Below are positions 1 through 64,000 of a stretch of 64,000 nt of DNA, piece after piece; within the stretch, counting starts at the first letter, position 1; each line of letters opens with the position of its first letter. The notes beneath the pieces are model-generated. The model searched no databases, was not told the DNA's origin, and was given only the letters and a program-made list of their open reading frames with translations. Origin of the DNA: Mumia sp. ZJ1417 (GTDB lineage: Bacteria; Actinomycetota; Actinomycetes; Propionibacteriales; Nocardioidaceae); the NCBI RefSeq assembly GCF_014127285.1, contig NZ_CP059901.1:310001-374000 (forward strand), written 5' to 3'. The position numbers were made by a program, and so were the translations under genes.

Positions 1-2085
1 CGCGCGCACCGCGTCGTCCTCGCGCCGCTGACGGTGGAGGCCGTCGGACAGCTGACGGGGGCGCAGTCCGACGCCGGCGCGGTGCACGCCCTCACCGGCG
101 GGAACCCGTTCTTCGTCACCGAGGTGGTCTCGGGCGGGACGGGCCGCGTCCCTGCCAGCGTCCGCGACGCCGTCCTCGGCCGGTTCGCCCGCCTCTCGGA
201 GGCCGGCCGCGCTTCCGCTGAGCTGGTCAGCGTCGTCCCAGGTCGGACGGAGGGGTGGCTGGTCGAGGCCTGCCTCGGGGACCGCGCCGACGTCGCCGAC
301 GGCGAGCGCCACGGTCTCCTGGTCGTCGACGGCGCCTCCGTGCGCTACCAGCACGAGCTCGCACGGTGGGCCGTCGAGGCGGAGCTGGCCGGCCAGCGCC
401 GCCGCGACCTCAACCGCCTCGTGCTGCACGAGCTGGCCGCGCGTGGCGCCTCCGACGCCCGGCTCGCGCACCACGCCTGGATCGCAGGCGACGCGGACGC
501 GGTCCTGCGTCACGGGCTCGCGGCGGGCCAGCGAGCCGCGCGCGCCCGGTCCCACCGGGAGTCCGTGGAGCTGCTCGCCCGCGCCCTGGAGCACGGACAC
601 CTCCTTCCTCCGCGGGCCCGCGCCGACGCGCTCGACCTGCTCTCGTTCGAGGCCTACACTGCCGGTCGGGCCGAGCACGCGGTCAGCGCGCGCGAGGAGG
701 CCGCCCGCGTACGGGAGAAGCTCGGTGACCCGCTCCGCTCGTCGGACACCCTGCGGTGGCTCTCGCGGATCCGTTGGTGGGCCGGAGACCGGCCGGGAGC
801 CGAACGGGCGGGTCGCGAGGCGATGGACGTGCTCGACGGCCTGCCCGACTCCCGCGAGCACACCAAAGCCCTCAACAACCTCTCCCAGCTCGCGATGCTG
901 GCCCAGCGGGACGAGGACGCCATCGCGTACGGCGAGCGCGCGCTCGCGATCGGGTCCGCGCACGACGACCGCGAGGTCGTGGCCACCGCGCGGATCAACA
1001 TCGGCACGACGCTCGGTCGCGTCGACCTCGAGGGTGGGATCGACATGCTCCGGCAGGCGGCCCGCGACGCCGCCGAGCTCGGGATGTACGAGGAGACCTG
1101 CCGGGCGCTGGTGAACGTCGCCTGGAACCTGAAGGACGAGCGGCTGTACGCCCGGGCGAGCGCGATCATCGACGAGGCCCTCGTGGTCGCCCGGACGAAC
1201 GAGCTCTCCAACTTCTCGGACTACCTGTACGCGATGCGCGCGCTGGTCGATCTGGCCACCGGTGCGTGGGACGACGCCGACGCCGACGTCGCCCGTGTCG
1301 AGACCGCACTGGTGCCCTCGCTCGAGGCGGAGGCGCTGCTCGCCATCCGGCGCGGCGAGCCGCAGGCGGAGGCGCTTCTGGACCGCGCCTGGGCCCGTGC
1401 GACCACCTCGGCGGAGCTCCAGCGGCTGCGGCCGATCGCGTGCGCCCGTGCGGAAGCGGCGTGGCTGGCTGGAGACCACCAGCGGGTCGACGAGGCGACC
1501 GCGACGACGTACCCGCTCGCCCTCGAGGTCGGGACGCCGTGGGACGTGGGCGAGCTCGCCGTCTGGCGCTTCCGCTCCGGCCTCCTCGAGCGCGCTCCTG
1601 AGGAGTGCGCGACGCCGTTCCGGCTCGAGATCGACGGCGACCCGCGGGGAGCCGCGCGGGCGTGGAAGGAGCTGGGAGAGCCCTACTCGGCTGCGCTCGC
1701 GGTCCTGGCCTCCGACGACGTCGACGCGGTCCGCGATGCGGCGTCCGTGCTGGACCGGCTCGGTGCCGTCACCGGACTGCGGGTCGCTCGGACCCGGCTG
1801 CGCGACCTCGGGGTCGCCTCGGCGCCGCGAGGCAGGCGGGCGAGCACCCGGAGCAACCCGTCAGGGCTCACCGACCGCCAGCTCGAGGTCCTGTCGCTCC
1901 TCGTCGCCGGGGCGTCCAACTCCGTGATCGCCGAAAGACTCGTCGTGTCGCCCAAGACGGTGGAGCACCACGTCAGTGCCGTCCTGGCCAAGCTCGGCGT
2001 GGCGAGCCGGCGCGAGGCGGCCGAACAGGGCCGTCTCCTGGGCGTCGCCGACCACGAACGTGGGGGGACCGGGCGGCAAACGTAG
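1..2085 (+). CDS. LuxR-family ATPase-type transcriptional regulator (5' truncated)
   Basis: The reading frame is open from the first base, so the N-terminus and Walker A motif lie outside the window. What remains starts in the NTPase region, with TGGNPFFVTEV close to the left edge, as in LAL/MalT-like regulators. A long helical, TPR-like middle follows. The last 70 or so residues form a LuxR HTH (LTDRQLEVLSLLVAGASN, then SPKTVEHHVSAVLAKLGV). Family members are large ATP-dependent activators that sense a ligand through the helical region. It ends 49 bases before an FAD oxidase gene on the same strand, which is a possible target, but no direct evidence ties them. Confidence 0.88.
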   Translation, partial: RAHRVVLAPLTVEAVGQLTGAQSDAGAVHALTGGNPFFVTEVVSGGTGRVPASVRDAVLGRFARLSEAGRASAELVSVVPGRTEGWLVEACLGDRADVADGERHGLLVVDGASVRYQHELARWAVEAELAGQRRRDLNRLVLHELAARGASDARLAHHAWIAGDADAVLRHGLAAGQRAARARSHRESVELLARALEHGHLLPPRARADALDLLSFEAYTAGRAEHAVSAREEAARVREKLGDPLRSSDTLRWLSRIRWWAGDRPGAERAGREAMDVLDGLPDSREHTKALNNLSQLAMLAQRDEDAIAYGERALAIGSAHDDREVVATARINIGTTLGRVDLEGGIDMLRQAARDAAELGMYEETCRALVNVAWNLKDERLYARASAIIDEALVVARTNELSNFSDYLYAMRALVDLATGAWDDADADVARVETALVPSLEAEALLAIRRGEPQAEALLDRAWARATTSAELQRLRPIACARAEAAWLAGDHQRVDEATATTYPLALEVGTPWDVGELAVWRFRSGLLERAPEECATPFRLEIDGDPRGAARAWKELGEPYSAALAVLASDDVDAVRDAASVLDRLGAVTGLRVARTRLRDLGVASAPRGRRASTRSNPSGLTDRQLEVLSLLVAGASNSVIAERLVVSPKTVEHHVSAVLAKLGVASRREAAEQGRLLGVADHERGGTGRQT

Positions 2086-2134
2086 GTGGTCCGCCCCGAC
2101 GCCGCCGCCCGCCGATCTTCCTAGCGTCGTCTCC

Positions 2135-3538
2135 ATGACCACTACCACCGCACCACAGCACAGCGAACGGATCGACGTCCCCGGGTTCCGGGGCGAGCTC
2201 ATCGAGCCCGGGGACGCCGCGTACGACGACGCCCGCGCCGTCTACAACGGGAGCATCGACCGCCACCCGCGCCTGATCGCGCGCGCCACGGACGTGGCCG
2301 ACGTCATCGCCGCCGTCCAGACCGCACGCGAGCTCGGCCTTCCCGTCGCCGTACGGGGAGGCGGGCACAACGCCGGCGGACTCGGCGTAGGCGACGACGC
2401 CTTCGTCGTCGATCTGTCGCGGATGCGCGCGGTCCACGTGGATCCGGCCGAACGGGTCGTCCGCGTCGAGGGCGGGGCCACCTGGGGCGACGTCGATCAC
2501 GCGACGCACCCCTTCGGCCTCGCCGTGCCCAGCGGGATCATCTCCACCACGGGCGTCGGCGGACTCACGCTCGGCGGCGGGATCGGCTACCTGGCCCGTG
2601 AGTTCGGACTCACGATCGACAGCCTCCTGTCCGCCGACGTCGTCCTCGCCGACGGAACCTTCGTGACCGCCGACGCCGACCGGCACCCCGACCTGTTCTG
2701 GGCGCTGCGCGGAGGTGGCGGCAACTTCGGTGCGGTCACTTCCTTCACGTTCCGTGCCCACCCCGTCGGCGACATCGTCGGCGGGCCGATGTTCTTCTCG
2801 CTCGACCGCGTGGCCGAGGTGATGCGGGCGTGGGACGACTACCTCGAGGACGCACCTGACGACGTCACCTGCTGGTTCGGGTTCGTGACCGTACCGGCCG
2901 TCGACCCGTTCCCGGCTGCGCTCCAGGGGCAGGTCGTCGCGGCCCTGGTGTGGTGCATCAACGCACCGGCCGACCGCGTCGAGAAGGCGCTCGCACCCTT
3001 CCGGGCCATGGGGCCCGTGATGGACGGGGTCGGCCCGATGCCGTACCCCGCGCTGCAGAGCGCGTTCGACGCGCTCTATCCCTCGGGTGACCAGTGGTAC
3101 TGGCGCGCTGACTTCGTCGACGACCTCGGTGACGACGCGATCGACGTGCACGTCACGCACGGGCCCACCCTCCCGACGCCGAAGTCGTCGATGCACCTGT
3201 ATCCGATCAACGGCGCTGCCGGCAGGGTCGGACGTCACGACACCGCCTTCAGCCACCGGCAGGCGAAGTATGCCCAGGTGATCGTGGGCGTCGACCCCTC
3301 GCCGGAGGGGTTCGAGGAGGTTCGGACGTGGACCCGCGGTTACCACGACGCGCTCCACCCGCACTCCGCCGGCGGCGCGTACGTCAACATGCTGCAGGAC
3401 GACGAGGGGCCCGACCGGGTGCGGGGGAGCTATCGCGACAACTTCGACCGGCTCACCGCGGTGAAGGACCGGTACGACCCGGGCAACGTGTTCTGCCTCA
3501 ACAAGAACGTGCCACCGAGCACGGGGAGCAGTGCCTGA
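2135..3538 (+). CDS. FAD-binding oxidoreductase, berberine-bridge-enzyme type
   Basis: A 467-residue protein with an N-terminal PCMH FAD domain and a C-terminal BBE segment. RGGGHN near residue 78 supplies the histidine that carries covalent FAD in this family. GVGGLTLGGGIGYLAR is the flavin pyrophosphate loop, and the C-terminal YDPGNVFCLNKNVPP is the classic BBE ending. Relatives oxidise sugars, alkaloids or polyketides with oxygen; the substrate here cannot be told. There is no signal peptide, so it is probably cytoplasmic. The ATG at 2135 is chosen because the family homology (VPGFRGELIEPGD) begins right after it. Confidence 0.9.
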   Translation: MTTTTAPQHSERIDVPGFRGELIEPGDAAYDDARAVYNGSIDRHPRLIARATDVADVIAAVQTARELGLPVAVRGGGHNAGGLGVGDDAFVVDLSRMRAVHVDPAERVVRVEGGATWGDVDHATHPFGLAVPSGIISTTGVGGLTLGGGIGYLAREFGLTIDSLLSADVVLADGTFVTADADRHPDLFWALRGGGGNFGAVTSFTFRAHPVGDIVGGPMFFSLDRVAEVMRAWDDYLEDAPDDVTCWFGFVTVPAVDPFPAALQGQVVAALVWCINAPADRVEKALAPFRAMGPVMDGVGPMPYPALQSAFDALYPSGDQWYWRADFVDDLGDDAIDVHVTHGPTLPTPKSSMHLYPINGAAGRVGRHDTAFSHRQAKYAQVIVGVDPSPEGFEEVRTWTRGYHDALHPHSAGGAYVNMLQDDEGPDRVRGSYRDNFDRLTAVKDRYDPGNVFCLNKNVPPSTGSSA

Positions 3539-3562
3539 CCGGGAGTGTGGAACGATCGGACG

Positions 3563-4120
3563 GTGAGTTCGCTCGATCCGTCCCAGGTCTGGACCCGGTT
3601 CACCCGCGATCCTCGTGACCCGTCCGCGACAGCGCTGCGCGCCGGCGACGCCGACCGCGCCGTGCTCGCGGACGTGCTGGGCGAGGCGTTCTCGGACGGG
3701 CGGCTCGATCGTCTGGAGTACGACGAGCGCAGCGACGCCGCCGTACGGGTCCGGACGTATGGCGAGTTCCTGCCGCTGCTGCAGGATCTCGTCCCGACCA
3801 GCGGTGCGGCCGCTCCTCCCGTACGCCGTGCGCCCGCGGGCGACCTCGAGCGGCGCGCCGTCGCCGCGTACGAGCGCAAGCGCCGCGACGCGTGGGTCGA
3901 GGCCGTCACGATCACGCTGATCTGCGTCGGCATCTGGGGTGCGATCAGCCTGGCCGGCGGGTGGAACCCGCACTTCCCGTGGCCGCTGATCGTGGCCGCG
4001 GTGACGTTCGCCGACGCGATCGACAAGACGTTCAGCCGTGACAAGTACCTCGGCAAGGAGCGCGAGAAGCTCGAGAAGCGCGACCGCAAGGAGCAGCGCA
4101 AGCAGCTGCCCGAGTCCTGA
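3563..4120 (+). CDS. DUF1707 domain protein with two membrane segments
   Basis: About 185 residues from a GTG start. Residues about 25-80 match the DUF1707 pattern (LRAGDADRAVLADVLGEAFS, then GRLDRLEYDERSDAA) common near the N-terminus of actinobacterial membrane proteins. Two hydrophobic stretches follow (AVTITLICVGIWGAISLAGG and FPWPLIVAAVTFADAI), and the tail is rich in Lys, Glu and Arg. The role of the family is unknown. The GTG at 3563 is preferred over the in-frame GTG at 3545 because the latter sits only 7 bases after the stop of the upstream gene and adds residues unlike the family. Confidence 0.75.
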   Translation: MSSLDPSQVWTRFTRDPRDPSATALRAGDADRAVLADVLGEAFSDGRLDRLEYDERSDAAVRVRTYGEFLPLLQDLVPTSGAAAPPVRRAPAGDLERRAVAAYERKRRDAWVEAVTITLICVGIWGAISLAGGWNPHFPWPLIVAAVTFADAIDKTFSRDKYLGKEREKLEKRDRKEQRKQLPES

Positions 4121-4215
4121 CCGATCTCCCGACAGGTCGGGACACCGGCCTCTGGGGCCCGGGACGTCAGGACGGCGACAGTGCTCTGGTCATCAACGAC
4201 CAGAAGGGCACTGAC

Positions 4216-4935
4216 ATGAAGGATCCGACATCGATGGGCGAGGTCTTCCTCGCCGACCCGCCGGCACGAGCCGAGCACGTCGCGGCGCCGGCCCGTACGC
4301 GGGGCTGGGCGGTCACTGGCATCATCGCGGCCGTCCTCGGCCTCGTGACGATCGTGGTTTCGCTCGGGCTGTGGGACCCGGACCTCGACTACTCCGATCC
4401 CACCGCGATCGCGGGTCGTCTCCGCGAGGCCCAGGCGCAGCTGATCGTCATGCACGTCGCGATGGTGACCGGCATGATCGCGCTCGTCGTCTTCGCGTTC
4501 GGCCTGGCCCGTCGGCTCAACGCCACGCTGCCGGTCGGGAGCCTCCTCGGGGGCGTCGCCGCCGCGGGCATCGGCCTGACCGCCGTCGCGAACCTGCTCG
4601 GATCCGGTCTGGACACCGAGTTCCTCTTCGCCGCAGACGTCGTCGAGAAGGACGTGCCGGAGACCATCGCGTTCTACAACCACTGGATCGCGACGATCCC
4701 GTGGCTGTGGGTCGGCGCCGGACTCACGGGCGTCGTGCTCGCGATCGCCGCGCTCAAGCACAAGGCCGCTCCGCGCTGGATCGGCATCGTCGGCCTGACC
4801 CTCGGTGGGCTCACGCTCCTGCTCGGCATCTCGCCGCTTCAGTACATGGCCGGCTTCCTCGGGCCGATCTGGCTGCTCGTCACCGCGATCGGGTTCACCT
4901 TCGGCGACAAGGCGTACCGGAACGCCGCAGCATGA
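4216..4935 (+). CDS. Six-helix integral membrane protein of unknown function
   Basis: A 239-residue protein with six predicted hydrophobic helices, the first at residues about 33-55 (TGIIAAVLGLVTIVVSLGLW) and the last near the C-terminus (FLGPIWLLVTAIGFTFGD). The overall look resembles DUF4386-type actinobacterial membrane proteins, but I cannot assign a family firmly. The ATG has an AGAAGGG ribosome site 8 bases upstream. It lies between the DUF1707 protein and a histidine kinase, all on the same strand with short gaps; a link to the kinase as sensor partner is only a guess. Confidence 0.75.
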   Translation: MKDPTSMGEVFLADPPARAEHVAAPARTRGWAVTGIIAAVLGLVTIVVSLGLWDPDLDYSDPTAIAGRLREAQAQLIVMHVAMVTGMIALVVFAFGLARRLNATLPVGSLLGGVAAAGIGLTAVANLLGSGLDTEFLFAADVVEKDVPETIAFYNHWIATIPWLWVGAGLTGVVLAIAALKHKAAPRWIGIVGLTLGGLTLLLGISPLQYMAGFLGPIWLLVTAIGFTFGDKAYRNAAA

Positions 4936-5018
4936 CCTGGACGGCGGGGCAGCACGGGGGAACGAGCTCGCGTAAAGCAGCAACGGGGGTGGGCTCGTTC
5001 CCCTATCGTCGGGAGATC

Positions 5019-7001
5019 ATGAGCGATCTCGTGGCGCCCGCCGCCCTGCCGGACCCCGCTCCGACACCCGCAGACGGTGCCCCGCGGACCGCCCGCGCGG
5101 TGGTCCTCGCGGCGTGGGTGCTCGGCATCAGCGCGATCGTCGTCTATGCGCTCACGACCCCGAGGATCGGGGCAGACTCGCTGTTCCTCTTCGTCGACGC
5201 CAGCGTCGCGCTCGTGTACGGAGCGGTCGCGGGGGTGCTGCTGACGCGGCGGCAGCACCCGGTCGCCTGGCTCTTGGCGGTGGCCGCGATCGGTGGCGGC
5301 ATGGCGGCCTTCGGTGGCGCCTACCGTGGCGCGGAGGCGGTGTGGGGGTGGCCGTCGCTGCCGTGGGTGGTGTCGTGGTTCAGCTGGGCGTGGGTCCCGG
5401 GCACGATCGCGCTCTTCATCGTCGTGCCGTGGCTGATGCGCGACCGCGCGCTCGGGCCGTGGTCACGGGTCGGCCTCGCGCTAGGTGTCGTCACCACGCT
5501 GGCGCTGACGGTCCAGCGGATGGTGTTCCCGATGTCCGACCCACGGGTGCTGCTCGGCGTGGTGGTCGTCCTCGGGCTGATCACCGCCGCAGCGGTCGCC
5601 TGGCGGGCCCAGCACGAGCCCGTCGTCCGCGACCGGGTCGCGCTCGGCTGGCTCACCCTCGGCGTCGCGGTGATGGCGCTCTCGTTCGTGCCGCTGCTCT
5701 GGTACGCGATCCCGCCGTGGACGATGGCCGTCCTGCACCTGGTGTGCCAGGTGCTGTTCTCGGGGGCGATCCTCGTCGTGGTCCTGCGCCAGCAGCTGTG
5801 GGGCATCGACCTCGCGGTGAGCCGCGCGCTGGTCGCCGGCATCCTCGCGGTCCTGCTCGTCGGCGCGTACGTCGTCGCAGTGCTCGGCGTGCAGGAGGCG
5901 GTCGGTGACACCCAGACCAGCCAGGTCGCGGCCGCGGTCGTGGTCGTGCTGGCGGCGCCGTTCCTGCGGCAGTGGGCAGGCCGCCGGGTCGGCTCGCTCG
6001 TCTACGGCGAGGCGCTGGAGCCGCACCGCGCGGTGAGCGCGATGGGTGCGGGCTTCGCCAGCGACGACGAGCGTGCACTGCTCGACGTGCTCGTCGCGCA
6101 GCTCGCCTCGTCGATGCGGCTGCAGTCGGTGGCACTGACGAGCGGTGGCGCGACGGTGGCCTCGTACGGGGTCCCGTCGTCCAACGTGCTCGAGCTCCCG
6201 GTGGTCCACCGCGGTCAGGAGATCGGGGTCCTGGTTGTGACCGCTCCCCCTGGGGAGTGGCTCGGAGCCCGTACGGTCAAGGCCGTCGAGGACCTCAGCG
6301 ACCTCCTCGCCGCGGGCCTCGCGCTGACCCTCGCGCTACGCGAGGCCGATGCGGCGCGTGAGCGGCTCACCAACGCGCGGCTGCAGGAGCGCAAGGTCAT
6401 CCGCCGCGAGCTCCACGACGGGCTCGGCCCGTGGCTCGCGGGGCTGCGGCTCGGCATGCAGGGTGTCCGCAACGCGGTCCGCCCGGATCCAGACCTCGCC
6501 GAGTCGCTGCTCGACAGCCTCAGCGGCGAGCTCGACCAGCGCATCGCCGACGTCCGTACGCTCTCCCACAGCCTCCTCCCGCCGGCGATCGAGCAGCTCG
6601 GGCTCGCGGCGGCGCTCCAGGAGCTGGCAGCGCGCTGGGAGCAGACCGGCATGCGCGTACGACTGCGGTGTGCGCCGTTGCCCACGCTCTCCGCCCCGGT
6701 GGCCGCCGCCGCGTACGCGATCGTGAGCGAGTCGGTGACCAACGCGACCAAGCACAGCGGGGTGGACACCTGCGCGGTCACCGTCGAGGTCGACCACGGG
6801 GTGCTTCGCGTCGAGTGCACCGACGACGGGGCCGGCCTCGCGCCCGGAGCACGCGAAGGCGTTGGCCTCCGTGCGATGGCCGAGCGGGCCAGCGAGCTCG
6901 GCGGCGAGGTCGTCGTCGGCACCCATGGGACGCGCGGCACGCGGGTGAGCGCGCTGATCCCGCTGGAGCCCGCCGGGGTGACGGCCGGAGGTGTCGCATG
7001 A
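5019..7001 (+). CDS. Membrane sensor histidine kinase, NarL/LiaS-type (HisKA_3)
   Basis: A 660-residue kinase. The N-terminal 300 residues hold about eight hydrophobic segments, followed by a GAF-like linker. The HisKA_3 dimerisation box is ERKVIRRELHDGLGPWLAG, with the phospho-accepting histidine near residue 466. The C-terminal HATPase_c domain has an N-box (VSESVTNATKHSG) and G-boxes (DDGAGLAPGA, EGVGLRAMAERA). The ATG at 5019 is chosen because homology and the first helix start there, though the frame is open further upstream. It overlaps the response regulator by four bases (ATGA), so the two are translationally coupled. The signal is unknown. Confidence 0.93.
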   Translation: MSDLVAPAALPDPAPTPADGAPRTARAVVLAAWVLGISAIVVYALTTPRIGADSLFLFVDASVALVYGAVAGVLLTRRQHPVAWLLAVAAIGGGMAAFGGAYRGAEAVWGWPSLPWVVSWFSWAWVPGTIALFIVVPWLMRDRALGPWSRVGLALGVVTTLALTVQRMVFPMSDPRVLLGVVVVLGLITAAAVAWRAQHEPVVRDRVALGWLTLGVAVMALSFVPLLWYAIPPWTMAVLHLVCQVLFSGAILVVVLRQQLWGIDLAVSRALVAGILAVLLVGAYVVAVLGVQEAVGDTQTSQVAAAVVVVLAAPFLRQWAGRRVGSLVYGEALEPHRAVSAMGAGFASDDERALLDVLVAQLASSMRLQSVALTSGGATVASYGVPSSNVLELPVVHRGQEIGVLVVTAPPGEWLGARTVKAVEDLSDLLAAGLALTLALREADAARERLTNARLQERKVIRRELHDGLGPWLAGLRLGMQGVRNAVRPDPDLAESLLDSLSGELDQRIADVRTLSHSLLPPAIEQLGLAAALQELAARWEQTGMRVRLRCAPLPTLSAPVAAAAYAIVSESVTNATKHSGVDTCAVTVEVDHGVLRVECTDDGAGLAPGAREGVGLRAMAERASELGGEVVVGTHGTRGTRVSALIPLEPAGVTAGGVA

Positions 7002-7657
7002 GCACACCGATCCGCGTCGTGGTCGTCGACGACCACCCGGTGTTCCGGATGGGGATGGCCGGGCTGCTCCGCTCGCTCGACGGGCTCGACCTCGTCGGGC
7101 AGGCCGACGGGCCGGCGCAGGCACGCGAGGTGATCGACGCCGAGGTCGATGTCGTCCTCATGGACCTCGATCTCGCCGGGGAGTCGGGCGTCGTGCTCAC
7201 CCGCGAGCTCCTCGCGACGTACCCGGACCTCAAGATCCTCGTCGTCACCATGCACGAGGACGACGTCTCCGTCCTGGCCGCGATGCGTGCGGGCGCGCGG
7301 GGCTATCTGCTGAAGTCGGCGGCGCCCGAGCAGCTCGAGAGGGCCGTACGCTCGGTGGCGCTCGGCGACCTCATCATGGGCCAAGGTGTCGCCGAGCGTG
7401 CCCTGTCGTACGTGGCGTCCACCCCGGGCGGGGCCTCAGGTGGTCCGAGGCCGTTCCCCGAGCTGACCGACCGCGAGCTCGAGGTGCTCGACCTCGTCGC
7501 GCGCGGCATGGGCAACGCAGCGATCGCGCGGGCGCTGACGCTCAGCGAGAAGACGGTGCGCAACCACGTCTCCCACCTGCTCACGAAGCTCGGCGTGCGC
7601 GATCGCGCCGGTGCGGTGGCGGCGGCACGCGACGCGGGGCTCGGCGCCGGGGTCTGA
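6998..7657 (+). CDS. Response regulator, NarL/FixJ family
   Basis: A 219-residue regulator that begins inside the stop codon of its kinase. The receiver domain carries the acidic pair (VVVVDDHPVFRMGM) and the phospho-acceptor aspartate in DVVLMDLDLAGESG; the conserved lysine is in GYLLKSAAPEQ. The C-terminal LuxR HTH reads LTDRELEVLDLVARGMGN followed by SEKTVRNHVSHLLTKLGV. It should bind DNA when phosphorylated by the upstream kinase. Targets are not visible in the window. Confidence 0.95.
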   Translation: MSTPIRVVVVDDHPVFRMGMAGLLRSLDGLDLVGQADGPAQAREVIDAEVDVVLMDLDLAGESGVVLTRELLATYPDLKILVVTMHEDDVSVLAAMRAGARGYLLKSAAPEQLERAVRSVALGDLIMGQGVAERALSYVASTPGGASGGPRPFPELTDRELEVLDLVARGMGNAAIARALTLSEKTVRNHVSHLLTKLGVRDRAGAVAAARDAGLGAGV

Positions 7658-7674
7658 CGCCACGGCCTGGCCCC

Positions 7675-8460
7675 TCACGCGGACGCCTCGACCTGGGCGG
7701 CGCGGCGAAGGACGGCGAGCGCGCGGCTGGGACGGTCGGTGATGATCCCCTCGACGCCGGCGTCGGCCGCGCGGCGGATCGCGGCGCGGGAGTTCGCGGT
7801 CCACACGTACGTCTCGAGCCCGGCGAGCTGGGCGCGGCGCACGTATGCGGAGGTGACCGCGCCGTGCCACGGGTTCACCGCCGACACCCACGCCTCGAGC
7901 GCGGGGTTGCGCGGGGTGTGGCGGACGAGCAGGCCGCGCGGCACGGCGGGCATCAGCCGCCCGAACGCCCGGAGTGCCTCGGCATCGAAGCTCTGCACCG
8001 TCACTGCGACGCCGGGCGAGAAGCAGCGCAGCACCTCGGCGACCTGGGCGACGAGGTGGGGCTGCGAGCCGGGGTTCTTGATCTCGAGGAGCAGCCCCAC
8101 CCCGCTCGCCCGCAGGGTGTCGAGGACCTGCTCCAGGGTGGGCACGGGTTCGCCGGCGTGTCCGGGCCCGAACCAGGACCCGGCGTCCAGGCGCCGAACC
8201 TCGTCGTAGGTGAAGGACGGGACGGGGTCGTTCGCGCGGCGCGGGAGGTGTCGGGCGACGTCGGTGGTGCGCGCGAGCGTCGCGTCGTGGACGATGATGG
8301 GCACCCCGTCGCGTGTGGACTGCACGTCGACCTCGACGGCATCGGCGCCCTTCGTGACCGCTGCGGCGACCGCGGCGAGCGTGTTCTCCGGCGCGACCGC
8401 GCTGGCGCCCCGGTGCGCGACGACCCGTGGCCGGCGCATCGTGGTGATCGGCTCGTTCAT
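7675..8460 (-). CDS. Glycerophosphodiester phosphodiesterase
   Basis: A 261-residue GDPD-type TIM barrel. AHRGASAVAPENT holds the catalytic histidine (H16) and metal-binding glutamate (E25). VEVDVQSTRDGVPIIVHDAT contains the second metal site and the second catalytic histidine, and LLLEIKNPG is the next conserved strand. The enzyme would hydrolyse glycerophosphodiesters to glycerol 3-phosphate and an alcohol. No signal peptide is seen, so it is cytoplasmic. It stands alone, convergent with the response regulator and divergent from dinB. Met8 is an alternative start. Confidence 0.93.
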   Translation of the reverse strand: MNEPITTMRRPRVVAHRGASAVAPENTLAAVAAAVTKGADAVEVDVQSTRDGVPIIVHDATLARTTDVARHLPRRANDPVPSFTYDEVRRLDAGSWFGPGHAGEPVPTLEQVLDTLRASGVGLLLEIKNPGSQPHLVAQVAEVLRCFSPGVAVTVQSFDAEALRAFGRLMPAVPRGLLVRHTPRNPALEAWVSAVNPWHGAVTSAYVRRAQLAGLETYVWTANSRAAIRRAADAGVEGIITDRPSRALAVLRRAAQVEASA

Positions 8461-8559
8461 GCGGCGAGCGTCGCGACCGATGGTGGAGCGGAGGCGAGGG
8501 CCAGGTGGACGGGAGGTGAAGGCTCGCTGAGTTCTGTTTCCGCCGCCTGGAGATGTATG

Positions 8560-8573
8560 CGAACATATGTTCG
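8560..8573. promoter_or_regulatory. LexA (SOS) box of dinB
   Basis: CGAACATATGTTCG is a perfect 14-base palindrome matching the actinobacterial/Gram-positive LexA consensus CGAAC-N4-GTTCG. It ends exactly where the favoured dinB ATG (8574) begins. LexA bound here would cover the core promoter and probably the transcript start. Recognised by eye only. Confidence 0.88.
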
Positions 8574-9764
8574 ATGAATGGAGAGGCGACGATCCTGCAC
8601 GCTGATCTCGACTCGTTCTTCGCGTCGGTCGAGCAGCGCGACGACCCGTCGCTGCGCGGGCGCCCGGTGCTGGTCGGGGGCGGGGTGGTCGTCGCGGCCA
8701 GCTACGAGGCCAAGGCGTACGGGGTCCGGACTCCGATGGGGATCGTCGAGGCCAAGGCGTTGTGCCCCGGAGCGGTCGTCGCGTCGCCGCGCTTCGAGGC
8801 GTACTCGGCGGCGAGCAAGACCGTCTTCGAGGTCTTCCGCGACACGACGCCGCTGGTCGACCCGATCTCGATCGACGAGGCGTTCATGGAGGTCGGCGGG
8901 CTGGCGCGCCTCGTCGGATCGCCCGAGGCGATCGCCGCGCGCCTGCGTGAGCGGGTGCGCGACGAGGTCGGGCTCCCGATCACGGTGGGCGTCGCGCGGA
9001 CCAAGTTCCTCGCCAAGATCGCGAGCGCGTACGCCAAGCCGGACGGGCTGCTCGTCGTCCCCGTCGACGGCGAGCGGGCGTTCCTGCACCCGCTGCCGGT
9101 CGAGCGGATGTGGGGTGTCGGTGCCAAGACCGGCGCGAAGCTGCGGGCACGTGGCATCGAGCAGATCGGCGACCTCGCGGCGGTGCCTCCGCACGCGCTC
9201 GCGGCGTACGTCGGGCGCGCCGCGGCCTACCACCTCCACGCCCTCGCCAACGGGCAGGACCCGCGACGCGTCGAGACCGGACGACGCCGTCGTTCGGTGG
9301 GGGCGCAGCGGGCGCTCGGCCGGCGACCCAAGGACATGGCCGAGATCGACGCGTCGCTCGCCGGTCTCGTCGATCGTGTCACGCGCCGGATGCGCAAGGC
9401 TGAGCGTGAGGGCCGTACGGTCACGCTGCGCCTGCGCTTCGACGACTTCACCCGCGCGACGCGCTCGCACACGCTGCCGCGTCCGACCGCCCGTACCGAC
9501 CGGGTCCTCCTCGTCGCGCGCTCGCTCCTCGACGTCGCCGCGCCGATGATCGCCGAACGTGGCTGCACGCTGGTCGGCGTCGCGGTGAGCGGTTTCGACA
9601 CGTACGAGGGCGTCCAGCTCGAGCTGCCTTTCGGCGAGCCGGGCTCCGCGTCGCTCGACCTCGCGCTCGACGACGTACGAGAGCGGTTCGGGTCCGACGC
9701 CGTGCTGCGCGCCTCGCTTGTGAAGCGCGGCCAGGGCTTCGCGATGCCCACCCTCCCCGACTAA
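8574..9764 (+). CDS. dinB: DNA polymerase IV (Y-family translesion polymerase)
   Basis: A 396-residue polymerase. Catalytic carboxylates are in ILHADLDSFFASVE (D11) and PISIDEAFME (about residues 102-103). A little-finger domain follows, and a C-terminal beta-clamp binding peptide QLELPF lies near residue 347. It copies past damaged bases. The ATG at 8574 is chosen over the in-frame ATG at 8553 because the LexA palindrome fills 8560-8573 and homology to other DinB proteins starts only after it. No Shine-Dalgarno precedes 8574, so the mRNA is probably leaderless. The AACATA at 8562-8567 could serve as the -10 element. Confidence 0.95.
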   Translation: MNGEATILHADLDSFFASVEQRDDPSLRGRPVLVGGGVVVAASYEAKAYGVRTPMGIVEAKALCPGAVVASPRFEAYSAASKTVFEVFRDTTPLVDPISIDEAFMEVGGLARLVGSPEAIAARLRERVRDEVGLPITVGVARTKFLAKIASAYAKPDGLLVVPVDGERAFLHPLPVERMWGVGAKTGAKLRARGIEQIGDLAAVPPHALAAYVGRAAAYHLHALANGQDPRRVETGRRRRSVGAQRALGRRPKDMAEIDASLAGLVDRVTRRMRKAEREGRTVTLRLRFDDFTRATRSHTLPRPTARTDRVLLVARSLLDVAAPMIAERGCTLVGVAVSGFDTYEGVQLELPFGEPGSASLDLALDDVRERFGSDAVLRASLVKRGQGFAMPTLPD

Positions 9765-9768
9765 CCCC

Positions 9769-9830
9769 CGGGTCACTCTCGCCCGCTCTCGGGTCACTCT
9801 CCGCCCGCTCCCGGGTCACCTTCCGCGGGC
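9769..9830. repeat. Tandem repeat of about 21 bases, core CGGGTCAC
   Basis: Three imperfect units start with CGGGTCAC at 9769, 9790 and 9812, each followed by a C-rich tail (CTCTCGCCCGCTC or similar). They fill the whole gap between the convergent dinB and alkylsulfatase genes. The same core, in the other orientation, recurs at 26747-26803 and at 25764-25773. This is possibly an interspersed element or a transcript-end structure. Confidence 0.7.
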
Positions 9831-11630
9831 TCAGGGCTCGACGACGTGGAACATGGGATCGGGCTCGTCGGTCAACGCGAGCAGCGTCGTGAGCACCGAG
9901 GCGTCGCCCTCCACGTCAATGCCGTCGAGCGACGCTGATCCGAGCAGGCCGAGGAGCTGCGCCTTCGTCAGCTGTACGGTGACGTCCGCGCTGTCGTCGC
10001 GCCGCGTCGGGAAGTGGACGAGCGCGCCGTTCGACAGCTCCATCCGGTACGTCTCGCCGCTGTCGGTGAGCTCCCACCGGATGCTGGCGGTGGTCCCGGC
10101 CGCCTTCGCGCCGTCGAGCCGGATCGCGATCGTGTCGAACAGCTGCGTGACCGTGAGCGCACTGACCATACCCGCCGACGACACGAAGCCGGCCGGGTGG
10201 CCACCACGCAGCTCGTGAGCTCCGGTCAGGAAGCAGTTGCGCCAGGTCGCGTTCTCGGCGCCGAGCCCCAGGCGCTCGAGCACGTTGGCCAGCGCCTCAC
10301 GCGCCGGCGCGTTCGTCGGGTCCGCGAAGACGGCGTGGCTGCCCAGCTCCGCGGCGAAGCGCAGGTCCCCGGCGTCGGCGTACCGGTCGACGGCCTCCAC
10401 GACCTTGTCGACACCGCCGAGCAGCTCGACGTAGCGCGCCGCCTGCACCTCAGGCGGGTGCTGCCACAGGTGAGCCGGGTTGCCGTCGTACCAGCCCAGG
10501 TAGCGCTGGAAGATCGCCTTCACGTTGTGGCTGAGCGAGCCGTAGTAGCCGCGTGTGCTCCAAGCGTCCTTCAGTGACGCCGGCATCGGGAGCATCTCCG
10601 CGATCTCCGCCCCCACGTACCCCTGGTTCATCAGCCGCAGAGTCTGGTCGTGCATGTACGCGTAGAGGTCGCGCTGGTCGGTGAGGAAGTCGATGATCGC
10701 GTCCGACCCCCAGGTCGGCCAGTGGTGCGACGAGAAGACGACGTCGGCATCGTGGGCGAACAGCTCGACCGCCTCGGCGAGGTAGCGCGACCAGATCCGC
10801 GAGTCCCGCACCTGTGCGCCGCGCAGCGTCAGGAGGTTGTGCATGACGTGCGTGGCGTTCTCCGCCATGCAGAGCACCCGGTGGTCGGGGAAGAAGAAGT
10901 TCATCTCCGCCGGCGACTCGGTGTTCGGTGTCAGCTGGAAGACGAACCGCACCCCGTCGAGCGTCTCCTCCTGGCCGGTACGCGTGATGTCGAGCGTCGG
11001 AGGGATCAGACCGATCGTCCCGGCGGACGCGCGCGGCCCGAGGCCGATGCCGACCGAGCCCTCCGGCGTCGCGTCCAGCGGATGGCCGTCGTAGTAGTAG
11101 CCGCGCCGGAGCATCGCGACCCCGGCGTAGACGTTCTCCGAGACTGCGTGCTCCAGGAAGTGCTCCGGTGCCACGATCGGCACGTCGGTGTCCGCGTCGA
11201 CGACCCCGAGGACGCCGCCGAAGTGGTCGATGTGCGCGTGCGTGTAGATCACGGCGGTGACCGGACGGTCGCCACGATGCTCCCGGTAGAGCGCCAAGCC
11301 CGCGGCGGCGCACTCCGCGCTGACGAGCGGGTCGATGACGATCACGCCGGTATCGCCCTCGACGAGCGTCATGTTGGAGATGTCGAAGCCGCGGACCTGG
11401 GAGAAGCCGGGCGCCACCTCGTACAGGCCGTGCCGCCCGGTCAGCTTCGCCTGCCGCCACAGGCTCGGATCGACCGTATCGGGCGTCTCGCCTGTGACGA
11501 ACGCGAGCGCGTCGGCGTCGAAAACGACGTTGCCCGCGGCGTCGGTGATCGTCGCCGGAGAGATCGTGCCCACGAACCCGCGACCGGCGTTGACGAAGTC
11601 TGGGTGATCCTCGGAGTACGTGGTGGCCAT
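9831..11630 (-). CDS. Alkylsulfatase of the SdsA1/BDS1 type (metallo-beta-lactamase fold plus SCP2 domain)
   Basis: A 599-residue protein. The N-terminal MBL domain has the zinc motif THAHIDHFGG (H131, H133, D135, H136) and the further ligand region AENATHVMHNLLTLRG seen in linear alkylsulfatases. A central helical dimerisation domain follows. The last 130 residues form an SCP2-like lipid-binding domain (IRLDGAKAAGTTASIRWELT). The enzyme would hydrolyse primary alkyl sulfates such as SDS to alcohol and sulfate. Unlike P. aeruginosa SdsA1 it has no signal peptide, so it is probably cytoplasmic. It diverges from a LuxR-type regulator 123 bases away, a plausible controller. Confidence 0.9.
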   Translation of the reverse strand: MATTYSEDHPDFVNAGRGFVGTISPATITDAAGNVVFDADALAFVTGETPDTVDPSLWRQAKLTGRHGLYEVAPGFSQVRGFDISNMTLVEGDTGVIVIDPLVSAECAAAGLALYREHRGDRPVTAVIYTHAHIDHFGGVLGVVDADTDVPIVAPEHFLEHAVSENVYAGVAMLRRGYYYDGHPLDATPEGSVGIGLGPRASAGTIGLIPPTLDITRTGQEETLDGVRFVFQLTPNTESPAEMNFFFPDHRVLCMAENATHVMHNLLTLRGAQVRDSRIWSRYLAEAVELFAHDADVVFSSHHWPTWGSDAIIDFLTDQRDLYAYMHDQTLRLMNQGYVGAEIAEMLPMPASLKDAWSTRGYYGSLSHNVKAIFQRYLGWYDGNPAHLWQHPPEVQAARYVELLGGVDKVVEAVDRYADAGDLRFAAELGSHAVFADPTNAPAREALANVLERLGLGAENATWRNCFLTGAHELRGGHPAGFVSSAGMVSALTVTQLFDTIAIRLDGAKAAGTTASIRWELTDSGETYRMELSNGALVHFPTRRDDSADVTVQLTKAQLLGLLGSASLDGIDVEGDASVLTTLLALTDEPDPMFHVVEP

Positions 11631-11753
11631 AGCCTCACGGTCCGTCGCCTACAGCTCAATCGCATCGCCCGCCGAGGGTGAGGCAGGACGAGCCTGCCGG
11701 AGAGCGACCGCCACGGCACGAACGCCGATACCCTGTCGCGCAGGGAGGTCCGC

Positions 11754-14510
11754 ATGCTGATCGGGCGCGACGAGGAGCTCGCGGTCCTCGCGACCACCGT
11801 GGCGCACGCCCGTGCCGGCAGGTCGCGGACGACCGTGGTGGCGGGAGCCCCCGGGAGCGGGAAGTCCGCCCTTCTCGAGGCTTCGGTACGGTCTCTCGCG
11901 CCGGAGGTCACTCTGCTGCGCGCTGCCGGGCACGTCGCCGAGTCCGACCTCCCGTACGCCGGGCTGCACCAGCTGCTGGCCCCCTTCGCCGCGGAGCTCG
12001 CCGGCCACGCCGAGCCTCGGGGACGGGCGCTCGCAGGGGCCGTCGCCTTCGCTCCAGCTGAACCTGTCGAACGACTCCCGGTGGCGAGCGCGCTCGTCTG
12101 GTTCCTCTCCGAGCTCGCCGCGGCCCGCGGCCCGGTCGTCGTGGCTGTCGACGACGTCCAGTGGCTCGACTCCTCGACCCGCCAGGCCCTCGTGTTCGCG
12201 GCGCGCCGGCTCGACGCCGACCCCGTCACGTTCTGGCTCGGCACCCGCGAGCCCGACGGGCTTCGCGGCGTCGGAACCACGCTAATGCTCGAGCCGCTGT
12301 CGCACCAGGAGTCGCTCGCGATGCTCCGTGCCCGCCACGCCGGCATGAGCGCCGTCGTGGCCGAACGCATCGCCGCCGAGACGGGCGGGCTTCCCCTCGC
12401 GCTGGCGGAGGTGCCGCTCGACCTGCGGCCCGCGCAGCGCCGCGGACGCGAGCCGCTCCCCGTACGGCTCCCCGTGGGCCCGTCGCTGGAAACCTTGTAC
12501 GCGCCGCGGATCAAGGCGCTCACCGACGCCGGCCGTTTCGCCGTGCTGCTCGTGGCGCTGGACGACCTCGACACCGCCGCGACGACACGTGCCCTGGCCG
12601 CCGCCGGCCTGAGCCGTGACGACCTCGATCTGGGCGAACGCCTCGGGCTCGTCGCCGTACGGGACGAGCGATGGGCTCCCGTCCATCCGAGCCTCGGAGC
12701 CGCCGTCCAGGCGTCGGCGACGGTCCGCGAGCTCGAGGACGCGCACCGCATCCTCGCCGAGTGCTTCCGCGACGATCCGGTACGGCACGCCTCCCATCTC
12801 CGGCACGTCGCTCACGTTCCCGACAGCCTCGTCGTCGCCGCGCTCGTGGCGGCGGCGGAGCAGGCTGCCCGTCAGGAGGCGCCGGCAGAGGCCGCACTCG
12901 CGTGGGAGTCGGCGGCAGCGCGCACGCCGACCGGGCCCGAGCGAAGCCAGCTCACCGCCCGCGCCGCCCAGGCGTACATGCAGGCCAGGGCCGCAGGCCC
13001 CGCGATGCGCGTGCTGAGCGAACTCGTCGACGGAGCGCCGGATGATCCGACGCGGGCACGGTGGGCGACGCTGCTCGTGATGGCCGCGCTGTGGTCGCAG
13101 GAGGATCCACCCGTCGACCTCGACGCGTACGCGCACCTCGGCTTCACCCTCGTACGACGGGCCCCGGACCCAGGCGAGGGCACCGCCGCAGCCGGTCTCG
13201 ATCTCGTGATGGCGGTGGTGTCGCTCGCGATGGCCTGGGGAGACGTCGGCCGTGCCCGCGGGTACGCCGATCGCTTGCGCGCGTCCGTGACCGACCAGCG
13301 GATCCCCACCCTGCACCGGGCCCTCCTGGACGTCCTCGACCTGATGACCGGGGTCGAGGGCGCGGGCGGCTTCCTGCGTGGTGAGTGGCTCGAGACCGTC
13401 GTCGCCGACGGCGGCTCCGGCTCCGACCCGACCCTGGCGCTCGGGTTCGCCGGTCTCGCCGTGTCGCACCTGGGCGATCTCGACGGATGCGTCGACGTCG
13501 CACGTCGTTGCGAGGAGCTGGCCCGCGTCACCGGTGGTGAGAGTGCGGCGCGGCTGTCGTCGAACGCGATCACCATGATCGTGTGGGAACGGCGCAGTGA
13601 GTGGTCCCGTGCGGTCCTGGAGCTGTCCGCGGCCGAGGGGGCCGCGCGCGATCACGACTTCACCGGGCCGTACGCGCACATCCTGCTGCGCCACGCCTAC
13701 CTCAAGGCGTGCCAGGGTGATCGCGACGAGTGCCTCGCGCTGCTGGCCCGAGGCGTGGAGGTCGTCGAGCGCCAGAGCCCCGCGCTGGCGCACAGCGAGG
13801 CGTGCGTCCGAGGGATGCTGCTGCTGTCCACGAGCGACTTCGCCGCTGCGGCAGACGCGCTCGACGAGGCGACGGCGCTGGAGCGCGCGACGGGCGGCGA
13901 GAACCTCGCGTACGTCGCCCGCTTCCCCAACCAGTTCGAGGCCTACTGGCACTGCGGACGCGAGGACGAGCTGCTCCCTGACCTGGCCGCGTACGAGGCC
14001 CGGGCCCTTCGGGACCAGCACGGGCTGTCCCTCGCGTGGGCGGCGCGCTGTCGGGCCCTTCTCGCCGGCCCCGACGATGTCGACGCGCTTTTCGCGCGCG
14101 CGGTCCGGCTGCATGACGGCGCGACCCACGGGTTCGAACGCGCACGCACGCAGTTCTGCTGGGGCCTGCGGTTGCGCCGCATGCGGCGCAAGGCGGACGC
14201 GCGCCGGCACCTCGACGCAGCGCTCGGTGAGTTCGTGCGACTCGGAGCGGACGCGTGGACGGCCCGCACCCGGTCGGAGCTGGCGGCGTGCGGGGCGCGT
14301 CGGGCACCCCTCACCGACACCGCGTCACCCCTCGCCGAGCTCACGCCCCGCGAGTTCGAGGTGGCACGGGAGGTCGCGGCCGGGTTGTCGAACGCCGACG
14401 CCGCGGAGCGTCTGGTGATCTCGCAGCGCACCGTCGAGTACCACCTCGCCAACGTCTTCCGGAAGCTCGCGATCCGCGAACGCGCCGCGCTGCCCGCCTT
14501 CTTCGCCTGA
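11754..14510 (+). CDS. Large LuxR-family (LAL/AfsR-like) ATPase regulator
   Basis: A 918-residue regulator with Walker A GAPGSGKSALLE (residues 31-42), Walker B VVVAVDDVQWLD (about 128-139), a long helical repeat region and a C-terminal LuxR HTH (LTPREFEVAREVAAGLSN, then QRTVEYHLANVFRKLAI). The ATG has a good ribosome site (GGGAGG, six bases upstream). It is divergent from the alkylsulfatase gene, so it may regulate that gene; the 123-base shared gap would hold both promoters. It is the second member of this family in the window, the first being at the left edge. Confidence 0.92.
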   Translation: MLIGRDEELAVLATTVAHARAGRSRTTVVAGAPGSGKSALLEASVRSLAPEVTLLRAAGHVAESDLPYAGLHQLLAPFAAELAGHAEPRGRALAGAVAFAPAEPVERLPVASALVWFLSELAAARGPVVVAVDDVQWLDSSTRQALVFAARRLDADPVTFWLGTREPDGLRGVGTTLMLEPLSHQESLAMLRARHAGMSAVVAERIAAETGGLPLALAEVPLDLRPAQRRGREPLPVRLPVGPSLETLYAPRIKALTDAGRFAVLLVALDDLDTAATTRALAAAGLSRDDLDLGERLGLVAVRDERWAPVHPSLGAAVQASATVRELEDAHRILAECFRDDPVRHASHLRHVAHVPDSLVVAALVAAAEQAARQEAPAEAALAWESAAARTPTGPERSQLTARAAQAYMQARAAGPAMRVLSELVDGAPDDPTRARWATLLVMAALWSQEDPPVDLDAYAHLGFTLVRRAPDPGEGTAAAGLDLVMAVVSLAMAWGDVGRARGYADRLRASVTDQRIPTLHRALLDVLDLMTGVEGAGGFLRGEWLETVVADGGSGSDPTLALGFAGLAVSHLGDLDGCVDVARRCEELARVTGGESAARLSSNAITMIVWERRSEWSRAVLELSAAEGAARDHDFTGPYAHILLRHAYLKACQGDRDECLALLARGVEVVERQSPALAHSEACVRGMLLLSTSDFAAAADALDEATALERATGGENLAYVARFPNQFEAYWHCGREDELLPDLAAYEARALRDQHGLSLAWAARCRALLAGPDDVDALFARAVRLHDGATHGFERARTQFCWGLRLRRMRRKADARRHLDAALGEFVRLGADAWTARTRSELAACGARRAPLTDTASPLAELTPREFEVAREVAAGLSNADAAERLVISQRTVEYHLANVFRKLAIRERAALPAFFA

Positions 14511-14611
14511 GCCCACACTCTGGTGGTCGGCACGGATACGGGCCGGGGTGCGTCGCGCTGAGACTACGAACGACCTGACGTCTCGTCACTCCGTACGAAT
14601 CGAGCACCCGC

Positions 14612-16336
14612 ATGCGCCGCCTCGTCCTCCTGACCGTCTCCGCCATGCTCGCCAGCACGGCCACCATGACCGGCAGCCCTGCCCGAGCGGCACCGGCCGA
14701 GGTCGCGCTCTCCCTCGCCGCCGGCAACGTCGCCTCGGTGGTGATCGGGCAGGACGGGAGACCGTACGGGACCGGCGTGAACCTGTACGGCTCCCTGACC
14801 GGCACCGGCGCGCGGACCACCCTGACCCCGATGTCGGGCCTGCCGTCGGGCGTACGAGCGGTCTCGGTCGCCGCGGGGCCGACGTGGTTCTCGCTCGTAC
14901 GAGGTTCCGACGGGCGGGTGTACGGGACCGGGGAGAACGGCGCGGGGCAGCTCACGGGGTCGGGAGACGTGGCGACGCTGCGTCCGCTGACGGGGATGCC
15001 TGCCGGGGTGCGTGCCGTCGACGTCGCCGCAGGCAACGGGTTCACGCTCGTCCTCGGCTCGGACGGCGTGGTGCGGGGAACGGGCGCGAACGTGAGCGGC
15101 CAGCTGACCGGGACGGGCAACCGCTCGACCCTCATGCCGCTGGTGGGACTGCCCGCCGGCGTGCGCGCGACGGCGATCTCCGCCGGCGCCCTGCACACGC
15201 TCGTGGTCGCGGACAACGGCGTCGTCTACGGGACGGGACTCAACGACCGGTCCCAGCTGACCGGCACCGGCTCCCGACGGACGCTGACGCCGCTGACCGG
15301 GTTGCCGGCCGGCAGGGTCCCCGTGGGGGTCGCGGCCGGGTGGCGCCACTCGGTCGTGCTGCTGGACGACGGAAGGCTGTACGGCACAGGCCTCAACGAC
15401 CTCGGTCAGATCTCCGGTACGGGCGACCGTACGACGTTGATGCTGATGCGGCCGCTCACCACCGGGGTCACCGCCGTGGCGATCAGTGCGGGTGAGAACC
15501 ACACGGTCGCGATCGGCTCGGACGGCGAGGCGTACGCCGTCGGCAGCAACGCGTGGGGGCAGGTGGGCGGCATCGCGCTTCACCGGGTCTCGTTCGCGAG
15601 CATCACCGACCGTGTCACGCCCGAGGTCGTCGGGATCTCCGCGACCAACAGCAGCCACACCCTGGTGCGCACCGCCGACGGCGTGGCGCGGGGTATCGGA
15701 CGGAACTCGAACAACCAGCTCACCGCGCGCAACCCCAACCTCACGACCGTGGTGGCCCCGCTGGGCGGCCAGCTCCTCCTCGCCACGAGACGACCGACGA
15801 TCCGTGGCGTGTCTCGGGTCGGAGACGTGCTCACGGTCGACGTGGGCGCCTGGAGCCCGGCCGCGACGCACTACGCATACCGGTGGCTGCGTGACGGTGT
15901 GGTGATCGCCGGGGCGACGGCGAGGGCCCACCGGCTTCTTGCGGCCGACCGCGGCCGACACCTCACGGTGGAGGTGATCGCCGCACAGGGCACGTACGCG
16001 CTCGGTCGTGCGCGGTCCGCGCCGTCGGCGAGGGTGCGGTACGGCGTCGCGCCCCGCTACGTGCGGGCACCGAGACCGCGGATCGTCGGCGTCAAGAAGG
16101 TCGGCAAGCGCCTGCGGATCGCTCGTCTCGCCCCCTCCGGGTTCGCGCCGGCACCGACCCGCCTGCGCTACCAGTGGTTCCGCGGCGCCAAGAAGATCCG
16201 GGGAGCGACGAAGGCGACGTACCGGGTCACGCGCAAGGACCGCGGCAAGCGGCTCAAGGTCCGCATCGTCGCCGTACGGCCGGGTCACCTGAGCGGCAGC
16301 CTCGACACACGCCGGGTCAGGATCTCGCGCCGCTGA
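14612..16336 (+). CDS. Secreted RCC1-repeat (beta-propeller) protein
   Basis: A 574-residue protein with a Sec signal peptide (basic MRRL start, hydrophobic core, cleavage near SPARAAPAE). Residues about 35-395 are seven repeats of about 52 residues, each with a YGTG or similar turn, a GQLTGTG segment and a GLPAGVRAV segment followed by AAG. Seven units would close one RCC1-like propeller. Two C-terminal repeats of about 80 residues (RWLRDGVVIAGATARAHRL; QWFRGAKKIRGATKATYRV) belong to an Ig-like type common in secreted actinobacterial proteins. There is no LPXTG anchor. The binding partner is unknown. Confidence 0.87.
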   Translation: MRRLVLLTVSAMLASTATMTGSPARAAPAEVALSLAAGNVASVVIGQDGRPYGTGVNLYGSLTGTGARTTLTPMSGLPSGVRAVSVAAGPTWFSLVRGSDGRVYGTGENGAGQLTGSGDVATLRPLTGMPAGVRAVDVAAGNGFTLVLGSDGVVRGTGANVSGQLTGTGNRSTLMPLVGLPAGVRATAISAGALHTLVVADNGVVYGTGLNDRSQLTGTGSRRTLTPLTGLPAGRVPVGVAAGWRHSVVLLDDGRLYGTGLNDLGQISGTGDRTTLMLMRPLTTGVTAVAISAGENHTVAIGSDGEAYAVGSNAWGQVGGIALHRVSFASITDRVTPEVVGISATNSSHTLVRTADGVARGIGRNSNNQLTARNPNLTTVVAPLGGQLLLATRRPTIRGVSRVGDVLTVDVGAWSPAATHYAYRWLRDGVVIAGATARAHRLLAADRGRHLTVEVIAAQGTYALGRARSAPSARVRYGVAPRYVRAPRPRIVGVKKVGKRLRIARLAPSGFAPAPTRLRYQWFRGAKKIRGATKATYRVTRKDRGKRLKVRIVAVRPGHLSGSLDTRRVRISRR

Positions 16337-16370
16337 CCTCGCTGAAGCGACGGCGCCGGGATGACCGCGG

Positions 16371-16754
16371 TCAGGTGATCAGGGTCATCCCGGCCCGCTC
16401 ATCGAGCGTCATCACGCGCGTACAGCCTGCAGCCGCGCTTGCTTCGGTGATGAGCGCGTCGGCAAAGTCCGCGCCTCGGCGCGTACGTCGTAGCGCGGCG
16501 CGGACGAGGTCGGGACTCTCCGTGCGGAGCTCTTGTGCGTCCAGGAGGGCCTCGAAGAACTCCAGCCGTCGATCTCGCGCGATGGCGTACGCCCGATCGA
16601 GCACCCACCACGTCTCGGTGAGCACGACCAGGCTGACGTATCCGGGCGAGTCCGCGCTCAGGCCGTCGACGACGGCGTCGGCTCGCCCGGCCTGATCCTC
16701 GTCGTCGCGAACGGCATACCGGATGACGACGTTCGAATCCAGCCCGATCTCCGA
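16371..16754 (-). pseudogene. vapC-like PIN-domain toxin without a usable start codon
   Basis: The frame reads like a complete VapC ribonuclease of about 127 residues. It begins IGLDSNVVIRYAV with the first catalytic Asp, continues to VVLTETWWVL, and ends ADFADALITEASAAAGCTRV then MTLDERAG with the later acidic residues. A TGA stop at 16755-16757 lies directly upstream, and no ATG, GTG or TTG occurs before the catalytic LDSN. The first GTG (16625) would remove about 43 residues, including the essential Asp. It therefore appears dead unless a non-standard start is used. The matching antitoxin remnant lies just upstream. Confidence 0.7.
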
Positions 16755-16890
16755 TCAGTCACCGCGTCCGCGATCGCGGCGTCCATCTCCTCCACGGTGA
16801 CGGGAGGACCACGTGTGCGCAGTCCGAGGGCGCCCCGGACGGCAGCAGGAATGGCGTTCGACGTTCGCCCACGCGCGTCCCGGAAACGAC
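16751..16890 (-). pseudogene. Remnant of an AbrB/MazE-type vapB antitoxin
   Basis: On the minus strand the frame reads NAIPAAVRGALGLR followed at once by GPPVTVEEMDAAIADAVTDR. In intact antitoxins of this family the first piece is the AbrB DNA-binding loop and the second is the C-terminal toxin-binding tail, with about 30 residues between. Those residues, the usual TSKGQ start and a start codon are missing here, and the upstream side runs into the tRNA terminator. This looks like an internally deleted gene. It supports reading the adjacent toxin as decayed. Confidence 0.6.
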
Positions 16891-16891
16891 A

Positions 16892-16923
16892 AGGACCCTC
16901 GAGCCTGATGGCTCGAGGGTCCT
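16892..16923 (-). terminator. Hairpin terminator after tRNA-Pro
   Basis: A perfect 14-base-pair inverted repeat (AGGACCCTCGAGCC / GGCTCGAGGGTCCT) with a four-base loop lies 12 bases past the tRNA 3' end. On the minus strand it is followed by TGTCGTTTCC, a weak U-rich run. Confidence 0.8.
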
Positions 16924-16935
16924 GCATGTCTGCTG

Positions 16936-17009
16936 TCGGGGTGACAGGATTTGAACCTGCGGCCTCGTCGTCCCGAACGACGCGCGCTACCAAGCTGCGC
17001 CACACCCCG
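16936..17009 (-). tRNA. tRNA-Pro (CGG)
   Basis: A 74-base cloverleaf on the minus strand. The acceptor stem is CGGGGTG/CACCCCG with discriminator A. The D arm contains GCGCAGCTTGGTAGCGC, the anticodon stem CGTCG/CGACG encloses loop TTCGGGA (anticodon CGG), and the T arm is GCAGGTTCAAATCCTGT. CCA is not encoded. It decodes CCG, the main proline codon in such a G+C-rich genome. Confidence 0.97.
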
Positions 17010-17058
17010 TGGCCCTCGTACGTCGTACGAGCAGAACGTCTCCGCGAGAGTCCCGCGC

Positions 17059-17973
17059 TCAGTTCCTCGGAGAGTCTACCGGACGCAGTCGGAGCACCGT
17101 CGCCTCGGGTCGGCATGCGAAGCGCACCGGCGCGTACGGCGACGTCCCGCACCCCGCGGACACGTGCAGCCACGACGCGTCACGCCCCGCGATCCGGTGC
17201 TGGTGAAGGCCTCGCGCCCGTCGGCGGTCGAGGTCGCAGTTGGTGACCAGCGCTCCGAACCCAGGCACCCGCAGCTGTCCACCGTGGGTGTGCCCGGCCA
17301 GGATCAGTGGGTATCCCTGGGCGTTGAAGGCGTCGAGCGCGCGCAGGTAGGGGGCGTGGACGACGGCGACGGCGAGATCGGCTGTCCGGTCGGCACGGTC
17401 GGGGATCGCGTCGAGGTCGTCGCGGTTCACGTGGGGGTCGTCGAGGCCCGCGAACGCCAGCGACACGCCGCGCATGTCGAGGCGGGCGGTCGCGTTGTTG
17501 AGGTCGTGCCACCCCGCCTCCGTGAACGCGGCGCGCATCTTCTCGTACGGGAGGTCCGGCGAGCGGCGCCGCTGACCCGAGGGGCCGAGGAGGTAGCGGG
17601 CGGGGTTCTTGACGGTCGGCGAGTAGTAGTCGTTCGAGCCGAAGACGAAGACTCCGGGCACGTCGAGCAGGTCGTGGTAGGCGTCGAGGAGCGCGGGCAG
17701 CGTGTCGAGGTGCGCGAGGTTGTCGCCGGTGTTCACCACGAGGTCGGGCTCGTACTCGGCGAGGCTGCGCAGCCAGCGCTGCTTGCGTGCCTGGCCCGGC
17801 GTCATGTGGACGTCGGAGATCTGCAGGACCGTGATCGGGTGGGCGCCCGCGGGGAGCACCGGGAGGTCGTGCTCGCGGACGACGAACGCGTTGCGCTCGT
17901 ACAGTGCCCCGTACGCCACCGCCCCCGCACCGGCGGTCGCTGTCGCGATGAGGGCCTTCGACACGGTGTGCAC
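17059..17973 (-). CDS. Membrane-anchored metallophosphoesterase (YkuE/UDP-diacylglucosamine-hydrolase-like)
   Basis: About 304 residues from GTG 17973; GTG 17964 is a close alternative. A short N-terminal hydrophobic segment (ALIATATAGAGAVAYGALY) is followed by a calcineurin-like fold: QISDVHMTPGQ, VNTGDNLAH, FGSNDYY and ILAGHTHGGQLRVPG, which supply the two-metal site. It is likely attached to the inner membrane and cleaves a phosphoester or pyrophosphate; the substrate is unknown. The frame stays open further upstream, but that part lies over the YqeY-like gene on the other strand. Confidence 0.88.
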   Translation of the reverse strand: MHTVSKALIATATAGAGAVAYGALYERNAFVVREHDLPVLPAGAHPITVLQISDVHMTPGQARKQRWLRSLAEYEPDLVVNTGDNLAHLDTLPALLDAYHDLLDVPGVFVFGSNDYYSPTVKNPARYLLGPSGQRRRSPDLPYEKMRAAFTEAGWHDLNNATARLDMRGVSLAFAGLDDPHVNRDDLDAIPDRADRTADLAVAVVHAPYLRALDAFNAQGYPLILAGHTHGGQLRVPGFGALVTNCDLDRRRARGLHQHRIAGRDASWLHVSAGCGTSPYAPVRFACRPEATVLRLRPVDSPRN

Positions 17974-18045
17974 GCAGCAAGGGTGCCACACCGCTGGTGG
18001 GGAATCCGTGTGCTCGCGAGCCGAAGGCTGGGCGATGATGGGGGC

Positions 18046-18507
18046 ATGAGCGAGCTCAAGGATCGGCTGCGACAGGACCTCACCACCTCCATCAAGGAGC
18101 GCGACAGTCTGCGCGCGTCGACGCTGCGCATGGTGCTGTCCGCCGTGAGCCGTGCGGAGACAGCCGGTACGGAGGCCAAGGAGCTCACCGACGACGAGGT
18201 GCAGCGCGTCATCACCTCGGAGTCCAAGAAGCGCCGAGAGGCCGCCGAGGCGTACGACTCCGGCAACCGTCCCGAGCTGGCGCAGAAGGAGCGCGACGAG
18301 GCCGTGATCCTCGCCGAGTACCTTCCCGCGCAGCTCAGCGCGGACGAGGTGCGCGCCCTCGTGTCCGACGCGATCACCGAGGCTGGTGTCGCGGACGAGG
18401 GCATGCGCGGCATGGGCAAGGTGATGGGGCTTCTCAAGCCCCGTACGGAGGGCCGCATCGACGGTGCCGCACTCGCGGCCGAGGTCCGTACGCAGCTCGG
18501 CGCCTGA
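18046..18507 (+). CDS. GatB/YqeY domain protein
   Basis: A 153-residue protein that matches YqeY over its full length. It starts MSELKDRLRQDLTTSIKERD with SLRASTLRMVLSAV next, and the C-terminal half has the conserved LPAQLSADEVRALV and GMGKVMGLLKPRTEGRIDG. The family resembles the tRNA-binding tail of GatB, but its own role is unproven. The ATG at 18046 is the only good start. It diverges from the phosphoesterase gene with a gap of about 70 bases. Confidence 0.93.
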   Translation: MSELKDRLRQDLTTSIKERDSLRASTLRMVLSAVSRAETAGTEAKELTDDEVQRVITSESKKRREAAEAYDSGNRPELAQKERDEAVILAEYLPAQLSADEVRALVSDAITEAGVADEGMRGMGKVMGLLKPRTEGRIDGAALAAEVRTQLGA

Positions 18508-18547
18508 GGCCGGCACCCACCCTCATCACCGGGTCAGCTGAGCGCGG

Positions 18548-20752
18548 TCACTCGTCGTCGCCGCGGCCTCCGCCGCCACCGTTGCCGCCGTTGCCACGAC
18601 CCGGTCGGTCGTTGCCGCCGTCGCCGCCACCGTCGCCGCCACCGTCGCCCTTCTTGTCCTTCTTCGGCTCCTTCTTCGGCGCGCGAGGCGTGTCCGCGGG
18701 TGCAGCGCCGAGGCTGCCGGGGCTGTTGAAGTTGGCGTACGGCAGGTCGTCCTGGATCGCCCGCATCGTGTCGGCCCACATCGGACCAGCCAGCGCGGCG
18801 CCGCCGACGGAGTTGAACGACATCGTGGTGCCGTTGAGCGCGGTGCCGATCAGCGACTTCCAGTGGCCGTCGCGGTTGGCGCCGGCGATCATCGACGACG
18901 TCACGAGCTTGGGCGTGTAGCCCATGTACCAGACGGCACGGCTCGCCTGGGTCGTGCCCGTCTTCGCCGCGGACGGTTTGTTGAGCTGCAGCGCCGAGCC
19001 GAACCCGCCGGACGACTGGACGCCGCGCAGGATCTGGTTCATCGAGTCGGCGGCCGCCTGCGACAGGACCTTCTCGCAGGCCGGCTTGTAGTCCATGACC
19101 GTCTCGCCGTCGGGGCCGGTGATCGCGGTGATCGGCATTGGCTTGCAGTACTCGCCGCGTGCCGGGAACGTCGCGTACGCCGCTGCCATGTCGAGCGGGC
19201 TCACGTCGAGCGTACCGAGCGTGAACGACGGGAAGGTGTCGTCGACGTCCTCGACGGGCATGCCCATCTTCTTGGCCATCTTGGTGGTCGCGCAGAGCCC
19301 GACGAGGCGCTCGAGCTGGGCGAAGTAGGTGTTGACCGACTGGCGGAGCCCGCGGGTCATGTCGAAGCCGCCGGCTCCGGTCGAGTTGCTGACCTGCCAC
19401 GACCCCGCACCCTGGCTGTCGCACTGCGAGAACCCGCTGATGTTCATCGACTGCGGCGAGTTGAAGAAGGTCGACGTCGGGTAGCCCTTGTCGAGCGCGG
19501 CGGCAGCGGTGAACACCTTGAACGTCGAGCCGGCCTGGAACCCGTTGGCGCCGCCGAGCGCCTTCGGCACCGTGTAGTTGATGTAGGTCTGGCCGGCCTT
19601 CTTGCTGTTGCCCATCGGCCGCGACTGCGCGAGCGCACGCACCGCGCCGGTGCCGGGGACCACGAGAGCCTGAGCGCCGATCGCATTGTCGGTCGGCGAC
19701 ACGCGGTTCTCGACCGAGTTGTCAGCCGCCTTCTGGAACTTCGGCTCCAGCGTCGTCTTGATCGTCAGGCCACCGGTCTCGATGCGGTGGAGGCGCTCGT
19801 CCTCGTTCTTGCCGAGCGACTTGTCCTGGAGCAGGTAGCGGCGGACGTAGTCGCAGAAGAACGGCGCCTTGGTGCTCACGCAGCCGTTGGAGAAGGTCGT
19901 GATCTTGAGCCCGAGCGGCTGACCCATCGCGGTCCTGGCGACCTCGGGTGTGATGAGGCCCTGCGCCTGCATCGTCGACAGCACGATGTTGCGTCGGCGC
20001 AGCGCGTTCTCGGGGTAGGTCACCGGGTCGTACTCGACCGGGTTCTTGACGAGACCTGCCAGCGTCGCCGCCTGCGTCAGGTCGAGGTCGGCGGCACTGA
20101 CAGAGAAGTAGTGCCGGGCTGCGGCGCCGATGCCGTACGTGCCGTCACCGAAGTAGGAGATGTTGAGGTAGTTCTCGAGGATCTGCTGCTTGCTGTGCTT
20201 CTCCTCGTAGCTCATCGCGTACTTGAGCTCGCGGATCTTGCGGGCCGGCGTCACCTCGGTGGCGGCCTTGCGCTCCTCGGGCGTCGCCGCCTGCTGGATG
20301 AGGATGTTCTTGACGAGCTGCTGGGTCAGCGACGAGCCGCCCTGCGTCTGGCCGTCGGTCGCGTTGTTGACCAGCGCGCGGACCGTGCCTTTGATGTCGA
20401 TGGCGCCGTGCTCGAAGAACCGCGCGTCCTCGATCGAGACCACGGCCTGCTGCATCACGGGCGCGATCTTCGCCAGGGGGACGTCCTGGCGGTTCTGGGA
20501 GTAGAAGTAGGTGACGAGGGAGCCGTCGGCAGCCAGCACCTTGGAGCGCTGAGGGATCGGCGTCTCCCGCAGCTCGAGCGGCAACTCGTCGAACCCGCGG
20601 GCCACGCTGTTGGACGTCACACCCACGAAGGCGGCGACCGGGATCGCGAGCCCGGCGACGAGCACGCCGGCAAAAAGGCTGAGCAGCGCCATGGAACCGA
20701 TCGCTCGCGCTGTGCCCATGCCGTCGTCGTCCCGATCGGTCCCCAGATTCAT
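18548..20752 (-). CDS. ponA: Bifunctional class A penicillin-binding protein (PonA2-type)
   Basis: About 734 residues. A short cytoplasmic head and one membrane helix (GSMALLSLFAGVLVAGLAIP) precede the GT51 transglycosylase domain (SIEDARFFEHGAIDIKG, GGSSLTQQLVKN). The transpeptidase domain has AGSTFKVFTA (active Ser), QSVNTYF and AAKTGTTQ. It polymerises and cross-links peptidoglycan outside the membrane. The M. tuberculosis counterpart carries a PASTA domain; here the C-terminus is instead a Pro/Lys segment and a Gly/Asp/Asn-rich tail of about 45 residues. The start could also be 20719. It is divergent from whiB4, as in mycobacteria. Confidence 0.93.
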   Translation of the reverse strand: MNLGTDRDDDGMGTARAIGSMALLSLFAGVLVAGLAIPVAAFVGVTSNSVARGFDELPLELRETPIPQRSKVLAADGSLVTYFYSQNRQDVPLAKIAPVMQQAVVSIEDARFFEHGAIDIKGTVRALVNNATDGQTQGGSSLTQQLVKNILIQQAATPEERKAATEVTPARKIRELKYAMSYEEKHSKQQILENYLNISYFGDGTYGIGAAARHYFSVSAADLDLTQAATLAGLVKNPVEYDPVTYPENALRRRNIVLSTMQAQGLITPEVARTAMGQPLGLKITTFSNGCVSTKAPFFCDYVRRYLLQDKSLGKNEDERLHRIETGGLTIKTTLEPKFQKAADNSVENRVSPTDNAIGAQALVVPGTGAVRALAQSRPMGNSKKAGQTYINYTVPKALGGANGFQAGSTFKVFTAAAALDKGYPTSTFFNSPQSMNISGFSQCDSQGAGSWQVSNSTGAGGFDMTRGLRQSVNTYFAQLERLVGLCATTKMAKKMGMPVEDVDDTFPSFTLGTLDVSPLDMAAAYATFPARGEYCKPMPITAITGPDGETVMDYKPACEKVLSQAAADSMNQILRGVQSSGGFGSALQLNKPSAAKTGTTQASRAVWYMGYTPKLVTSSMIAGANRDGHWKSLIGTALNGTTMSFNSVGGAALAGPMWADTMRAIQDDLPYANFNSPGSLGAAPADTPRAPKKEPKKDKKGDGGGDGGGDGGNDRPGRGNGGNGGGGGRGDDE

Positions 20753-20792
20753 GGGCCCCAGGGTACGGGAGCGTGGGTGAGGCACCAAGAGA

Positions 20793-20814
20793 TAGTCCGA
20801 AAGGACTAGTCCGA
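20793..20814. promoter_or_regulatory. Nested inverted repeat between ponA and whiB4
   Basis: TAGTCC-GAAA-GGACTA (20793-20808) is a perfect hairpin with a GAAA loop, and GGACTAGTCC (20803-20812) is a second palindrome sharing its right arm. TAGTCCGA is thus directly repeated with a 14-base period. It lies in the shared upstream region of the divergent pair, which fits an operator for an unidentified regulator, but nothing proves that. Confidence 0.4.
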
Positions 20815-20909
20815 ACCATCCCCAGAGGTCTGTTACATGTGTTTCGTCACCGTCAGGCTGGAGATATCACCGGCAGAGTCGGTGCACTCTCGGGGAAGGT
20901 GTCCAGATC

Positions 20910-21203
20910 ATGACATGGAACGAGTCTTGGGCGACCGTGGCCGCCTGCAAGGAATCGCAGGACGCTCTGTTCGTCAAGGGCGCGGAGCAGAACCGCGCCA
21001 AGCAGCTGTGCCGGTCCTGTCCGGTCAAGCTCGAGTGCCTCGCCGAGGCCCTCGACAACGACATCGAGTGGGGGATCTGGGGCGGGATGACCGAGCGGGA
21101 GCGTCGCGCGCTGCTGCGTCGTCGTCCGAACGTGACCTCGTGGCGCACGCTGCTCGAAGCCGCCCGCACGAGCCAGCCGTCGAAGGCCCCTGCGCTCGTC
21201 TGA
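20910..21203 (+). CDS. whiB4: WhiB-family iron-sulfur regulator (WhiB4-like)
   Basis: A 97-residue protein with the four 4Fe-4S cysteines C13, C34, C37 and C43 (CRSCPVKLEC), the GIWGG turn at 55-59 and the basic DNA-binding tail TERERRALLRRR. WhiB proteins act with sigma factors and respond to oxygen, NO or redox state. The identification as WhiB4 rests on position: it lies between a ponA2-type gene and the ArsA pair exactly as Rv3681c does. The ATG at 20910 has GGAAGG about ten bases upstream. Confidence 0.87.
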   Translation: MTWNESWATVAACKESQDALFVKGAEQNRAKQLCRSCPVKLECLAEALDNDIEWGIWGGMTERERRALLRRRPNVTSWRTLLEAARTSQPSKAPALV

Positions 21204-21207
21204 TCTG

Positions 21208-22464
21208 CTACGCGATCGTCGCCGGCGCGCCCAGCAGCTCACCGATCGCTGCCAGGCCGTCGAGGTCGTGCACGTCTGTCGCGAGGGCGGGCACCTCGAC
21301 CCTTCGTACGCGCGGGTGCGCGGCCGCGAATCCCATGACCACCCGGCGCTCGCGCTCGGCGACACGCTCGCCGCGGGCGTGCACGTCCAGCAGGGCGGCG
21401 ACCGCCTCGTCGTCGGGCGTCGCCCGAGGCCGCGCCCGGAGCCGCCGTGCCGCGGCGTGCGCCTCGTCGCCGTCGAGCAGCAGCTCGGGCGTCGTCATCC
21501 GGTTGACGACCAGCCCGGCGAGCGGCATCGCCTCCTGGCCGAGCCGCTCCACGAAGTACGACGCCTCTCGCATGGCGGCCGGCTCCGGCGACGCGACGAC
21601 GAGGAACGCCGTGCCCGAGTCCTGCAGCAGCGCGTACGTGGCCTCGGCGCGCTGACGGAATCCGCCGAACAGCGTGTCGAACGCGGCCACGAACGTCTGC
21701 ACGTCGGTCAGCACCTGGGCGCCGAGGAGCTTGTTGAGCGCGGTCGTGACGATGCCGAACCCGGCGGAGAACAGCTTGGCCGGGCCCTTCGCGGGCGCGA
21801 GCAGGAGGCGGATCAGCCGCCCGTCGAGCAACGAGGACAACCGCTCGGGTGCATCCAGGAAGTCGAGCGCCGAACGCGAGGGTGGGGTGTCGACGACGAT
21901 GAGGTCCCACCGGCGGTCCTCGCCCTCGCCGCCCGCGACCGCCTCGGCGTGGAGCTGCCCGAGCTTCTCCATCGCCATGTACTCCTGCGTGCCCGCGAAC
22001 GAGCTCGAGAGCGCCTGGTAGAAGGGGTTCGCGAGGATCTGCGCGGCCTTCTCCGGCGAGGCGTGGGCCTCCACGACCTCGTCGAAGGTCCGCTTCATGT
22101 CGAGCATCATCGCGTCGAGCGAGCCGCCGTCGGCGCCGGCCTCCTTCACCGGGCGCGGCACGTTGTCGAGCTCGGTCAACCCCAGCGACTGCGCGAGACG
22201 CCGCGCCGGGTCGATGGTGAGCACGCACACGCGCCGCCCCCGCGCTGCGGCACGCAACGCGAGCGCGGCGGACGTCGTCGTCTTGCCGACCCCGCCCGAG
22301 CCGCAGCACACGATGATCTCGGTGGTCGGGTCGTCGAGGACCGCGTCGACGTCGAGGACGGGCGCCGGCGCGCCGGCGGGACCGGCCAGGGTGCGCGTCC
22401 GGGAGGTCGTACGGGGCTTCGGCGCGGTGTGCGAGGCGCGGCCGCCCGACCCGGCCGGGCTCAC
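21208..22464 (-). CDS. ArsA/Get3-type ATPase, second subunit
   Basis: A 418-residue protein starting at a GTG inside the stop codon of the first ArsA gene (GTGA overlap). The P-loop is CCGSGGVGKTTTSAALALRA (residues 54 onward). The signature lysine of the deviant Walker A motif (KGGxGKT) is replaced by Ser56, so this subunit probably relies on its partner. Switch-like VLTIDPARRLAQSLG and VVDTPPSRSALDFLDAP are present. It corresponds to Rv3680. The pair is often labelled anion-transporting ATPase, but arsenite transport is unlikely because no ArsB or ArsD gene is present. Confidence 0.9.
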   Translation of the reverse strand: MSPAGSGGRASHTAPKPRTTSRTRTLAGPAGAPAPVLDVDAVLDDPTTEIIVCCGSGGVGKTTTSAALALRAAARGRRVCVLTIDPARRLAQSLGLTELDNVPRPVKEAGADGGSLDAMMLDMKRTFDEVVEAHASPEKAAQILANPFYQALSSSFAGTQEYMAMEKLGQLHAEAVAGGEGEDRRWDLIVVDTPPSRSALDFLDAPERLSSLLDGRLIRLLLAPAKGPAKLFSAGFGIVTTALNKLLGAQVLTDVQTFVAAFDTLFGGFRQRAEATYALLQDSGTAFLVVASPEPAAMREASYFVERLGQEAMPLAGLVVNRMTTPELLLDGDEAHAAARRLRARPRATPDDEAVAALLDVHARGERVAERERRVVMGFAAAHPRVRRVEVPALATDVHDLDGLAAIGELLGAPATIA

Positions 22465-23432
22465 CGGGCGCCTCCGTCGACGAGGAGTGCGCCGAGCGCG
22501 AAGAGGCCGGCGAGATCGACCCCGTCCTCGAGGTGCGGGAGCTCCACGACCGGGGCACCCGCCTCGGTGAGGACCGCGCGCTGGTGCGCCTGCAGGCGCT
22601 GGCGCCCCACGTGCTGGCGTCCCTCGTCGAGCAGCGCCGCACTCGCGCCGGCGTCGACCTCGAGGTCGGCCCGTCGCAGGCTGCGGGTGACGGCGGCGCC
22701 GCTCAGGGCGCCGCTCGCGACGCGTTCCGCGGCCTCGTCGGTCAGTGGGGACGGGAGGACCTGGTTGACGATCACGTGGCCGATCCCCAGCTCGACGTCG
22801 GTCAGCTCGTTGATCGCGTCCATCGTCTCCTGCACCGGCATCTCCTCGAGGAGCGTGACGAGGTGCACGGCCGTACGCCGTGACCGCATCATCGTCATGA
22901 TCGAGTCGGCCTGGCGCTTGACCGGACCCACCTTCGCCAGACCGGCGACCTCGCTGTTGACGTTGAGGAACCGCGCGATCCGGCCGGTCGGCGGAGCGTC
23001 GAGCACCACGGCGTCGTACGTGTAGGAGCCGTCGTCCTCGCGGCGCCGCACCGCCTCGTACACCTTGCCGGTGAGCAGGACGTCGCGGACGCCTGGCGCG
23101 ATCGTCGTCGCGAAGTCGATCACCCCGAAGCGGTCGAGCGCCCGCCCGGCACGGCCGAGCCGGTAGAACATCGCGAGGTACTCCAGGAGTGCCGCCTCGG
23201 CATCGATCGCCAGCGCGTACACCGCCCCGTCGTCGGAGGCCGCGACCTGGCGCTCCTCGTACGGGAGCGGGGGCACGTCGAAGAGCTGGGCGATCCCTTG
23301 GCGCCCCTCCACCTCGCACAGCAGCACCCGCCTGCCCTCGCGGGCCAGGCCGAGCGCGAGCGCGGCGGCCACGGTGCTCTTGCCCGTACCGCCCTTGCCC
23401 GTCACGACGTGCAGTCGCTTGTCGCCAGCCAC
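22461..23432 (-). CDS. ArsA/Get3-type ATPase, first subunit
   Basis: About 323 residues from GTG 23432. The P-loop VTGKGGTGKSTVAAALALG (11-29) keeps the signature lysine K13. VLLCEVEGRQGIAQLFDVPP, VVLDAPPTGRIARFLNVN and VIVNQVLPSPLTDEAAE are the expected switch and adenine-side segments. It corresponds to Rv3679 and should pair with the overlapping downstream ATPase. The frame extends to 23534, but that would overlap the divergent DUF4177 gene, and homology begins at VAGDKRLHVV, so the shorter start is chosen. Confidence 0.9.
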   Translation of the reverse strand: MAGDKRLHVVTGKGGTGKSTVAAALALGLAREGRRVLLCEVEGRQGIAQLFDVPPLPYEERQVAASDDGAVYALAIDAEAALLEYLAMFYRLGRAGRALDRFGVIDFATTIAPGVRDVLLTGKVYEAVRRREDDGSYTYDAVVLDAPPTGRIARFLNVNSEVAGLAKVGPVKRQADSIMTMMRSRRTAVHLVTLLEEMPVQETMDAINELTDVELGIGHVIVNQVLPSPLTDEAAERVASGALSGAAVTRSLRRADLEVDAGASAALLDEGRQHVGRQRLQAHQRAVLTEAGAPVVELPHLEDGVDLAGLFALGALLVDGGAR

Positions 23433-23492
23433 GTTGTCGAGCGTAACGGCCGTCCCCGAGGGCCGAACGCGCGCGAGGGATACAGTCGGTCC

Positions 23493-23654
23493 ATGACGCA
23501 GTGGGAGTACCTGACAGCGCCCGTCCTCGTGCACTCGACCAAGGCGATCCTCGACAACTTCGGTCGCGACGGCTGGGAGCTCGTCCAGATCGTGCCTGGG
23601 ATGAACCCGGAGAACCTCGTGGCCTACTTCAAGCGCCCGGTCCAGGGGTCCTGA
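23493..23654 (+). CDS. Small DUF4177 protein
   Basis: A 53-residue protein (MTQWEYLTAPVLVH, NFGRDGWELVQIVPG, NLVAYFKRP) that fits DUF4177, whose function is not known. It diverges from the ArsA pair and overlaps the RidA gene by one base (TGATG), so the two are coupled. The same small gene lies in this position in mycobacteria (Rv3678A). Confidence 0.88.
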   Translation: MTQWEYLTAPVLVHSTKAILDNFGRDGWELVQIVPGMNPENLVAYFKRPVQGS

Positions 23655-24121
23655 TGCCGACGCCCGAGGAGAACCTCGCCGAGCTCGGCCTGACGCTCCC
23701 CGCCGTCGTCCCGCCGGTGGCCGCGTACGTGCCCGCGGTGCGGACGGGGTCGTACGTCTACACCTCCGGCCAGCTCCCGGTGCGCGACGGGGCGTTGGTC
23801 AAGGTCGGCAAGGTCGGTGCGGACGTGACGGCGGAGGAGGCGTACGAGTGCGCGCGGCTGTGCGCCCTCAACGCCCTCGCAGCGGTCGCGTCGCAGGCCG
23901 GCGGCGACCTCTCGCGTGTCGCCCGGGTCGTGAAGGCCGTCGTGTTCGTCGCGAGCACCCCAGACTTCACCGGGCAGCCCTCGGTCGCCAACGGCGCCAG
24001 CGAGCTGTTGGGTGCCGTCTTCGGTGAGACCGGTGCCCACGCCCGTAGCGCGGTCGGAGTGACCGTCCTGCCGCTCGATGCGCCGGTGGAGGTCGAGCTC
24101 GTCGTCGAGCTGACCGCATGA
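23654..24121 (+). CDS. RidA-family (YjgF/YER057c/UK114) deaminase-like protein
   Basis: A 155-residue RidA homologue: YVPAVRTGSYVYTSGQLPV, NALAAVASQAGGDLSRVARV and the C-terminal ARSAVGVTVLPLDAPVEVEL, with the active-site Arg in ARSAVG. RidA hydrolyses reactive enamine/imine intermediates; this longer actinobacterial branch is less well characterised. It overlaps the NUDIX gene by four bases (ATGA). Counterpart: Rv3678c. Confidence 0.93.
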   Translation: MPTPEENLAELGLTLPAVVPPVAAYVPAVRTGSYVYTSGQLPVRDGALVKVGKVGADVTAEEAYECARLCALNALAAVASQAGGDLSRVARVVKAVVFVASTPDFTGQPSVANGASELLGAVFGETGAHARSAVGVTVLPLDAPVEVELVVELTA

Positions 24122-24936
24122 TCCGGCGGGTCCCCGTCCCGCCCTCGCTGGCCGAGCACGCCGCCACCGCGCGCACCGACGCCGTGCCGCCGAAGGATGC
24201 GGCGACGGTCGTGCTGCTGCGTGACGGCGTGGACAGTGTCGAGGCATACCTGATGCGGCGGCAGCGCTCGATGGCCTTCGCGCCGGGCATGTACGTCTTC
24301 CCGGGTGGCGGCGTGGACCCGCGGGACTCCGACGTCGACGTCACGTGGGCCGGTCCGACTCCGCAGCAGTGGGCCGACCGCTTCGGGTGCGACACGGCCG
24401 TGGCCCGTGCGCTCGTGTGCGCCGCCGTACGCGAGACGTTCGAGGAGGCCGGGGTCCTGCTCGCAGGTCCGGACTCCGACACGGTCGTCTCCGACACCAG
24501 CGGTGCCGACTGGGAAGCCGACCGGCAGGCGCTGGAGTCGCACACGCTGGCGTTCTCCGACTTCCTTGCGCGCCGCGAGCTCGTGCTCCGTACGGACCTG
24601 CTGGCAGCGTGGACGCACTGGATCACGCCGGTGTTCGAGCCGAAGCGCTACGACACGCGCTTCTTCGTCGCCGTGATGCCGCACGGGCAGCGCGTCGGCA
24701 CGCTGACCGGCGAGGCCGACCACGCCTCGTGGATGCCGCTGCGCGCGGCGCTCGCCTCGGTGGACTCCGGCGAGATGGCGATGCTCCCGCCGACGGCGAT
24801 CACGTGCAACGAGATCGCGGCGATGCCGTCCGCGGACGCCGTGCTCGCGTCGGCGGGCGCTCGGACCATCGTGCCGATCGAGCCGCGGCTGGTCGAGATC
24901 GACGGAACCCTCTACCTGGAGTCGGAGCAGCCATGA
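24118..24936 (+). CDS. NUDIX hydrolase
   Basis: A 272-residue protein. APGMYVFPGGGVDPRDSD opens the NUDIX box, and VCAAVRETFEEAGVLLAG supplies the REXXEEXG metal motif. An insertion of about 25 residues between the two halves is typical of the NUDT7/19-like branch. It probably cleaves a CoA-type or other nucleoside diphosphate-linked substrate. It starts inside the RidA stop codon and is followed 13 bases later by the MBL hydrolase, so the four genes 23493-25741 form one unit. Confidence 0.88.
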   Translation: MIRRVPVPPSLAEHAATARTDAVPPKDAATVVLLRDGVDSVEAYLMRRQRSMAFAPGMYVFPGGGVDPRDSDVDVTWAGPTPQQWADRFGCDTAVARALVCAAVRETFEEAGVLLAGPDSDTVVSDTSGADWEADRQALESHTLAFSDFLARRELVLRTDLLAAWTHWITPVFEPKRYDTRFFVAVMPHGQRVGTLTGEADHASWMPLRAALASVDSGEMAMLPPTAITCNEIAAMPSADAVLASAGARTIVPIEPRLVEIDGTLYLESEQP

Positions 24937-24949
24937 CGGAGTGCTGGAC

Positions 24950-25741
24950 ATGACCGAACGGTGGGACGGCGGGACCGTGAGCGCGTGGGCGACCTGCCTG
25001 CGCGAGGACAACCCCGGCCACATGACGCTGGACGGCACCAACACGTGGGTCCTGCGGGCGCCGGGCGCCGGCCCCGACGCGCAGTCGATCGTCGTCGATC
25101 CCGGCGAGCTCGACGAGCCGCACCTGCGCCGCGTCCTGGAGGCGGCGGCGCCGGTCGGGGTCGTGCTGCTGACCCACCGCCACCACGACCACGCGGACGG
25201 CGCGGCCCGCTTTGCCGAGCTGGCCGCGGCGCCCGTACGGGCCTTCGACCCGGCGCTGTGCGTGGAGGCCGACCCGCTGAGCGACGGCGAGGTCATCGAG
25301 ATCGACGGCGTCCGTCTCGAGGTCTTCGCGACGCCAGGTCACACCACGGACTCGGCGTCGTTCCTGCTGCGCGAGGACGCCGCGCTGCTGTCGGGTGACA
25401 CGGTGCTGGGGCGAGGGTCGACGGTCGTCGCCTACCCGGACGGCGCGCTCGGCCCGTACCTCGACTCGCTCGGCGCCCTGCGCTCTGCTGCGGCGTCCGT
25501 CGGGGGGCCGGTCCGGCTCTACCCGGGGCACGGGCCCGCGCTGTCCGACGCGGTCGCGGTTCTCGATGCGTACGCTGCGCACCGCCAGGAGCGGCTCGCG
25601 CAGGTCCGCGCTGCCGTCGACGCCGGCGCGGTCACCGCGGACGACGTCGTGCGGATGGTCTACGCCGATGTGGACCAGGCCCTGTGGCCCGCGGCGACGC
25701 TTTCTGTACAGGCACAGCTGGCCTACCTCCGCGACGCCTAG
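24950..25741 (+). CDS. Metallo-beta-lactamase-fold hydrolase (LACTB2-like)
   Basis: A 263-residue protein with zinc motif THRHHDHADG (H76, H78, D80, H81), FATPGHTTDSASFLL, LSGDTVLGRGSTVV and LYPGHGP, followed by a helical C-terminal domain with DDVVRMVYADV, as in LACTB2/Rv3677c. Relatives include ribonucleases and thioesterases, and no substrate can be named. The ATG at 24950 is preceded by GGAG about ten bases upstream; GTG 24941 is an alternative. Confidence 0.88.
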   Translation: MTERWDGGTVSAWATCLREDNPGHMTLDGTNTWVLRAPGAGPDAQSIVVDPGELDEPHLRRVLEAAAPVGVVLLTHRHHDHADGAARFAELAAAPVRAFDPALCVEADPLSDGEVIEIDGVRLEVFATPGHTTDSASFLLREDAALLSGDTVLGRGSTVVAYPDGALGPYLDSLGALRSAAASVGGPVRLYPGHGPALSDAVAVLDAYAAHRQERLAQVRAAVDAGAVTADDVVRMVYADVDQALWPAATLSVQAQLAYLRDA

Positions 25742-25763
25742 CCCCGGGTCGGTTCCTGCGCGT

Positions 25764-25773
25764 CCCGGGTCAC
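25764..25773. repeat. CCCGGGTCAC motif overlapping the DUF559-type gene stop
   Basis: A single copy of the motif whose inverse, GTGACCCGGG or GTGACCCC, is repeated at 26747-26803 on the other side of the same gene. It overlaps the gene's stop codon. Confidence 0.45.
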
Positions 25774-26690
25774 CATCGTCGCGGCTGCGGCGTGATCCCG
25801 AGCAGCGCGCCGAGTTCGCGCTCGAAGGCAGTGTCCTCGCCGAAGATGCGTTCGCGCGTCCCGATCACGAAGCGCCACCCGTACCGCTTCTCGAAGTAGC
25901 CTCTGCGGCCGACGTCGTGTGCCTTCGCCGCGTCGGTCGTGTGGAACTCGCGGCCGTCGTACTCGGAGGCGATCAGCAGCTCGCGGTAGCCCATGTCGAA
26001 GTAGCGATCGCGCCCCCACTCGTCCACGACGTGGAGACGCGTACGGGGACGGGGGAACCCGGCGTCGGTGATGCGCAGCCGCTGCCAAGACTCGCCGGCG
26101 GACTCCGCTCCGGAATCCACGAGCTGGGCGAGCTCCCGCGCCTGGGGTGCGCCGCGAAGGCCGCGGAGCTCGTCGACGTACTCGACGAGCTCGCCGAGCT
26201 CGACCAGCTCGGCACGAGCCATGCCGTCGGCCGCGGCCAGCGCGTACGGGCGCCACTGTCCACGGAGCAGGTCCGACGCCGTACGTAGGGGAGTGGTCAC
26301 ACGGATGCCCGCGATCTCCGTGATGTCCGACTCCGGCAGGTGTACGGCTTGTCGAGCCCGTACGCCGTCCGCGCGCACCCGTCCCACACCGTGCGGAGTG
26401 AGCAGGGTCGGCGTCAGAAGGTGCCGCTCGCTGGGTCGGAAGGTGTCCACCCCGTACAGCCAGGAGGCGAAGCAGTCGCAGACGATCACGTGCGCCGGGG
26501 TGACGAGCGCCGTCGCCTCGACGCGGAGCATCCGGGTGTCGGGTACCCGTCCGTCCACGTAGACGGACTTGAAGACCGACCTCAGCCTTTTCGCGGCGAT
26601 GGCGCGGCGGAGGTCCTTCTCGCCGGGGAAGCCGGCTTCGACGTGGTCGCGGCTCCGGAACGGCCGGCCGTCGTGGATGAGCGTGGGCAT
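25770..26690 (-). CDS. DUF559-type protein: AbiEi-like N-terminus with VSR-like nuclease fold at the C-terminus
   Basis: A 306-residue protein. The N-terminal third has the small wing seen in AbiEi-like proteins (LRRAIAAKRLRSVFKSVYVD). The C-terminal third resembles a DUF559/very-short-patch-repair fold: RYFDMGYRELLIASEYDG, then REFHTTDAAKAHDV, with Asp and Glu spaced as in restriction-type nucleases. Such genes are common and patchily distributed in actinobacteria; nuclease activity is unproven. It interrupts an otherwise conserved order (MBL gene, crp) and is bordered by short inverted repeats, so it is probably a late insertion. Confidence 0.7.
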   Translation of the reverse strand: MPTLIHDGRPFRSRDHVEAGFPGEKDLRRAIAAKRLRSVFKSVYVDGRVPDTRMLRVEATALVTPAHVIVCDCFASWLYGVDTFRPSERHLLTPTLLTPHGVGRVRADGVRARQAVHLPESDITEIAGIRVTTPLRTASDLLRGQWRPYALAAADGMARAELVELGELVEYVDELRGLRGAPQARELAQLVDSGAESAGESWQRLRITDAGFPRPRTRLHVVDEWGRDRYFDMGYRELLIASEYDGREFHTTDAAKAHDVGRRGYFEKRYGWRFVIGTRERIFGEDTAFERELGALLGITPQPRRW

Positions 26691-26746
26691 CGCCTCATCG
26701 AACAGGGACCTGGCTCATCGGCGTCAGCGAAATCCACAGGCTCCGG

Positions 26747-26803
26747 GCAGACGGTGACCCCGGGGCCGCAGACGGTGACCCGGGAGGCGCAGAAAGTGAC
26801 CCG
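26747..26803. repeat. Tandem repeat with core GTGACCC
   Basis: Three units start at 26747, 26768 and 26789, a 21-base period, each containing GCAGA then C/A, G/A and GTGACCC. They fill the gap between the crp stop codon and the DUF559-type gene, and share the inverted core CGGGTCAC with the repeat behind dinB. Confidence 0.7.
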
Positions 26804-26808
26804 GGGCG

Positions 26809-27486
26809 TTAGCGGGCGCGCTTGGCCAGGCGGTCGGGCTCGATGATGACGACCGAGCGCGGCTCCAGACGGAGCCAGCCGCGCATCGCGAAGTCGGCGA
26901 GCGCCTTGTTGACGGTCTCGCGCGAGGCGCCGACGAGCTGCGCCAGCTCCTCCTGCGTGAGGTCGTGGTGGACGTGGATGCCGTCGTCGGCCTTGCGCCC
27001 GAAGCGCTGCGAGAGGTCGATGAGCGCCTTCGCGACACGGCCCGGGACGTCGGAGAACACGAGGTCCGCCACGACGTCGTTCGTACGACGCAGCCGCGAG
27101 GCCAGCTGGTGAAGCAGCGCGCGGGAGACGTTGGGGTGGTCGTTGAGCCACTTCGTGAGCTCGTCGTGCCCGAGGCTGTTGAGCTCGGAGTCGGTCACTG
27201 CCGTCGCGGTCGCCGAGCGCGGGCCCGGGTCGAACAGGCTCAGCTCACCGAACATCTGGCCCGGGCCCAGGATCGCGAGGAGGTTCTCGCGGCCGTCGGC
27301 CGAGCTGCGTCCGAGCTTGATCTTGCCGTCGGTGACGATGTACAGCCGGTCGCCCTCGTCGCCCTCGTGAAAGAGCACCTCTCCACGGCGCAGACGCGTA
27401 GCCGACATCTGCGAACCGAGCGACTCAGCGGCCTCATCGTCCAGACCGGAGAAGAGCGGTGCCTGTCGAAGTACGTCGTTGTCCAC
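26809..27486 (-). CDS. crp: Crp/Fnr-family cAMP receptor protein
   Basis: 225 residues, almost the length of M. tuberculosis CRP (Rv3676). The N-terminal cyclic-nucleotide-binding domain contains HEGDEGDRLYIVTDGKIKLG and GELSLFDPGPRSATATA, the phosphate-binding cassette with Arg and Thr for cAMP. The C-terminal HTH reads DLTQEELAQLVGASRETVNK and ALADFAMRGWLRLE. GTG 27486 is chosen because AAGGAGA lies five bases upstream and it aligns with the Rv3676 start; the upstream ATG at 27516 lacks both. A candidate binding box lies in front of acs. Confidence 0.95.
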   Translation of the reverse strand: MDNDVLRQAPLFSGLDDEAAESLGSQMSATRLRRGEVLFHEGDEGDRLYIVTDGKIKLGRSSADGRENLLAILGPGQMFGELSLFDPGPRSATATAVTDSELNSLGHDELTKWLNDHPNVSRALLHQLASRLRRTNDVVADLVFSDVPGRVAKALIDLSQRFGRKADDGIHVHHDLTQEELAQLVGASRETVNKALADFAMRGWLRLEPRSVVIIEPDRLAKRAR

Positions 27487-27614
27487 GGGTTCTCCTTGAC
27501 CGAAATGTTGTGTCACGCCCCCTCAGTCTCCCTCATCTGGGCAACTCGGCGCCACCGGCGGCCCCGCGCGTCGTCCTGGGGATGCATGTCGCCCCTGACC
27601 CGTACCCTGGGCTC

Positions 27615-28370
27615 GTGCCCAAGACCACATCCGCTCGCCCCGCGAAGTCGAAGCTTCCCGAGGTGCCGGCGCCGCCGACGGCGCTGGTGCGGCGCGCCCG
27701 CAAGAACGACCGCGTCCTCGCCGAGACCTATCCCGACGCCGACATCGAGCTCGACTTCGACGACCCGTTCCAGCTGCTCGTCGTCACGGTCCTGTCGGCG
27801 CAGACGACCGACCGCCGGGTCAATGCGGTGCGGCCGCTGCTCTTCGGACGTTATCCCGACGCCCGCGCGCTCGCGGAGGCCGACCGGGCCCACGTCGAGG
27901 AGATCATCAAGCCGACGGGCTTCTTCCGCGCCAAGTCCGAGCGCATCATCGCGCTCGCGACCGCGCTCGTCGACCGGTACGACGGCGAGGTGCCGCCGCG
28001 CATGGACGACCTCACGACGCTCCCCGGGGTCGGCCGCAAGACGGCGAACGTCGTCCTCGGCAACGGCTTCGGCATCCCCGGCTTCGCCGTCGACACGCAC
28101 GTGCAGCGCCTGAGCCGCAGGCTCGGATACGTCGACGCCGAGACGGTCAAAGACCCGGTCCGTACGGAGATGGCCCTCGACAAGCTCATCCCCAAGCGCG
28201 ACTGGACCATGGCGAGCCAGCGGCTGATCTGGCACGGTCGCCGCTGCTGCCACGCGACCAAGCCCGCGTGCGGTGCCTGCGCGATCGCGCGCTGGTGCCC
28301 GTCCTTTGGCGAAGGCCCCACGGACCCCGACGTCGCCGCCAAGCTCCTCCGTACGGAGGGTCGCGCATGA
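27615..28370 (+). CDS. nth: Endonuclease III (DNA glycosylase/AP lyase)
   Basis: About 251 residues from GTG 27615; ATG 27582 is an in-frame alternative. The helix-hairpin-helix LPGVGRKTANVVLG holds the catalytic lysine, GFAVDTHVQRLSRRLG holds the catalytic aspartate, and the C-terminal cluster C-x6-C-x2-C-x5-C (within CHATKPACGACAIARWC) binds 4Fe-4S. It removes oxidised pyrimidines and cuts abasic sites. It begins a chain of four genes joined by overlaps (nth, TlpA-like, NUDIX, marP), the order seen in mycobacteria. Confidence 0.95.
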   Translation: MPKTTSARPAKSKLPEVPAPPTALVRRARKNDRVLAETYPDADIELDFDDPFQLLVVTVLSAQTTDRRVNAVRPLLFGRYPDARALAEADRAHVEEIIKPTGFFRAKSERIIALATALVDRYDGEVPPRMDDLTTLPGVGRKTANVVLGNGFGIPGFAVDTHVQRLSRRLGYVDAETVKDPVRTEMALDKLIPKRDWTMASQRLIWHGRRCCHATKPACGACAIARWCPSFGEGPTDPDVAAKLLRTEGRA

Positions 28371-29011
28371 CCTCCCGGCTCACCCGCGCCGTACGCGGCG
28401 GTGCCGTCGCGCTCGCGACGGTGCTGCTGGTCGCCGGGTGCGGAGGCGACGAGCTGCGCCCCAGCGACGGTGCCGCGTCCGAGCCCGCCTCGGGCAGCTC
28501 CGCCGTCGACACCGCCGAGCTGCGTGACCTTAAGGCCGCGGCAGGCATCGAGGACTGCCCGCTCACCAACCGCCGCGGCGCCGTCGAGGGAGGCCTGCCC
28601 GGCCTCTACCTCGACTGCCTGGGCGGAGGTGCGCCGGTCAGTCTCCCGGGCCTCCCCGCGAAGCCGACCGTGGTCAACCTCTGGGCGAGCTGGTGCGGCC
28701 CTTGCCGTGACGAGCTCCCCCACCTCGCCCAGCTGCACGACGAGGCCGGCGGGCAGGTGGCTGTGCTCGGCATCGACTACAAGGACCCCGACCCTGAGGC
28801 AGCCCTGCGGCTCGCGAAGGACGCGGGTGTCACGTTCCCGCTCCTTGCCGACCCTGAGCAGACGGTTGGCAAGGCACTCGGTGTGGTCGGACTTCCCCAG
28901 ACGGTCTTCGTCGCCGCCGACGGCACCGTGACGGCGACCCACCGCGCGCCCATCACCTCGTACGACCAGCTCCGCTCGCTGGTCGACGAGCACCTCGGGG
29001 TGGCGCTGTGA
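28367..29011 (+). CDS. TlpA/ResA-like thioredoxin-fold lipoprotein
   Basis: A 214-residue protein with a lipoprotein signal (LLVAGCGG, acylated Cys near residue 25), a low-complexity linker, then a thioredoxin fold with WASWCGPCRDELPHL. It should reduce disulfides or serve cytochrome c maturation outside the membrane. It overlaps nth by four bases (ATGA) and the next NUDIX gene by four (GTGA). Counterpart: Rv3673c. Confidence 0.93.
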   Translation: MTSRLTRAVRGGAVALATVLLVAGCGGDELRPSDGAASEPASGSSAVDTAELRDLKAAAGIEDCPLTNRRGAVEGGLPGLYLDCLGGGAPVSLPGLPAKPTVVNLWASWCGPCRDELPHLAQLHDEAGGQVAVLGIDYKDPDPEAALRLAKDAGVTFPLLADPEQTVGKALGVVGLPQTVFVAADGTVTATHRAPITSYDQLRSLVDEHLGVAL

Positions 29012-29745
29012 GTGCGCGCGACGCCGGCCTGGTCGACGACGAGGCGCTGCCGTCGTGGCTGCGCCCGCTCGCAGAGGCAGGCCGCCGTATCGACAGCCCG
29101 CGGTTCCTCTCGCCGTCGATGGCAGACGCCCCCGACGATGCGCGCCCGGCCGCCGTGCTCGTCCTGTTCGGCGAAGGCGACGCCGGACCCGACGTGCTGC
29201 TGACCGAGCGTGCCCACTCGATGCGCTCGCACGCGGGGCAGATCGCGTTCCCCGGCGGCGCCACCGATCCGGAGGACGACGGGCCGATCGGCACGGCGCT
29301 GCGCGAGGCTGAGGAGGAGGTCGGGCTCGAGCGTGACGGCGTCGACGTCTTCGCGACTCTGCCGAAGCTGTGGTTGCCCCCCAGCAACTTCGCGGTGACC
29401 CCCGTGCTCGGCTGGTGGCGTCGGCCGAGCCCGGTGCACGCCGTCGACCCGGTCGAGGTCGCGAGCGTCTTCCGCAGCCCGGTGTCCGAGCTGACCGATC
29501 CCGCTAACCGGTTCATGGTGTCGCACCCCTCGGGGTGGCTGGGGCCGGGATTCACGGTCGATCGTGGGCTCACCCTGTGGGGATTCACCGCCGGCATCGT
29601 CGCCCGGCTGTTCAGCACGGTCGGCTGGGACCGCCCGTGGAACCGCGACCGGGTGGTGCCCTACCCGCAGTCGGCCCGCGACCCCATGGTCGAGGAGATC
29701 GAGACCGACGTGTCGCGGTCCGTCGGGCGCGAGCGCCGCGGATGA
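29008..29745 (+). CDS. NUDIX hydrolase, CoA pyrophosphatase type
   Basis: A 245-residue protein with HAGQIAFPGGATDPEDDG and TALREAEEEVGLE, the UPF0035 plus NUDIX signature of NudL/PCD1 CoA diphosphatases. It would split CoA or its oxidised forms. The GTG start lies in the TlpA-like stop codon; its own stop overlaps the marP ATG. Counterpart: Rv3672c. Confidence 0.92.
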   Translation: MSARDAGLVDDEALPSWLRPLAEAGRRIDSPRFLSPSMADAPDDARPAAVLVLFGEGDAGPDVLLTERAHSMRSHAGQIAFPGGATDPEDDGPIGTALREAEEEVGLERDGVDVFATLPKLWLPPSNFAVTPVLGWWRRPSPVHAVDPVEVASVFRSPVSELTDPANRFMVSHPSGWLGPGFTVDRGLTLWGFTAGIVARLFSTVGWDRPWNRDRVVPYPQSARDPMVEEIETDVSRSVGRERRG

Positions 29746-30914
29746 ACCTCATCGACGTCGTCGTCGTCCTCGTCGTCGTCGCGTACGCCGTCCTCGGATA
29801 CCTGCGCGGCTTCGTCGCGGGTGCGTTCGCGATGGCGGGACTCCTCGCGGGCGGCGTGGTCGGGCTGGTCGCCGCTCCGCTGCTGCTCAGCAACCTCGAT
29901 CACGGGATCCAACGGTCGCTCCTCGCAGTCGTCATCGTGCTCGTGCTCGCCTCAGCGGGCCAGGCGACCGGCTCTCACATCGGCGGTCGGCTGCGCGAGC
30001 GCGTGACGCACCCGCCGGCGCGCTCGATCGACGCCGTCGCCGGGGTCGTGCTGAGTGCCGTGGCCTCGTTGGTCGTGTGCTGGGCGCTGGGCTACGCCGT
30101 GTCGGGCTCGCAGATCCCCGGAGCCTCGACCGCCGTACGCGGCTCCAAGGTCCTCGCCGCGGTCGACTCCGTGGTGCCGCAGGGCGTGCGCGGTGCGCTG
30201 CACTCGTTCGACACGGTCGTCGACGCGACGCTGTTCCCGCGCTACCTCGAACCGTTCACTCCCGAGACGATCAAGCCCGCTGCGGCGCCCGATCCCGCTG
30301 TCCTCCAGCGGCCCGAGGTCAAGTCCGCGCGGCGCAGCGTCGCGCGCATCACCGGTCAGGCGAAATGCGACCGCGGTCTCGAAGGCTCCGGCTTCGTGTA
30401 CGCGTCGGAGCGCGTCATGACCAACGCGCACGTGGTCGCAGGCGTCGCACAGCCGATGGTGACGATCCGTGGGGAGTCGTACGACGCGACCGTCGTCTAC
30501 TACGACCCGTCGCTCGACGTCGCCGTGCTGCGGGTGCCGGGCCTCGAGGCGCGCTCGCTCGCGTTCGACCCCGATGCCGCTCAGGGCCAGTCGGCGGCTG
30601 TCCTGGGCTTCCCCGAGAACGGGCCGTTCGATGCGCGGGCGGCGCGCATCCGGTCCGAGCAGCGCCTGCGAAGCCCTGACATCTACGGGACGACCCAGGT
30701 CGTGCGCGAGGTGTACGCCCTGCGTGCGCTGGTGCGTTCGGGCAACTCCGGTGGCCCGGTGATCTCGGAGCAGGGACGCGTGATCGGCGTCGTGTTCGCC
30801 GCGTCGATCTCCGACTCGTCGACCGGATATGCGCTGACCGCAGGGCAGGTCGGAGACGCGGCTCGTGCCGGTGCACGTGCGCTCCGTCCGGTCGATACCG
30901 GCGAGTGCGCCTGA
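29742..30914 (+). CDS. marP: MarP-type membrane serine protease
   Basis: A 390-residue protein. The N-terminal 125 residues form four membrane helices of the CvpA type. A periplasmic trypsin-like domain follows with H230 (TNAHVVAG), D259 (SLDVAVLRV) and S336 (GNSGGPV). C209 and C389 are placed like the disulfide pair that controls M. tuberculosis MarP. MarP is needed there for acid resistance and cell-wall hydrolase processing; the same role here is inference. It is last in the nth-TlpA-NUDIX-marP chain. Confidence 0.94.
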   Translation: MNLIDVVVVLVVVAYAVLGYLRGFVAGAFAMAGLLAGGVVGLVAAPLLLSNLDHGIQRSLLAVVIVLVLASAGQATGSHIGGRLRERVTHPPARSIDAVAGVVLSAVASLVVCWALGYAVSGSQIPGASTAVRGSKVLAAVDSVVPQGVRGALHSFDTVVDATLFPRYLEPFTPETIKPAAAPDPAVLQRPEVKSARRSVARITGQAKCDRGLEGSGFVYASERVMTNAHVVAGVAQPMVTIRGESYDATVVYYDPSLDVAVLRVPGLEARSLAFDPDAAQGQSAAVLGFPENGPFDARAARIRSEQRLRSPDIYGTTQVVREVYALRALVRSGNSGGPVISEQGRVIGVVFAASISDSSTGYALTAGQVGDAARAGARALRPVDTGECA

Positions 30915-31012
30915 GCGGTGGGATCGGTCGCACGGCTTAGGGTCACACCGCATTTCGTCGTGGACACCAGACCAGGAAGAATGTGCGGCGTCGACCGAAC
31001 CAAAGGAGTCTT

Positions 31013-31462
31013 GTGAGAAGCCGCCTGCTGGCCGCAGCCGCAATCGTGACGATCCTGACGCTCCCGGCGTGCGGGGCAGACGACTCGCCGGACGACGCAG
31101 GAGGGGCCAAGACTCCTGCTGCTGCGGCGGAGACGGGCACTCTCGGCTCCGACGAGGCCGACGCGCTCGCCAAGGAGTCCGCCGAACGCGTGGTGCTCCT
31201 GTGGGCGCGCCCGGACCTGCCGCTCGCGCAGTGGGTGGCCGAGCTTCGACCGCAGCTCTCGCCGGTCGCGGTCTCGGTGCTCTCGTTCGTCGACCCGTCC
31301 GTCCTCAAGCCGGCGAAGGTCGACGGCGAGTCGCACGTGATGGCGGGTTCGGCCTCGCGTGTGGTGGTCGCGGTGCCGACGACCGCCGGCGAGTACCGCG
31401 TGACGATGAGCCGGGAGACCAAGGACGCGGCGTGGGTGGTCGACCGGGTCAGCAGCCCGTAG
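31013..31462 (+). CDS. Small lipoprotein of unknown function
   Basis: 149 residues from a GTG with a good ribosome site (AAAGGAG, five bases upstream). The signal peptide ends in LTLPACGAD, a fair lipobox. The mature part is a helix (ADALAKESAERVVLLWARPD) and a short beta-rich end (VVVAVPTTAGEYRVTM). I do not recognise the family. It may form a unit with the following membrane protein 49 bases downstream. Confidence 0.75.
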   Translation: MRSRLLAAAAIVTILTLPACGADDSPDDAGGAKTPAAAAETGTLGSDEADALAKESAERVVLLWARPDLPLAQWVAELRPQLSPVAVSVLSFVDPSVLKPAKVDGESHVMAGSASRVVVAVPTTAGEYRVTMSRETKDAAWVVDRVSSP

Positions 31463-31510
31463 CCGAGCGAGGCGCCCCACGGGGTCCTGCGACCGCCTAG
31501 GCTGCGGCCC

Positions 31511-32332
31511 ATGCGTGCGTTCGTCTCGTCCCTGCTCGGTGTGCTGGCCCTCGTCACCGCCGCGGTCGCCGTGCCCGGTCTGTGGGTCGAGCGCAACATC
31601 GTCGATGAGTCCGGATACGTCGCCCTGGCCGACTCGCTGGCGGAGGACCCCGCGTTCCGCAGCGAGCTCGCCTCCACCGTCTCCGAAGGCGTCCTGCGCG
31701 GTGCAGGAGTGGACGGGGTGAGGCGACAGCTGGCCGAGCCGGCGGTCCGTCGTGCGGCCGAGGGCATGACTGAGCTCAGTGGGTTCGACGCTGCATGGAG
31801 CGAGGTCAACCGGCAGTCCCACCGGATCAACGTCACTGACATCCCGCCCGCCGAGCTCGACGGGCGGCTCGGCGTCGACCTCACGCCGCTCGTCACCCTC
31901 GTGGCGGACGCAGCCAACCAACGTCTCGGGACGAACCTGCGCGCCCCCGGTGACCTCGTCGTCGCCGTCGGCACGCCCGAGCAGCGGACGGCGCTCGATC
32001 GCGTGCGGGACATCACCGCGTGGTCGTGGGCGGCGCTCGCGGTCGCCCTCGTGCTGGGCGTCGCCGCGATCGTGACGGCACGCCGTCGCGGCACGGCGCT
32101 GATCGTGATGGGAGCGGGCCTCGTCGTGCTCGCGGTCGTGGAGCAGATCGCGGCGGTGAGCGGCGGCGGGCTCGTCGTCGATCAGGTGGCGCAGAGCGCA
32201 GGGTTCGGCCGCGCGTTGATGGAGCAGCTGCACGATGCCGTCGTGGCCTCGTACGGGCTCTGGATGCTCGTCCTCGGGGCGCTCGGTGTGGTGTCGGTCG
32301 TCGCCGGCGTCGTGGTCCGCGTCAGGACGTGA
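31511..32332 (+). CDS. Integral membrane protein of unknown function
   Basis: A 273-residue protein. One helix at the N-terminus (FVSSLLGVLALVTAAVAVPG) leads into an extracytoplasmic part of about 140 residues (WVERNIVDESGYVALADSLA, VNRQSHRINVTDIPPAEL). Three C-terminal helices follow. This layout is frequent in actinobacterial proteins of unknown role. Its last 11 bases overlap the convergent holin-like gene. Confidence 0.78.
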   Translation: MRAFVSSLLGVLALVTAAVAVPGLWVERNIVDESGYVALADSLAEDPAFRSELASTVSEGVLRGAGVDGVRRQLAEPAVRRAAEGMTELSGFDAAWSEVNRQSHRINVTDIPPAELDGRLGVDLTPLVTLVADAANQRLGTNLRAPGDLVVAVGTPEQRTALDRVRDITAWSWAALAVALVLGVAAIVTARRRGTALIVMGAGLVVLAVVEQIAAVSGGGLVVDQVAQSAGFGRALMEQLHDAVVASYGLWMLVLGALGVVSVVAGVVVRVRT

Positions 32333-32828
32333 GGCGCTTGCCGTCGGTGTCGGCGGTTGCCGGTGACACCGCAGCCTCGGGAAGATCGATCGTCGTCCGC
32401 GGGTCGGTCTTGCCCTTGAGCGCGTTCGGGATCTCCTGGACCGTCGCGATCGTCTTCTCCGGGGCCTTCACCTTTTTGAGGAAGCGGATTCCGACGAGCG
32501 CGAAGACGACGATGATCAGGATCCAGACCCCCGTCATCGCGAGGAAGCCCCACGTGAAGGCCAGGGGGACGTCGCGGTTGAAGAGCCACGCGAAGAAGAA
32601 GCCGCCGGCCATCGACAGCATCGTCACCACGAAGAGCAGCAGCACCGCCACCGCGACGAGCAGGCCGGACCCGACCGCGCCAGACTTGACGCTGACCCGT
32701 AGCTCGGACTTCGCCAGGGCGATCTCGCCGCGAACGAGCGTCGAGAGGTCACGACTGATGTCGGAGACGAGTCGCCCGATCGTCGGCTCGCCGTCTCCTT
32801 GAGGTCCGGGTGCTGCGGGGTGGGACAT
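32322..32828 (-). CDS. Holin-superfamily-III-like (Actinobacterial Holin-X) membrane protein
   Basis: A 168-residue protein. An N-terminal amphipathic part (SDISRDLSTLVRGEIALAKS) precedes two helices (GLLVAVAVLLLFVVTMLSMA and FLAMTGVWILIIVVFALVGI) and a charged tail. This matches the family named Actinobacterial Holin-X, which is chromosomal and not known to act as a phage holin. The same family lies near acs in mycobacteria (Rv3669). The start could be 32831. Confidence 0.82.
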   Translation of the reverse strand: MSHPAAPGPQGDGEPTIGRLVSDISRDLSTLVRGEIALAKSELRVSVKSGAVGSGLLVAVAVLLLFVVTMLSMAGGFFFAWLFNRDVPLAFTWGFLAMTGVWILIIVVFALVGIRFLKKVKAPEKTIATVQEIPNALKGKTDPRTTIDLPEAAVSPATADTDGKRLTS

Positions 32829-32914
32829 CACGACTCCTCGTCGCAGGTGCGGTCAGAACGAGCCTAGGGGATGCGGGCAGCGTTGCGTGGACGCCCCGCG
32901 GGTCCCCGACCCCG

Positions 32915-32960
32915 GACGTCATACGGATCGAGGGCTCTGACCCTCGATCCGTACGACGTC
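32915..32960 (-). terminator. Long hairpin behind acs
   Basis: A 13-base perfect stem (TACGGATCGAGGG / CCCTCGATCCGTA) around a six-base loop, extended by GACGTC on each side across one mismatch, giving 19 pairs. It lies 14 bases past the acs stop codon. No U-run follows, as is common in actinobacteria. Confidence 0.75.
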
Positions 32961-32973
32961 AGCGGAGGTGGTG

Positions 32974-34944
32974 TCAGTCCTCGGACGACCTGGCCATGCC
33001 GGTCTTGATCTGGTCCATGACACCGGAGTCGGCCAGCGTGGTGACGTCGCCGACCTGACGGTTCTCGGCGACGTCGCGCAGCAGGCGGCGCATGATCTTG
33101 CCGGAGCGGGTCTTGGGCAGCTCGGCGACGACCATGATCGACTTCGGCTTGGCGATCGCGCCGATCTCCTTCGCGACGTGCGCGCGCAGGTCGGCGACGA
33201 TCTCCGCGCCGCCGTCGCCGGCGGACTCGCGCAGGATCACGAACGCGACGACGGCCTGCCCGGTCGTCGCGTCGTTGGCGCCGACGACCGCCGACTCGGC
33301 GACCTTCGGGTGCGACACGAGCGCCGACTCGATCTCGGTCGTCGACAGTCGGTGGCCCGACACGTTCATCACGTCGTCGACGCGTCCGAGCAACCAGATG
33401 TCGCCGTCCTCGTCCTTCTTCGCGCCGTCACCGGCGAAGTAGAGGCCCTCGAAGCGCGACCAGTACGTGTCGATGAAGCGCTGGTCGTCACCCCACAGCG
33501 TGCGCAGCATCGAGGGCCACGGCTCGGTCAGGACGAGGTAGCCGCCCGATCCGTTCGGGACCGGCTCCGCGTCGTCGTTGACGACGTCGGCGCTGATGCC
33601 GGGGATGGCGGTCATCGCAGAGCCCGGTTTGGCCGCGGTCACGCCCGGCAGCGGCGAGATCATGATCGCGCCGGTCTCGGTCTGCCACCACGTGTCGACG
33701 ACCGGGGTCTTGCCCGCGCCGATCGTCTCGCGGTACCAGACGTACGCCTCGGGGTTGATCGGCTCGCCGACCGACCCGAGCACACGGATCGACGACAGGT
33801 CGAACTCCGCGGGGATCTCGGCGCCCCACTTCATGAACGTACGGATCGCGGTCGGCGCGGTGTAGAAGATCGTCACGCCGTACTGCTGGACGATCTCCCA
33901 CCAGCGGCCCTTGTGCGGGCTGTCGGGCGTGCCCTCGTATAGGACCTGCGTCGCACCGTTGGCCAGCGGGCCGTAGACGATGTAGGAGTGGCCGGTGACC
34001 CAGCCGATGTCGGCGGTGCACCAGTAGACGTCGGTCTCGGCCTTCAGGTCGAAGACCGCCCAGTGCGTCCACGCGGCCTGCGTGAGGTAGCCGCCGGTGG
34101 TGTGCAGGATGCCCTTGGGCTTGCCGGTGGTGCCGGACGTGTACATGACGTACAGCGGGTGCTCGGCGGGGAACGGCTGGGGCGTGTGGTCGGTCGACGA
34201 CTCGTCGACGAGCTCGTGCCACCAGATGTCGAGGTTGCCGTTCCAGGCGACGTCCTGCCCCGTACGGCGGACGACGAGGACGTTCTCGACGAGGCCGGAC
34301 TGCTCGGCCTCGACCTTGGCGACCGCCTCGTCGACAGCGGGCTTGAGCGCGCTCGGCGCACCGCGGCGGTATCCGCCGTCGGCGGTGATGACCAGCTTGG
34401 CGCCGCAGTCCACGATGCGGCTCGCGAGCGCGTCTGCGGAGAAGCCGCCGAACACGACCGTGTGCACGGCGCCGATGCGCGCGCACGCGAGCATCGCGAT
34501 CACGGCCTCGGGGATCATCGGCATGTAGATGGCGACGCGGTCGCCGGTCTCCACGCCGAGCTCCTCGATCGCGTTGGCAGCCTTCGAGACCTCGTCCTTG
34601 AGCTGGGCGTACGTGATCGTGCGCGTGTCGTCGGCGGGCTCGCCGACCCAGTGGAACGCGACCTTGTCACCGCGGCCGGCCTCGACGTGACGGTCGACGC
34701 AGTTGTACGAGGCGTTGAGCGTGCCGTCGGCGAACCACTTCGCGAAGGGCGGGTTCGACCAGTCGAGGACCTCGGTGAACGGCGTGTCCCAGTCGAGGCG
34801 GCGCGCGGCATTGGCCCAGAAGGCGAGGCGATCTTCGGCGGCCTCCGCGTACGTCTCCGCCGTCGCGTTCGCGTGCTCGGCCAGCGAGGTGGGCGGCTCG
34901 AAACGACGGTCCTCGTGCAGCAGGTTGGACAGTGACTCTCCCAC
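32974..34944 (-). CDS. acs: Acetyl-CoA synthetase
   Basis: 656 residues, the normal Acs length. The AMP-binding core is [34 protein letters not shown] and [20 protein letters not shown] follow, and the C-terminal [14 protein letters not shown] carries the catalytic lysine that acetylation switches off. It converts acetate, CoA and ATP to acetyl-CoA. GTG 34944 is preferred because AGAGGA lies nine bases upstream and the length fits. A Crp-type box sits 222 bases upstream. Confidence 0.96.
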
Positions 34945-35165
34945 GACGGTTCCTCTGGTCTCTCGACGGCACGTTCCGCCGCCCATTGTGCCTCCGGTCA
35001 CACTGCTCGGGGGTGGCGGGAGGCCTCGGATCGTCCAGCGGCGCCGTCCGCGCGACGGGCGGCTGGGGCGCGCGACGTACGGGCGGCGATGTGACGGGGG
35101 TCATGGCGGCCCGGCGAGGCGGAGGCGTTGTCAAGCCCGAAACCACGGCAAATCGGGCAATTGGA

Positions 35166-35181
35166 TGTGAGAGAGATCACT
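35166..35181. promoter_or_regulatory. Candidate Crp binding box in the acs upstream region
   Basis: TGTGAGAGAGATCACT matches TGTGA-N6-TCACA in nine of ten defined positions. It lies in the 346-base gap between acs (start 34944, minus) and the 118-residue protein (start 35291, plus), 222 and 110 bases from the two starts. Crp is encoded 8 kb away. The rest of the gap shows no gene. It is G+C-rich near acs and less so around this box. Confidence 0.65.
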
Positions 35182-35290
35182 TGGCGGGATGTGGGTGTGG
35201 CGACACCGGCACAGGGGCTAGGATGACGCGCACGGGGGCGGCACAGGACTGCATCGTTCGACGACCGCAAGCAAGACAGAAGAGAGCAAC

Positions 35291-35647
35291 GTGACCGCGT
35301 ATCCCGGTTGGCAGATCATCCATGAGGCCACCACGAAGGGCCCATCGTCGATGCGCCGCGTCGTCATTTTCAGTCATCGCAGCGGGTCGCGTCTGCGGCT
35401 CACGAGCGACTACCGCGGTGACGTCGCGACGACCGTCGCCGAGTCGTGGTCGTCCATCGGCTGGGTCGAGGCCCACCGCAGCGTCGACACCCAGCTCTTC
35501 CGCAGCAGCACCCCCAACGAGGCTGCGCTCGTCGACACGCTTGACCGGCTCCTGATCGAGGTCTTCCGGCTCGCGAGCCAGATCGTGGTCGGGCCTCAGG
35601 CGGCGCCGGCGCCGGCGTCCTCGGCGTTCAGCGACATGATGCGCTGA
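35291..35647 (+). CDS. Conserved-looking protein of unknown function
   Basis: 118 residues from a GTG with AGAGAGCAAC upstream. It has no membrane segment, signal peptide or recognised motif. The middle reads VVIFSHRSGSRLRLTSDYRG, and the C-terminal half is a helix (ALVDTLDRLLIEVFRLASQI) with an Ala/Pro tail. Codon use is normal for this genome, so it is likely real. It is divergent from acs. Confidence 0.6.
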   Translation: MTAYPGWQIIHEATTKGPSSMRRVVIFSHRSGSRLRLTSDYRGDVATTVAESWSSIGWVEAHRSVDTQLFRSSTPNEAALVDTLDRLLIEVFRLASQIVVGPQAAPAPASSAFSDMMR

Positions 35648-35664
35648 CCCGCCGGTTGAACCCC

Positions 35665-35723
35665 GCCGCCGCTGGTTGAGCCTGTCGAAACCCGGCCGCC
35701 GCTGGTTGAGCCTGTCGAAACCC
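35665..35723. repeat. Two-copy 30-base tandem repeat (GGTTGAGCCTGTCGAAACCC type)
   Basis: GCCGCCGCTGGTTGAGCC followed by TGTCGAAACCC occurs at 35665-35693 and again at 35695-35723. A degenerate part-copy (GCCGGTTGAACCCC) lies at 35651-35664. The second copy ends at the bioQ stop codon. Its reverse, GGTTTCGACAGGCTCAACC, has the look of a repeat dispersed in many actinobacterial genomes. Confidence 0.8.
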
Positions 35724-36284
35724 TCAGGCCCTGACCGGCAGCGCCGCACGCAGCCCCGACAGCAGGAGGCCGAGTCCGAGGTCGAAGGACTCCGGCGACC
35801 CGATCGACGGGTCGTACGTGATTGCCCCTGTCGCGCTCGCCTGCTCGTGCATCTGACGCGCGGAGGCGTGCCCGAGGACGAAGAGCATGATCGTCCGAGC
35901 GCCCGTCACGGCGACGTCCCTCTCGAAGTCGTCAAGCATCTGTACGAGGCGTTGCTCGGGCTCTCCTGCGCCGAGGCCGAACGCGGATGCCGTCGCGACC
36001 ACCTCGGCACCGTCGCGTACCGCCAGCATCGCGTCGCGCGTCTCGTGGCAGAGGGCGGTCACCTGTGCGTCCCACGGGCCCGTCGCGTCCGGGCGGCGCC
36101 CGCGCGCGAGGATCTCGTCGGCCATCAGGGCGAGGAGCGTCTGCTTGTTGGGGACGTGGTGGTAGAGCGCGCTCGGCTGCACCTCGAGCTCGGCGGCGAC
36201 CCTCCTCATCGACAAGAACTCCAGGCCGTGGGTGTCGAGAACCCGCAGCGCACCCTGCACGACGTCCTGGAGGGTGTTGGCCAT
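35724..36284 (-). CDS. bioQ: TetR-family repressor of biotin genes (BioQ)
   Basis: A 186-residue protein. The N-terminal TetR HTH reads LSMRRVAAELEVQPSALYHH and VPNKQTLLALMADEIL; the C-terminal ligand domain ends SFDLGLGLLLSGLRAALPVR. It is assigned as BioQ because it diverges from the biotin transporter genes, and the gap holds two TGAAC-N3-GTTCA palindromes, the BioQ operator type known from corynebacteria and mycobacteria. It should repress bioYMN and probably itself. Confidence 0.88.
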   Translation of the reverse strand: MANTLQDVVQGALRVLDTHGLEFLSMRRVAAELEVQPSALYHHVPNKQTLLALMADEILARGRRPDATGPWDAQVTALCHETRDAMLAVRDGAEVVATASAFGLGAGEPEQRLVQMLDDFERDVAVTGARTIMLFVLGHASARQMHEQASATGAITYDPSIGSPESFDLGLGLLLSGLRAALPVRA

Positions 36285-36306
36285 GGGAGCAGTCTATCGG
36301 TTAGCC

Positions 36307-36319
36307 TGAACACCGTTCA
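36307..36319. promoter_or_regulatory. BioQ operator 1
   Basis: TGAACACCGTTCA is a palindrome of the TGAAC-N3-GTTCA type in the 59-base gap between bioQ and bioY, 23 bases from the bioQ start codon. A second copy follows two bases later. Confidence 0.85.
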
Positions 36320-36321
36320 GG

Positions 36322-36334
36322 TGAACACTGTTCA
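36322..36334. promoter_or_regulatory. BioQ operator 2
   Basis: TGAACACTGTTCA is the second palindrome, 15 bases from the first centre to centre. It ends at the ribosome site (AGGAG) of bioY, so a bound repressor would sit over the leader of the transporter mRNA or its start point. Confidence 0.85.
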
Positions 36335-36343
36335 GGAGACCTC

Positions 36344-36961
36344 ATGACCCTCGATTCCCAGGCCACGCCGTCCACGGCCGACGACGTCGTCGCCACCAGA
36401 CGCTCGTTCTCGACCACCGACCTCGCGCTCATCGCGGCGTTCGCGGCGCTCATCTCGGCATGCGCGTACCTGCCCGCGATCCCGGTCGGCGCCTCCGGCG
36501 TGCCGATCACGCTGCAAACCTTCGCCGTGATGCTCACGGGCTGCCTCCTCGGGCCGTGGCGCGGGTTCACCGCGGTCTCGCTCTACCTCGTGCTCGGTGC
36601 GATCGGTCTCCCGGTGTTCGCCGAGCACTCGTCGGGGCTGGGCACGTTCACGAGCGTCAGCGCCGGCTACCTGATCAGCTTCCCGTTCGCCGCGCTGCTC
36701 GGCGGGTTCCTCGTGAAGTACGTCGCCGGCCCGCAGCGCAAGACGCGCGCGGTCTGGGTCTTCCTGTGCTCGATCTCGGCGAGCATCCTCGTGATCCACC
36801 CGTTCGGGGTCGTCGGCATGATGCTCCACCAGGACGTCTCGCTGTGGACGGCGATGACCTGGGACGCACCGTTCTGGATCGGAGACCTCCTCAAGACGAC
36901 GCTGGTCGCGATCATCGCGGCCGAGGTGCACCGCGCCTTCCCACGGCTGCTGCACCCCTGA
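36344..36961 (+). CDS. bioY: Biotin ECF transporter substrate-binding component
   Basis: A 205-residue BioY protein with six hydrophobic segments. LPAIPVGASGVPITLQTFAVML and WRGFTAVSLYLVLGAIGLPVF are typical of the family (shown in parts), followed by the SAGYLISFPFAALLGGFLV region. It binds biotin in the membrane and works with BioM and BioN. AGGAG lies five bases before the ATG. bioM follows after two bases. Confidence 0.95.
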   Translation: MTLDSQATPSTADDVVATRRSFSTTDLALIAAFAALISACAYLPAIPVGASGVPITLQTFAVMLTGCLLGPWRGFTAVSLYLVLGAIGLPVFAEHSSGLGTFTSVSAGYLISFPFAALLGGFLVKYVAGPQRKTRAVWVFLCSISASILVIHPFGVVGMMLHQDVSLWTAMTWDAPFWIGDLLKTTLVAIIAAEVHRAFPRLLHP

Positions 36962-36963
36962 TC

Positions 36964-37671
36964 GTGCCGACACTGACGTTTGACGGCGCGGGGGTCACGG
37001 TCGCCACCCCGAAGGGTGACAAGGTGATCCTCGCGCCGACGTCGCTGGAGCTGACCGAGCGCCGCATCGGCGTGATCGGCGCCAACGGCTCAGGGAAGTC
37101 CACGCTCGCCCGGATGGTCAACGGGCTCGTCACCGCGTCGACGGGCCGGGTCCTCGTCGACGGGGTGGACGTCGCCGCGCAGCCGTCGCGCGTACGCCGC
37201 CGGGTGGGGTTCGTGTTCACCGACCCCGCGGCGCAGGTGGTGATGCCGACGTGCGTCGAGGACATCGAGCTCTCGCTGCGCCGCCACGTCAAGCGCGCCG
37301 GTGAGCGGCGTGAGAGGGCGCTCGACGTGCTCGCGCGGTACGGGCTGCGCGACCTCGCCGACACGAGCGTCCATGCCCTGTCGGGTGGACAGCGTCAGCT
37401 GCTGGCGATCGCGGGTGTCCTTGCGACGGAGCCTGTCGTCGTGGTCGCCGACGAGCCGACGACCCTCCTCGACCTCGCCAACACCCGGCGGATCGGCGAC
37501 CTGCTCCACGGGCTCGACCAACAGGTCGTGCTGGTGACCCACGACCTCGATCTCGTACGGCACTGCGACCGCGTCCTCGTCGTCGACCACGGGCGGGTGC
37601 GCTTCGACGGGGCTGCCGACGAGGCCGTCGCGGACTACGTGGCGTCTGTCGAGCAGGCGGTCGCACCGTGA
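36964..37671 (+). CDS. bioM: Biotin ECF transporter ATPase
   Basis: A 235-residue ABC ATPase with Walker A GANGSGKSTLARMVNG, ABC signature LSGGQRQLLAIAG and Walker B VVVADEPTTLLDL; the Q-loop lies near FTDPAAQVVMPT. It powers BioY through BioN. The GTG start lies two bases after bioY, and the end overlaps bioN by four bases (GTGA). Confidence 0.95.
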   Translation: MPTLTFDGAGVTVATPKGDKVILAPTSLELTERRIGVIGANGSGKSTLARMVNGLVTASTGRVLVDGVDVAAQPSRVRRRVGFVFTDPAAQVVMPTCVEDIELSLRRHVKRAGERRERALDVLARYGLRDLADTSVHALSGGQRQLLAIAGVLATEPVVVVADEPTTLLDLANTRRIGDLLHGLDQQVVLVTHDLDLVRHCDRVLVVDHGRVRFDGAADEAVADYVASVEQAVAP

Positions 37672-38282
37672 GCACCCCGTACCTGATCGGTGTCTATCAG
37701 CCGGGCGACTCGGTGGTCCACCGGTTGCCGGTGGGCGTGAAGGTCGCGGCGCTCGCGGTGTTCAGCGTCGCGGTCGTGGCGGTACGCAGCATGCCTGCGT
37801 CGTGGGCGTACCTCGCCGTCGCGCTCGCGGTCGCAGCCGTCGCTCGGGTGCCGTTGAGGCTGCTCGCGCGCGCGGCACGGGCGGTGCTGCTCGTGGCGGT
37901 CGTGATCGGGGCCTTCCAGTGGTGGTTCCACGGCCGCGACCGCGCGATCGAGACGCTGCTCGACCTCGTGTCGCTGTCGCTGATGGCGGTCGTCCTCACC
38001 GCCACGACACCGGTCAACGCGATGCTCGACGCCTTTGTCCGGTGGATCACGCCGCTGCGTTGGTTCGGTGTGGATCCCGACCGCGTCGCGCTGACGATCT
38101 CCCTCGCGATGCAGGCGATCCCGGGCACGTTCGCGATCGCCGCGGAGACGCGCGACGCCGCTCGCGCCCGAGGGCTCGAGCGGCGCCCACGGGCGTATCT
38201 CTCGCCGTTCGTCATCCGGGTCGTCGCGCGCGCCCAGGAGACGGGCGACGCGCTCGCCGCTCGCGGCGTCGGCGACGACTGA
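37668..38282 (+). CDS. bioN: Biotin ECF transporter transmembrane component
   Basis: A 204-residue EcfT-type protein with about five helices and the coupling motifs ARARG (about residue 165) and AARG near the C-terminus, which touch the ATPase. It completes the bioYMN unit. The GTG start lies inside the bioM stop codon. Confidence 0.93.
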   Translation: MSTPYLIGVYQPGDSVVHRLPVGVKVAALAVFSVAVVAVRSMPASWAYLAVALAVAAVARVPLRLLARAARAVLLVAVVIGAFQWWFHGRDRAIETLLDLVSLSLMAVVLTATTPVNAMLDAFVRWITPLRWFGVDPDRVALTISLAMQAIPGTFAIAAETRDAARARGLERRPRAYLSPFVIRVVARAQETGDALAARGVGDD

Positions 38283-38425
38283 CGTCCGCCGGGGCCACGT
38301 TCGCTCGGGTACCCCTGCCAAGCTGCGCCGACCCGAGTGGGTGCGGTGGGGTCAGTCGCCGTTCGCTGGGGTACCCGAAGGAACCGACAGGGTACGGCGC
38401 GGGCGATCGCCGCGCCGAGCGGCCG

Positions 38426-40331
<1,906 letters not shown>

Positions 40332-40360
40332 GGCGGGCGCGCGCTGAGCCGGCGGGCGGC

Positions 40361-40957
40361 TCAGCGCGAGAACGCGCCCTGCGCCTCGCGCAGACGTGTC
40401 CAGCCGAGCTCCCCGAACGGCTCGTGGCGCCGTACGACCGCGTCGGCGACGTCGTGGGCGGAGCGTTCGGCGAGGGTGACGAGGTCGTCGGGATAGCCGT
40501 ACGTGAGGCGGTGCTCGGTGAGCTCGTCGGCGTCGAGCGTCTCGACCTGTCCGTCGATCGTCAGGACCACATCGAGGTCGAGGTCGAGCATCGTCACGAG
40601 ATCGGGCGCCTCCCACCTCGCCGGGGTCGTCATGTCGACGTAGAGACGCCACCGCAGTCGTCTGGTCGGATCGTCCTCGACGGCGTGGAACGTCGCGACG
40701 TACGGGTCGGTGTGCGGGACGAGCGTGATGCTGTCGACGACCGTCCGTACGTCGCGGGCCGGGCGGACCATGCGCGACCCTGCCGGCATGTACAGCCACG
40801 TACCGACCTCGTCGCGGGCGTGCGCGATCGTGTCGAACTCCCAGTGCGGGTGGCCGCCGTACTTCGTCGTGACCTGACGGACGAGGGTCCCGGGTGCGGG
40901 CTCGGGCGGCGGTGCCGACCCAGGGGTGCCGATCAGGCCGCCATCGCGACGGGGCAC
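40361..40957 (-). CDS. DUF402 domain protein (FomD-like)
   Basis: A 198-residue protein with the DUF402 pattern: a beta-rich body (RLRWRLYVDMTTPARWEAPD) with LDLDLDVVLTIDGQVETLDA followed by ADELTEHRLTYGYPDDL. Members of this family hydrolyse nucleotide or CMP-phosphonate substrates with divalent metal; the substrate here is unknown. Its start overlaps the end of the ClgR-like gene by 25 bases, so the two are co-transcribed. Confidence 0.85.
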   Translation of the reverse strand: MPRRDGGLIGTPGSAPPPEPAPGTLVRQVTTKYGGHPHWEFDTIAHARDEVGTWLYMPAGSRMVRPARDVRTVVDSITLVPHTDPYVATFHAVEDDPTRRLRWRLYVDMTTPARWEAPDLVTMLDLDLDVVLTIDGQVETLDADELTEHRLTYGYPDDLVTLAERSAHDVADAVVRRHEPFGELGWTRLREAQGAFSR

Positions 40958-41268
40958 TGCGGAGTGCCGGCCTCGCGCACCGGCGCGACTCCCTGGTGCA
41001 CGGCGTAGGCGCGGGCGACCGTGGCGACGAGGTCGAGCATCGTGATACCGAGGGCCGTGCAGACCGAGGCGATGATCTCCGAAGAGGCTTCCTTCTGGCC
41101 GCGCTCGATCTCGGAGAGGTAGGCCAGCGAGACTCGGGAGGACTTCGCAACGTCGCGCAAGGTCCTGCCGCGCGCACGGCGCTCCCCGCGGAGCGCGTCG
41201 CCCAGCGCCTCACGCAGCAGCGGGGCGGGCTCCGGTGCGGGCGGGACGGGTGCGAGCAAGGTGGTCAC
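40933..41268 (-). CDS. ClgR-like XRE-family regulator
   Basis: A 111-residue protein with one HTH: GRTLRDVAKSSRVSLAYLSE and IERGQKEASSEIIASVCTAL are near-identical in style to ClgR, which controls clp protease and lon genes in actinobacteria. The chain ends AMAA. In Streptomyces a C-terminal double alanine marks ClgR and PopR for ClpP, so this protein may be proteolytically controlled; that is inference. True clgR normally follows cinA; this locus differs, so it may be a paralogue. Confidence 0.8.
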   Translation of the reverse strand: MTTLLAPVPPAPEPAPLLREALGDALRGERRARGRTLRDVAKSSRVSLAYLSEIERGQKEASSEIIASVCTALGITMLDLVATVARAYAVHQGVAPVREAGTPQCPVAMAA

Positions 41269-41338
41269 TCTTTCACGCTAGGCGGCGTACCCAAGTTCGC
41301 GCCATCGCAGACGCGCTTCGTTCGCTCTCAGCAGACGC

Positions 41339-42124
41339 TCAACCCAGCCCGATGCGCAGCTCGCCGCGCGGCACGGACGAGGGATTGAGGGCGTCCTTGT
41401 GGACGATCGCGCGGTAGCAGCGCGTCGCGTACCGCATCCGCAGACCGTTGTGCCCGCTGGCGTGGCTCTCGTACAGGGCACGGACCTGGTCGAGGACACG
41501 TTCTCGCTCGCGGTGGGCCCGTGCGGCGATCGACGAGCGCGACGAGACCAGGGCGAGGAGGGCGTCGAGGTCGAGCTGCTGCCAGAAGCCGAAGTCGGCA
41601 GAGTCGGGCAGATCGAACAACCCCGAGAGCGGCAGCGAGTCGGTGATCGCCGCGAGGTCGTCGGGCTCGGCGTCGATGATCGCCGTGAGGCGGCGGACCC
41701 ACGGGACGGACTCGTCGCGGGTGTTCCAGACGAGCGCGGCACGTCCACCGGTCCGCAGGACGCGAGCGACCTCGGGGAGGGTGCGCTCGGCGTCGAACCA
41801 GTGGTACGACTGCGCGGCCACGACGACGTCGAAGGACCCGGCGGGAAACGGAAGGCGCTCGGCGACCGCGCGTACGACGGGGACCTCGAGGCGGCTGGCG
41901 AGCCTGCCGAGCATCTCGGCGGAGCGGTCGAGGGCGACGACGTCGTGCCCGAGCGCCGTCAGGGCGGTGGTCATCTGGCCGGATCCGGCGCCGAGCTCGA
42001 GAACGCGGACGGGCGCGTCACCGATGAGCCACCGCACGGCGCGCTCGGGGTAGGACGGTCGGGAGTGCGCGTAGTCTCCGGCGCACGCGTCGAAGGCTCG
42101 CGCACGCTCCGGGGACCTGTCCAC
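41339..42124 (-). CDS. Class I SAM-dependent methyltransferase
   Basis: A 261-residue Methyltransf_11-type protein with motif I VRVLELGAGSGQMTTAL, the acidic end of strand 2 in VVALDRSAEMLG, and FDVVVAAQSYHWFDAERTLP. The substrate is unknown. It lies upstream of the ClgR-like gene on the same strand with a 70-base gap. Confidence 0.88.
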   Translation of the reverse strand: MDRSPERARAFDACAGDYAHSRPSYPERAVRWLIGDAPVRVLELGAGSGQMTTALTALGHDVVALDRSAEMLGRLASRLEVPVVRAVAERLPFPAGSFDVVVAAQSYHWFDAERTLPEVARVLRTGGRAALVWNTRDESVPWVRRLTAIIDAEPDDLAAITDSLPLSGLFDLPDSADFGFWQQLDLDALLALVSSRSSIAARAHRERERVLDQVRALYESHASGHNGLRMRYATRCYRAIVHKDALNPSSVPRGELRIGLG

Positions 42125-42174
42125 AGGCCCGAGGCTACCAACGGCTCCGCGGCCCGCCCCGTATCCTGCAGGGC

Positions 42175-42915
42175 GTGCCTGACCCCTTTTCCGCCCTGAC
42201 GGCGCTGGACGGTGTCCCGTCGGCGTTCGCTGCCACCCGTGACGGTCTCGACTCGCTGCTGCGTGACCGCGGTCTGCGCCGCAGCACGCCCGAGATGACG
42301 GCCGACTCGCTGTTGCTGGGCGCGGCCGCGAGCGCCGCGATCGACGGTGCCCCGTACGATCCGGACGGCCTGCGTCGCGGCGAGGCCGATCCGCTTGCCC
42401 TCGCCGTCGCGCGGATGAGCACCGAGCTGCTGTCGCTGGTCCCGACGTGGCACAAGGCCCCGCTTCAGGCGATCGCCCGCATCCACGCGCTGGTGGCGCG
42501 GGGCCGAGTCAGCGACGACGAGCTGGGACGGCCGGTGTCGCCGGAGGGTGCGAGGCGGCTCGGCACGCTCGCGCAGGCCGTGGTCGCCCCGACAGAGGCG
42601 CCGGGCCTGCTGGTCGCTTCGGTCGTGCACGCCGAGATCGCGACCGCAGGGGCGTTCGTGTCCGACAACGGGATCGTCGCACGGGCGGCCGAGCGGCTGG
42701 TGATCGTCGCCAAGGGTGTCGATCCGGCGAGCCTGACGGTGCCGGAGGCCGGTCACCGGGCTGCGGGGGCGGGCTACACGAAGCTGCTGGGCGAGTACGA
42801 GTCGGAGGGGACGGCAGGCGTGCACAAGTGGCTGCTGTACGCGGCACAGGCGTACGCGGACGGCGCGGAGGCGGCGCCTGTCGAGCCACCGAAGGGCCCC
42901 CGCAGCCGCTCCTGA
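42175..42915 (+). CDS. Fic-fold-like protein without the usual catalytic motif
   Basis: A 246-residue helical protein, present near acs and the Tad genes in many actinobacteria and variously labelled oxidoreductase or hypothetical. The segment VVHAEIATAGAFVSDNGIVA with RAAERLVIVAKGVDP runs where Fic enzymes have HPFxxGNGRxxR. The catalytic His-Pro is replaced and only the NG/xxR part is kept, so AMP transfer is doubtful. The function is unknown. The GTG at 42175 is the best start. Confidence 0.7.
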   Translation: MPDPFSALTALDGVPSAFAATRDGLDSLLRDRGLRRSTPEMTADSLLLGAAASAAIDGAPYDPDGLRRGEADPLALAVARMSTELLSLVPTWHKAPLQAIARIHALVARGRVSDDELGRPVSPEGARRLGTLAQAVVAPTEAPGLLVASVVHAEIATAGAFVSDNGIVARAAERLVIVAKGVDPASLTVPEAGHRAAGAGYTKLLGEYESEGTAGVHKWLLYAAQAYADGAEAAPVEPPKGPRSRS

Positions 42916-42972
42916 CACCCCAACCCCTGTGCGCACACCCCAACCCCCGTGCGCGCCCCAGCCCTCGTGCGC
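42915..42972. repeat. C-rich 20-base tandem repeat with palindromic GTGCGC
   Basis: Units at 42915-42934, 42935-42954 and (shortened) 42955-42972 share the pattern ACACCCCAACCCCnGTGCGC. GCGCAC at 42931-42936 can pair with GTGCGC at 42949-42954 around the C-rich loop ACCCCAACCCCC. It starts at the last base of the Fic-like gene's stop codon. Confidence 0.75.
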
Positions 42973-43012
42973 GCTCCCGTGGGAGGGCGGCGAAGCCGTC
43001 CGAACAGGCAGA

Positions 43013-43245
43013 CGCGCCACCTGCTCGAGATGGCGCGCCCTTGGCTGACCGTCTTCTCGGCTACCAGGCGTCCTGAACTCCGTAGTACCAGTCCGGGGCC
43101 TCGATGGGTTCTCCCGTGGCTGGTATCCCTTTAAGACGGGAAGGGTCGTCGCGTGGGTACCGGGTCTTCGATCTGCCGCCTTACTTGTCTCCTTTGTACC
43201 CGCTCGGGACGGTTACGGCTACCCCTTGGCCGCAGATGGCGAGAT
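43013..43245 (-). ncRNA. Probable Ms1/MTS2823 (scr3559)-type 6S-like RNA, ends approximate
   Basis: A 337-base gap between the HAD phosphatase and the Fic-like gene. The right two thirds is clearly less G+C-rich than its surroundings and can fold on the minus strand. ACCGTC near the 5' side (43208-43213) pairs with GACGGT near the 3' side (43048-43053); TACCAG (43120-43125) pairs with CTGGTA (43086-43091); GGG-AGAA-CCC sits inside. An inverted repeat at 43013-43037 could end it. In mycobacteria the abundant RNA Ms1, which binds RNA polymerase core, lies just downstream of this HAD gene on the same strand. Assignment rests on position and structure, not on a sequence match. Confidence 0.55.
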
Positions 43246-43252
43246 GCGAGGC

Positions 43253-44098
43253 TCACACAGAGCGGCGGCGTTTGAGCTGGTGAAGAGCGACTCCGGCCGC
43301 CGCGGACACGGCGGCGGCGGCCAGCCCGGCGACAGCGACCTTGCTGCCGGTGGACTCGAGCGAGACTCGGCTCTTCAGGGCGATCGGCTCGGCGAACTCG
43401 AGCACCGGCCAGTCCTCCTCGGCAGCCAGGCGACGCAACGCCTTGTCCGGGTTGACGACGTACGGGTGCCCGACCTCGACGAGCATCGGCACGTCGGTCT
43501 CGGAGTCGGAGTAGGCGTAGGACTCGGTGAGGTCGTACCCCTGCTCGTCGGCGAGTTCCCTGATCGCGATGGCCTTGTTCTCGCCGTACGCGTACCTCTC
43601 GATCTCGCCGGTGTAGCGGCCGTCCTCCTCGACGAGCCGCGTCGCGATCACGTGGTCGGCACCGAGCATCGCGCCGATCGGGTCGACGACCTCAGACCCT
43701 GAGGCGGAGACGATGACCACGTCGCGCCCTGCGGAGCGGTGCGCAGCGATCAGGTCGACGGCCTCGACGTAGACGAGGGGGTCGACGACACTGTGGAGCG
43801 TCTCGGCGACGACCTGCCGCACGGTCTCGACGTCCCACCCCTCCACGAGCGCGGTGAGGTAGGCGCGCATCTTCTCCATCTGCGCCTCGTCGGCACCCTG
43901 CAGGGCGAACATGAACTGCGCGTACGCGCTGCGGAGCACTGACCGGCGGCTGATGAGGCCGGAGTCGTAGAAGTGCTTGGAGAACGCCAGCGTGCTGGAG
44001 CGGGCGATGATCGTCTTGTCGAGGTCGAAGAACGCCGCGGAGCGGGTGCTCGCGGAAGGGACGGGCGTCGCGTCGGACGTGGTCACGCGTTCAAGCAT
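43253..44098 (-). CDS. HAD-IB family phosphatase with C-terminal membrane anchor
   Basis: About 281 residues from ATG 44098. Motif I is AAFFDLDKTIIARS, motif II VVIVSASGSEVVDP, and motif IV SYAYSDSETDVPMLVEVG; the cap contains GMxxx-free helices as in SerB-like enzymes. A hydrophobic segment near the C-terminus (KVAVAGLAAAAVSAAAGVAL) may anchor it. It corresponds to Rv3661. A lipid or phosphoserine-like substrate is possible but unproven. The longer frame to 44215 would reach the ssd start, so the shorter start is chosen. Confidence 0.88.
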   Translation of the reverse strand: MLERVTTSDATPVPSASTRSAAFFDLDKTIIARSSTLAFSKHFYDSGLISRRSVLRSAYAQFMFALQGADEAQMEKMRAYLTALVEGWDVETVRQVVAETLHSVVDPLVYVEAVDLIAAHRSAGRDVVIVSASGSEVVDPIGAMLGADHVIATRLVEEDGRYTGEIERYAYGENKAIAIRELADEQGYDLTESYAYSDSETDVPMLVEVGHPYVVNPDKALRRLAAEEDWPVLEFAEPIALKSRVSLESTGSKVAVAGLAAAAVSAAAGVALHQLKRRRSV

Positions 44099-44218
44099 AG
44101 ACAGCGAGGGCGGTCGGGGTCGCCGGAAATTCGGGCGTGGCCGGTCCACAGCCTGGCGTCCTCCACACCACAGCGCCTCCTCGAGGCCGCCGGCTTCGTG
44201 AGGACACATGCTCACGTC

Positions 44219-45322
44219 ATGGTTGCCTACACCGGAAGCGCCGGACCTGTACGACCGCTGCTCGTCACCGCCTCTGAGCAGCGGCTCGAGTCCGTTCTCC
44301 GCCTGTGCGCGGCCGCAGGCGTCGAGCCGAACGTGTGCGCCGACGTGGGTGCCGCGCGCCAGCTCTGGCCGCGGGCGGGCCTCGTCGTGATCGGCGACGA
44401 CGCCCTCGACGAGGTGGCCTCGGCCGCGCTGGAGCGACGAGCTGACGTCGTCGTGATCGCCGACGAGTCACCCGACCCGCAGGTGTGGGGCGTGGCGCTC
44501 GCCGTCGGTGCCGATCGAGTTCTCGCCCTCCCACGTGACGACAGCACGCTCTGCGACGCTCTCGCCGACGGCGTCGAGGGTGCCGGCCAGGACGCGCCGG
44601 TGCTCGCCGTCGTCGGTGGCTGCGGGGGCGCAGGGGCGTCGTCGCTCGCGGCAGCGGTCGCGATGACGGCAACGCGGGACCGGTCGGTCACGGACCGTCA
44701 CGGTGGCGCGAGCGTGCTTCTGGTCGACGCCGACCCGTGGGGCGGTGGGCTCGACGTGCTGCTCGGGGTCGAGGCGACGCCCGGGCTGCGGTGGAGCGAC
44801 CTGACAGGCACGCACGGGAGGCTGAGCGGGGCGGCACTGAGCAGGTCGCTGCCGCGGGTCGACGACTTGGCGGTCCTCGCGTGGGATCGCGGGGCGATCG
44901 AGCCTGCAGCGCCGGAGACGGTGCGGGCCGTCCTGGCGGCGGGCAGGCGTGTCCATGACCTCGTCGTCGCCGATCTGCCGCGCCACCTCGACACACCGGG
45001 CGAGGAGATCCTCGCGCGAGCAACCTCCGTCGTCCTCGTCGTGCCTGACGATGTGCGTGCGGTCGGTGCGGCGTCCGGCGTCGCCGAGGGGCTAGCCGGG
45101 TGGGCGAGCAACGTCGGGCTCGTGGTGCGCCGACGACGTCGAGGCCTCCCACCTGAACTGGTCGCGGACACCCTCGGCATGCCGCTGGTGGCGACGGTCG
45201 ACGACGACCCACGCTTCCGACTCGCGGTCGAGGAGGGCCTCGGGCCGCTCGCCAGGCGTACGTCGGTCCGGCGGGCGGCGCGTGAGGTGCTCGACGTCTT
45301 GGGCCCGGAGCTCGGGCGATGA
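44219..45322 (+). CDS. ssd: Septum-site-determining/CpaE-like MinD-family protein
   Basis: A 367-residue protein with an N-terminal receiver-like part and a MinD/ParA-type domain. The P-loop is the degenerate VVGGCGGAGASSLAAAVAMT, VLLVDADPWGGGLDVLLG is the Walker A' region, and DLVVADLPRHLD follows. It corresponds to Rv3660c (Ssd), also called the TadZ/CpaE of this locus, and probably places the pilus machine or affects division. It overlaps tadA by four bases (ATGA). Confidence 0.9.
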   Translation: MVAYTGSAGPVRPLLVTASEQRLESVLRLCAAAGVEPNVCADVGAARQLWPRAGLVVIGDDALDEVASAALERRADVVVIADESPDPQVWGVALAVGADRVLALPRDDSTLCDALADGVEGAGQDAPVLAVVGGCGGAGASSLAAAVAMTATRDRSVTDRHGGASVLLVDADPWGGGLDVLLGVEATPGLRWSDLTGTHGRLSGAALSRSLPRVDDLAVLAWDRGAIEPAAPETVRAVLAAGRRVHDLVVADLPRHLDTPGEEILARATSVVLVVPDDVRAVGAASGVAEGLAGWASNVGLVVRRRRRGLPPELVADTLGMPLVATVDDDPRFRLAVEEGLGPLARRTSVRRAAREVLDVLGPELGR

Positions 45323-46545
45323 GGCGCGTCTCCCGCACCCTCGATGCTCTTGCCTCGCCGAGCGCCGCTCAGACGCCCGATGAGGGGTTGATCGAGGAGA
45401 TCCGCGACAAGATCGCCGCCGCGGGAGAGCGTCCCACCGCCGATCGTGTGGCGGCGGCCCTGCGCGCGGGCGGCCACGTCCACGGCGACCGTACGGTCCT
45501 CGCCGTCGTCGATGCCCTCCATCGTGAGACCGTCGGCGCCGGTCCGTTGGAGCGTCTGCTTCGGGCCGAGGGCGTGACCGACGTCCTCGTCAACGGGCCC
45601 GACGACGTCTACGTCGACCGGGGGTCCGGGCTGGAGCGCACCGACGTGCGCTTCACGGACGACGACGCTGTCCGCCGCTTGGCTCAGCGCCTCGCGGCGG
45701 CGGCCGGCCGCCGGCTCGACGACGCCTCGCCCTTCGTCGACGTACGTCTTCCTGACGGGACCAGGCTCCACGCGGTGCTGTCGCCACTCGCCCGGCCCGG
45801 CACGGCGCTGTCGCTGCGAGTGCCTGCTCGTCGGGCGTACTCGCTCGACGAGCTTGCCGCGCGGGGTGCGTTCACGGCGGACGTCCGCGGGGTGCTCGCG
45901 GCGATCGTCCGGGCGCGGGCGGCCTTCCTCGTCACAGGCGGCACGGGTACGGGCAAGACGACCCTGCTCGCGGCGATGCTCGGTGCCGTGCCTGCGGCCG
46001 AGCGCCTCGTGGTCGTCGAGGACGCCAGCGAGCTGCGTCCCGACCACCCGCACGTGGTCGCGCTCGAGGCACGGCCGGCCAACGTCGAGGGCGCGGGTGC
46101 GGTGGTGCTGCGCGATCTCGTCCGCCAGGCGCTGCGGATGCGTCCCGACCGGCTGGTCGTCGGCGAGGTGCGCGGGGCCGAGGTGGTCGACCTCCTCGGT
46201 GCGCTCAACACGGGACACGAGGGTGGATGCGGCACCCTTCACGCCAACACTCCACGTGACGTCCCCGCGAGGGTCGAGGCGCTGGCGATGGCGGCGGGGA
46301 TGCCGCGGGCCGCGGTGCACAGCCAGCTCGGTGCCGCGCTCGATCTCGTGGTCCACGTCGCCCGGGACGCGGCCGGACGCCGGCGCGTCGCCGAGGTCGC
46401 GACCTTGCAAGGCGCCGGCGACGGCACGGTGGTGTGCGAGACCGCGTGGGCGATCGCGGCCGACGGCAGGAAAGCTCGCGGCCCCGGGGCAGAGCGGCTC
46501 GACGAGGTGCTCGGTCGTACGGGTGAGGGCGAGGCGGCGCCGTGA
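45319..46545 (+). CDS. tadA: TadA/CpaF secretion ATPase
   Basis: A 408-residue type II/IV secretion ATPase with Walker A VTGGTGTGKTTLLAAML, Asp box VVVEDASELRPDHPHV, Walker B DRLVVGEVRGAEVVDLL and His box GGCGTLHANTPRD. It powers assembly of Flp-type pili or related secretion. Start and stop codons overlap both neighbours. Counterpart: Rv3659c. Confidence 0.95.
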   Translation: MRRVSRTLDALASPSAAQTPDEGLIEEIRDKIAAAGERPTADRVAAALRAGGHVHGDRTVLAVVDALHRETVGAGPLERLLRAEGVTDVLVNGPDDVYVDRGSGLERTDVRFTDDDAVRRLAQRLAAAAGRRLDDASPFVDVRLPDGTRLHAVLSPLARPGTALSLRVPARRAYSLDELAARGAFTADVRGVLAAIVRARAAFLVTGGTGTGKTTLLAAMLGAVPAAERLVVVEDASELRPDHPHVVALEARPANVEGAGAVVLRDLVRQALRMRPDRLVVGEVRGAEVVDLLGALNTGHEGGCGTLHANTPRDVPARVEALAMAAGMPRAAVHSQLGAALDLVVHVARDAAGRRRVAEVATLQGAGDGTVVCETAWAIAADGRKARGPGAERLDEVLGRTGEGEAAP

Positions 46546-47351
46546 GCGCTGGCGGTTCGTGGGCGGTCGCCGCGATGCTGCTGGCGGCGTTCGGGACATG
46601 GCTCGGAGCCGGGCCGTCAGGCTCCGGCCGGATCGTGCCTCGGGCCTTCGAGGCGGCGGGCGCAGTGCGGTCGCGGCCTCGCGCGTCGTGGGTCTGGCTC
46701 GTCGGTGCAATCGCGGTCGTCGTCCTCGCCTGGTGGGGAGTCTCCTTCGTGGCCATCGCGGTCGTGTCCGGTGTCGTCGCAGTCGTGGCGCGGTTGCGTG
46801 CACGCGGACGACGCCGCGCAGACGGTCGCCGGCTCCACGCCGAGATCGCGGGCGCGTGTGAGGCGCTCGCGTCCGAGCTCGCCTCCGGGTCGCCGGCCTC
46901 GCTCGCGATCGACCGGGTCGCCAGGGACTTCGTCGTGCTCGCCACCGTCGCCTCCCACGCGCGGTTGGGCGGCGACGTCGTCACAGCGCTGCGGGCGGCC
47001 TCCACTGCGCCTGGTGCAGAAGGCCTCCGCGACGTCGCCGCCGCCTGGTCCGTGAGCGCGCGCAGCGGTGCGAGCCAGGCGGCGATCCTCGATCGCGTTG
47101 CCGAGATGCTCCGCGAACGTGACGACCTCTTGCGTGAGGTGGACGCGGCCCTCGGATCTCCTCGCGCGACGGCACGGCTGCTCGCGGTGCTGCCCGTCCT
47201 CGCCCTCGCCCTCGGTGTGGCGCTCGGCGGAGACCCACTCGGCTTCTTGCTGGGTGGGGGCCTCGGCTCGTGGTGCCTGGCGGGCGGGGCGGCACTCGCG
47301 GTCGCAGGGGTGCTGTGGGTCGAGCGCCTCACGGAGTCGGCCGCGAGGTGA
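46542..47351 (+). CDS. tadB: TadB-type inner-membrane protein
   Basis: A 269-residue T2SF-domain protein. Two helices near the N-terminus precede a cytoplasmic part (ACEALASELASGSPASLAID, RVARDF) and two helices at the C-terminus (TARLLAVLPVLALALGVALG). It forms the membrane platform with TadC. GTG start in the tadA stop codon. Counterpart: Rv3658c. Confidence 0.9.
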   Translation: MSAGGSWAVAAMLLAAFGTWLGAGPSGSGRIVPRAFEAAGAVRSRPRASWVWLVGAIAVVVLAWWGVSFVAIAVVSGVVAVVARLRARGRRRADGRRLHAEIAGACEALASELASGSPASLAIDRVARDFVVLATVASHARLGGDVVTALRAASTAPGAEGLRDVAAAWSVSARSGASQAAILDRVAEMLRERDDLLREVDAALGSPRATARLLAVLPVLALALGVALGGDPLGFLLGGGLGSWCLAGGAALAVAGVLWVERLTESAAR

Positions 47352-48073
47352 GCCTGCTCGCCGCCCTTCTCGCGTGCCTGGCGGTCGCGCTCGCTGCGGA
47401 TGACTCCGGCCGGGCGCGGTTGCGTGACCTTCGCGCTCAGCAGACCGCTCCGACCCCCGGCCGTCCACGACCGGGCTGGCTCACCTCGCACTGGTTCGCG
47501 GGCGCGCTCGCCGTCGTTGCGGTCTCTCAGGTGGTGGGCGGAGTGTCGGGTATGGTCCTGGGCCTCCTCGCCGGGGCGGGCGTCACCTGGTGGGTGAGCA
47601 GGCTCGAGCCTGCCGCGCACCGGCGCCAGCGTGAGCGAGAGATGAGGGACCTGCCGCTCGCGCTCGACCTGGTCGTGGCGGCGGTGGTCGCGGGGCGGCC
47701 GACCATGCAGGTCCTGGCCGTCGTCGCCGACGCGGTTGACGGCCCACTGGGCGCGCGTCTGCACGGCGTCGTCGCGCGGCTGAGCCTCGGCGCCGATCCG
47801 GCCGCCGTGTGGCGCGAGCTGCACGACGATCCCGTGCTCGCCCCCTTGGCTCGCGCGTTCGCCCGTGCGGCGCGCAGCGGCACCGCCGTGAGACGGGTGC
47901 TCGAGCGCGCCGCGGACGACCTGCGTGCCGTCCAACGTGCCGCCGCTCTGGAGCGTGCGCGCGCCGTGGGGGTTCGTACGGCGGCACCGCTCGGCGCCTG
48001 CTTCCTGCCAGCCTTCCTGCTGCTCGGTGTGGTCCCCACGGTGGTGGCGACCTTCGCGTCGCTCGACCTCTGA
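47348..48073 (+). CDS. tadC: TadC-type inner-membrane protein
   Basis: A 241-residue T2SF-domain protein with the motif REREMRDLPLALDLVVAAVV, then FARAARSGTAVRRVLERAAD and the final helix LGACFLPAFLLLGVVPTVVA. Partner of TadB. GTG start inside the tadB stop codon. Counterpart: Rv3657c. Confidence 0.9.
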   Translation: MSLLAALLACLAVALAADDSGRARLRDLRAQQTAPTPGRPRPGWLTSHWFAGALAVVAVSQVVGGVSGMVLGLLAGAGVTWWVSRLEPAAHRRQREREMRDLPLALDLVVAAVVAGRPTMQVLAVVADAVDGPLGARLHGVVARLSLGADPAAVWRELHDDPVLAPLARAFARAARSGTAVRRVLERAADDLRAVQRAAALERARAVGVRTAAPLGACFLPAFLLLGVVPTVVATFASLDL

Positions 48074-48206
48074 CGCTGCACGCGCGCCTCCACAACCGGG
48101 CGCCTTCCCCAGCCGAGGCTCGCTCCGCGTCAGGAGGGAGAAGACGGACCCACCTTGTAGGTGCGCCCGAGCGGCGGGCGTCACGACACCGATCGAGGAG
48201 AGCGAC

Positions 48207-48395
48207 ATGCGATACCTGAAGCAGCTGCGGGCACGTGCCAACGAGCAGGGGATGACCACCTCCGAGTACGCCGTCGGCACCGTGGGTGCCTGCACCGTCG
48301 GCGGCGCCATCTACACCATCGCGACGTCGGACTGGTTCAACGACTTCGTCAAGGGCGTTTTCGAGAAGGGGATCGAGCTGCTCCCGTTCATGTGA
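48207..48395 (+). CDS. Flp-type pilin (DUF4244)
   Basis: A 62-residue pilin. A charged leader (MRYLKQLRARANEQG) ends at a prepilin cleavage site G/MTTSEYAVG with the Glu at +5 position, followed by a hydrophobic helix (TVGACTVGGAIYTIA). It has a good ribosome site (GAGGAG). It lies 133 bases after tadC; that gap holds no gene but is C-rich. No prepilin peptidase is in the window. Counterpart: Rv3656c. Confidence 0.9.
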   Translation: MRYLKQLRARANEQGMTTSEYAVGTVGACTVGGAIYTIATSDWFNDFVKGVFEKGIELLPFM

Positions 48396-48468
48396 GCACG
48401 CCCGAGGCTCGGCGGGTCCGGCGGTCGCACCCGACCGCTGGACCCGGTCCACGGTGAGAGGAGAAGCG

Positions 48469-48843
48469 GTGGCGGCAGGTGGAGGACGTGAGCGAGGGAT
48501 GGTGACGGCAGAGACGGCGATGGTCCTGCCGTTCCTGGTCGCCCTGGCGTTCGCGCTCGTGTGGGTGGTGAGCCTCGGGGTCACCCATGTGCGGCTGGTC
48601 GATGCGGCGCGAGAGGGAGCGCGCATGGCCGCTCGCGGCGACGACAGGGAGGATGTCGTCGATGCCGTGGAGCAGATGGCTCCCGAGGGGGCCACGGTGG
48701 AGGTCGTCGACGGGGAGGACGAGGCGACGACCCGGGTGATCGTGCGCCTGAGGTCCCGCGTCGAGCTGCCCGTCGTCCGGCAGCTCGCGGTCGACCTCGA
48801 CGCGTCCGCGGTGAGCGCCGACGAGTCCGCGAGCCGACCGTGA
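48469..48843 (+). CDS. TadE-like pseudopilin
   Basis: A 124-residue protein with leader VAAGGGRERG and cleavage site G/MVTAETAMVLPFLVALAF, the TadE pattern. The rest is an extracytoplasmic beta-rich part with LVDAAREGARMAARGD. GTG 48469 is chosen because GAGAGGAG lies upstream of it; GTG 48454 is also in frame. Counterpart: Rv3655c. Confidence 0.88.
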   Translation: MAAGGGRERGMVTAETAMVLPFLVALAFALVWVVSLGVTHVRLVDAAREGARMAARGDDREDVVDAVEQMAPEGATVEVVDGEDEATTRVIVRLRSRVELPVVRQLAVDLDASAVSADESASRP

Positions 48844-49226
48844 TCGGCCGTCTGTCAGCGCTGCGGACCGAGGGGGGAGCGGGCGCGGTCTACGGTCTCG
48901 TGGTGGTGACGGTTTTTGCGACCGCGTTCGCGATCGCTGTGCAGGTCGCGGCGCTCGCGCGGCTCCAGCACCAGGTCACCGCTGCCGCAGACCTGACGGC
49001 GCTCGCCGCCAGCGGGTCGGCTGACGGCGGTGGCGACGGGTGCGCCCAGGCGGAGCGCATCGCCGCGGCCAACGAGGTCCGGCTTCGCTCGTGCGCGCTC
49101 GACGCCGCGGTCGCCACCGTCGTCGTCGAGCGCAGCGCGCGGACGTGGGGCGTGACCCTCACCCTGAAGCGCACGGCGAGGGCGGCGCCGCGCGACTACG
49201 TCCCCGCGGCCGGAGGTGGGCGATGA
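48840..49226 (+). CDS. Rv3654c-type TadE-like (TadG N-terminus-like) protein
   Basis: 128 residues, starting at a GTG in the previous stop codon. EGGAGAVYGLVVVTVFATAF forms the helix, and HQVTAAADLTALAASG is the signature of the TadG-like group. C-x11-C (GCAQAERIAA to SCALDAA) may form a disulfide. It ends the Tad unit, and its last 31 bases overlap the convergent membrane-protein gene. Confidence 0.85.
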   Translation: MIGRLSALRTEGGAGAVYGLVVVTVFATAFAIAVQVAALARLQHQVTAAADLTALAASGSADGGGDGCAQAERIAAANEVRLRSCALDAAVATVVVERSARTWGVTLTLKRTARAAPRDYVPAAGGGR

Positions 49227-49621
49227 GGGCCCTCGTCCGCTCCGCCCTCGCCGGCGAAGTCGTCCGGCTCGTACGGCGGCTCCTCGCGAGGGGTCTTCGA
49301 TGTCGGTTCCGACAGTGCGGAGGGCTCCGCGGGACGCGACTCCTGCGCGCGCTGCTGCTCCAGCCGGCGGTGCTCCTTGCGAAGCTGACGGTTCTCCTTG
49401 CGCACCTGGTACGAGCGGCGCAGCCCGCGCGTGATCAGTCCCAGGCCGACGACGGCGACGAGCATGCTGCCCGCGCCGATCCAGAAGGCGCCGACGCCGT
49501 CGGTCGTGACGTCCCACCCGAGGAACTCCACCGAGACTGCCTCGGTGGCTTCCACGGAGACGACGACACCCACGAGAACGGCCAGCGCCAGCAGCAGGAC
49601 ACCCAGAGCGATCATCGACAT
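49196..49621 (-). CDS. LapA-like small membrane protein
   Basis: A 141-residue protein with two helices (IALGVLLLALAVLVGVVVSV and AFWIGAGSMLVAVVGLGLIT), then a coiled coil (KENRQLRKEHRRLEQQRAQE) and an acidic, Pro-rich tail. The layout is like LapA/YciS. The function is unknown. The ATG at 49621 has AGGGGG just upstream. Confidence 0.75.
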   Translation of the reverse strand: MSMIALGVLLLALAVLVGVVVSVEATEAVSVEFLGWDVTTDGVGAFWIGAGSMLVAVVGLGLITRGLRRSYQVRKENRQLRKEHRRLEQQRAQESRPAEPSALSEPTSKTPREEPPYEPDDFAGEGGADEGPHRPPPAAGT

Positions 49622-49645
49622 CCCCCTCGCGATGGTGGAGCCACC

Positions 49646-52015
49646 CTAACGAGATTCGGCGTCTCCCACCGGGGACGTGGCCGCGGCACCCGGAGCGTCG
49701 GGCGCGTCCGCGAGCAGCGCGTCGAGCAGGACGACGGCACCGCGCTTCGACAGCGGGTTGTTGCCGTTGCCGCACTTCGGCGACTGCACGCAGGAGGGGC
49801 AGCCGACGTCGCACCCGCACGAGGCGATCGCGTCGCGCGTCATCGACAGCCAGCGGTGCGCGACGTCGTACCCCCGCCGGGCGAAGCCCGCACCACCAGG
49901 GAGGCCGTCGTGCACGAAGACGGTGAGCATCCCCGTGTCGGGGTGGAGGGCGGTCGAGACCCCGCCGATGTCCCAGCGGTCGCAGGTGGCGAGCAGCGGG
50001 AGAAGGCCGATCGACGCGTGCTCGGCCGCATGGGCGGCTCCCGGCACCTCGGCCGGGTCGAGCGCGAGCGACTCGACGACCCGACCGGGCAGCGTCCACC
50101 ACACCGCAGTGGTCCGCAGCGTGTGCTCGGGCAGGTCGAGCGGCATCTCTCCGAGGACCTGCGCGCTGCCCGAGCGCCGCTTCACGTACGACACGACGCG
50201 GCTGGTCACGTCGACGTCTCCGAAGGCGACAGTCGCCCGGCCCCACGGCACGGCGTCGCGCTGGTCGACGATCGCGATGTCGGTCACCGACCGGGCGGTG
50301 GTCGTGTAGTCCGGACGGTCGGGCCGTACGAGGGCGACGCCGTCACCGGGGTCGTACTGCTCGACCACGTAGGTCTCGCCGCGATGCACGTAGACAGCAC
50401 CCTCGTGCACGGTCGCGTCGGCGCGTCCACCATCGACGGTGCCGAGGAGGCGGCCTGTGTCGTCGTCCACGATCTGCACCGCGGGCCCTCCCACCGAGCG
50501 GATGTCGACGAGGTCGGCCGCGCGCTCACGCTTCGTCCAGAACCACCCCTGCGGACGCCGTCGCAGCCATCCCGCGGCGGTGAGGGCAGCCACCCCCTCG
50601 GCGGCGCCCTCCCCGAACAGGCCGAGGTCGCCGTCGGTCAGCGGGAGCTCCTGTGCGGCCGCGGCGAGGTGCGGGCCGATCACGTGCGGGTTGGACGGGT
50701 CGAAGACCGTGCCTTCCACGGGAGCACCGAGGAGGGCCTCCGGGTGATGCACCAGATAGGTGTCGAGCGGGTCGTCGCGGGCGACGAAGATCCCGACGGC
50801 GCGGGACCCGTCGCGCCCCGCCCGCCCGAACTGCTGCCGGAGCGCCGCACGGGTGCCAGGGAAGCCCGTGGTGACGACAGCGTCGAGACCGGCCACGTCG
50901 ATGCCCAGCTCGAGCGCGTTGGTGCTCGCCAGGCCGAGCAGGGACCCGCTCCTCAGGTCGCGCTCGATGGCGCGACGCTCCTCCGGGAGGTAGCCGCCGC
51001 GATAGGTCGTCACGCGCTCGGGCAGCGACGCGTCGACCTCGGCGAGCATCCGCCGCGCCGACATGGCGACGGACTCCGCACCGCGGCGAGACCGGACGAA
51101 GGCGAGGGTGCGCACGCCGGACGCGACCAGGTCGGTGAGCAGCCCGGCGGCCTCGACCGACGCAGGCCGTCGTACGGGGGCGCCGTTCTCGCCCGCCCCG
51201 GCGTCGACGAGCGGCGGCTCCCAGAGCGCGAGCGCGACCTCCCCCTTCGGCGCGGCGTCGTCGGTGACCGCGTGCACGTCGAGCCCGGTGAGCCGCGAGG
51301 CGGAGACACCGGGGTCGGCGACCGTCGCCGAAGCGAGCACGAACGTCGGGTCTGCGCCGTAGTGGGCAGCGATCCGACGGAGCCGGCGCAGGACGTGGGA
51401 GACGTGCGAGCCGAACACCCCGCGATAGTGGTGGCACTCGTCGACGACGACATAGCGCAGTCCCGACAAGAATCGCGCCCATCGGCTGTGCGAGGGCAGC
51501 ACGGTGCGGTGCAGGAGATCGGGGTTGGTCACGATGTAGTTGGCGTGGTCGCGGGCCCACTGGCGTTCCTCGCGCGTGTTGTCGCCGTCGACCGCTGCCG
51601 CGCGCACCGCCTCCCAGCCGGCCGTGAGGACGTCGAGCCCTTGCAGCTGGTCGTGGGCGAGCGCCTTCGTCGGTGCGAGATAGAGGACGGTCGGGCCGCG
51701 GCCGCGCCGCTCGTCGGCTGCTCTGCCCGCGCCGAGCGCAGTGAGAGCCGGCAGCTGGTACGCCGCCGACTTGCCGGAGGCCGTCCCGGTGGCCACGACG
51801 ACGTGTCGTCCGGAGTGCGCGAGGTCTGCCGCCTCGACCTGGTGGGCCCACAGGGTGTCGATGCCGACAGAGCGCAGTCGAGTCCGCAGCGCGTCGTCGA
51901 CCCAACTGGGCCACTGCGCATGAACGGCGGTGCGGGCCTCCTCGCGTGCGAGGTGGACGAGCCGGCCGTCGGAGGCCCCGGGCAGCCGCAGCAAGGTCTC
52001 GATCGGATCGGCCAC
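49646..52015 (-). CDS. DEAD/DEAH-box helicase with DUF1998 domain (Rv3649-like)
   Basis: A 789-residue SF2 helicase: VVVATGTASGKSAAYQLPAL (motif I), VLYLAPTKALAHDQLQGL, VVVDECHHYRGVFGSH (DECH box), LVLASATV-type motif III, and QQFGRAGRDGSRAVGIFVAR (motif VI). The C-terminal DUF1998 part has clustered cysteines (SCGCDVGCPSCVQSPKCG) for a metal or Fe-S site. Related to MrfA-type repair helicases; a DNA-repair role is inference. GTG 52015 is chosen because homology starts there; a longer frame would cover the STAS gene. Confidence 0.92.
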   Translation of the reverse strand: MADPIETLLRLPGASDGRLVHLAREEARTAVHAQWPSWVDDALRTRLRSVGIDTLWAHQVEAADLAHSGRHVVVATGTASGKSAAYQLPALTALGAGRAADERRGRGPTVLYLAPTKALAHDQLQGLDVLTAGWEAVRAAAVDGDNTREERQWARDHANYIVTNPDLLHRTVLPSHSRWARFLSGLRYVVVDECHHYRGVFGSHVSHVLRRLRRIAAHYGADPTFVLASATVADPGVSASRLTGLDVHAVTDDAAPKGEVALALWEPPLVDAGAGENGAPVRRPASVEAAGLLTDLVASGVRTLAFVRSRRGAESVAMSARRMLAEVDASLPERVTTYRGGYLPEERRAIERDLRSGSLLGLASTNALELGIDVAGLDAVVTTGFPGTRAALRQQFGRAGRDGSRAVGIFVARDDPLDTYLVHHPEALLGAPVEGTVFDPSNPHVIGPHLAAAAQELPLTDGDLGLFGEGAAEGVAALTAAGWLRRRPQGWFWTKRERAADLVDIRSVGGPAVQIVDDDTGRLLGTVDGGRADATVHEGAVYVHRGETYVVEQYDPGDGVALVRPDRPDYTTTARSVTDIAIVDQRDAVPWGRATVAFGDVDVTSRVVSYVKRRSGSAQVLGEMPLDLPEHTLRTTAVWWTLPGRVVESLALDPAEVPGAAHAAEHASIGLLPLLATCDRWDIGGVSTALHPDTGMLTVFVHDGLPGGAGFARRGYDVAHRWLSMTRDAIASCGCDVGCPSCVQSPKCGNGNNPLSKRGAVVLLDALLADAPDAPGAAATSPVGDAESR

Positions 52016-52136
52016 CCTACGAGTCTCCCAAGACCGGCAAACGAGCCCACGAGCAGCCAGGCAGGAACCCCACGGGGAGCAGCGTCCGCGTGGTTGAATT
52101 GTGCCTGTCCCGCTGTCGTACGAGCAGGAGCCCGCG

Positions 52137-52481
52137 GTGGACCTGTCACTCGAGACCCGAGCGCTCGACGGCTTCCGCATCGTCGAGGTTGCGGGCGAGA
52201 TCGACGTCTACACGGCGCCGCGCCTGCGGGAGGCGCTCGCCGATCTCATCGAGAGCGGCCACCACCACGTCATCGTCGACGTGGAGAAGGTCGACTTCCT
52301 GGACTCCACCGGACTCGGGGTCCTCGTCGGCGGTCTGAAGCGCGTCCGTGCCTACGACGGCAGCCTTGACGTCGTCTGCACCCGTGCGCGTCTCCTCAAG
52401 ATCTTCGAGATCACCGGGCTCACTAAGGTGTTCGGCATCTTCGGCACGGTCGACGACGCCGTCGCCGCGCACGCCGCCTGA
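52137..52481 (+). CDS. STAS-domain anti-sigma factor antagonist
   Basis: A 114-residue SpoIIAA-like protein. [20 protein letters not shown] opens the fold, and [20 protein letters not shown] holds the phosphorylatable Ser. It would release a sigma factor by binding a partner anti-sigma kinase not seen here. The GTG at 52137 has AGGAG six bases upstream; the in-frame GTG at 52101 has none. It diverges from the helicase. Confidence 0.9.
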
Positions 52482-52588
52482 ACGCCGTTCACCGCGCCGC
52501 TCACACCGTCCCAGGGCCGTACAGCCGCCCCAGGGCGGGCTGACGTCACGTCCCTGACACAAATCCGCGTGTCTGTCGCCGAAACGGT

Positions 52589-52604
52589 TGTGTCGTACGT
52601 CACG
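52589..52604. promoter_or_regulatory. Weak Crp-like palindrome before hppA
   Basis: TGTGTCGTACGTCACG resembles TGTGA-N6-TCACA with one mismatch in each half and a fully palindromic CGTACG centre. It lies 68 bases before the hppA ATG in the 190-base gap after the STAS gene. Binding is uncertain. Confidence 0.3.
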
Positions 52605-52671
52605 TTGCTGATTGTCTGTTCGGGCACGCCTGAGTCAGCGCTTCACCGCGCGATGCCGAGGAAGGATCCGC

Positions 52672-55182
52672 ATGTCCTACGTTCCCCTGGCAGCATCCGA
52701 AGACCTGTCCCTCACGGGTACGAACCTGGGGTTGGTCGTCGGAGTCGCCGTCATCGGCGTCATCTCATTGGTGATGGCCGCGGTGTTCCGCAAGCAAGTC
52801 CTCGAGGCCGCCGAAGGCACCGAGCGGATGCAGGAGATCGGTCGGGCGGTCCAGGAGGGCGCCTCGGCCTACCTGACACGGCAGTTCAAGACGCTCGGCG
52901 TCTTCGTCGTGCTGGCCTTCCTGCTCCTGTTCATCCTTCCTGGCGATGCGAATATCCGCGTCGGACGCTCGATCTTCTTCCTCGTCGGCGCGTTGTTCTC
53001 CGCGACGATCGGCTATCTCGGCATGTGGCTCGCCGTGCGCGCCAACGTGCGGGTCGCCGCCGCCGCGCAAAACGAGGGGCGTGACCCGGCGATGCGGATC
53101 GCCTTCCGGACCGGAGGCGTCGTCGGCATGTCGACCGTCGGCCTCGGGCTTCTCGGTGCCGCGGTCGTCGTCCTCATCTACAAGGGTGAGGCGCCGTCGG
53201 TGCTCGAGGGCTTCGGCTTCGGCGCCGCGCTGCTCGCGATGTTCATGCGAGTCGGCGGAGGCATCTTCACCAAGGCCGCAGACGTGGGCGCCGACCTCGT
53301 CGGCAAGGTGGAGCAGGGCATCCCCGAGGACGACCCGCGCAACGCCGCCACGATCGCCGACAACGTGGGCGACAACGTCGGCGACTGCGCCGGCATGGCC
53401 GCCGACCTCTTCGAGTCGTACGCGGTCACGCTCGTGGCCGCACTCATCCTCGGCTCGGTGACCTTCGGCGAGCACGGTCTCGTCTTCCCGCTGATCGTCC
53501 CGGCGATCGGCGCGCTCACCGCGATCCTCGGCGTCTTCCTGACACGCCCACGGGCGGGCGAAGGCGGCCTCACCACGATCAACCGCGCGTTCTACCTCTC
53601 CGCGATCGTCTCAGCGGTGGGATGCACGATCGCCGCGTTCATCTATCTGCCCTCCAGCTCGGAGGACCTCGTTGACGCCGGTGGCGTCACCGCGATCGAA
53701 GGCTTGTTCGGGCAGCTCGGCCTCGGTTCGCAGGCAGGCGAGTTCAACCCGCAGGTCGTCGCCATCGTCGCCGTGCTCATCGGCATCGTCCTGGCGTCCG
53801 TGATCCTCGCGCTGACCGGCTACTTCACCGGCACTGAGCACTCTCCGGTCAAGGACGTCGCCAAGACTGCGCTCACCGGTCCGGCCACCGTCATCCTCTC
53901 CGGGTTCTCGCTCGGCCTCGAGTCGGCGGTCTACACGGCCCTGGTGATCGGCGCAGCGGTGTACGGGGCGTTCCTCCTCGGCGGTGGTGCGCTCCTGGTC
54001 TCGCTGTTCGCGGTGGCGTTGGCGGGCTGCGGCCTGCTCACCACCGTCGGCGTGATCGTCGCGATGGACACGTTCGGTCCCGTGAGCGACAACGCGCAGG
54101 GGATCGCCGAGATGTCGGGCGACGTCGACGAGAACGGCGCCCAGATCCTCACCGAGCTCGATGCGGTCGGCAACACCACCAAGGCGATCACCAAGGGCAT
54201 CGCGATCGCGACGGCCGTGCTCGCGGCGACCGCGCTGTTCGGAGCGTTCACCGACACGATCACCCGGGAGGCGGCGAGCATCACCGACGCGAGCGGGATC
54301 GCGGTCGGCGACCTGCTCGGCCTGCTGGGCGTGCTCAACATCGCCGAGCCCAACAACCTCGTCGGTCTGATCATCGGCGCCTCGGTGGTGTTCCTCTTCT
54401 CGGGCCTGGCGATCGCCGCCGTCGGGCGCGCCGCCGGCGCCGTCGTGTACGAGGTTCGTCGCCAGTTCCGCGAGATCCCCGGGATCATGGAGGGCACCGG
54501 TCGTCCTGAGTACGGTCGTGTGGTCGACATCTGCACCCGTGACTCACTGCGCGAGCTGGCGACGCCGGGAGTGCTCGCGATCTTCGCGCCGATCGCCGTC
54601 GGCTTCGGGCTCGGGGTCAGCGCACTCGGCTCGTACCTCGCCGGCGCGATCGGTGCGGGCGCTCTGATGGCGGTCATGCTCGCCAACTCCGGCGGCTCGT
54701 GGGACAACGCCAAGAAGCTCGTCGAGGACGGCCACTACGGCGGCAAGGGCTCCGACGCCCACGAGGCGACCATCATCGGCGACACGGTCGGCGACCCGTT
54801 CAAGGACACTGCGGGCCCGTCGCTCAACCCGCTCCTCAAGGTGATGAACCTCGTCGCGCTCCTCATCGCACCGGCCGTGGTGACGCTCTCGTACGGGGCT
54901 GACTCCAACGACGTGCTGCGCTATCTCATCGCCGGCGTCTCGGTCGCGATCATCGTCGCCGCGGTCGTCGTCTCCAAGATGCGCCGGTCGGCGATCACCG
55001 ACGATCCGGGGAGCGCCGACGGCGGCGACGGCGGCGGCCACGGCACCGATCCGGACGCGCTGCAGGAGCCCGGGGTCGACTACGAGCCGACCAGCGACGA
55101 GGACCGCGAGCCTCGCCGAGGCCCGGTGCCGGGTGCCCCGGAGTACGACGAGTCCGGTTGGCAGGACCCCCGTCCGATCTGA
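52672..55182 (+). CDS. hppA: Membrane proton-pumping pyrophosphatase, K+-independent type
   Basis: An 836-residue protein with about 16 helices. The pyrophosphate site is GADLVGKVEQGIPEDDPR and ADNVGDNVGDCAGMAADLFE, with later acidic motifs SDNAQGIAEMSG and GDTVGDPFKDTAGPS. GNTTKAITKG carries Lys where K+-dependent enzymes have Ala, so it should be the K+-independent proton pump. The C-terminal 70 residues are an acidic, Gly/Pro-rich tail. GAAGGA lies eight bases before ATG 52672. Confidence 0.96.
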   Translation: MSYVPLAASEDLSLTGTNLGLVVGVAVIGVISLVMAAVFRKQVLEAAEGTERMQEIGRAVQEGASAYLTRQFKTLGVFVVLAFLLLFILPGDANIRVGRSIFFLVGALFSATIGYLGMWLAVRANVRVAAAAQNEGRDPAMRIAFRTGGVVGMSTVGLGLLGAAVVVLIYKGEAPSVLEGFGFGAALLAMFMRVGGGIFTKAADVGADLVGKVEQGIPEDDPRNAATIADNVGDNVGDCAGMAADLFESYAVTLVAALILGSVTFGEHGLVFPLIVPAIGALTAILGVFLTRPRAGEGGLTTINRAFYLSAIVSAVGCTIAAFIYLPSSSEDLVDAGGVTAIEGLFGQLGLGSQAGEFNPQVVAIVAVLIGIVLASVILALTGYFTGTEHSPVKDVAKTALTGPATVILSGFSLGLESAVYTALVIGAAVYGAFLLGGGALLVSLFAVALAGCGLLTTVGVIVAMDTFGPVSDNAQGIAEMSGDVDENGAQILTELDAVGNTTKAITKGIAIATAVLAATALFGAFTDTITREAASITDASGIAVGDLLGLLGVLNIAEPNNLVGLIIGASVVFLFSGLAIAAVGRAAGAVVYEVRRQFREIPGIMEGTGRPEYGRVVDICTRDSLRELATPGVLAIFAPIAVGFGLGVSALGSYLAGAIGAGALMAVMLANSGGSWDNAKKLVEDGHYGGKGSDAHEATIIGDTVGDPFKDTAGPSLNPLLKVMNLVALLIAPAVVTLSYGADSNDVLRYLIAGVSVAIIVAAVVVSKMRRSAITDDPGSADGGDGGGHGTDPDALQEPGVDYEPTSDEDREPRRGPVPGAPEYDESGWQDPRPI

Positions 55183-55244
55183 CCCTGAGGCGAGGGATGA
55201 TCCGAGGTCCAGCGTGGGCGGCACCGCCGCCTACGCTGGACCCC

Positions 55245-56729
55245 ATGCTCCGGGACTCCGACGCCGCCGCCCTACGTGACGCCCTCCGTACCGCGGACTA
55301 CACGGTCGGGGCGGTCACGGACCTCCTCGGCGCCGACGCCCACCGGGCGCTCATGCGCAACGAGACCACGCCCGGGAGGCGCGCGACCACCGACGGATCC
55401 CCGCTGTCGACGCTGACGCGACTGTTTGCGCTCCAGGTGCCGGTGGCGGTCGAGCAGGCCGAGCGTGCGCTTCCCGGCCTCGTCGACGCGCTGTCGGTCG
55501 CCGGGATCCTCGAGCGCTCCGTGTCCGAGGTCGCCGCGCGCGTCGACCTGCGGGCGTACGGCGACGACTGGCGCGACTGGTGGGTCGTCTGCGACCTCAC
55601 CCCTGGTCTCGACGGCTCGCCCCGTACGGTCGGCCCCGAACACGTGCTCGGCATCAGCGAGGCCTCGTCGTCGCTGGCCCAGCTCACCGTCCGCGAGCCT
55701 GTCGGCAGTGCGCTCGACCTCGGCACGGGGTGCGGCGTCCAGTCCCTCCACCTGGCGACCCACGCCGACCGTGTCGTCGGGACGGATGTGAACCCGCGGG
55801 CGCTCGCGATGGCGCGCCTGACGGCGTCGCTCAACGCCGATGACCCGTCTGTGCCAGTGTTCGAGGTCCGCGACGGCAGCCTGCTCGCGCCCGTGCGCGG
55901 CGAGACGTACGACCTGATCGCGACGAACCCGCCGTTCGTCGTCTCCCCGGCCACCGGGGAGCGGCTCGTCTACCGCGACTCGGGCCTGCCGGGCGACGAG
56001 GTGGTGCGACGGATCGTCACGGAGGCTCCTGCCCACCTCAACCCCGGCGGCTGGTGCCAGATCCTCGCCAACTGGGTCCACGCCGAGGGCCAGCCCTGGA
56101 CCGAGCGCCTCACCGAGTGGCTGTCCGGCACCGGCTGCGACGCGTGGGTGCTGCAGCGTGAGGTCGCCGACCTGCCGACGTACGTCGAGATGTGGCTCGC
56201 CGACGCGGGCCTGCAGGGCGCGCCCGACTACGTCCAGCGGTACGACACGTGGCTGGCGTGGTTCGAGTCCCAGGGCATCGAGGCGATCGGGTTCGGGTGG
56301 CTGAGCCTGCGCAACGCCGGCCGTGACGCGCCCGTGCTGCGGCTGGAGGAGTGGCCGTACGAGATCGAGCAGCCCATCAGCCCGCACATCGCGGCATGGG
56401 GCGCCCGCACGGACGCGTACGCCCACGCCACCGACGACGAGCTCCTCGCCGCACACCTCGTTCAGGCCGACGGGCTGGTCCAGGAGACCGTCGGCCCGGC
56501 CGGTGCGTCGGACCCGGAGGTCATCATGGTCCGCCTCCAGCGCGGTGTCCGCCGGGCCAAACAGCTCGACACGGTCGAGGCGGGGCTCGTCGGCGCCTGT
56601 GACGGCGATCTCTCGGTGGGGCAGATCATCGACGCGCTCGCCCAGATCCTCGGGCATGACGCCACCGAGCTGCGGGCCGCCACGCTCCCGTCGGTACGCA
56701 CGCTGGTGGCCGACGGCTACCTGCGCTGA
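55245..56729 (+). CDS. SAM-dependent methyltransferase with N-terminal extension (HemK/RlmG-like)
   Basis: A 494-residue protein. The N-terminal 150 residues are an actinobacterial extension with an RLFALQVPVAVEQAE helix. The Rossmann core has motif I ALDLGTGCGVQSLHLATHAD, VVGTDVNPRALAMARL and the NPPF motif (YDLIATNPPFVVSP) typical of N-methyltransferases acting on glutamine or nucleic-acid bases. A 190-residue C-terminal part is of unknown role. ATG 55245 fits the homology; no strong ribosome site is seen. Confidence 0.88.
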   Translation: MLRDSDAAALRDALRTADYTVGAVTDLLGADAHRALMRNETTPGRRATTDGSPLSTLTRLFALQVPVAVEQAERALPGLVDALSVAGILERSVSEVAARVDLRAYGDDWRDWWVVCDLTPGLDGSPRTVGPEHVLGISEASSSLAQLTVREPVGSALDLGTGCGVQSLHLATHADRVVGTDVNPRALAMARLTASLNADDPSVPVFEVRDGSLLAPVRGETYDLIATNPPFVVSPATGERLVYRDSGLPGDEVVRRIVTEAPAHLNPGGWCQILANWVHAEGQPWTERLTEWLSGTGCDAWVLQREVADLPTYVEMWLADAGLQGAPDYVQRYDTWLAWFESQGIEAIGFGWLSLRNAGRDAPVLRLEEWPYEIEQPISPHIAAWGARTDAYAHATDDELLAAHLVQADGLVQETVGPAGASDPEVIMVRLQRGVRRAKQLDTVEAGLVGACDGDLSVGQIIDALAQILGHDATELRAATLPSVRTLVADGYLR

Positions 56730-56889
56730 CCAGCGGCTTGCGGAGTGACCCGCGACACGACGAAGCGACACCCGTACACGAACTCTTGTGATCACGCGCT
56801 ACCTTGGCCGCGTCGCGCCTTTGCGACGCACTGCGATCCCCGCGTGGCGGGTGACGCAGGGACTGCACACGACCAGGAGCACCCCACCA

Positions 56890-59586
56890 GTGACCTCTCT
56901 CGTCATCGTCGAGTCGCCGAAGAAGATTGCCCAGATCGCGGGCTACCTCGGCAAGGGCTACGTCGTCGAGGCCTCGTTCGGCCACGTCCGCGACCTGCCC
57001 AACGGCGCTGCCGAGGTGCCTGCGAAGTACAAGGGACAGCCCTGGGCGCGGCTCGGAGTCGACGTCGACGGCGACTTCGACCCCGTCTACGTGGTGCCGG
57101 CGGACAAGAAGGCGCAGATCGCCAAGCTCAAGAAGCTCCTCAAGGAGTCGGACGAGCTCATCCTCGCGACCGATGAGGACCGCGAAGGCGAGGCGATCGC
57201 CTGGCATCTGGTGGAGGAGCTGAAGCCGAAGGTCCCGGTCAAGCGGATGACCTTCAACGAGATCACCCCGCAGGCCATCCAGGCGGCCATCGCCAACACC
57301 CGCGACATCAACGAGGACCTCGTCGACGCGCAGGAGACCCGCCGCATCCTCGACCGTCTGTACGGCTACGAGGTCAGCCCGGTCCTCTGGAAGAAGGTCA
57401 TGTCCGGCCTGTCCGCGGGCCGCGTGCAGTCAGTCGCGACGCGGATGGTCGTCGAGCGCGAGCGGGAGCGCCGTGCGTTCCGCTCCGCCTCGTACTGGGA
57501 TCTCGATGCCCGCCTCGACGCCGGCGAGAGCAAGGATCCGCGTGCGTTCCCGGCACGGCTGCTCTCGGTCGGAGGCGCCCGGGTGGCGCAGGGCCGTGAC
57601 TTCGACTCCGAGGGGCAGCTCACCAGCTCCGAGGTCGTCCACCTCGACGAGGCCCGCGCCTCCGCCCTCGCCGACGGCCTGCGCGAGCAGACCTTCACGG
57701 TCCTGTCGATCGAGTCCAAGCCGTACACCCGCCGCCCGTACGCCCCGTTCCGCACCGTCACGCTGCAGCAGGAGGCCGGCCGCAAGCTCGGCTGGGGCGC
57801 GCAGCGGGCGATGCAGGTGGCGCAGCGCCTGTACGAGGGCGGCCACATCACCTACATGCGTACCGACTCCACGACGCTCTCGCAGACCGCGCTGAACGCC
57901 GCGCGGGCGCAGGTCCGCGAGCTGTACGGCCCGGACTACCTGCCGGACGCGCCGCGCACGTACGCCTCCAAGGTCAAGAACGCCCAGGAGGCGCACGAGG
58001 CGATCCGTCCGGCCGGCGAGACGTTCCGTACGCCAGCAGAGACGGGCCTGTCGGGCGACGAGTTCCGCCTGTACGAGCTGATCTGGATGCGCACGATGGC
58101 TTCGCAGATGAAGGACGCCAAGGGCAACACCGCGACCGTACGGATCGGTGCGACCTCGACGAGTGGCGAAGAGTGCGTGTTCACGTCGTCCGGCCGCACG
58201 ATCACGTTCTACGGGTTCCTCAAGGCGTACGTCGAGGGTGCGGACGACCCCGAGGCGGACTCCGACGACAAGCAGACGCGCCTGCCCGACGTCGCGCAGG
58301 GCGACACGGTCACCGTCGACTCGCTCGAGGCAGCCGGCCACACCACGAAGCCGCCGGCCCGCTACACCGAGCAGACCCTGATCGGCGAGCTGGAGAAGCG
58401 TGAGATCGGCCGCCCGTCGACGTACGCGTCGATCATCCAGACGATCCTCAACCGCGGCTACGTCTACAAGAAGGGCAACGCCCTCGTCCCGTCGTGGGTG
58501 GCGTTCTCGACCGTCCGGCTGATGGAGCGGCACTTCGGGCGGCTCGTGGACTACGCGTTCACGGCGACGATGGAGGATGTCCTCGACGAGGTCGCCGCCG
58601 GCCGTGAGGAGCGCCCCGCGGTGCTGCACGGCTTCTACTACGGCGACAACGCGGGCGACACCGGCCTCAAGCGCCTCGTCGACGACCTCGGCGACATCGA
58701 CGCGCGCGAGCTGTCGACGTTCGAGATCGGTGACGGCATCGCGCTGCGTGTCGGCCGCTACGGGCCGTACCTCGAGGGGCCGGACGCCGACGGCGTGCTC
58801 CAGAGGGCCAACGTCCCCGACGACCTGCCGCCCGACGAGCTGACGCTCGACAAGGCCAAGGAGCTTCTCGCCAACCCGGCCGGCCAGGACCGCGAGCTCG
58901 GCACCGACCCGGAGACGGGCCTCACCGTGGTCGCCAGGAACGGACGCTTCGGCCCGTACGTCACCGAGGTGCTGCCCGAGGATGCGCCCAAGAAGGAAAA
59001 GCCTCGTACGGGGTCGCTGTTCAAGTCGATGGACCTCGACACCGTGACGATCGACGACGCGGTCAAGCTGCTGTCGCTGCCGCGCGTGGTCGGCACCGAC
59101 CCCGAGAGCGGCGACGAGATCACGGCGCAGAACGGTCGCTACGGGCCGTACCTCAAGAAGGGCACCGACTCGCGTTCGCTGGAGACCGAGGACCAGATCT
59201 TCTCGATCACGCTGCCGGAGGCGTTGGCGATCTATGCCCAGCCCAAGCAGCGCGGACGTCGTGCGGCGGCTGCCCCGCTCAAGGAGCTCGGCGACGACCC
59301 GGAGTCCAAGAAGCCCGTGGTGGTGAAGGACGGGCGCTTCGGTCCGTACGTCACCGACGGCGAGGTCAACGCGACGCTGCGCAAGGGCGACGAGGTCGAC
59401 ACGATCACGCTGGCGCGTGCGGCCGAGCTGCTCGCCGAGAAACGCGCCAAGGGGCCTGCGAAGAAGACGGCCCGCAAGGCGCCGGCCAAGAAGACCGCGG
59501 CCAAGAAGACGGCTGCCAAGAAGGCGCCGGCCAAGAAGACCGCGGCGAAGGCAGCCGCCAAGAAGTCGACCACGAAGAAGGCCTGA
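56890..59586 (+). CDS. topA: DNA topoisomerase I
   Basis: An 898-residue type IA topoisomerase. The Toprim domain opens with LVIVESPKKIAQIAGYLG and has DEDREGEAIAWHL. The active-site Tyr is in HITYMRTDSTTLSQTALNAA. The C-terminus has several GRYGPY/GRFGPY repeat domains rather than zinc fingers, then a Lys/Ala-rich tail (about 45 residues of KKTAAKKAPA type) that grips DNA. GTG 56890 is the family start; the frame is open upstream. Counterpart: Rv3646c. Confidence 0.96.
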   Translation: MTSLVIVESPKKIAQIAGYLGKGYVVEASFGHVRDLPNGAAEVPAKYKGQPWARLGVDVDGDFDPVYVVPADKKAQIAKLKKLLKESDELILATDEDREGEAIAWHLVEELKPKVPVKRMTFNEITPQAIQAAIANTRDINEDLVDAQETRRILDRLYGYEVSPVLWKKVMSGLSAGRVQSVATRMVVERERERRAFRSASYWDLDARLDAGESKDPRAFPARLLSVGGARVAQGRDFDSEGQLTSSEVVHLDEARASALADGLREQTFTVLSIESKPYTRRPYAPFRTVTLQQEAGRKLGWGAQRAMQVAQRLYEGGHITYMRTDSTTLSQTALNAARAQVRELYGPDYLPDAPRTYASKVKNAQEAHEAIRPAGETFRTPAETGLSGDEFRLYELIWMRTMASQMKDAKGNTATVRIGATSTSGEECVFTSSGRTITFYGFLKAYVEGADDPEADSDDKQTRLPDVAQGDTVTVDSLEAAGHTTKPPARYTEQTLIGELEKREIGRPSTYASIIQTILNRGYVYKKGNALVPSWVAFSTVRLMERHFGRLVDYAFTATMEDVLDEVAAGREERPAVLHGFYYGDNAGDTGLKRLVDDLGDIDARELSTFEIGDGIALRVGRYGPYLEGPDADGVLQRANVPDDLPPDELTLDKAKELLANPAGQDRELGTDPETGLTVVARNGRFGPYVTEVLPEDAPKKEKPRTGSLFKSMDLDTVTIDDAVKLLSLPRVVGTDPESGDEITAQNGRYGPYLKKGTDSRSLETEDQIFSITLPEALAIYAQPKQRGRRAAAAPLKELGDDPESKKPVVVKDGRFGPYVTDGEVNATLRKGDEVDTITLARAAELLAEKRAKGPAKKTARKAPAKKTAAKKTAAKKAPAKKTAAKAAAKKSTTKKA

Positions 59587-59587
59587 G

Positions 59588-60265
59588 GTGCGCGGGACGG
59601 CTGCGGTCCTCGTCGCGCTCGGGGTCCTGGTCGTCGGCTGCGGCGCGACCGACGGATCCTCGGACGGGGAGTCTGCTCAGGCGGCTCCCACGTCCGCGTC
59701 CGCACCCACGCCGGTCGGTGGCCAGATCGACCCGGCGGGCTACGAGTCGCCCGAGGCGGTCGTCGCCGAGTCGCCGGTCGCCTTGATCGGTGCCGTGGCC
59801 GCGTGGGAGAAGGGACCGCAGGTCGCGCTCGACGGATCCTCCGGCGGAGAGCCCGAGCGGCTCGGCTACTCCGTCCTCGTCGTCGATGTGGACCACATCG
59901 TGAAGGACGAGGGAGGACTCGCCGCCGGGGATCGGATCTACGTCCCGGTCGCCGACGAGGTCGCTGCGCTGCGCGCGCTGGCACCGGTCGGGGCGAACGT
60001 CGCGTTCGTCGGCGGTGCGGACACCGGGCTCGCGATGTTCGACGCAGACTCGTACGAGGTCTCCGACGCTGACGCCGGTGTCCCGGCCGGCGAGACGTTG
60101 CTGTGGGCGAGTCCGCAGGGCGTCGTGCTGGAGACGGAGACGGGTGCGCTCGTCCACGCCGAGCCGTCCGTACGCGACGCCGTGTGGGACGACGTCGCGA
60201 GCCTTCCTGCCGAGGAACAGTTCGGGATGGTGGCGCAGCGGCTGATGGCGCTGGCGCGCGGGTGA
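59588..60265 (+). CDS. Lipoprotein of unknown function
   Basis: A 225-residue protein with a short signal peptide ending at lipobox VLVVGCGA, a Ser/Ala/Pro linker, and a beta-rich mature part (RLGYSVLVVDVDHIVKDEGG, AAGDRIYVPVADEVAAL) with a late ETETGALVHAEPSVRDAVW. The family is not recognised. The GTG start follows the topA stop by two bases, so it is probably read from the same transcript. Confidence 0.75.
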   Translation: MRGTAAVLVALGVLVVGCGATDGSSDGESAQAAPTSASAPTPVGGQIDPAGYESPEAVVAESPVALIGAVAAWEKGPQVALDGSSGGEPERLGYSVLVVDVDHIVKDEGGLAAGDRIYVPVADEVAALRALAPVGANVAFVGGADTGLAMFDADSYEVSDADAGVPAGETLLWASPQGVVLETETGALVHAEPSVRDAVWDDVASLPAEEQFGMVAQRLMALARG

Positions 60266-60285
60266 GCCGCGCATAGGATCAACGC

Positions 60286-61641
60286 GTGGCGAACGTCGAT
60301 GTGATCGTGGTCGGAGCTGGTGTCGCTGGGCTCGTGACGGCCGACCGGGTGCGCGCGGCGGGACGCAGCGTCGTCGTGCTGGAGGCGCGTGACCGCGTCG
60401 GTGGTCGTACGCTCACCGAGCCCGTCCCGGGGGTGAAGGGCCTCTCGGTCGACGCGGGCGCGGCCTGGGTCGCTCCGGACCAGCGGCTCCTGCGGGCCGA
60501 GCTCGCGCGGTTCGGGCTGGAGACGACGCCGCAGGACGGGCCGGGCGACGCGTTGACGTCGCTGCGCGGCAAGTCCCGTCGTTATGCCGCCACCGCGCGG
60601 GCGTTCGACGCGGTGACCACCGCCGACGTCGGGCAGGCGATGATGCGCTTCGCGGCGGCCGCCGACCACGTGGACGTGGAGGCGCCGTGGCGCGGCGAGC
60701 ACGCGCCGCGGTACGACGCGCAGACGTTCGAGAGCTGGATCCGCCGGGTGTGCGTGACGCCGAAGGGCCGCGACTACTTCCGCCTCGTGTGCGGGACCGT
60801 GCTGGCCACCGAGCCGCAGAACGTCTCGCTGCTGCACATGCTCTTCTTCGCCCGTTCGGGCGGTGGGCTGCTGCACCTCCTCACGACCGGTGGTGGAGCC
60901 CAGGACGCACGGGTCGTCGGCGGCATGCAGCAGGTCGCGCAGCGGCTGGCCGACGGGCTTGGGCGGTGGGTGCGGCTGCAGGAGCCGGTGACGACGATCA
61001 TGCACGACGCCGACGGGGTCACGGTGCACAGCGAGTCCGGCGCAACCACGGCGCACCACGTCGTCGTCACCGTGCCACCCGCGCTCGCGACGTCCATCGA
61101 GTACCTCCCCGGCCTCCCCCACGAGCGCACCCAGCTCGTCCAGCGGATGCCGCACGGCAGCGTCGTGAAGTGCCACGCGGTCTACACGCGCCCGTTCTGG
61201 CACGACCTCGCGCTGTCGGGGGAGATCACCACCGACGAGGGGCCCGCGAAGGTCGTCTTCGACACCAGCCCGCCGGACTCCCGGTACGGCGTGCTGACCG
61301 TCCTCGTCGAGGGCGACGACGCGCTGCGCCTCGGCGCCAAGGGCCCGGCGCGCGCCCGTACGGAGGTGCTCCGCGGGCTCGCCGAGCACCTCGGCCCCCG
61401 CGCGATGGACCCGCAGGCGTTCGTCTCGCACGACTGGACAGCGGAGGAGTGGACGCGCGGATGCTACGGCGCGCACCTGCCGCCAGGGGCGTGGACGCAG
61501 GTCGGCTCGGCTCTGCGGGTGCCGGTCGGTCGCATCCACTGGGCAGGCACGGAGACGGCCGAGCGCTGGTGCGGCTACGTCGACGGCGCGATCGCGTCGG
61601 GCGAGCGCGTGGCGGCGGAGGTCCTCACCGCACTGCCGTGA
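60286..61641 (+). CDS. Flavin-containing amine oxidase
   Basis: A 451-residue flavin monoamine oxidase. DVIVVGAGVAGLVTADRVRA is the dinucleotide-binding motif, VVVLEARDRVGGRTLTEPVP the second motif, and the C-terminal GRIHWAGTETAERWCGYVDG binds FAD with the Cys (in RWCGY) placed like the FAD-attaching Cys of human MAO. It oxidises an amine to an aldehyde, ammonia and hydrogen peroxide. The exact amine is unknown. Confidence 0.93.
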   Translation: MANVDVIVVGAGVAGLVTADRVRAAGRSVVVLEARDRVGGRTLTEPVPGVKGLSVDAGAAWVAPDQRLLRAELARFGLETTPQDGPGDALTSLRGKSRRYAATARAFDAVTTADVGQAMMRFAAAADHVDVEAPWRGEHAPRYDAQTFESWIRRVCVTPKGRDYFRLVCGTVLATEPQNVSLLHMLFFARSGGGLLHLLTTGGGAQDARVVGGMQQVAQRLADGLGRWVRLQEPVTTIMHDADGVTVHSESGATTAHHVVVTVPPALATSIEYLPGLPHERTQLVQRMPHGSVVKCHAVYTRPFWHDLALSGEITTDEGPAKVVFDTSPPDSRYGVLTVLVEGDDALRLGAKGPARARTEVLRGLAEHLGPRAMDPQAFVSHDWTAEEWTRGCYGAHLPPGAWTQVGSALRVPVGRIHWAGTETAERWCGYVDGAIASGERVAAEVLTALP

Positions 61642-61690
61642 CGCGCCGTTCGCTGTCGCACCCGCCCCGCGCCCCGCTGCCCGCCGCCGC

Positions 61691-61776
61691 ACTTTGCGTT
61701 GGGCCCCACGCAAAGTCGCCGCCCCACCGGAAACACGCGGTGGGGTCCGCACTCTGCGTTGGTCCCCACGCAAAGT
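61691..61776. repeat. Composite inverted repeat between converging genes
   Basis: ACTTTGCGT-N8-ACGCAAAGT (61691-61716) and a near copy ACTCTGCGT-N8-ACGCAAAGT (61751-61776) are exactly 60 bases apart. Between them lies a third hairpin, CCCCACCG-GAAACACG-CGGTGGGG (61722-61745). The whole sits between the stop codons of the amine oxidase and the response regulator, so it could stop transcription from both sides. Confidence 0.75.
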
Positions 61777-61797
61777 GTCCGGCGGTGCCGCCAGGCC

Positions 61798-62466
61798 TCA
61801 AGCCTCGCGCTCGCGCGGGCGGACCAGCCCCGACTCGTACGCGAAGACGACGAGCTGCGCGCGATCCCGTACGCCGGTCTTGGTCATTGCCCGGCTCACG
61901 TGCGTCTTCGCGGTGGTCGGACTGACGACGAGGCGCTCGGCGATCTCGTCGTTGCTCAGGCCGTGCCCGACCAGCGCCACGACCTCCCGCTCGCGCGCGG
62001 TCAGGGTCTCGAGGGCATTGACGGAGACGACCTCCGCAGGGCGCGCGACGAACTCGCTGATCAGCTGTCGGGTGATCCCCGGTGACAGGAGCGCGTCGCC
62101 GTCCGCGACGACCCTCAGCGCCTGCACGATCTCCTCGGGCTCGGTGTCCTTGACGAGGAACCCGCTCGCCCCCGCGCGCAAGGCGTCGAACACGTACTCG
62201 TCGAGCCCGTAGTTCGTCAGCACCACGACGCGTACGGCCGAGAGCCGCTCGTCCTCGACGATGCGCCGGGTCGCCTCGATCCCGTCGAGCACCGGCATCT
62301 GCACATCCATGAGGACGAGGTCGGGCTGGTGCATGACGGCAAGGTCGTACGCGGTCGCGCCGTCCTCGGCCTCCGCCACGACCTCGATGTCGTCCTCCGC
62401 GTCGAACAGCGCGCGCAGCCCCGTACGGATCAGCGCCTGGTCGTCGACGAGCAGCACCCGGATCAC
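61798..62466 (-). CDS. Response regulator, NarL/FixJ family
   Basis: A 222-residue regulator. Receiver: [20 protein letters not shown], phospho-acceptor Asp in LVLMDVQMPVLDGIEATR, Lys in GFLVKDTEPEE. The LuxR HTH reads LTAREREVVALVGHGLSNDE and SPTTAKTHVSRAMTKTGV. GTG start overlaps the kinase stop by four bases (GTGA), so the two are a pair. It may regulate the ABC transporter starting at 63442, which diverges from the kinase. Confidence 0.94.
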   Translation of the reverse strand: MIRVLLVDDQALIRTGLRALFDAEDDIEVVAEAEDGATAYDLAVMHQPDLVLMDVQMPVLDGIEATRRIVEDERLSAVRVVVLTNYGLDEYVFDALRAGASGFLVKDTEPEEIVQALRVVADGDALLSPGITRQLISEFVARPAEVVSVNALETLTAREREVVALVGHGLSNDEIAERLVVSPTTAKTHVSRAMTKTGVRDRAQLVVFAYESGLVRPREREA

Positions 62467-63293
62467 GAGGCGGCTCCGCTGTCGCGGGTCAGCGGCAGCT
62501 CGGCGACGACTGAGAACCCTCCGTCCGGTCGGCGGCCCGCGCTGAGGTGCCCGCCGAGGGCGTTGGTCCGCTCGCGCATGCCGATCAGCCCGAGGCCGGG
62601 CCGCGCGGGTACGGCGGACGGGTCCGTACGACCGTCGTCGTCCACGCGCACGGTCACCACGTCGAGGCCGTACTCGACGACGACGCGCGCCTCCGCGGCG
62701 CCGGCGTGCCGGGCGACGTTGGTGAGGGCCTCCTGGATGATCCGGTACGCGGCGGAGTCGACCTCGGCGGGCACCGTCCGACGTCTCCCGGAGATCCGGA
62801 GCCGCGGCTCGATCCCGGCGTGGCTGCTGCGGGCGACCAGACGAGGGAGGTCCTCCAGGCCGTACCCGTTCGCGTGGTCGTCGCGCCGTAGCACGCTCAA
62901 CGTCTCGCGCAGGTCTCTTGACGCGTCGCCGGCCGCCTCCTGGATGGCCGACAGGGCGACGGGGACGTCCTCGCCGCGCTTGCGGGCCAGGTGTGCGGCG
63001 ACCCCGGCCTGCATGGTCACAACGGAGATGCTGTGGGTCAGCGAGTCGTGCAGCTCGCGGGCGATGCGCAGTTGCTCCTCGGCGACGCGGCGGCGCAGGA
63101 CCTCCTCGCGGACCCGCTGGGCCTCGGCGAGCTGCTCCTCGAGGGCCGTCATCCGCGCCCGCCACTGGTACGTGGCGGCGACGGCGACGAGTCCGGAGAC
63201 GAGCCAGCCCGCCGCGTAGAACCGCTTCCAACCTCGGTCTGTGCGCACTCGTGCACTGTAGGCGACCCTCCGGACCGTCCACATCCGCTGCAA
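62463..63293 (-). CDS. Sensor histidine kinase, DesK/NarL-type, with a single short membrane segment
   Basis: Up to 276 residues. One helix ([20 protein letters not shown]), a coiled linker, the HisKA_3 box [20 protein letters not shown] with its His, and HATPase_c with [14 protein letters not shown] and [16 protein letters not shown]. The sensor part is unusually small, so it may sense within the membrane or through a partner. The start is uncertain: ATG 63293, ATG 63284 or GTG 63248 are in frame, and none has a clear ribosome site. Confidence 0.9.
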
Positions 63294-63441
63294 GGAGCAT
63301 CCGCCACGTCATCCCCAGGGAGTACGTGCGCCCGTCGGCCGCCCCGTACGGGGGCCGCCCAAGTGCCGTCCCGGGGACGACGACGCGGAGGTGTCCGGCG
63401 GACGAGCCTGGTGGCCGATCGACACGACGAGGAGACGCGAC

Positions 63442-64000
63442 ATGGATGACCCAGCAGCGCCGGCGGTGGAGACCGCGGCGCTCACCAAGGCCTTCGGGAC
63501 GACGCGCGCCGTCGACGGGCTCGACCTCGTGGTCCCACGCGGCGGCGTGTACGGCCTGCTCGGCCCCAACGGCGCGGGCAAGACCACGACCGTACGGCTG
63601 CTCGCCACCTTGCTGCGGCCCGACGGCGGGCACGCACGCGTCCTCGGGCACGACGTGGTCGTTGATGCGGCGGCCGTACGGTCCGAGCTCGCGCTGACCG
63701 GGCAGTTCGCGGCGGTCGACGCCGACCTCACAGGGACGGAGAACCTGGTCCTCCAGGCTCGGCTGCTCGGGCACTCACGGCGGTCGGCACGCGCCCGGGC
63801 CGACGAGCTGCTCGCCGCGTTCGGGCTCGAGGACGCCGCCGGCCGGCTCGTCGGGACGTACTCCGGAGGCATGCAGCGGCGGCTCGACGTGGCCTCGAGC
63901 CTCGTACGGACGCCCCGGCTGCTCTTCCTCGACGAGCCCACGACCGGTCTCGACCCGCGAAGCCGCCGGCAGGTGTGGGACGTCGTCCGCGAGCTGGTCG
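63442..64000 (+). CDS. DrrA-type ABC transporter ATPase (3' truncated)
   Basis: The first 186 residues are visible. Walker A is [21 protein letters not shown]-loop in [20 protein letters not shown], signature [15 protein letters not shown] and Walker [21 protein letters not shown]. These fit the daunorubicin-resistance/lipid-export group that works with an ABC-2 membrane partner, expected beyond the window. AGGAG lies eight bases before the ATG. It diverges from the two-component pair. Confidence 0.94.

Follow-up and report, generated by a model that had tools for sequence, protein, structure and literature searches.

The described systems closest to the locus analyzed here come from mycobacteria and streptomycetes. 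The lexA mRNA of Mycobacterium tuberculosis has been described as leaderless (PMC2897130), and a study of the same species reports many leaderless transcripts with a TANNNT -10 element, as well as the extended -10 TGNTANNNT (PMC3898074). Mycobacterial genes such as recA are described as carrying an SOS box together with a RecA-NDp/PafBC promoter (PMC8223512, PMC5656591), the consensus of which is given as tTGTCRgtg-8 nt-TannnT (PMC5656591); two further papers treat the structure of PafBC (PMC6789036) and the mycobacterial polymerases DinB2/DinB3 (PMC10159617). In Streptomyces venezuelae, the LexA regulon is reported to include translesion polymerases, and the plasmid gene pvnz_37140, located ahead of a gene for DNA polymerase IV, is induced 15-fold by mitomycin and has a box, listed at -14, to which LexA binds (PMC9380542).

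The window analyzed here, a continuous stretch of 64 kb from the genome of Mumia sp. ZJ1417, contains a dinB gene, the product of which matches the NCBIfam model NF003015 with 625.5 bits (cut-off 367) and has Pfam matches to IMS, IMS_C and IMS_HHH (Table 1). The genome holds three more Y-family matches, one of them adjoining imuA'. The intergenic region between dinB and the divergently oriented GDPD-family gene is 113 bp long, and right after the dinB stop codon (9764-9830) GGGTCACTCTC(C)GCCCGCTC occurs three times in imperfect form; the Mumia locus L029 has a GGTGACCCGCGAGCGG repeat resembling it near dinB. The actinobacterial LexA operator pattern CGAAC-N4-GTTCG is matched perfectly by the palindrome CGAACATATGTTCG, which, as the original prediction had it, ends at the base before the start codon, with zero gap between the end of the box at 8573 and the ATG at 8574-8576. 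The same prediction had noted the lack of a Shine-Dalgarno sequence for this ATG, and indeed there is none in 8554-8573, the nearest purine run being GGAG at 8549-8552, 21 nt upstream. The alternative in-frame ATG that it mentioned exists as well; the open reading frame that it begins spans 8553-9764 and would enclose the box. We rejected this codon as the dinB start because the Mumia orthologs L028 and L032 have no in-frame start at this place, and it also lies upstream of the predicted RNA start.

Table 1 Features of the dinB locus of Mumia sp. ZJ1417 (positions refer to the window)
Feature	Position	Strand	Remark
Divergent neighbour, glycerophosphodiester phosphodiesterase family	7675..8460	-	Pfam GDPD E 2.2e-49
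Alternative upstream in-frame ATG	8553..8555	+	Judged not to be the start
TG of predicted extended -10 (TGC-GAACAT)	8558..8559	+	TG directly before box in 102/114 orthologs
LexA operator (SOS box), perfect palindrome CGAACATATGTTCG	8560..8573	.	Kept, with at most 1 mismatch, in 114/150 anchored dinB orthologs
Predicted -10 hexamer GAACAT, within operator	8561..8566	+	Last T in 103/103 overlapping/abutting orthologs
Predicted transcription start, G8573 or A8574	8573..8574	+	6-7 nt after -10
dinB, DNA polymerase IV (NF003015/PRK03858 subfamily), 396 aa	8574..9764	+	ATG 8574, stop TAA 9762-9764

The perfect pattern CGAACNNNNGTTCG has a single site in the window, and with 1 mismatch allowed it has 5 sites compared with 4.16 expected, so that the bare pattern is no proof of an operator. 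Across the 4.19 Mb genome, 9 perfect sites were found compared with 2 for the reversed control, and two of the nine were judged to be intragenic. Three of the eight sites other than that of dinB are near lexA, recA and imuA', and further ones are near ruvC-like, alkB-like and transporter-like genes, named from their N-termini alone; lexA (TIGR00498) and recA (TIGR02012) are both present in the genome, at loci with boxes of their own, located 138 and 132 nt, respectively, before the predicted starts. Behind the first box of the lexA locus (L007, ~1501-1531), a second box-like sequence, CGAACATGTGTACG, closely follows, before lexA. The box of the transporter-like gene (G000:C1:2257915-2257928, L006:1501-1514) also has an abutting ATG, which opens a frame of 28 codons (counted by eye), and the TGA of this frame overlaps an ATG of the next gene, which has GAGGAG upstream as well. 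Among 147 genomes of the order, 145 contain at least one box and 82 at least one box preceded by TG, numbers that serve as background only. What raises the dinB site above chance is its placement together with its conservation; as such it is a common type of SOS box, and what is unusual is its location, which is conserved and mechanistically tight.

Three overlapping samples were searched with the DinB protein, namely 58 relatives, 293 genomes from the order and 394 from the class. All matches with E 1e-110 or better were accepted as orthologs, together with named Nocardioides and Pseudonocardia loci, and 150 of the resulting 152 loci were anchored on the conserved LHADLD stretch; L116 and L154, without this anchor, were dropped. 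The set also excludes L055 and L056, which are 46-48% identical, as well as the distant loci L015-L026, and L010-L012, which repeat the genes of L028-L030 and L029, were not counted. A box with at most 1 mismatch is present in 114 of the 150 anchored orthologs and perfect in 104, counts that do not represent independent events because the sets include close relatives; a degenerate box (2 mismatches) is found at that place in 3 of the 36 orthologs counted as box-less. In 95 boxed orthologs, an in-frame GTG begins with the final G of the box, in 8, Mumia sp. ZJ1417 included, an in-frame ATG directly follows the box, and in the remaining 11 the box is placed otherwise. The 103 overlapping or abutting cases carry the family labels f1, f2, f3, f4, f7, f16 and f23 or belong to a named Pseudonocardia. 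Such an alignment of dinB upstream regions had been proposed as a check along with the original prediction, and its outcome is favorable; the mycobacterial frame in which that prediction was put does not apply, since the nearest named relatives are Mumia, with 90-93% identical DinB.

The abutting ATG is common to the Mumia loci L028 and L032 and Mumia sp. ZJ1417. At the other Mumia loci, L029, L030 and L031, the dinB start codon is located 23-47 nt past the box, and dinB itself is therefore not leaderless there; at L029, GGGAGGG stands before the GTG 23 nt after the box. At L030 (1454-1504) and L031 (1460-1504), the abutting ATG opens frames of 16 and 14 codons, respectively, the TGA of which overlaps the ATG of dinB (ATGA), and at L115 and L118 of genus g7, a three-codon frame begins 3 nt after the box and ends with a TGA that overlaps the GTG of dinB (GTGA). 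In these four cases, it looks as if LexA would control a leaderless short frame coupled to dinB.

The palindrome of the operator makes its two halves equivalent for the LexA dimer, positions 7 and 8 being mirror-equal, and because of this symmetry, the two positions are expected to vary alike. On a tree of the 72 DinB proteins with the full gene available (69 boxed), position 8 of the box changed 11 times and position 9 twice, whereas positions 7 and 6, their respective mirror positions, did not change at all; given equal odds for each half, we calculate a probability of about 1 in 8000 for all 13 changes falling on one half. GAACAT ends in the fixed T7, which, beyond the overlapping and abutting orthologs, is kept in 7 of the other 11 and lost in 4, all of which belong to the 78 orthologs that are represented by upstream sequence alone and hence are off the tree. 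Taken as they stand in the alignment, there is an operator, it has a fixed place at the start codon, and its -10 half is constrained.

A different cause of this constraint can be imagined for the class with GTG, namely that both the RNA and translation start at an in-frame ATG or GTG at box position 8, so that the center of the box would be conserved as a codon and not as a part of the -10. Most orthologs of this class do have such an in-frame codon, at -7, but then T7 need not be fixed and ACAT centers would be equally good, yet they occur in 0 of 95; the ATAC-center orthologs L047 and L151 lose the codon and keep the GTG, and in Mumia sp. ZJ1417 the codon is out of the dinB frame. We therefore consider this alternative very improbable and return to GAACAT as the candidate -10.

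Compared with TANNNT, GAACAT agrees in the A and T only. At six other box-bearing repair or transporter loci of the Mumia sp. ZJ1417 genome, the dinucleotide before the box, read in gene direction, is AT, GT, CT, GC, AT and TT. If TGC-GAACAT is read as an extended -10, then +1 would be at the GTG, which is 6 nt after the hexamer in the class with GTG; in Mumia sp. ZJ1417, the spacing to the start codon is 7 nt, and RNA may accordingly start either at G8573, with a one-base leader, or at A8574. A generic consensus promoter scan gave no match at the site in Mumia sp. ZJ1417 (0.0 expected by chance), the sequence at the place of the -35 is TTCCGC, and it would thus be the extended -10 that carries the promoter. 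Two hexamers picked by eye were rejected, TATGTT inside the box, which is destroyed in every ortholog with an ATGT center, and TATGCG before the box, which has no final T.

The register of the -10 is indicated by two spacing rulers in the orthologs. Of the 114 boxed orthologs, 25 have a RecA-NDp motif matching at least 7 of 9 positions at a distance of exactly 8 nt from GAACAT, whereas the 17 other spacings have 0 to 3 each and 0.45 are expected at 8 nt from shuffled sequences; the GTC core occupies the corresponding place in 47 of the 114, the next commonest place having 15. In the Pseudonocardia ortholog L014, the motif scores 8/9. Similarly, in family f23, a -35 (at least 4 of 6 matches to TTGACA, mostly TTGGCA) is found at 17 nt in 14 of 20 orthologs and at most once at the other spacings tried. 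Because of these rulers, the -10 that had originally been placed at AACATA (8562-8567) is shifted one base to the left; its location within the operator stands. Mumia sp. ZJ1417 itself lacks the RecA-NDp/PafBC motif at this place, the 9-mer CGCCTGGAG scoring 3/9 against TTGTCRGTG, and PafBC control of its dinB was rejected on this account. The RecA-NDp pattern with at most 1 mismatch was counted 86 and 83 times in the Mumia sp. ZJ1417 genome compared with 12 and 8 for the reversed pattern, counts that we do not use as evidence. Upstream of recA (L008, minus strand), the SOS box has the hexamer GAACAG at its left end, and GTGTCGGTA is located 8 nt ahead of this hexamer; the spacing is that of the dinB orthologs, although GAACAG has no final T.

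The same layout is seen in orthologs without a box, 22 of 36 of which have a RecA-NDp motif with at least 7/9 matches and 14 do not, one sequence (L161 and L162, two contigs of one genome) being counted twice among the 36; under letter shuffling, the motif alone reaches this score in 15% of the shuffled sequences. In 19 of the 22, an in-frame start lies exactly 6 nt after an nAnnnT hexamer, although genus g20 supplies 15 of these 19 and 24 of the 36 box-less orthologs; of the other three, L013 has its start at 7 nt, L119 has an out-of-frame ATG at 6 nt, and L168 has no such layout. Because these orthologs keep the order motif-8 nt-nAnnnT-6 nt-start, the promoter frame stands without the operator and by itself predicts a leaderless start. 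The dinB orthologs of genus g20 (e.g., L054, L127, L142) keep the RecA-NDp motif, the -10 and the leaderless start without a LexA operator, as if their dinB were under PafBC alone.

These distances also bear on another arrangement, in which RNA would start upstream of 8553, LexA would act as a roadblock and ATG 8553 or 8574 would be translated without a Shine-Dalgarno sequence. An in-frame ATG at 8553 is available for it, and the boxes of recA and lexA, located more than a hundred nucleotides upstream as given above, mean that the SOS genes of Mumia sp. ZJ1417 are not all built like dinB. However, the box is exactly at the start in 103 of 114 orthologs, the distance from the -10 to the start is kept even where the box is missing, and ATG 8553 has no counterpart in the two Mumia orthologs already named, so that a leadered dinB mRNA appears improbable. 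Transcription beginning at or next to the ATG, as originally proposed, agrees with the comparative prediction, with the amendment that the ATG is 7 and not 6 nt past the -10; the broader proposal of a leaderless, SOS-controlled dinB mRNA likewise gains support from the comparison through the fixed -10 register, the one-sided variation, the spacings and the starts in box-less orthologs.

The arrangement is not confined to dinB. A phylum sample of 396 genomes contains the exact 18-mer TGCGAACATRTGTTCGTG at 25 sites, distributed over 20 genomes, and the frame opened by its GTG has at least 120 codons at 24 of them (42 at L194). Judged by the N-terminus, 13 of the 25 sites precede dinB, 7 of which were already in the ortholog set; the other 12 are all outside the class. 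Pfam searches with the products of 10 of these 12 identified two PHP/DNA_pol3_alpha (dnaE2-like), three radical SAM, one IMS (ImuB-like) and three HNH proteins, with L213 also having many HTH matches, and L206 gave no match; L210 and L215 are dnaE2-like and radical-SAM-like by eye. By hand count, GTC occupies the RecA-NDp place at 19 of the 25 sites. The HNH-type proteins at L207, L213 and L214, outside the class, begin at the TGCGAACATGTGTTCGTG element as damage-repair polymerases do, and possibly represent unrecognised damage-induced nucleases or mobile elements.

In the own genome, the bare box is found only 9 times against 2 for the control, and the contact between box and start codon might accordingly be a chance or inherited juxtaposition without regulatory meaning. 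But the arrangement is kept across several families, the box varies on one side only on the tree, and the contact recurs before other repair genes outside the class, which makes this explanation hardly credible. A wider generalization, to which we would give an even chance, is that Actinomycetota carry a reusable composite of ~35 bp, consisting of a RecA-NDp-like GTC, 8 nt to the -10, and TGC-GAACATRTGTTC-GTG, in which activation of the PafBC type and repression by LexA would share one short stretch with the -10, the RNA start and a leaderless start codon. It would serve dinB and, outside the class, dnaE2-like, IMS-family (ImuB-like), radical-SAM and HNH genes, with both damage pathways acting on one leaderless promoter; of the two halves, Mumia sp. 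ZJ1417 would have lost that for PafBC and retained that for LexA, and the box-less relatives the reverse.

For Mumia sp. ZJ1417 itself, we consider it highly probable, judging from the comparative sequence data, that 8558-8576 constitutes a composite promoter-operator-start element that yields a leaderless or one-base-leader, LexA-repressed dinB mRNA. RNA polymerase would use the extended -10 TGC-GAACAT inside the operator and begin RNA at G8573 or A8574, and this mRNA would be translated from ATG 8574. LexA on 8560-8573 would cover the -10 and the start point and block initiation, and upon DNA damage, self-cleavage of LexA on RecA filaments would free the promoter. In this model, for which we infer the RNA start, the binding of LexA and the induction of dinB by damage, the operator, the -10, the RNA start and the first codon would be one object, the parts of which cannot drift apart. 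It offers a base-exact, testable account of how a mutagenic polymerase may be silenced and released, points to promoters suited to a joint test of repression by LexA and activation by PafBC, and provides a rule by which annotated dinB start codons of actinobacteria can be corrected.

How does this element compare with the known systems? The M. tuberculosis lexA is likewise an actinobacterial SOS gene described with its RNA start at the start codon (PMC2897130), but the case of Mumia sp. ZJ1417 involves a Y-family polymerase with an operator ending at the start codon, and its own lexA, with the distant box, is unlike that of M. tuberculosis. The leaderless promoters of M. tuberculosis also place the RNA start at the start codon under the rule of the -10, and the paper mentions neither LexA nor DNA damage by name (PMC3898074). 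The mycobacterial dual-control genes resemble many dinB orthologs in LexA repression, PafBC activation and the tTGTCRgtg-8 nt-TannnT motif; in recA, however, the two controls are described as acting on two promoters, P1 and P2 (PMC8223512, PMC5656591), whereas in many dinB orthologs one -10 would serve both, and the dinB of Mumia sp. ZJ1417 differs from these genes in having no PafBC motif. In a limited search of the open-access literature, we found no report of a LexA operator spanning the -10 to the start codon of dinB or of one promoter shared with PafBC. Of the published examples that we came across, pvnz_37140 is closest to having a box against a start codon, since its box, given its listing at -14 and its length, would end at the predicted start codon and in this resembles that of the Mumia sp. 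ZJ1417 dinB; the chromosomal dinP of S. venezuelae is listed with dnaE2, with a box at -68, and the word leaderless is absent from the text (PMC9380542). Both components, leaderless SOS mRNA on the one hand and dual control by LexA and PafBC on the other, are thus known, and it is their predicted superposition on one dinB promoter that is new.
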